Shown: one piece after another, positions 1 to 21,934 of the stretch | Position numbering within the stretch: position 1 is the first letter of the stretch | Layout: each line of letters starts with the position of its first letter | Origin: a virus | Virus record (IMG/VR): IMGVR_UViG_3300028800_001835 | Coordinates: 1-21,934 of that record | Length of the DNA: 21,934 nucleotides | Direction: 5' to 3' (one strand) | Translations under genes and position numbers: made by a program | Notes under the pieces: model-generated | What the model was told of the DNA's origin: nothing | The model's database searches: none | What the model saw: only the letters and a program-made list of their open reading frames with translations

Positions 1-159
1 GCCGTAACGTTGGCTACCGAAGCCTCGAACGGCACCCTCAACACGACACAGGATGCAGCGGCGAACCAGGAGTACCAGTCGATTCTGTCGGAGATCAACG
101 ACATCGGATCGACGACCACTTACAACAAGAACCAGGTCTTCTGTGGCTGCCGGAATTAA
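1..159 (+). pseudogene. Flagellin N-terminal fragment, interrupted by the prophage end
   Basis: Frame 1 of the plus strand is open from the window edge and encodes a segment with the pattern ATEASNGTLNTTQDAAANQE, then a stretch with SEINDIGSTTTYN and NQVF. This matches the conserved N-terminal helical domain of flagellins, in particular the run ending in a threonine-rich turn, YN and a VF/LF pair. After the Phe codon at 139-141 the match stops. The frame then reads six unrelated residues (CGCRN and a TAA at 157-159) inside the repeat array. The gene would have made the filament subunit of the host flagellum. Its start lies off the left edge and its remainder must lie beyond the far end of the prophage. 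The family call rests on my reading of a 47-residue fragment and is moderately secure; the disruption itself is directly visible. Confidence 0.62.
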
Positions 160-170
160 ACTGCACTGGT
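150..170 (+). repeat. End repeat copy 1 (putative transposase-binding site)
   Basis: This copy contains the core GGAATTAAACTGCACTGGT. It differs from the inverted third copy at one position only, G152 in place of A. It lies eight bases inside the proposed prophage terminus, which is close to where the outermost MuA site sits relative to the end of Mu DNA. The repeat is directly visible; its function as a transposase site is inferred. Confidence 0.6.
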
Positions 171-172
171 TC

Positions 173-193
173 CCAGAATTAAGCTGCACCACC
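173..193 (+). repeat. End repeat copy 2 (putative transposase-binding site)
   Basis: This is a direct repeat of copy 1 on the same strand, with the core AGAATTAAGCTGCACC. It diverges at an internal G (base 183) and in its last few bases. It starts 23 bases after copy 1, about two helical turns, which would place both sites on one face of the DNA. Confidence 0.6.
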
Positions 194-211
194 AGTGCAG
201 TTTAATTCTGG
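191..211 (-). repeat. End repeat copy 3, inverted (putative transposase-binding site)
   Basis: On the minus strand this reads with the core AGAATTAAACTGCACTGGT and is nearly identical to copy 1. It overlaps the degenerate end of copy 2 by three bases and faces the opposite way. Copies 1 and 3 therefore form a long inverted repeat around copy 2. Confidence 0.6.
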
Positions 212-355
212 TATTCCATTTTTAGTAGATTCTAGAGATCGCCCGCAACAGGCCCCCAGAAATACCCTCAAAATCCCCTAAAACCACCCCAAAAACCACC
301 GCCCGATCTCACCTTATATAAGGGGTCGTTTTGATCCCTGAAAACCAGGCCGCTT
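212..355. other. Non-coding end segment with phased C-runs and a palindrome
   Basis: No gene is seen between the repeat array and the last tail gene. The plus strand carries C-runs at 253-257, 265-267, 275-278 and 287-290, spaced 10-12 bases apart in A-rich sequence; on the minus strand these are G-runs that could in principle form a four-tract quadruplex with loops of 7-8 bases. A perfect 12-bp palindrome, CCTTATATAAGG, lies at 312-323. A short stem with the arms CCTG and CAGG lies just after the stop of the tail gene. No convincing intrinsic terminator for the tail operon is seen. Confidence 0.45.
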
Positions 356-3300
356 TTACCCCGTGAAGACGGTCGTTCCGCCCGCCTCGATCGTGACCGT
401 TCCGCCTGGCATCGACGCCGACAAGGCGAACATCGCGTTGACCACCACCGTGGCCGATCCGGTCGCCGTTCCATCCGCCGTACTCGTCGCCGTGATCGTG
501 TGCGTTCCAACCTGAAGCGGCGAGGTGTAGTTCCCTGCTGAGTCGATGGTGCCCACCGTCGCGCTGCCGCCTGGGACACCATCCACGCTCCAGGTAACCG
601 TGGTTGTTGGGTTGCCTGTTACCGTCGCCGTCAGCTGGATCGTCACACCCATCGGGATAAGTGAAGACGCCGGCGAGACGCTAACCACGGTGGGCGGAGC
701 AGCAGCCGAGAGACCGTAGATGCAGAGGACGTCCGCGCTGCTCGCCCAGATGTCGCCTGAGCCGTCGTTGAACGTGCAGTGCACCATATCTTCTGCGTCA
801 ACGTAGCAGCTGCCCACTCCCTGCGCATGACCGCCTCCCGATGTATAAAACGAGGCGTCTGTAGGCGCGCACATGATGCTGAGCGTGTCAGCAATGTTCG
901 TGACCGCGCTGGACGGCAGCGCGACCGTGCTGCCATTTCCAATGTTTTTGATACAGCCGAGGCCGAAGGTGCTGCCATCCGTCAGCGGAAAAGCGATCCA
1001 GGTCTCTGCCCCGAGCGTCTCGGTGGTGACCGTGCCCATATTGTTTTTCCACGCAAAAACCAGCACAGATGCGTTGCCGGTCCAGACGTTGCCGACGTGA
1101 TCCTGGCACTCGCAGGAAACGACGAGGTTGCCGCCCACCAGGTTCACCGCGGCGCCCGCCAGATACATGATGTTTGCGCTCGCCGGCATATCGTGGATGA
1201 AGGCCAGTGCAAAGCACTGTGCCGTTGTCCACCCAGCCGGCAGCTCAACCGTTCCGCCGTGTGCGACGATGCCCTGGCCGAAGAGAATCTCCTCGCCACC
1301 CAGCAGCGTCAGCGGCAGCCAGGTCATTCCTGCGCCGTCCGTGCTGGTGACGTCCGCGCTGAGCCAGGTGAGCGCGGCATAGTTCGCATCGCCACCCCAC
1401 GTCTGGCCTGGATCGCCGGCGTAGACCAGCGTCAGCAGGCGGCTCACATCCGTGCTGCACTGCTGCACGGTGTGCGCCGAGGAGTACTGAGTATTCGCGC
1501 CCGCCGGCGATGCCCACGCCATCAGGTTATTCGCGGGGTAGCCGGTCGACGGAAGCTGGAAGATTGAGCCCGAATAAAGCTGCCCAGCGAAGAAGACGAA
1601 GTTGCCGCCGTCAGCCAGCGGGATCGCGGTGAAGGAGAAGTCGTTGCCCGGCTCGCTATCCGGAACGCTGGGCCATCCGGCCGCGGTCAGGTCGCTGGTT
1701 TCGTACATGTAGCCTTCGTTGTATGGCTGCAGCATCAGCTCAATTAACCCGCTGCTATCGGACGGGGTGCGCGCGAGGCCCTTGTTTGGGGAAGCGAGTT
1801 CGCACGCCGGCGGCGTCTTCGTCAGGTTATCGAGCACCTCATAATCGGCCGTGTAGGGATAGCGGAAGGTGTTGTCCAGTGTCACGCGATCGCCGCACTC
1901 GATGCCCGCAGCCAGCTGGCCGTTCACATCCTTGGCGAAGAAGTTGGTGCGGAACTTGAACCGCGGGGGTGTGATGTAAGCAGACTGATCGAAGCCCAGG
2001 TTGCGATCGCGCTCATAGCGGCAGAGGCGGCTGACCTGGTCGTACGTCGAGGTTCCAAAATCGAGCGCGTCCTTCAGCTTGTTCCGCTGCCGCGCAATGT
2101 TCAGGCCCTTCGCGCCGCGCGCCAGCATATTGTTCTTGTGCCAAAACTCGGGCACGCGCTCCTTGAAGCGCGAGTAGAGCAGTCCCACCGCGCCGCCGGC
2201 GCCCACCGTGGTGGGGTAGTTGTTCCCCTTGCGCGCGATGGTGAAGGTGGTGGGATCGACCTCGTCCGGGGTGCCCGGATTGAGGATGGCCGGAACAGAA
2301 GAGACGGTCCACTCGCCGTCGTAGACCGTGCCCGTGCCACCCATCGAGATCGCGTCGCCTTGCTGAAATGGATGCGGCTGCGGCTCGCCGGTGGGCGGGA
2401 TCGAGTCTGTCGTCACCGTCGGATCGCCATGCACGGGGTTGGTGATGCTCAGGATGTTATTGCACGCCGGCACCAGCAGATCGCGGAAGCCGCCGAGTAT
2501 GCGGTTGCCCGCGGTGTTCAGCACCTGGTCAGAAGGCTCGAACGAGCCGGGCATCATGTGATCGCGCGAGAAGATAAAAACCGAGGCGCGCGGCATATCG
2601 CAGATGGCGGCGATCTTGCCCTGCGAATCCTGTTTGTAGGCACGCGCGCAGCGCAGAATCTTGGTGGTGATGGCCTGCACCGACGATGCCGACGTGTAGC
2701 TGTTGTCATGCGTGAAGCGCGGCCGGCCGTTGGCCAGCAGCTGGTTGCAGTACTGCGCGGAGTCGTAGATCGGCTCCCAGTCAAAGCGCGCACTCACGGC
2801 CGCAGGAAGCGGATCCGGGCCGACGTTGTAGATGAGGTTGTAGTCCGGAAAGAGCTCACGGCGCAGGTAGACATCGACCCAGTGCCAGATCGGGTTGCGC
2901 GTCCAGGCGTAGCCGATGACGTTGCCGTTGGCGTCGAAGATGCGGCAGCGCAGCGCGCGCCACAGGCCGATGGGGTTGACGTCGGTCCACTGCGAGGGGT
3001 CGCCCTGGTTGTTGTTCTGCTGGTACAGAATGGCCTGTTTGCGCATGATCGCGTAGTAGGCGATCCGCGACCAACACAGCGGCTGGATGGCGGGCGGAAA
3101 GACAGACCAGAGTGTGTCGCAGCCCTGATCCGGGCCAGTGGAGTGCGGCGCCAGGCCGGAGCCGATGACCGCGTCGCAGCCGGAGTGGAAGTGCCACACC
3201 AGATTCTGTGTCGTCGAGTCCAGCGTCTGGTACCAGTCCCAGCCCATCCAGCTACCGGCGCCCCCGGCCGCGAGCTGCGGGTTGCCCCGCCATGAGAGAA

Positions 3301-3517
3301 CGTCGTCGATCCATAACTCCTGCAGGCCATCCCACTCGCCGTGCCCCAGCTTCCAGAAACCGGCGCGCGTGTAGTCCAGCGCAGCCGTGCCGGTGTCCTG
3401 CAGCATGTAATAGGCCTCGCGCTTGCCTGTGGCCCAGACATAGCCATAGCTCAACGGTATCGGCTGGCCGGTGGTCTCGCACGCGCTGGAGGACTGGGTT
3501 GAGCTGGCGTTGGGCAT
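356..3517 (-). CDS. Central tail fibre / tip protein with tandem modules and C-terminal Ig-like domain
   Basis: A 1053-residue protein, last gene of the tail operon and probably the distal tip that contacts the host surface. The N-terminal half (about 1-600) has a start typical of tip proteins of B3-like siphophages: PIPLSYGYVWATGKR near residue 18, then a WIDDVLSW segment. Residues about 624-727, 728-835 and 836-939 look like three diverged copies of one module of about 105 residues. Shared features are a W/F-x-x-PL start, a TV-LP or F-QLP core and, in the second and third, a C-x-D-x-G-x-W and VL end. Residues 940-1028 form a bacterial Ig-like (Big_2-type) domain with TWSVDG, VGTI and NYTSP. 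The ATG overlaps the preceding TGA by one base, with GGAG six bases upstream. Function is inferred from position and length. Confidence 0.8.
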   Translation of the reverse strand: MPNASSTQSSSACETTGQPIPLSYGYVWATGKREAYYMLQDTGTAALDYTRAGFWKLGHGEWDGLQELWIDDVLSWRGNPQLAAGGAGSWMGWDWYQTLDSTTQNLVWHFHSGCDAVIGSGLAPHSTGPDQGCDTLWSVFPPAIQPLCWSRIAYYAIMRKQAILYQQNNNQGDPSQWTDVNPIGLWRALRCRIFDANGNVIGYAWTRNPIWHWVDVYLRRELFPDYNLIYNVGPDPLPAAVSARFDWEPIYDSAQYCNQLLANGRPRFTHDNSYTSASSVQAITTKILRCARAYKQDSQGKIAAICDMPRASVFIFSRDHMMPGSFEPSDQVLNTAGNRILGGFRDLLVPACNNILSITNPVHGDPTVTTDSIPPTGEPQPHPFQQGDAISMGGTGTVYDGEWTVSSVPAILNPGTPDEVDPTTFTIARKGNNYPTTVGAGGAVGLLYSRFKERVPEFWHKNNMLARGAKGLNIARQRNKLKDALDFGTSTYDQVSRLCRYERDRNLGFDQSAYITPPRFKFRTNFFAKDVNGQLAAGIECGDRVTLDNTFRYPYTADYEVLDNLTKTPPACELASPNKGLARTPSDSSGLIELMLQPYNEGYMYETSDLTAAGWPSVPDSEPGNDFSFTAIPLADGGNFVFFAGQLYSGSIFQLPSTGYPANNLMAWASPAGANTQYSSAHTVQQCSTDVSRLLTLVYAGDPGQTWGGDANYAALTWLSADVTSTDGAGMTWLPLTLLGGEEILFGQGIVAHGGTVELPAGWTTAQCFALAFIHDMPASANIMYLAGAAVNLVGGNLVVSCECQDHVGNVWTGNASVLVFAWKNNMGTVTTETLGAETWIAFPLTDGSTFGLGCIKNIGNGSTVALPSSAVTNIADTLSIMCAPTDASFYTSGGGHAQGVGSCYVDAEDMVHCTFNDGSGDIWASSADVLCIYGLSAAAPPTVVSVSPASSLIPMGVTIQLTATVTGNPTTTVTWSVDGVPGGSATVGTIDSAGNYTSPLQVGTHTITATSTADGTATGSATVVVNAMFALSASMPGGTVTIEAGGTTVFTG

Positions 3518-4176
3518 CAGATTCTCCGGCTCCGGTTGATGACCAGTAACGGCGACGGATCAGTGGTCTCGCCGTAGTTCTTCTCGTAGCTGTTGAGTGA
3601 GATCATCGGCCGCTCCACCACCTGGCAGGTCTGGAAGCTGTAGCTGCATTCAGTGGGCTCCGTGGATCCGCAGCGCGGGCCGCCCCAGTTCAGCTGGCAG
3701 GTCTCGCAGTACTGCTCCATCGGCGCCTCGTCTTCAGCTTCGTTAATGAAGGGCTTTGACCGGAAGGTTGCGGTGTCGTCCGTCGCGCCGCTCAGCGTGA
3801 GGGTGCCATCCAGATAGATCCACGCCGCCTGGGCCGCCGCGTTCCAGTAGCGATAGACAAACACCGCGCCCTCAAGAGTGGTGGCGCGCAGAATGGTTTC
3901 CACGTCGCGCGCCAGCGATGTGCCGCTCACGTTCTGCACGGTGAAGCTACCCGCGTTGGTAACCTGGGAGCGGTTGTAGACGAAGGGACCCGCAGCCAGC
4001 AGCCACGGTACAAAAAGCTGGCTTTCGCCCCTCAGCACCGAGGGCCACGCCTCGGTTCCGCGATCGGACCAGAAGTAGGTGTTGCCGTTCACGTCCTGCA
4101 CTTCGAGCAGGTGCACGCCGGGCAGTCCGGTGCGGGCGCCGCCCACGCCGAGCAATGGTGCGGGATAAGGAATCAC
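3517..4176 (-). CDS. Cysteine-rich tail tip protein (hub/gpL-like position)
   Basis: A 219-residue protein between the first tip protein and the central fibre. I chose the GTG at 4176-4174. It overlaps the upstream TGA in a GTGA pattern, with a strong GGAGGT six bases upstream. A longer open frame reaching 4374 is only a shadow of the gene before it. The C-terminal part holds five cysteines (157, 160, 169, 177, 184) starting with CETC, in a Gly/Pro-rich setting. The arrangement recalls the C-terminal Cys cluster of tail tip proteins such as lambda gpL, which binds an iron-sulfur cluster, and of DUF2163-type tip proteins. The likely role is attaching or building the tail tip. Metal binding is inferred from the cysteines alone. 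Confidence 0.75.
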   Translation of the reverse strand: MIPYPAPLLGVGGARTGLPGVHLLEVQDVNGNTYFWSDRGTEAWPSVLRGESQLFVPWLLAAGPFVYNRSQVTNAGSFTVQNVSGTSLARDVETILRATTLEGAVFVYRYWNAAAQAAWIYLDGTLTLSGATDDTATFRSKPFINEAEDEAPMEQYCETCQLNWGGPRCGSTEPTECSYSFQTCQVVERPMISLNSYEKNYGETTDPSPLLVINRSRRI

Positions 4177-5012
4177 CGCATCACCTCCAGCGAGTGCCAG
4201 CTGATGGTGGGCGCGGTGGCTGAGGCGTTCTTGGCGGCGCTGACGTTGACCTGCACGCGGTGGAAGTCCAGTGACACATTCTGCTGCATCAGCACCATCT
4301 GCGGGCCTTCGTCGACCGCGGCGTAGCAGTCGATGGTGCCGCCCACCTCGTTTCCGTCCAGCGATACAGTGCACTGACCGAACTCCGGACCTTTCATTAG
4401 GTAGAGTTTGAAGCCGTAGCCTTTGTACTCGTAGCAGCCCCAGTCGCCGGCGTTGCCCGCGGCGCCGGGGTTGTCCATGGTGGTCACCGCGATGCCGGCG
4501 ATAGACCGCGCGTTCGGCGCCCAGCCCGGCATGGCATTGCTCAGCACCGCCAGCTTCTGATCGCCAAAGTCATTGAAGGCGTAGACGCGGATCGCGTCGT
4601 GATCCCAGTCGTCGGGGTACTTCACCATGGCGACTTCAGGCATTTCCTCAAAGGTGAGGTTCTGGACGTTCCACATCCCGTTGCCAACCTGCACCATGGG
4701 GAAGTCGCCGGTGAAGCGGCCGACAAAGTGGCGGCCGCCGCCGTCCCAGTCGATGATGGTGAAGAAGCCGTCCTCATACCGCTCGTAGTACCACTTCAGC
4801 CTCTGCACGCAGAGCCACGAACGCTGAATCCAGGAGAGCGGGAAACTGTGCCCGGTATTCTGGGTATCGCGCGTCCAGGGCGTGGAACCCACCGGCTTCA
4901 CCGCCAGCTTGGTATTGGCGCGCCGGCGCGCAAAGCCATAATCGGGACACATCGAGTCCTGCAGCGCTTCCTGCCAGTCAGCGGTGGGGTTCAGGATGTC
5001 AGAAGCCGGCAT
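4173..5012 (-). CDS. Tail tip / distal tail protein, hypothetical
   Basis: A 279-residue protein immediately after the tape measure, where siphophages encode the distal tail protein. I placed the start at the ATG at 5012-5010 because GGAGG lies five bases upstream. The ATG at 5036 has no ribosome-binding site and would add only eight residues inside the tape-measure gene. The protein is rich in Trp and aromatic residues, with DWDGGGRHFVGRF and FEEMPEVAM segments in the first half. A beta-rich second half could be a carbohydrate-binding-type sandwich (FKLYLMKGPEFG, then TVSLDGNEVGG). It overlaps the tape measure by 14 bases, so translation is probably coupled. I do not recognise the family beyond its position. 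Confidence 0.7.
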   Translation of the reverse strand: MPASDILNPTADWQEALQDSMCPDYGFARRRANTKLAVKPVGSTPWTRDTQNTGHSFPLSWIQRSWLCVQRLKWYYERYEDGFFTIIDWDGGGRHFVGRFTGDFPMVQVGNGMWNVQNLTFEEMPEVAMVKYPDDWDHDAIRVYAFNDFGDQKLAVLSNAMPGWAPNARSIAGIAVTTMDNPGAAGNAGDWGCYEYKGYGFKLYLMKGPEFGQCTVSLDGNEVGGTIDCYAAVDEGPQMVLMQQNVSLDFHRVQVNVSAAKNASATAPTISWHSLEVMR

Positions 5013-8000
5013 CCGCGCCTCCGGAGTTCTCTGCATAGCTCTGGGTCAGTGCAGCGCGGATGCCATGCTTGTTATCGCTCAGGAACTGGGCAACTCCCTT
5101 GGCGTCGATTGCGTGCACATGCAGGTCACCGGACCAGCTGGCAGCCTGCGCCGCGGGCATGCGGCTGCCGTCCGAACCAGATTCGATGGCGCGCGTGATG
5201 CGCTCGTTCTGGTCGCTGGGGATGATGCGCTCGCCTTCGTGATTGAGGTTGTAGCTGGTTGACGGAATGTAATCCGTGCCGACGGCGTAGGACGCGGCCG
5301 ACGCGGTGAAGTTGCTGCGGCCGGCCTTCTCCATGGAGCCGAACTTGGACTCGGCCTGCTGGATCTCCGCCTTGATGGTGTCGTTGTAGTAGCTCTCCGC
5401 GGCGGGGCCGTAAGCCCTGATTGTTTTGGACGCCTGCATATCCAGCGATTGCATGGCGCTATACGCGCTCAGATAGTCCGTCGCCCCGGTCTCGTACGAC
5501 TGCTCGGTATCGGCAATCGTGGGCCGCACGGTTTTCAGATCGTAGACTCGGGCTTTCTCCCGGCCGCCCATACCGATAGCGCCGATTGCCGCGCCGGCCG
5601 CCGCGCCGATCGCCGCGCCGAGCGGACCCCCCACAGCCATGCCCAGCTGCATGCCACTCATGGCACCGCTCAACGCGCCGCCCACGCCGCCGTTGCCCTC
5701 ATAGGCGCCGTAGACGCCGATCGCGCCCTGCGCCGCGCTCAAGGTGTTGCTCGTCGTCATTCCGTTGCTGGCCATGCTGCCATCCGGGTTCTTGGCGAGC
5801 TGTCCCACGTCGAAGTTCTGCGTCTGTTCGAGCGGGATGGTGTCGCTGCTCGATGCGCCGGCCGTGGTTCCAGAACCTTCGGAGCTGCCCCTGTTACTGA
5901 AGATGCCCGCGGCTTGTTTGTAGAGGCCCAGCCCTTGCTGGGCATTGCCGACGGCGAGGCCCGCGGTATTGCGCGCAACCGGCGCCATGCCGGCTGAGCC
6001 CATGCCGGGCGCGTAGGAAGACGGCGCTGCGGAAGAGGATGAGCCCGAGTCGCCCACATAGGCGCCGCCGCCGCCGACAGTCGAGCCCGCGCTGCTGAAG
6101 CCGTAGCCTCCCGCGCCGGCGCCATTGAAGTCACCCCCGCTGAAGCCGCCGCCGGTGTATGTTGGGCGCGATCCGCCAGCACCGGCAGGGACGCCGCCGA
6201 ACCCGATGGAAGCGTTCTGGATGTGAATCTCGGCCGAAGCAAGCGCGATGGTGTGACCGCCGCCGCCACTGACGCCCGCTGCACCGCCGCGCGGCGGCGC
6301 GGGCGTGCCGCCCATCTTGTTGAAGATGTCGTCCAGCGAGTTGCCGCCGCCAGCCGCGCCATGGCCGCCGTAGTGCTGCTGGATGCGCTGGGTCATGGCC
6401 GCGGCCGCTTGCCCGGCAACCTTATCACCCATCTCCTGCAGCGCCTGCAGCGGATGGTCGAGCGAGCGGAAGAAGCTGGTGTATTCGCCGGCCATCTTCT
6501 CGCGGGCCGCGCGCGCGGACTCAATCTCCTGCGCTTCTTCAATCTGCTGCGCGGCCAGCATGCGGCGATTGTAGTCGTCGTGTGAGATGAGCCCTTTATC
6601 GAGCTCCTCCTTAAATTTTTCCGTGCGCTGTTCGTACTCAGAAACGATCGCAGCGGTCTGGTTCTTCTCAGCGCCCAGCATTTTTGCGCGAGCCTCGTCC
6701 TCGATCGCTGAGGTCTCAGCCGCGTTCTGCTGGTTCCGCGCCGTGACCTCGGCCGCCTCCTGCTGGCGGATCGCCATCTCGCCGCGCTGCTCAACCCTCG
6801 GATCTCCACCCTTCTCCGCGGCCTCCTGCTGTAGCGCCTGTATCTCCTTCTCCGCGTCGGCGTGGATCCGCGCAAAGCCCGAAACCGCGCGGTCAGCGGT
6901 GGCGGCGACGATGCCGTTGACGTGATCCGCAAAGGCCTGCTGCTCCTGGGCGACGGCCGCGGTGGTCTGTTGCACCATGGCGTGCACCTGGGCTAGCCGC
7001 TGGCCCGGATCCATGCCTGGATGATCTTCGTTCAGGAAGCTGTTGACCTTATCCTGCCCTTCCTGCTGCGTGCGCGCCACGCCGGTCAGACTGGCCAGCC
7101 GCGTCTCCATCTGCACCTGTTGCAACTGGCGCTCCGCAGCCTGGTGCTGCTGGACCTGCTGCTCTGCCAGCTTCTTTTCCTCTGCGTAATATTTTTGATC
7201 GATGTCAGCCAGAGCTTGGGCGTTCTGGCCGTGCGCGCGAACGAACTCCGCGTCGGCCGTCTTACGCTGTAGCTCAAGCTGCTCGTAGCCTTTCTGGGTG
7301 CTGCGCGAGGCCTGCAGCTCAGCCTCTTCTGCCTGCTCGTGCAGGCGCTGCATCTCTTCTGCGGTTTGCCGCGCCGTCTCGATCGAATGTGCCTGGTATT
7401 CGGCGTCAGCGTGCTGACGGGCAAGCGTGTCTTCGGACTGGTAGGCATTCGCGCCGGGAGCGGCTACCGGGGTCACGTAGCCGGCGTCGCCAGGCTTCTT
7501 GTCCGTTGGGCGTGAGGTGATCTCATGGGCCAGCGATTGCTGCGCGATCCGGAAGCGCCTGGTTTCGTCAGCCTCTCTGCCGGCCGCGTCCCGCGCCGCG
7601 CGCTCCTTGGCGATGCCGGTGAGCGTGGCCTCGGTAATGAGTGCCTTATCCTGAATCAGTTGCAGGTTTGTCTTATGTGTTTCCTCCAGCATCCGTTCGC
7701 GATCGGCATCGGCCTTTCCCTGCGCCTCGTTGAGCTGGTTCGCATCGTGCATGGTAAAAAGCGGATGCTCAGGGCCAGCGCCCATACTGGGAGCCATCAT
7801 CATGTCCGCGGCTGAAGGTGTGCCTCCGAGGATAGCTTTCCCAGATTGAGTGCGCTTCTGGGTCAACTGATCCAGTTGCGAGTTCACCATCTGCAGATCG
7901 GCGGAAAGCTCGTCGATGCCGGCGTTCTCAAAGAACTTTTTCGACGCAGCCTCACTGGCCTTGTCGTTGTATCTTTCGATCGCGCCGTCGACGTCGATCC

Positions 8001-8577
8001 ATTTCTCGTAGAGGTTGTAGACCTCCTCGCCCATCTGCACGATGATGCCGATGGCGGCCACGCCCACGGCGATCGGCATGGCTGCCTCCCACAGCGGAGC
8101 CAGCCATTTGGTGCGCGCGCCCACGGCAGCCAGGCCCATATCCATCGCCCGCGCGTTGCCGACCAACGCTCCCATGGCAATGCGCGCCTCGCCATAGGTG
8201 CCGGCCATGCTTCTACCCGCTCCCGCGGCCGCGTTGGCTGCGTTCGCCGCCTCTGTCAAGGCCGTCTGCTCCGCAACGTGCGCAGCGATGCGCGCGTTCA
8301 TCTCATTCTTCATCTGCTGCATGCGCTGCTGGTAGCCAGGATCGGCCTGCTGCGCCCGGATGCGCGCCATGTACGCGTCAAGCGCCGCGGCCGACTGCTG
8401 CGCAAAACTCTTCGTCGCGGACTCGGCAGCTGCCATGCCGGCGGCAACCTTGGCGCCGGACGTGGCGCCGGCCGCGCCCAGGGCATTCAGGTTCTGGGTC
8501 ACCGCGCCGACAGCCTGTGCGGAGTTCGCGTCGACGACTTCAATCGAGATATTGACAGTCGAGCTCTCTACGCCCAT
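4999..8577 (-). CDS. Tail tape measure protein
   Basis: At 1192 residues this is the longest gene of the window. Residues 1-150 are Ala-rich and helical. A hydrophobic segment at about 160-181 (WEAAMPIAVGVAAIGIIVQM) is followed by a long Gln/Glu/Ala-rich, probably coiled-coil, stretch to about 700 and a Gly/Ser-rich part. A second, Gly/Ala-rich hydrophobic run lies at about 963-1005. Near residue 1100 there is GTDYIP followed by a HEGERIIPSDQNERI motif, typical of tape-measure C-termini. The protein sets tail length and probably helps DNA cross the cell envelope. By the usual rule of about 1.5 angstrom per residue, the tail would be roughly 180 nm long. The ATG follows the TAA of the previous gene by three bases, with GAGG just upstream. 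Confidence 0.92.
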   Translation of the reverse strand: MGVESSTVNISIEVVDANSAQAVGAVTQNLNALGAAGATSGAKVAAGMAAAESATKSFAQQSAAALDAYMARIRAQQADPGYQQRMQQMKNEMNARIAAHVAEQTALTEAANAANAAAGAGRSMAGTYGEARIAMGALVGNARAMDMGLAAVGARTKWLAPLWEAAMPIAVGVAAIGIIVQMGEEVYNLYEKWIDVDGAIERYNDKASEAASKKFFENAGIDELSADLQMVNSQLDQLTQKRTQSGKAILGGTPSAADMMMAPSMGAGPEHPLFTMHDANQLNEAQGKADADRERMLEETHKTNLQLIQDKALITEATLTGIAKERAARDAAGREADETRRFRIAQQSLAHEITSRPTDKKPGDAGYVTPVAAPGANAYQSEDTLARQHADAEYQAHSIETARQTAEEMQRLHEQAEEAELQASRSTQKGYEQLELQRKTADAEFVRAHGQNAQALADIDQKYYAEEKKLAEQQVQQHQAAERQLQQVQMETRLASLTGVARTQQEGQDKVNSFLNEDHPGMDPGQRLAQVHAMVQQTTAAVAQEQQAFADHVNGIVAATADRAVSGFARIHADAEKEIQALQQEAAEKGGDPRVEQRGEMAIRQQEAAEVTARNQQNAAETSAIEDEARAKMLGAEKNQTAAIVSEYEQRTEKFKEELDKGLISHDDYNRRMLAAQQIEEAQEIESARAAREKMAGEYTSFFRSLDHPLQALQEMGDKVAGQAAAAMTQRIQQHYGGHGAAGGGNSLDDIFNKMGGTPAPPRGGAAGVSGGGGHTIALASAEIHIQNASIGFGGVPAGAGGSRPTYTGGGFSGGDFNGAGAGGYGFSSAGSTVGGGGAYVGDSGSSSSAAPSSYAPGMGSAGMAPVARNTAGLAVGNAQQGLGLYKQAAGIFSNRGSSEGSGTTAGASSSDTIPLEQTQNFDVGQLAKNPDGSMASNGMTTSNTLSAAQGAIGVYGAYEGNGGVGGALSGAMSGMQLGMAVGGPLGAAIGAAAGAAIGAIGMGGREKARVYDLKTVRPTIADTEQSYETGATDYLSAYSAMQSLDMQASKTIRAYGPAAESYYNDTIKAEIQQAESKFGSMEKAGRSNFTASAASYAVGTDYIPSTSYNLNHEGERIIPSDQNERITRAIESGSDGSRMPAAQAASWSGDLHVHAIDAKGVAQFLSDNKHGIRAALTQSYAENSGGADAGF

Positions 8578-8580
8578 GGA

Positions 8581-8979
8581 TTACCTCTTCCGCCTGAACT
8601 TAACTCCACAAGCGTGGCACTCAGCACCAAAGCGCGAATGCTGCCGCGCGCCGCAGGTGCTACAAGCAGGATGCCGGCCCTCAAACGCTGCCCGCGCTGC
8701 CGCGAGAACCACCAGCCCGGCAGCCTCATAGTCCGCGAGTCCCGCGGCAGTGACCGCGATTCCGGCTTTAAGCTCCGACTCCAGCTGGAAAAGATGCAGA
8801 GCAAACTGGTAGTAGCCGGGTGAGAGAGTGCGCGCCGGCACGTTGCATTCCATCCGTTCGCGCGTCTCCTCGCTGGCTCCTTCCATTTCGCGATCGAGCC
8901 GGGCGCGCAGAAAGTCCTCCTCGAAGATTTCTCCGAGTGCGGTGTGCACGCCTTCCCGATCGCGAACGGCATCGATCAT
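8581..8979 (-). CDS. Small tail protein with C-terminal zinc ribbon (chaperone position)
   Basis: A 132-residue protein between the putative tail chaperone and the tape measure, the slot used by the second tail-assembly chaperone in many siphophages. Its first 100 residues are helical, with FEEDFLRARLDREMEGASEE near the N-terminus. The last 30 residues hold two CxxC pairs (CSTCG and CHACG) separated by ten residues and followed by a basic tail, a four-cysteine zinc-ribbon pattern. The ATG overlaps the upstream TAA as TAATG. The gene lies in the -1 frame relative to its neighbour, but its frame closes at a TGA only two codons upstream of the ATG and no slippery heptamer is seen. It should therefore be made by re-initiation, not frameshifting. 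The function is unknown to me. Confidence 0.75.
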   Translation of the reverse strand: MIDAVRDREGVHTALGEIFEEDFLRARLDREMEGASEETRERMECNVPARTLSPGYYQFALHLFQLESELKAGIAVTAAGLADYEAAGLVVLAAARAAFEGRHPACSTCGARQHSRFGAECHACGVKFRRKR

Positions 8980-9713
8980 TACTCCTCACCGGCGGCGGTT
9001 GAGTCCACGTCGGCCTTCACCTCGGCTGGGGAGAAGAGCTGATCGGTGGCGGCTACCTTGTGATAGGTGTCCATCTCGCGGATGATTGCGTCGCGGTCCG
9101 CGCCCAGCTCCTCCGCGCCCACGGTGTAGCCTTCCACGCTGACAATCAGCTCGTCGTAGAGCTCGGCCAGCGTGGCCTGCGAGCCCAGCCAGCGCGTCGT
9201 TCCGCGGCGGCTGCCGCCCACGATGACCGAGCGCGAAGCATCGCGCGATAGGCGGCGCTGCTGCTCCGCGCTGGGCGTTTTGAAACGATGGCAGAGGCCG
9301 GTGAACTTGCTCGCGCCCCACACCGCCGTCAGGTAGACGGCCTCCGCGCCCAGCACGATGGGACCATCCTCGGGCGGCTCTGCGGGCGCCACGTCCAGCA
9401 GCTTCTCTGCCGCGCCCAGCCGGTGGGAGAGCGGGATGAGCTGCTGCCAGCCCGGCACGGCGCTGACGGCGCAGCCGTCAGCGGTGGCATAGCCGCTGGC
9501 GTCGGTGAGCACGTCGGCGATCAGCTCCAGCCGCGCCGTGCTGTTATCGAAGCGGTCGACGCGCTTGCCGGCCTGGTTTTCCGAAGTGGAGAAGATGCCC
9601 TCAAAGTAGCGCAGCCACTGTTTACGCGCGATGCGTCCGACGGTGAGGGTGTATTCGCGGCCGCGATCGGCGATGGTGAAGACGCGCGGCGAGGTGAGGT
9701 CAATCGATGGCAT
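8979..9713 (-). CDS. Tail protein, putative tail-assembly chaperone
   Basis: A 244-residue protein that follows the tail tube and precedes the tape measure by one gene, the position of tail-assembly chaperones. The N-terminal part (TSPRVFTIADRGREYTL) looks like a small beta domain. Two helical segments that end STARLELIADVL...GY and SQATLAELYDELI...GY suggest an internal duplication. The C-terminus is acidic (VDSTAAGEE). The ATG has GGAAGGA five bases upstream. The gene is preceded by a 169-base gap that holds a terminator hairpin, so it may be expressed less than the tail tube. The role is inferred from position only. Confidence 0.65.
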   Translation of the reverse strand: MPSIDLTSPRVFTIADRGREYTLTVGRIARKQWLRYFEGIFSTSENQAGKRVDRFDNSTARLELIADVLTDASGYATADGCAVSAVPGWQQLIPLSHRLGAAEKLLDVAPAEPPEDGPIVLGAEAVYLTAVWGASKFTGLCHRFKTPSAEQQRRLSRDASRSVIVGGSRRGTTRWLGSQATLAELYDELIVSVEGYTVGAEELGADRDAIIREMDTYHKVAATDQLFSPAEVKADVDSTAAGEE

Positions 9714-9789
9714 AAAAGTCCTTCCTTTTGTCGAAGTGGATTTTTCTGGACTACGGCAGGGTGAAGGACCCTGTTACTGCCTGGGACTC

Positions 9790-9826
9790 GCGGAGTGGGG
9801 CAAGTCCCGGTCCGGCGGAGTGGGGC
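9790..9826. repeat. 12-bp direct repeat in the gap between tail genes
   Basis: The 12-mer GCGGAGTGGGGC occurs twice, at 9790-9801 and 9815-9826. Next to it, GGGACT (9783-9788) and AGTCCC (9803-9808) could form a short hairpin. This is all inside the 169-base gap between the tail tube gene and the next tail gene. The function is unknown. Confidence 0.4.
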
Positions 9827-9833
9827 CAGACCC

Positions 9834-9873
9834 AAAAAGGAGCGGAGCGCGAAACCCAGTCACCGCGCTCCGC
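9834..9873 (-). terminator. Intrinsic terminator/attenuator after the tail tube gene
   Basis: On the minus strand, ten bases before 9864 (GCGGAGCGCG) pair perfectly with 9851-9842 (CGCGCTCCGC) across a 12-base loop. A five-base T-run (9838-9834) follows closely. It begins ten bases after the tail tube TAA. It would let most transcripts end after the tail tube while some read through into the lower-copy tail genes. Confidence 0.65.
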
Positions 9874-9882
9874 GGAGGTAAC

Positions 9883-10911
9883 TTACGCGCCGACCAGGTA
9901 GGCCGCGGTGGCGTTGATGACCTGCACGGTGACCGGAGGCGTGTTGGTCTCACCCAGCGTCCAGAAGCAGCTGGTCTCGTCGCCCTCAATCTGCCATACC
10001 ACCATGTCGCCGTCGAAGCCGAGCTTGGTGGTCTTGAGGTGGACGTTCGGGTAAGTGGCGATGAGCTGCGCGGCCGAACCGGAGTTTGCCGTGAGGCTGA
10101 ACACCGAAGCGGTGTCATTCTCAAACAACGTGTAGGTATCGTCCGTATCCTTGGCCGCGATAGTCGCGCTGAAGCTGAACTTCGGGTTGCCTTTGCGCAC
10201 AAAAATGCCGTACGTGCCGCCGCCGGGCGCCTTGTGCACCGTGAGCTGGTTCTCAAACTTCAGCGTGGCGTTCATCAGGCGGCCGAGGAACGAAGCCGCG
10301 GCGCCCACCGCCCCCAGCATCGGCGTCACGTCGGAGCCGAGGATGTAGCTCTCGGCCGCCATTGCCGGCGGCCCATCTGCCATGGCGCCCAGGGTGCGGC
10401 GTCCGGTGCCTATCAGGGTGTTCTCGATCATGATGGCGCCCACGTCGTTGATCGTGATCGTCACATCGTTCACGCACATATCCGGGCACTTGTACTTCAC
10501 CGCCTCGGCGTCTTCCAGGTAGAGCGTGGTGGGCACGGCAGTGCGCGTGGTCTCGTCGAAGTTGAAGACATGCGTGTACGGCGCGGCGTCGCCGGTCACC
10601 ACATCCGTACCCATCAGAAAGGCGAGCGACCAGGCGGCCAGGTCCGGAGATAGCTCGGACTTCCAGCCGGAGAGCTTCGTATCGAACATCGTCACCTGGC
10701 CGTTGGTGGCCAAGGCCGTTCCCTTGCCGGCGTAGTCGATGTCAGACCGGCGCGTTTGTGCCAGCTCCAGTACAGCGGAGCCGTCAAAGCGCTGGCGGAC
10801 GGTCAGCGCCGCATCGGCCAGGGGGGTGTTCCAGGCGAGCTGCGAGTTCTGGCTCCGCACAAGGTTGCGTGCGCTTTTCCACTGGGATGTGAAATTGGAA
10901 GGACCGGCCAT
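9883..10911 (-). CDS. Major tail tube protein
   Basis: A 342-residue protein and probably the abundant subunit of the tail tube. The sequence alternates beta-strand-like segments, including GDAAPYTHVFNFDETT, VNDVTITINDVGAIMIENTL and KFENQLTVHKAPGGG, in the style of siphovirus tail tube proteins of the Phage_tube_2 kind. Supporting context is its place after the neck/connector genes and before the tape measure, and the terminator hairpin directly after it. No sheath gene precedes it, which argues against a contractile tail. The ATG lies two bases after the TAA of the upstream gene, with a weak AGGCGG upstream. Confidence 0.8.
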   Translation of the reverse strand: MAGPSNFTSQWKSARNLVRSQNSQLAWNTPLADAALTVRQRFDGSAVLELAQTRRSDIDYAGKGTALATNGQVTMFDTKLSGWKSELSPDLAAWSLAFLMGTDVVTGDAAPYTHVFNFDETTRTAVPTTLYLEDAEAVKYKCPDMCVNDVTITINDVGAIMIENTLIGTGRRTLGAMADGPPAMAAESYILGSDVTPMLGAVGAAASFLGRLMNATLKFENQLTVHKAPGGGTYGIFVRKGNPKFSFSATIAAKDTDDTYTLFENDTASVFSLTANSGSAAQLIATYPNVHLKTTKLGFDGDMVVWQIEGDETSCFWTLGETNTPPVTVQVINATAAYLVGA

Positions 10912-10913
10912 GG

Positions 10914-11279
10914 TTAGTTACCGCCTTTCGTGGGCTTGGACTGGGTTGCGGGCTGCGCCGCCGGATCGCTCGCCGGGGCGGATGCTTCCGCGGCAACGGC
11001 GACTGCTGGCGTAGCCGGCGCGGGCGGCGCAGCTTTCGCGGCCGCGGGCTGTGTCTGCACCGGCTCAATCACCGTAACGAGCTGTAGCAGCCGCTGGCCG
11101 TGCACAGCCTGGTGCGCCAGCACCTTGCTCCACTCGCTGGTAAGCACGCGCGTCGAGCCGGACGCCGTGAAGACGTAATTGAGGTGCGGCGTGGCGATGC
11201 GCAGCGTGCCGCCGGAGACCTTCGCGCCGGCCGGGCTGAGCTGCACATTCACGAAATCGGATTTTGCCGGGGTGGCCAT
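10914..11279 (-). CDS. Hypothetical protein with Ala/Pro-rich tail (Mu gp38 position)
   Basis: A 121-residue protein. The first 65 residues look like a small compact domain (VNVQLSPAGAKVSGGTLRI, then HLNYVFTASGSTRVLTSEW). The last 50 are almost only Ala, Pro, Thr, Ser and Gln, a flexible, probably disordered tail. It follows the gp37-like gene, where Mu-like phages carry the small gp38 (DUF2635) gene, but I see no clear sequence match to that family. The ATG is two bases from the upstream TAG, with AGGAGG nine bases upstream. It may be a connector or tail-completion factor; this is position-based only. Confidence 0.6.
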   Translation of the reverse strand: MATPAKSDFVNVQLSPAGAKVSGGTLRIATPHLNYVFTASGSTRVLTSEWSKVLAHQAVHGQRLLQLVTVIEPVQTQPAAAKAAPPAPATPAVAVAAEASAPASDPAAQPATQSKPTKGGN

Positions 11280-11281
11280 GG

Positions 11282-11785
11282 CTAACTTCCTCCTGAAGGC
11301 TGCGCGTTCGCGCCGCTGAACTGGGCGATGCCTTCAACGACGATGACGATAGAGAAGAGCTGATCGACCGGACCTTCATCGGTGGCGACCAGCTTGACGG
11401 ACTGCATGGAGATCGGCATCGTCTGCGTGCTGTCCGCCAGCGCCAGCCGCGCTCCGGCCAACTGATCCTGCACGGTGCCCACCAGCACAAGGATCTGCTT
11501 ACGTTCATCGGCCCGGCTGCGCAGGCAGGATTCGAAGCAGAGAATTTCAAACGGCAACCCGGCCTGGTAGGTGAGCCGCTGGTTATCGCGCAGGTTCTTG
11601 TAGTCCGCGCCGGCAAAGCGCACACGCACGCTGGCCGGCTGCAGCACCAGGCGTCCGTCGTCGTCGAAGTCCTTGTCGCCGAGCGAGTCGACACTGACGT
11701 TGGCGCCGTAGGCTGCGGCCAGGTTCGTATTCAGCAGTGCCAGCAGCGCGGCCTCCACGTAATCGATGCGGAAGGTGGAGCTCAC
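11282..11785 (-). CDS. Mu gp37-like protein (DUF1834)
   Basis: A 167-residue protein that fits the DUF1834 / Mu gp37 family in length, position and pattern. The N-terminus is helical (YVEAALLALLNTNLA). A middle part has RLVLQPASVRVRFAGADYKN and a mixed strand segment around FEILCFESCLRSRADER. The end is a hydrophobic strand, LFSIVIVVEGI. Proteins in this place act at the head-tail junction or complete the tail. The start is a GTG that overlaps the upstream TGA as GTGA, with GGAGGT five bases upstream, so translation is coupled to the gpG-like gene. Confidence 0.75.
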   Translation of the reverse strand: MSSTFRIDYVEAALLALLNTNLAAAYGANVSVDSLGDKDFDDDGRLVLQPASVRVRFAGADYKNLRDNQRLTYQAGLPFEILCFESCLRSRADERKQILVLVGTVQDQLAGARLALADSTQTMPISMQSVKLVATDEGPVDQLFSIVIVVEGIAQFSGANAQPSGGS

Positions 11786-12426
11786 AGCTCACCTCCCAAA
11801 CCGGCCTGCTCTTTTGCCTTGTCCACATAGGCGACGACGAGGCCGCGGATCCGCGCGAGATCCTCCGGCCGGAAGACCAGGTACGGCCGCGGCGGAATGT
11901 TCTGGTGACGGTCATGCTCGCGCACGCTCACCTGGCGGCGATTGCGCGGTCCGGCGATGCGGCGCTTACGGCCGCGCAGCTTGCCCACGCCCAGCTCGCC
12001 GGAGAGCCGGAAATAACTAAAGCCCGGAACCTTCACCGTGGCCTTCGACTGTTTCTCGGTGGCGGGACCAACGGCGACGCGCCGATCGCGCGAACCGAAC
12101 TGGTGCACGGCTGCGTACTTCAGGTTCGTGCCGATGGTGACTTGTCCCGGCTGTGCGTTGGCCTGGATGGAATTCAGCAGAATGCCGCGGCGCACCAGCA
12201 GCTTATGCCCCGCCGCGTCTTTGCCCAGGCTCTTGATGGTTGAGGGTGCAAGAGGCGCCCAGGAGCCGGCTGGAGATCCTTCATCGCGAAAGGTGCGGCG
12301 CACAGAAAGCAACTGCGACGCGCCGATCTCCTCCATCAGTTCCTGATTCTGCGAGAGCGCAAGGCGGAACTTGCCCAGGGCTACCACCACGCGGCTGTCA
12401 TCGACCTGGATTATTTCGCCCGCCAT
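11782..12426 (-). CDS. Phage virion morphogenesis protein (Mu gpG-like)
   Basis: A 214-residue protein with the signature of the virion morphogenesis / HK97 gp10-type family (PF05069). It has a GSWAPLAPSTIKSLGK segment, RRGILLNSI, a VTIGTNLKYAAVHQFGS core and, near the C-terminus, NIPPRPYLVF. Between these lies an unusually basic insert (LRGRKRRIAGPRNRRQ). The product is a tail-completion or head-tail joining factor. In Mu the G gene follows F directly, but here it comes after the gp36-like gene. The ATG overlaps the upstream TGA by one base and has only a weak GGGGG upstream, so it probably depends on coupling. Confidence 0.85.
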   Translation of the reverse strand: MAGEIIQVDDSRVVVALGKFRLALSQNQELMEEIGASQLLSVRRTFRDEGSPAGSWAPLAPSTIKSLGKDAAGHKLLVRRGILLNSIQANAQPGQVTIGTNLKYAAVHQFGSRDRRVAVGPATEKQSKATVKVPGFSYFRLSGELGVGKLRGRKRRIAGPRNRRQVSVREHDRHQNIPPRPYLVFRPEDLARIRGLVVAYVDKAKEQAGLGGEL

Positions 12427-12887
12427 CAGATGAACCCCCGGATGTTCTCTTCGCGGAAAGCCAGGCGCCGGTCGAGGTCCGAGACCTGCGGGCCGGCGGC
12501 CGTGCTCTGCGGCATGGGCGCGGTAGCCGGCTGGTCCAGCTGCGCCTTCCCGTTGGAGATGTCCTTCATAAACGCGATGGCCTGATTGAATCGCTCCTGC
12601 ACGGTGTCGGAGATCCGCGTCTCGCGCCGGCGGCTGAAGAGCAGATAAACGGCGATGTCCAGCGTGAGTGAGAGAACGTCGTCCGACTGCTGCAGGGGTG
12701 TGATGTAACGCGCGCGGCAGTAGCTGTCCACGCGGCCCGAAGCCTCTTCAAGCGCGGCCGACGTCACCGTCGCCGTCACATCGGCATCTGTGGTGGGATT
12801 GCCGCTGGGAACGTCCACGGTGAGTTCGGTTAGGTCCTTCTGCGACATGCGCAGCGGGACCAGGTTGGCTTGGGTGGCGTAGGCCAT
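12426..12887 (-). CDS. Mu gp36-like protein (DUF1320), head-tail connector
   Basis: A 153-residue protein of the DUF1320 / Mu gp36 type. It has the usual opening MAYATQANLVPL, then a helix-rich body with ASGRVDSYCRARYITPLQ, LTLDIAVYLLFSRR and a helix around VQERFNQAIAFMKDISNG. The family consists of small helical proteins like the head-completion/connector proteins that bind under the portal. The C-terminus, with DRRLAFREENIRGFI, overlaps the next gene by one base. An AAGGAG lies 12 bases before the ATG, inside the end of the upstream gene. Confidence 0.85.
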   Translation of the reverse strand: MAYATQANLVPLRMSQKDLTELTVDVPSGNPTTDADVTATVTSAALEEASGRVDSYCRARYITPLQQSDDVLSLTLDIAVYLLFSRRRETRISDTVQERFNQAIAFMKDISNGKAQLDQPATAPMPQSTAAGPQVSDLDRRLAFREENIRGFI

Positions 12888-12893
12888 GGCTGG

Positions 12894-13073
12894 TTACTTC
12901 TCCTTGCGGATGGACCCGATCTTGAGCAGCGGAGCCGCTTCGGCCTCGGTAAGCTCGATCGGCGCGTCCTTACGGAATGTCTTTTTGGAGTGCAGGATGG
13001 TGCCCTGCGCGATGTACGTCTTAGTTGTGGACTTCTTCGACGCCGCCGTCATGGTTGTCATATTGTCTTCCAT
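12894..13073 (-). CDS. Small hypothetical protein (DUF7210-like)
   Basis: A 59-residue protein between the capsid and gp36-like genes. I prefer the ATG at 13073-13071, because AAGGAG lies at a normal distance from it; the in-frame TTG two codons upstream would sit almost on top of that site. The N-terminus is Thr/Ser/Lys-rich. The C-terminal 40 residues (YIAQGTILHSKKTFRKDAP, then ELTEAEAAPLLKIGSI) look like the small phage proteins annotated DUF7210, which occur next to capsid genes. The role is unknown. It is the first gene after the capsid terminator. Confidence 0.7.
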   Translation of the reverse strand: MEDNMTTMTAASKKSTTKTYIAQGTILHSKKTFRKDAPIELTEAEAAPLLKIGSIRKEK

Positions 13074-13105
13074 ACTCAAAGCTCCTTCTGAAATTCATCT
13101 CTGTG

Positions 13106-13135
13106 AAAAGGGCGCGCCGTGGTGGCAGCGCGCCC
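13106..13135 (-). terminator. Intrinsic terminator/attenuator after the major capsid gene
   Basis: On the minus strand GGGCGCGC (13135-13128) pairs perfectly with GCGCGCCC (13117-13110) across a ten-base loop, and TTTT (13109-13106) follows directly. The hairpin starts 20 bases after the capsid TAG and ends about 20 bases before the ribosome-binding site of the next gene. It fits a partial terminator that keeps capsid mRNA in excess over connector and tail mRNA. Confidence 0.7.
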
Positions 13136-13155
13136 TCATGCTTATACCGAAGCGG

Positions 13156-14211
13156 CTAGCCCTCGATGTTGCCGGGGACAATTCCCATCGTCGGGGCCGT
13201 GACGGCGTTGAGGATGGGCAGCCCGGTCTCCTGCGCGGTGACCTTCAGCCCGTAATACCAGTCGGCAGACTGCCAATAGGTCTTCCTGGAGAGATGGGCG
13301 TCGATCCATTCCAGGACCGCGAAGCCATCCGCGCCCGCGGCGACCATACCCTTGTCGATGCCGCCATCCTGCGCGCCCGTCCAGCTGAAAGTCTTGATGC
13401 AGCTCAGATCCTCCATGCTCGACGTCGCCTGTGCGTAGCCCAGGAAGGCATGGTTACCCCAAACCCACGACTCAACATTGTTCTGGCTCAGCGAGACCGC
13501 ACTGGCCTGCACGCACTTGACGCGGAAGACACTGGTCAGATCGTCGAGGGTGATGGCGCCAGCCTGTGTGTACTTAAACCGGATGATGACGTCCGGATGC
13601 GACTGCAGGGCCACGACGACGGGATCGGACAAAATCAGCACCATCTCCGAGTCGGAGATGCCGGCCTGGCGAAGCAGAGCCTTGTACTGGTTTACCTGGG
13701 TGATGGGGTGCGAGCCATCAGACGATCCGCCACCCCCCTCGCCATCCGCCGCGGTCGGATACGCATCCCACATCGAGGTTCCCGAGAGGGTCACGCCGTT
13801 CGGGAAGTTCGAGGTGCTCAGCGCAGTCGCTGCGATCTCGATTTCACGAGCCAGGTTTAGGCGCTTGGTCAAGCTGGCCGCCGCCTTCTGCCGCGCCGAA
13901 AAGCCCAGGCCAAGGCCGTACGCTTCGCTCTCAAACGGAATGCTCGTATCGAGCGCGTGCGACCGGCAGAAGTACGTGTCGGTCGAATAGGTGCGCCGGA
14001 TCGACTGAGGGGCGTCGCCGGGCGCGCGGTTCGTGTTCACCGCGCGGAAGTCGTCGCGTCCCCACACAACATACGGGAAGCTCTGCCTGTCCACAGGAAC
14101 TCGCGGTGCAATCAGATCGCCAACAAACAGATTGTTGCGGTATTCCTTGGCGAAGTTCGAGAGCGCCACATTCGGAAAACCCGCCGGCGCCAGACCAACA
14201 TAACTGCCCAT
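13156..14211 (-). CDS. Major capsid protein
   Basis: A 351-residue protein, most likely of the HK97 fold. Its place after the protease/scaffold and decoration genes and before the connector genes is that of the major head subunit. The N-terminus has YRNNLFVGDLIAPRVPVDRQ and a following WGRDDFRAVNTNRAPGD segment, the type of opening seen in capsid proteins that grip their neighbours. A Gly/Ser-rich loop (GEGGGGSSDGS) interrupts the middle, and LILSDPVVVALQSHPDV and SVFRVKCVQASAV suggest the core domains. The ATG has a strong GGAGGT six bases upstream, and a terminator follows. The identity rests on context plus overall pattern. Confidence 0.85.
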   Translation of the reverse strand: MGSYVGLAPAGFPNVALSNFAKEYRNNLFVGDLIAPRVPVDRQSFPYVVWGRDDFRAVNTNRAPGDAPQSIRRTYSTDTYFCRSHALDTSIPFESEAYGLGLGFSARQKAAASLTKRLNLAREIEIAATALSTSNFPNGVTLSGTSMWDAYPTAADGEGGGGSSDGSHPITQVNQYKALLRQAGISDSEMVLILSDPVVVALQSHPDVIIRFKYTQAGAITLDDLTSVFRVKCVQASAVSLSQNNVESWVWGNHAFLGYAQATSSMEDLSCIKTFSWTGAQDGGIDKGMVAAGADGFAVLEWIDAHLSRKTYWQSADWYYGLKVTAQETGLPILNAVTAPTMGIVPGNIEG

Positions 14212-14264
14212 TTGCTACCTCCATCCGCTCGTCGCGGGTGACAAATTTAATTTCCTGCGCCGCC

Positions 14265-14288
14265 CCGCGCCAGGCGAACCCGGCGCGG
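14265..14288 (-). promoter_or_regulatory. Hairpin between decoration and capsid genes
   Basis: On the minus strand CCGCGCC (14288-14282) pairs with GGCGCGG (14271-14265) around a ten-base loop. No T-run follows; instead an AT-rich patch around AAATTAAATTT comes before the capsid ribosome-binding site. It may protect the 5' end of processed capsid mRNA or weakly attenuate transcription. Confidence 0.35.
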
Positions 14289-14300
14289 AATGACGGAAAA

Positions 14301-15059
14301 CTACACCTCACTGAGAGACGCCGGGGTAGGGCCGCCGATGGAGCGGACCATCCACTGCGTGTTCACAGCCTCCAGTTCAACGATGTCCCCCACTGCGGCG
14401 AAGGTCACCTTATCCTTCGCGCCGTAGATGGCGTCGGCCGGCGTAGTCACGGTGTGCGCATGCGCGGTCCCCGCGACGATGGTGATCACGGTGCCATCCT
14501 GCGCAGCAGTAGGAGCTGCCAGCGTCATCGCCAGCGCGGCTGCGCCGTTCAGCACGACGGTTCCCGTGGTTACAGCGATAGCTCCGGCAGCCGCCGCATA
14601 GCTGACCGGGCTGCCCGGCATCGTCAGGCCGAGGATGGCGAGCACAAAAACGCAAGCAAAGCTGCCCGGCGAGACGTAGACCTGCGGCTCCAGCGCGACT
14701 GCGACGATGGGCTGCCCCGGACCGGCCGGGACCAGCTCACCGCTAGCGTTGGTGGTGAGCGGCTGATTCACCGCCACGTTCGCGCCGATCTGCGCGGTCG
14801 CCTGCCCGAACTCAATCACCGAGCTGGGCTCACCAACCACCGAGACACCGCCCTGGACGGTTACGACCGCATCCTCTCCGAGAATGCCGATCACGCCGGT
14901 CGCGGCGGCCGCGGCAACAATCGCGGCATGAAACGCGTCAGAGCCATACGTCACAGCCAGGCCGCGCGACGGCGAAGAGGCCGGAGGCGCAGCCAGTTGC
15001 AGTGACTCCTCGTTCGGGATACCCTTGGGGCCTTTCGCTCCCACGTAGATGTTTGCCAT
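14301..15059 (-). CDS. Capsid decoration/cement protein, DUF2190-like with extra C-terminal domain
   Basis: A 252-residue protein between the protease/scaffold and capsid genes, where phages often encode the decoration protein. Residues about 70-135 follow the DUF2190 capsid-stabilising pattern: GANVAVNQPLTTNASGELVP, then QPIVAVALEPQ and a VSPGSFACVFV strand. Residues 140-245 add a second beta-rich domain (VTTGTVVLNGAAALAMTLAA, then HAHTVTTPADAIYGAKDKVT and MVRSIGG) of a kind also found on other phage head fibres. That part is probably displayed on the outside of the head. The ATG has AGGAGG nine bases upstream. Trimeric cement activity is inferred from the family. Confidence 0.75.
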   Translation of the reverse strand: MANIYVGAKGPKGIPNEESLQLAAPPASSPSRGLAVTYGSDAFHAAIVAAAAATGVIGILGEDAVVTVQGGVSVVGEPSSVIEFGQATAQIGANVAVNQPLTTNASGELVPAGPGQPIVAVALEPQVYVSPGSFACVFVLAILGLTMPGSPVSYAAAAGAIAVTTGTVVLNGAAALAMTLAAPTAAQDGTVITIVAGTAHAHTVTTPADAIYGAKDKVTFAAVGDIVELEAVNTQWMVRSIGGPTPASLSEV

Positions 15060-15120
15060 CGACTTGCCCCTCCTGAGGGCCGCTACTCAAAACTCCGGAC
15101 GTCCGCCCCGCCCGGTGGGC

Positions 15121-15146
15121 CCCTGCGCCTATTGGGCGGCGCAGGG
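15121..15146 (-). promoter_or_regulatory. Hairpin after the protease/scaffold gene
   Basis: On the minus strand CCCTGCGCC (15146-15138) pairs perfectly with GGCGCAGGG (15129-15121) around an eight-base loop, starting 12 bases after the protease stop. No T-run follows, so it is not a classical terminator. A ten-base palindrome, CGGACGTCCG, lies nearby at 15096-15105. The hairpin could shield the upstream mRNA from decay and so help set gene dosage. Confidence 0.45.
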
Positions 15147-15158
15147 CTTGGGTTATAT

Positions 15159-15779
15159 CTAGACAGCGCCCGCGTGCGCGCTACCGGGCACCGTCAGCTC
15201 CGGCTGCTCTGCGGCCACTTCGCTCAGCGCCTCGCCAAAGCTGATCTTCTTCTCCGCCGCGCGGGCCTTCGCCAGGTCCGTCAGTGGATCGCCCGTACCC
15301 TTGCGGCGACCGCCTTCGGGTGCGGCCGCCGCCATGCGTCCGCTCGGAACCATCTTGGGCAGCCCTTCCAGGAACTGCACCAGTATCTCCAGTGGAGCGA
15401 CCTTCTTCTTCGCATCGCCCTCGCCGAACTCGATGGTCGTGGAGAGCTTGGCCAGCTCGTCGAACACCAGGGGCAGCCCCTGCTTCTCAAACGCTGGAAC
15501 CCAGTGGCCCGAACCCTTCAGCTTGACCACAGCCTCCGCGGCGCGCTGGCGCGTCTCGCCCTGGGCAATGGCCGACTCGCGCTCGGCAAACTTCGTGGAC
15601 TGCTCGGTGAGCTGCGTTTTCAGCGTCGTCACCTGCTCCTGCAGCGGCTTCGTGGCTGACTCGATTGCCTTAGTCACAATCGACTGCACGGCGGATTCAC
15701 TGAACTCCGCAGGCGCCTTCTTGCCGTTGAAGAGCTCCGCGAAGAACTCCGCGATCTGTTCCTTGATGGTTTTGTCCAC
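15159..15779 (-). CDS. Nested scaffold protein made from an internal GTG (Mu gpZ-like)
   Basis: Inside the protease gene and in the same frame, a GTG at 15779-15777 is preceded by a perfect AGGAGG (15790-15785) at a five-base spacing. Initiation there would yield a 206-residue protein starting VDKTIKEQIAEFF and comprising only the C-terminal part: a coiled-coil segment (KPLQEQVTTLKTQLTEQS) and the end domain. Mu (I/Z) and lambda (C/Nu3) make their scaffolds in just this way, from an in-frame start within the protease gene. The ribosome-binding site and frame are visible; use of the start is inferred. Confidence 0.65.
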   Translation of the reverse strand: MDKTIKEQIAEFFAELFNGKKAPAEFSESAVQSIVTKAIESATKPLQEQVTTLKTQLTEQSTKFAERESAIAQGETRQRAAEAVVKLKGSGHWVPAFEKQGLPLVFDELAKLSTTIEFGEGDAKKKVAPLEILVQFLEGLPKMVPSGRMAAAAPEGGRRKGTGDPLTDLAKARAAEKKISFGEALSEVAAEQPELTVPGSAHAGAV

Positions 15780-16496
15780 TGTTTCCTCCTGCGCGAACTC
15801 GAATTCGACGAACTCGCGATCAGCATCGTTGAAATTGAAATCCTTGAGACCCTTGACGGCGGGCGGCTGCGCGCCGAGCCACGCCACATGGCGCAGGCCG
15901 CTGATGTTGCCGGCGGCGTCGCGGTAGAACGCGGCGCTGCGCTTCTTGAACTTGCGCGCCTTGCGCAGCTCGGCAAACTGCGGATCGACGTCCTTTTCCT
16001 TGGCCAGCAGCACGTCGCCGCTCAACTTGAGGCGGTCGATCCAGCCATAGGCCGGCAGATTGTCAGCAGGATGCCCGATGCACTCGGGCGCTTCGTGATA
16101 GTCGGGATCGTAGTCGTTGACGACGCGCACCAGATCGTCGCGGGTGACCTTCGCCTTACCCTGGCCGGTATAGTCACCGGCGCGGAAGATCTCAATCCAG
16201 CCGCCGTCATAATTGTGGCCGTCGGCGTGCTCATCAGACTTCACGTACTTGTCTTCAAATCGCTTCACCTTATCGCCGTCGACGCCGTGCTGGCGCGCAG
16301 CGGATGCAATCTTGCGCGCGGCCGCCTGCTTCTGCGCGGCTGAACCATGGGTCTCATGCCCGAACAGATCGAGCGCTGAGCCGACATGGTCCTCGTCGAT
16401 CGGCAGATGCCACTGCGACGTGTCTTCGGGATCAAGCACCATCGCAAACTTTTCCGCGGGCAGCGCCTTACCGTCAACTGTCTTGGTCTTAGCCAC
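15159..16496 (-). CDS. Capsid maturation protease with C-terminal scaffold (Mu gpI-like)
   Basis: A 445-residue protein. I chose the GTG at 16496-16494, because AAGGAG lies 11 bases upstream and the 28 codons before it, back to an ATG at 16580, contain TTA and AGA and lack a ribosome-binding site. Residues 15-75 resemble the short DUF6582 domain of phage proteins (PEDTSQWHLPIDEDH, then QAAARKIASAARQHGVD). Residues 98-215 look like the Mu-I-type head protease, with ECIGHPADNLPAYGWIDRL (His142), a KKRSAAFY segment (Ser187) and LRHVAWLGAQPPAV. The rest is a coiled-coil-rich scaffold. It would guide prohead assembly and then cleave the scaffold. The catalytic residues are my assignment by pattern. 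Confidence 0.75.
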   Translation of the reverse strand: MAKTKTVDGKALPAEKFAMVLDPEDTSQWHLPIDEDHVGSALDLFGHETHGSAAQKQAAARKIASAARQHGVDGDKVKRFEDKYVKSDEHADGHNYDGGWIEIFRAGDYTGQGKAKVTRDDLVRVVNDYDPDYHEAPECIGHPADNLPAYGWIDRLKLSGDVLLAKEKDVDPQFAELRKARKFKKRSAAFYRDAAGNISGLRHVAWLGAQPPAVKGLKDFNFNDADREFVEFEFAQEETVDKTIKEQIAEFFAELFNGKKAPAEFSESAVQSIVTKAIESATKPLQEQVTTLKTQLTEQSTKFAERESAIAQGETRQRAAEAVVKLKGSGHWVPAFEKQGLPLVFDELAKLSTTIEFGEGDAKKKVAPLEILVQFLEGLPKMVPSGRMAAAAPEGGRRKGTGDPLTDLAKARAAEKKISFGEALSEVAAEQPELTVPGSAHAGAV

Positions 16497-16584
16497 GGGA
16501 TGAGTCTCTCCTTTCGTTCTTAAGTAGCGGGCCGAACTTCGCCGGGATGCCGAGAACTGCGAAATCGCCGCGTAATTCATGCGC

Positions 16585-17430
16585 TCAGGCCGCGTGCATC
16601 AGTGTGTAGAAACCAGGCTGAGGCACATAGATGCGCGCCAGCATGGGTAGCCGTTCCATTCCTCCTTCGCTGGCGTTTGGATTGAGTTTCAGCGCTTCAT
16701 CCTCAGTGATCGGCACCACCGAGCAGCGGCAGTTGAAGCCGCTGGGTGGATAGATCCTGCGCCATACCGGATCGATGGCGCGAGCGATGAACTGGTCGAG
16801 TACCGCGTGCTCCGGCCGCACACGATTGTCGCCTACCGTCCAGTACTGCCAGAAGGGCAGCGCCTCCACAATGTGCGGCTGCTGCATCTGTACCAGGCGC
16901 CCGGAGGAGTAGGCCTTCTGCATGGCCGTCTGGAAGGCGGTGTCCAGCGTGAAGGAGTTCAGGTTGGCCACGCCGGCTTCCGTGGTCAGCTTGTCCACGG
17001 CCGCGCGCCAGTCCGCCGCCGTCTCGCCGGTGCGCGCCGTCTCCGCCAGTGCGTCGCGGATCTTCTGGATCAGCCGCACGTCCGCCACGCCGGCCAGGGT
17101 GAAGGCATCGTTGCGGTACTGTGCCGTCAGCCCGTCAAAAACGGCGCGGGTGACCGGCGTGAGCTGCCCGATCAGCCGCGCCGAGCGATCGTCCGGCAGA
17201 TCGAAAGAGAAGCCTGCTACGCCTGTTTGGTCGTTGTTTGCTTCGTCAAAATGTACAGAATGACCGCTCTCCGCGATCGGCAGCAAGCGCCAGGTCTTCT
17301 TATACGCGTGACGCACGATCTGCATGCGGCCCAGCAGGTCGGCCGAGGCCAGGCGCCGCGCCAGCATGTCACCCAGCTTGCGCTGCAGCTCGGTGTCGCG
17401 CGGAGCCGGCAGATGGAAGCCCAGCGCCAC
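16585..17430 (-). CDS. Minor head protein, Mu gpF / SPP1 gp7 family
   Basis: A 281-residue protein of the phage head morphogenesis family (SPP1 gp7-like, Mu gpF/gp30). The family hallmark is present near the C-terminus: VRPEHAVLD at about 204-212, followed at 227-236 by YPPSGFNCRC with the paired cysteines and then SVVPI. A few copies enter each prohead with the portal and help DNA packaging or ejection. The start is a GTG that overlaps the portal TAG by one base, with GAGGT at a normal distance upstream. Its position directly after the portal matches Mu. Confidence 0.88.
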   Translation of the reverse strand: MALGFHLPAPRDTELQRKLGDMLARRLASADLLGRMQIVRHAYKKTWRLLPIAESGHSVHFDEANNDQTGVAGFSFDLPDDRSARLIGQLTPVTRAVFDGLTAQYRNDAFTLAGVADVRLIQKIRDALAETARTGETAADWRAAVDKLTTEAGVANLNSFTLDTAFQTAMQKAYSSGRLVQMQQPHIVEALPFWQYWTVGDNRVRPEHAVLDQFIARAIDPVWRRIYPPSGFNCRCSVVPITEDEALKLNPNASEGGMERLPMLARIYVPQPGFYTLMHAA

Positions 17431-18890
17431 TACGACCTCACCACAGGCGTCACCTGGCCAAGCACCTCATGCACGCGCTCTTTCAGGATGCCCGTGGCGT
17501 CCACCTTGAGCGCATCGAACATCCTGTCGAACTCCGTCAGCTCGCGCTCAATGGCAGCCGGCGGCTCGGCAAAGGTGGCGCGCGCCTGGTCGTTGATGCC
17601 CACGTTGGGAGCGGAGATATTCGGCGCCAGAATGTCTTCCGGACTCTCGCCGTTTTCGCCGGCGGCCAGCGGCACGCCGTACCGATCCACAATGTAGCCC
17701 ACGGTGAACTTCTTGCCCATGCGCTGCAGCCCCGCATCGATGGCGAGGCGCTCGACAAGGTTTTCATTCGGCTCAATGTCGATCGCGAGCTTGGGCACCG
17801 GCGCGCCCGGGCCGAAGTTCCACAGGACCAACGGCTGGATCAGCTGCTTGTTGATGACCCGCATCGCCAGCCGCGCCAGATAGACGCCACGGTTTTCCAG
17901 CGTGTCGGCGTGCGTCTGTCCCTGCGCGTTCGATCCCTTGCCGCCTTCGTTGCCGAAGGTGGTCAGCGTCTCGCCCTGGATGCGCCGCGTGATGGCATAC
18001 TGCATCAGCGTGTAGAACTCCTTGTACACATCGGGGTTCTGCGAACGCGCAATCTTCAGCAGTTCTACCTCGATCTCCATGGTCTTCGGCACGCCGATCG
18101 CAACGGAGTCCACGATCGCCTGCGCCAGGGCCGCCGCCTTCTGCTTCTCCTGCTCGCTGTCGGCGTCGTTGTATTTCACGACCGCGGTGCCGGGCCCCTT
18201 CTCCGCGTACTTCACCCACAACCGCTCCATGTTGCGCTTGAACCAGCTCGGCCAGAAGACGTCCTTCAGCAGTGGACGCCCCATGCGGTTGCGCGCGCGC
18301 TTGCGATAGGTGGTGATGAGGAACTTGTTCGCCGGCGCTTCCACGCCGTCGGAGGCGAAGGGATTGTTGAGATACTGCAGCGGCCCGGTCTGCGGCCGGA
18401 AGCGGTTACCGAAGAGGAACAGCTCCTGCGGGCAATCGTCGATCGAGGTCAGCGCGGCCTGCCCTCCGCTCACGTCGAACATCAGCTCCTGCACGCTAAA
18501 GCCGTAGCCGGCCGCGTCCAGGATGCAGTCCAGCACATTTTCAAAATCGACATTCTCAAGCTGCTGCTCGATGAACTCTTTCGTATCTACGGCCGCGCTG
18601 TCCGTCTCATTGGCGGGTTGCACGCTGCGCGCCCGCTTGCTTACCTCGTACTTCAGCGTGTCCAGTGCGCTTGAGACGTCCTCATCCTTTGCCTCCAGCT
18701 CGCGGTAGTAGCCCATGGTGAACGGCGTGTTGTACTGCATCGCCGCCCAGATGCTGGTGGGGTTGCGCGTGCCGCCGAAGGCCAGCGTATTGCGATAGAG
18801 CGAGACCTCGGTGAGGTAGAGCGCCTGCTCCGATACCACAGGTCCACGCGGTGGCAGCGCGGGAACGGCTTGATCTTTTTCTTCATCCAT
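17430..18890 (-). CDS. Portal protein (DUF935, Mu gp29-like)
   Basis: A 486-residue portal of the DUF935 family. It forms the ring at one head vertex through which DNA enters and leaves. Recognisable segments are YYRELEAKDEDVSSALDTLK, the GYGFSVQELMF region, the FRPQTGPLQYL segment, RNRMGRPLLKDVFWPSWFK, QNPDVYKEFYTLMQYAITR and the Thr/Gly-rich GETLTTFGNEGGKGSNAQGQ. The last lies before the long helix that ends in the conserved VINKQLIQPLVLWNFG. An ATG at 18890 and a GTG one codon earlier could both serve; a GGAAGGA upstream sits eight or five bases away respectively. The ATG overlaps the terminase TGA by one base. Confidence 0.92.
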   Translation of the reverse strand: MDEEKDQAVPALPPRGPVVSEQALYLTEVSLYRNTLAFGGTRNPTSIWAAMQYNTPFTMGYYRELEAKDEDVSSALDTLKYEVSKRARSVQPANETDSAAVDTKEFIEQQLENVDFENVLDCILDAAGYGFSVQELMFDVSGGQAALTSIDDCPQELFLFGNRFRPQTGPLQYLNNPFASDGVEAPANKFLITTYRKRARNRMGRPLLKDVFWPSWFKRNMERLWVKYAEKGPGTAVVKYNDADSEQEKQKAAALAQAIVDSVAIGVPKTMEIEVELLKIARSQNPDVYKEFYTLMQYAITRRIQGETLTTFGNEGGKGSNAQGQTHADTLENRGVYLARLAMRVINKQLIQPLVLWNFGPGAPVPKLAIDIEPNENLVERLAIDAGLQRMGKKFTVGYIVDRYGVPLAAGENGESPEDILAPNISAPNVGINDQARATFAEPPAAIERELTEFDRMFDALKVDATGILKERVHEVLGQVTPVVRS

Positions 18891-20356
18891 CACAGGATTC
18901 CTTCCAGTTGCGTAAATGAGGGGGCCACGCTGGAGGGCGTGGCGTCGAGCGCGAGCGTCCCCTCGTCCGCTGCCAGATCGGAGAGAGCCTTGGCCCAGAA
19001 TGCGTCCGCGTGCGCGTACAGCTTTTTCTTCTGGCCGCCGGCGACGGCGGTGTCCACCTCGATGCGCGGCGCGTCGAAGGTGACGCCGGTCGACGTGGCC
19101 TGGCGCTTGATGGCCATCAGCTCCGTCCGGAGCCTCCCATCGTAGGGGATGCGCGAGCGCTGCCGTTCCAGCCGCTTCTTGATGCGGATGGCAAGATCGG
19201 TCTTCATGCGTATCCCGTTGTCGTTGGTTCCGCTGAAGCTGACCCCCAGCACGCGACCGGGGTTTGCCTCTTCGAGCGAGTCGAACAGACCCACGCCCAT
19301 GCCGGTCTTATCGATGGCGCCGCGGCTGCACTGGCGCACCACTGGCTGCACGATGCGGAATTGGTTCGGGAAGCTGATGTTGTGCAGCCACGCCACCAGG
19401 CGCGTCACGGCCACGTCGCCGATCTGCGCGTCCACCCACAGGCAGGTGGCGTCGTGATCGCGCGCCACGTCCATGCCGAAGGTGTGCCGGTAACGCGGAT
19501 CCAGCACCACGTCTCGAAGCGCGGTGACTGGCGAGTTGACATCCAGATGCACGAGCTGCGCGTCGAGGGAGGCTTCCTCGCAGCTCGCGACCAGGTCCAG
19601 CGGCAGCCACGCTCCGCTGGACTTGAGGAAGATGCAGCAGAATTCCTGGTTCCAGGTGTCCTCGTCGTTCAGGCCGCGGCGCATTCCCTCAATGTCGATC
19701 GGGCAGCCCTCGGCCACCGCGCGATAGACATCGACCCAGTGCCCGGACCAGCCGTCTTTCCTGACCGGCAACTCCGCCGGCGCGACGCCCATGTCCAGGC
19801 CTAGATTGCGCGCGATGTCGAAGAACTTGCCCTGCTCGCCGTTCGGCGTAGAGAGCACTTCCAGCGAGTTGCCCAGCGCCACCTGGCGGAAGACGGCCGC
19901 GAAGATGGCGTAGCTGTCTTCCTGGTGGCCAAACTCATCCAGCACCGCGTCGCCGGGGTAGCCGCGGGCCGTGCGGGGGTTGGCCGGCAGCGCGATGGTG
20001 CGGCTGCCGTTGGGAAACGTGATCTTGCTTTGGATGGCCTCAATGCGCCCGATCGCATCGACGAAGTCTTCGTTGGCGATCATCTGCGCCGTGCCCCCCA
20101 TCAGCTGGCACAGCTTGGCCGCGGTCTCGACGAACTCCACCGACTGCGCCTTCGACGCGGAGAGCACGGTGGTGGTGCGGCCGGGGACGCGCATCGACAT
20201 CTCGACGCGCCGGTAGGCGGTGGCGAAGCTGTAGCCGATGCGCGCGGACTTAACCGCGCACTTGAACCGGGCGTCGTCGTCGATCCAGCGCTGCTGGTAC
20301 GACCGCATCTGCAACACGGCCGGCATGCGGATCTCGTGATCGAGGACCTCAATCAT
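18890..20356 (-). CDS. Terminase large subunit (Mu gp28-like)
   Basis: A 488-residue motor ATPase/nuclease that packages DNA into the head. The start is the ATG at 20356; the open frame runs 43 codons further up only as a shadow of the small terminase gene, and AGGTGG lies seven bases before the ATG. The ATPase domain shows the deviant Walker A KSARIGYS (36-43), Walker B VLDEFG with D140/E141, and STPNG (169-173). DEDTWNQEFCCIF (231-243) leads to an RNase-H-like nuclease domain with candidate acidic residues D296 (TFGMDVARD), D349 (AIDKTGMG) and D451 (HADAFWAKAL). All expected motifs are present, so it looks intact. It overlaps the small subunit by eight bases. Confidence 0.93.
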   Translation of the reverse strand: MIEVLDHEIRMPAVLQMRSYQQRWIDDDARFKCAVKSARIGYSFATAYRRVEMSMRVPGRTTTVLSASKAQSVEFVETAAKLCQLMGGTAQMIANEDFVDAIGRIEAIQSKITFPNGSRTIALPANPRTARGYPGDAVLDEFGHQEDSYAIFAAVFRQVALGNSLEVLSTPNGEQGKFFDIARNLGLDMGVAPAELPVRKDGWSGHWVDVYRAVAEGCPIDIEGMRRGLNDEDTWNQEFCCIFLKSSGAWLPLDLVASCEEASLDAQLVHLDVNSPVTALRDVVLDPRYRHTFGMDVARDHDATCLWVDAQIGDVAVTRLVAWLHNISFPNQFRIVQPVVRQCSRGAIDKTGMGVGLFDSLEEANPGRVLGVSFSGTNDNGIRMKTDLAIRIKKRLERQRSRIPYDGRLRTELMAIKRQATSTGVTFDAPRIEVDTAVAGGQKKKLYAHADAFWAKALSDLAADEGTLALDATPSSVAPSFTQLEGIL

Positions 20357-21059
20357 GCGGCGCCACCTGAAGCGGCGGCAGCCCGAAGGTGCGCTCCCGC
20401 AGCAGGTTGATGTCGTCGATGGAGAACTGCCCGGCACCCTTCCGCGCGGCCTGCTGGGTGGTCTCGTCCACGGCCCGGCGGGCATTGCGCTCGCGCTCTT
20501 CCAGCAGCGTGATCTTGCGCTGGTCCACTTCCACGCGCCGCGCCTGCAGCTCCACGCGCTGCATGCGGCTCATGGCCAGCGTCAAGTCCTTCAGCCCTTT
20601 TGCGAACTTATCCTTGTCGCCGATGCCCGCGCTTTGGATCAGACCGAACATCTGATCCCGCAGCGCGTTGATGACGGCCGAGTTTGCACCCTCAAGATTC
20701 TGTCCGACAAAAGCCGCGGCGAACTCGCGCGCCTGTGCGCTCTCCGCCAGCACCTGCTTGCGCGCCTGGTTCCAGCGCAGATCGAACCAGCGGTGCAGCG
20801 TACTCTTCGGCAGCTTCATTTCCGGAAAGTGTTCCAGCACCTTCAGGTCGAGCTTTTCCCAGTCAATGAAGCCCTGATCGTAATCCGTCGCCCACTTCTC
20901 GCCGTACGGCCGTCCGGACTGCTCCTGCATCTCCATCCAGGTGCGCCCTTGCTTGTAGAGATGCACGATCGCATCCTGAACGCCCTGCGGCAGCAGGTCG
21001 ATCTTGAGCGGCTGATGCGTCACCCGCGGCTCTCCCGTCTTGGGCCTGGGCCTGGTCAC
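20349..21059 (-). CDS. Terminase small subunit (DUF3486, Mu gp27-like)
   Basis: A 236-residue protein of the DUF3486 / Mu gp27 family, the DNA-recognition partner of the large terminase. After a basic N-terminus come LPQGVQDAIVHLYKQGRTW and PKSTLHRWFDLRWNQ, helix-turn-helix-like segments that fit the family pattern 'LP...R..l...l..g..s'. A long helical, charged middle part (DLTLAMSRMQRVELQARRVE, then a basic heptad-like stretch) could drive oligomer formation. The C-terminus has the conserved LRERTFGLPP. The start is a GTG in a GTGA overlap with the gene before it, and GGAG lies five bases upstream. Confidence 0.87.
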   Translation of the reverse strand: MTRPRPKTGEPRVTHQPLKIDLLPQGVQDAIVHLYKQGRTWMEMQEQSGRPYGEKWATDYDQGFIDWEKLDLKVLEHFPEMKLPKSTLHRWFDLRWNQARKQVLAESAQAREFAAAFVGQNLEGANSAVINALRDQMFGLIQSAGIGDKDKFAKGLKDLTLAMSRMQRVELQARRVEVDQRKITLLEERERNARRAVDETTQQAARKGAGQFSIDDINLLRERTFGLPPLQVAPHD

Positions 21060-21397
21060 ATCAGCTCCACATCGTCGTTGCCGCGGCGGCTCATCATGAA
21101 GCGCAGCCCCGCGGCGGTCAGCTCAATCTCTGAGAGCTGCAGCGCGCCGGTGTCCGGATCGTGCTCCGACTTGAAGTCCACGTAGCCCAGCACTTGGAGA
21201 TCCTGCAGCATGGTCCGCACCTGGTCGCGGCCCACGCCGGTGAAGATCTTCAGCATCATCGACCATATCTCGAAGTCGTCCATGCGCGAGCCCTGGTTCT
21301 CATGGTTGCCGCGGACCAGCTTGAGGATCACACCGCGCCGCCGGCGCAACCTGAGCAGCTCCTGCTCCGCATCGAGTTCAGCTTGCGTTTTTCTCAT
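21056..21397 (-). CDS. Small winged-helix-like protein (Mu gp26 position)
   Basis: A 113-residue protein directly before the small terminase. Residues 1-30 are charged and helical (AELDAEQELLRLRRRRGVI). The rest reads like a winged-helix fold: helices in FEIWSMMLKIFTGVGRDQ and VRTMLQDLQVLGYVDFK, then a strand/helix end with LQLSEIELTAAGLRFMM. The 'LGYV ... LTAAG' layout is common to small phage regulators or DNA-binding proteins found before terminase genes in Mu-like phages. The role is unknown. The ATG lies within the last 20 bases of the upstream gene and has GGAAGGA just before it. Confidence 0.7.
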   Translation of the reverse strand: MRKTQAELDAEQELLRLRRRRGVILKLVRGNHENQGSRMDDFEIWSMMLKIFTGVGRDQVRTMLQDLQVLGYVDFKSEHDPDTGALQLSEIELTAAGLRFMMSRRGNDDVELM

Positions 21398-21908
21398 CGT
21401 CCTTCCCCCTGACCAAAAGCCCGTGGATTCTGCTCAGCATTGCGTCCTGCTTGTCCAGCCGCTCATGCACGATCGGGAACTCCTGCACCGCGTACATGGT
21501 CAGCCGCTCCACCTCCTGCGCGTGCCGCGCGCCCTGGTCCGCCACCCGGCTCAGCGCCTCGCTGGTGCGTACGTTGGCCTCCGCGCTCTTCGCCTGCGCC
21601 TCGGTGCCCTGCTGCATGCTACTCACCACCGCGCGAAAAGTGGTCTGGATGGTCTCGCTCATCTGGCTCATGAACTTGCCCAGAATGGCCAGCGCGACCA
21701 GTCCCAGCACCGGCCAGGGACCCCACAGACCCAGTAGCTGAAATCCGTTGGATGGCTGGCGTTCCAGCAGGGCAAAAATGCCCAGCACCACCGCCGCCCC
21801 ACCGGCCGAGCCGAGGGACACCCAGATGTGCCGTAGCCAGCCCGTCCGGAAGCTGGCCGAGACCTCGCCGGTGGGAGCCTTGCCCAGCCCCAATCCCAGG
21901 GTCGTCAT
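21378..21908 (-). CDS. Membrane protein with coiled-coil tail, unknown role
   Basis: A protein of at least 176 residues. Two hydrophobic segments are clear, at about 27-48 (HIWVSLGSAGGAAVVLGIFA) and 58-80 (WPVLGLVALAILGKFM). They are followed by a soluble helical part rich in Gln, Glu and Ala (TEAQAKSAEANVRTSEALS) and a charged end. In many Mu-like siphophages the holin and lysis genes precede the terminase genes, so a lysis or membrane role is possible, but it is longer than a usual holin. The frame stays open to the right edge, so the true start could lie beyond the window; the ATG at 21908 has only a weak GGGGA upstream. Confidence 0.6.
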   Translation of the reverse strand: MTTLGLGLGKAPTGEVSASFRTGWLRHIWVSLGSAGGAAVVLGIFALLERQPSNGFQLLGLWGPWPVLGLVALAILGKFMSQMSETIQTTFRAVVSSMQQGTEAQAKSAEANVRTSEALSRVADQGARHAQEVERLTMYAVQEFPIVHERLDKQDAMLSRIHGLLVRGKDDEKNAS

Positions 21909-21934
21909 AGGCCGCTTTTTCCCCGTCTGACCAA

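Follow-up and report, generated by a model that had tools for sequence, protein, structure and literature searches.

Candidate transposase-binding sites at the right end of a Mu-like prophage inserted in a flagellin gene, and their covariation with a transposase helix

Phage Mu and its relatives have clusters of MuA-binding sites, each about 22 bp long, at both ends, and here we analysed a set of short repeats at the end of a viral genome fragment. We consider it about 95% probable that the segment is the attR of a Mu-like transposable prophage, with two direct repeats (R1 and R2) and one inverted repeat (R3) as candidate sites for a MuA/TnsB-type DDE transposase encoded by the phage itself. 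The window, a 21,934-bp IMG/VR contig, breaks off within the phage and keeps its structural half; the transposase gene and the second phage end both lie off the contig. The proposal of the earlier note, that repeats at a prophage terminus are candidate transposase-binding sites, is nonetheless strongly supported, as far as sequence comparison can tell, by the Mu-like genes, the break in a flagellin gene, sites at both ends of related phages, target duplications and a DDE transposase in those relatives. That the enzyme binds these sites, what R3 contributes and which transposase the phage in the window encodes are what we infer from these data.

A prophage terminus with three repeats

The window opens with a fragment of a host flagellin gene (Table 1), whose reading frame is open exactly up to position 141 and is cut by the insertion at 141/142. 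Because the fragment ends exactly at the TG of 142, we place the prophage terminus on the structural side at this position, which is the right end in Mu terms (attR), as the Mu-type structural genes run towards position 1. The five bases preceding it (137-141, TCTTC) are the expected copy of a target duplication, of which the window, having only one phage end, holds one side. Judged from their domain matches, the structural genes (portal, gpF, head protease and major head) are of Mu type and mark the element as a putative Mu-like transposable phage. The protein encoded nearest the terminus has 22 full or partial homologues adjoining right ends in IMG/VR; it also carries a C-terminal Ig-like domain match (PF13927, below cut-off), and local tandem DNA repeats occur within its gene around 453-493.

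Table 1. Features of the window (positions 1 to 21,934)
Feature	Position	Strand	Remarks
Host flagellin gene fragment	1..141	+	47 codons in frame; PF00669 Flagellin_N, E=2.6e-6, above curated cut-off
Prophage right terminus	142..149	+	TGTGGCTG; TGTGGC (one TGTAGC) opens the right end in 25 relatives
Site R1	150..170	+	hexamer CTGCAC at 161-166
Site R2, direct	173..193	+	23-bp period from R1; hexamer CTGCAC at 184-189
Site R3, inverted	191..211	-	hexamer at 195-200, 5 bp from R2 hexamer
AT-rich motif adjoining R3	213..228	+	ATTCCATTTTTAGTAG; kept in many relatives
Structural gene nearest the end; tail / host-specificity type protein	356..3517	-	PHROG 1727, weak, E=1.3e-4
Major head protein	13156..14211	-	PHROG 1005
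Head maturation protease	15159..16580	-	PHROG 976
Mu gpF-like head protein	16585..17430	-	PF04233, E=1e-15
Mu-type portal protein	17430..18893	-	PF06074, E=5e-71
Terminase large subunit	18890..20485	-	PF17289/PF03237; PHROGs
Mu gp27-like protein, weak	20349..21059	-	PF11985, 26.8 vs cut-off 28 bits

The earlier note had described two direct copies and one inverted copy beginning eight bases inside the TG, all of which the sequence bears out, R3 being 95% complementary to R1. It had also given a common core, which is indeed present in all three copies (153-166, 176-189 and, on the minus strand, 195-208) but has to be corrected to GAATTAAnCTGCAC, since G, not A, precedes it in the first copy. 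When the layout was scored as two direct copies 21-24 bp apart plus one inverted copy (maximum 34), the prophage end reached 31, and the best position elsewhere in the window 25; when the whole window was randomised 100 times with an order-1 Markov model, no score exceeded 25 (mean 23.2). The repeats are therefore not a product of chance. The core has no further copy in the window at 0 or 1 mismatch, and its absence from the far edge is uninformative because the contig stops there inside the phage.

Ends and transposases of related phages

Terminase and tail-protein searches gathered approximately 100 viral loci. In a scan of genomes, most of the close relatives belonged to MAGs of Acidobacteriaceae, and a search through 397 genomes of the order yielded transposase relatives in 24. 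One locus whose terminase is 73% related (L316, CAIWPS010000403.1) comes from a MAG labelled as a beta proteobacterium, reflecting either another host or a binning error. In searches by the sites themselves, the tandem pattern of the window's own site word had no match in IMG/VR, a single 14-mer gave 112 matches, mostly expected by chance, and a spaced-site pattern returned two contigs, both already among the known relatives.

A TG(T) terminus followed by two direct sites, 22-24 bp apart, was found at 25 other right ends. The inverted R3 is clear at 23 of these, weak in G141 and absent in G453, with 2-5 bp between the R2 and R3 hexamers; the ends of G471 and G153, which are without a clear inverted site, are less certain. 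Just inside R3, an AT-rich motif (ATTCCATTTTTCATAG) recurs with 0-4 mismatches in 18 of the 25 relatives, and several phages have a palindrome related to it (CTATGAAAAATCATAG) approximately 345 bp in from the left end; the motif is possibly a host-factor site.

The left, transposase-side end was located in 13 relatives, where a TGTG terminus is followed by a site L1 at +10 and a direct L2, the L1-L2 distance falling into two classes (104-108 or 115-117 bp) that differ by roughly one helical turn. A consistent L3 was not detected at these 13 left ends, where a degenerate one could escape detection. The termini have the form TG...CA, the window holding the right one at 142 and the relatives both. 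Moreover, 5-bp target duplications bracket 12 relatives (G007, G023, G048, G050; G168, G120, G141, G088, G139; G455, G456, G464), the left terminus having been found through the expected duplication beside a TG in six of them and through site matching or geometry first in the other six; the six duplication-guided termini were accepted because an L1 site follows. G007 has two overlapping TGTG positions, and its duplication, GCTTG, was read from the sequence. By contrast, G013 has both phage ends with host-like flanks and no matching 5-bp duplication (GAGGC versus GGCAG), perhaps because it represents a mixed assembly or packaged phage DNA. In elements with a computed length, the whole phage inside the 5-bp duplication measures 38.5-43.3 kb. 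G168 is a 42,743-bp element within a 6.27-Mb contig and carries the window's hexamer, CTGCAC, at R1, R2, L1 and L2.

As for the recombinase, a Mu-transpos_C match was present in 30 of 45 related viral records, most of the remaining ones being short. In three transposases scanned, rve exceeded the cut-off in two and the MuA I-gamma domain in one; TnsB proteins were the only matches of the transposase profile among PDB sequences, and the Mu transpososome 4fcy was the best match to a fold model whose confidence is modest (mean pLDDT 70, pTM 0.38). The recombinase of the relatives is thus a MuA/TnsB-type DDE transposase. The earlier note had looked to the opposite end and to the recombinase type, an integrase or a motif missing there being what would speak against it; in the relatives, sites are present at both ends and the enzyme is of the DDE type.

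Several further features of these elements were observed. Complete relatives, G007 and G168 among them, have their transposase gene approximately 8-10 kb in from the left end, towards which it points, in the direction opposite to that of the structural genes. The transposases of G007, G012, G050, L373 and L416 have an extra N-terminal HTH-like segment, perhaps the counterpart of the MuA enhancer-binding domain, while those of G003, G013, G017, G023 and G048 begin directly before domain I-beta; the end layout is the same with or without this segment. The left part of G017 (L165) contains a long hexanucleotide array of GCCGTA/GCCGGA (approximately 4274-4514).

Known systems and alternative readings

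Scanned with its own consensus, the Mu record (AF083977) has R1 at +8, R2 at +30 and an inverted R3 at 57-75, with L1 at +8, L2 at +113 and L3 at +153 on the left. The phages described here thus resemble Mu in the direct R1/R2 pair (22 bp apart in Mu, 22-24 here) with an inverted R3, in an L1 near the terminus with a direct L2 further in (by 105 bp in Mu, 104-117 here), and in the TG termini, the 5-bp target duplications and the fold of the transposase. Since Mu itself combines direct R1/R2 with an inverted R3, the topology is canonical, and the suggestion that the inverted third copy makes for a distinctive transpososome architecture was dropped. The differences from Mu are of detail: R3 is about 5 bp closer (an R2-R3 gap of 2-5 bp against 10 bp), L3 was detected in Mu but not at the relatives' left ends, the site words vary between phages and are unrelated to the MuA consensus (TTTCAnTnnAAnnnCGAAA), and the MuA gene points inward whereas the relatives' transposase gene points to the left end.

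Other transposable phages were also compared. For the Pseudomonas Mu-like PaMx73/H70 group, TGT termini were reported, each with three putative 22-bp sites nearby (PMC4378225), but there R1 is described as inverted relative to R2 and R3, the sites lie at 4, 46 and 93 bp, and the left end has three of them (PMC4378225). Burkholderia phage KS10, which gave the best coverage among cultured-phage matches to the G168 transposase (25% identity), was described with two putative sites per end (PMC2628397), with neither a third inverted site nor a target duplication reported (PMC2628397). In Leptospira transposable prophages, the transposase was modelled as MuA-like and short target duplications flank the element (PMC8705779); however, these duplications are of 6 bp, and some of the ends are TA-TA (PMC8705779). 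What we describe are Mu-like phage sites in a little-studied host group, with a layout that was already known.

The repeats could also have nothing to do with transposition. Lying downstream of the last structural gene and forming a 17-nt inverted repeat that is 94% complementary around a 5-nt loop, R2 and R3 might be read as a transcription terminator of the late operon. The stem is AT-rich, however, and no T run follows it in the operon direction; such a reading, which we regard as very improbable, would also fail to account for R1 as a direct copy, for sites at the opposite end, for the fixed distance from the terminus in 25 phages and for the covariation with the transposase helix described below. 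Equally improbable is that a phage repressor uses the repeats as its operators. Phage operators are likewise short repeated words, and a different word is repeated inside the left end of several relatives: in G013, G023, G048, G050, G120, G141, G168, G455 and G464, 3-5 copies of a phage-specific word occur in both orientations approximately 120-700 bp inside that end, in the form ATCCAA or ATCCAG with a variable tail (ATCCAACGGAAC, ATCCAACGCAAC, ATCCAACCCAAC, ATCCAAGTGCCA, ATCCAAGCGACA). These words, which also diversify between phages, may be repressor operators or a Mu-like enhancer. Yet they differ from the repeats and are confined to the left region, whereas the repeats lie at a constant distance from each terminus, even on the structural-gene side, where an early promoter is unexpected, and their hexamer covaries with the transposase.

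Some IS families also have TG ends and repeats, and the end could in principle belong to an insertion sequence that landed by chance beside phage genes. This we hold to be the least probable reading of all, because the 5-bp duplication encloses the whole 38.5-43.3-kb phage where both ends are known, and the same end structure recurs on many phages at different insertion sites. Transposase sites at the attR of a Mu-like prophage remain the reading that we prefer.

Covariation of the site word with the recognition helix

Each site consists of an outer half (often AATTA) and, after two intervening bases, a hexamer that occupies bp 20-25 of the end. This hexamer is conserved within each phage and varies among phages (TGTCAC, TTGCAC, CTGCAC, TTACAG, TGAGAG and others) together with a transposase helix of the form T-[ILV]-a-x-W. 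An R at x, the position of R81 in ShTnsB, is associated with G at base 2 of the hexamer, and other residues with T; K or L at a is associated with C as the last base, and W or Y with G. In addition, R or K at the position of ShTnsB R77 goes with C at base 4, a post hoc and weak association.

In the first 22 phages, x predicts base 2 with no exception and a predicts the last base with one; in nine further phages, whose ends were located via the repeat geometry, the prediction held for base 2 in 8 of 9 and for the last base in all 7 of the cases to which the rule applies. For all 31 phages, the tables are 17/0/1/13 for base 2 (Fisher p = 7e-8) and 18/0/1/10 for the last base (p = 5e-7), values to be read with the caveat that the rule had been noticed before it was tested, that the phages are few and some of them related, and that Fisher tests take no account of relatedness. 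The exceptions are G455 at base 2 (S with G) and L416 at the last base (Y with C). Within this sample, G452 is a near twin of G022, the last base differs between sites in G451 and G455 and was assigned by hand, and several site words were taken from one phage end only. When the helix segment was left out of the transposase tree, the separate contrasts on it all agree (6/6 and 7/7). Moreover, an unguided scan of 615 alignment columns ranked x (G017 residue 156) top for base 2 (6.8e-8, the next column 4.3e-5) and a (residue 155) top for the last base (9.2e-7, the next 8.6e-4), with residue 152 tied for top at base 4; in the alignment with ShTnsB, residues 152 and 156 fall on R77 and R81.

The ShTnsB structures show two residues of the I-beta (NTD1) helix, R77 and R81, making base contacts in the major groove (PMC9527255, PMC9371665). 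The ShCAST TnsB (PDB 7svw, 8aa5, 8rdu) resembles the system described here in its sites of about 22 bp and in the alignment of these two residues with the covarying ones, and differs in belonging to a CRISPR-associated transposon with four sites per end. The I-beta contacts of ShCAST were judged perhaps not strong in end recognition (PMC9371665); by contrast, the phages described here each conserve an I-beta hexamer that covaries with the helix.

These observations suggest a division of labour. The catalytic domain would act on the TG at the terminus, the outer half of each site (about bp 9-18) would be recognised by domain I-gamma together with the linker, and the hexamer would be read by the I-beta helix-turn-helix. 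The right-end sites and the two direct left-end sites would then assemble a complex for nicking the two ends of the phage and joining these to the target, leaving the 5-bp duplication. A simple I-beta helix code, comprising the rules for base 2, base 4 and the last base, and repeated switches of end specificity through helix changes are, on the sequence comparisons, a probable account of this covariation. As both the window and G168 use CTGCAC, the window's own transposase is predicted to have a helix like that of G168, R-T-L-K-T-W.

The covariation between site word and recognition helix appears to be the new part of this work; the open-access literature that we searched held no account of Acidobacteria transposable phages or of such a code. 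For this phage group, found mainly in Acidobacteriaceae, the ends are now mapped and approximately thirty natural transposase/site pairs are available. If the code holds, the end specificity of MuA/TnsB-type transposases would be predictable from sequence, which bears on how related transposons keep independent of each other; domain I-beta would also prove able to determine specificity, contrary to what was suggested for ShCAST.
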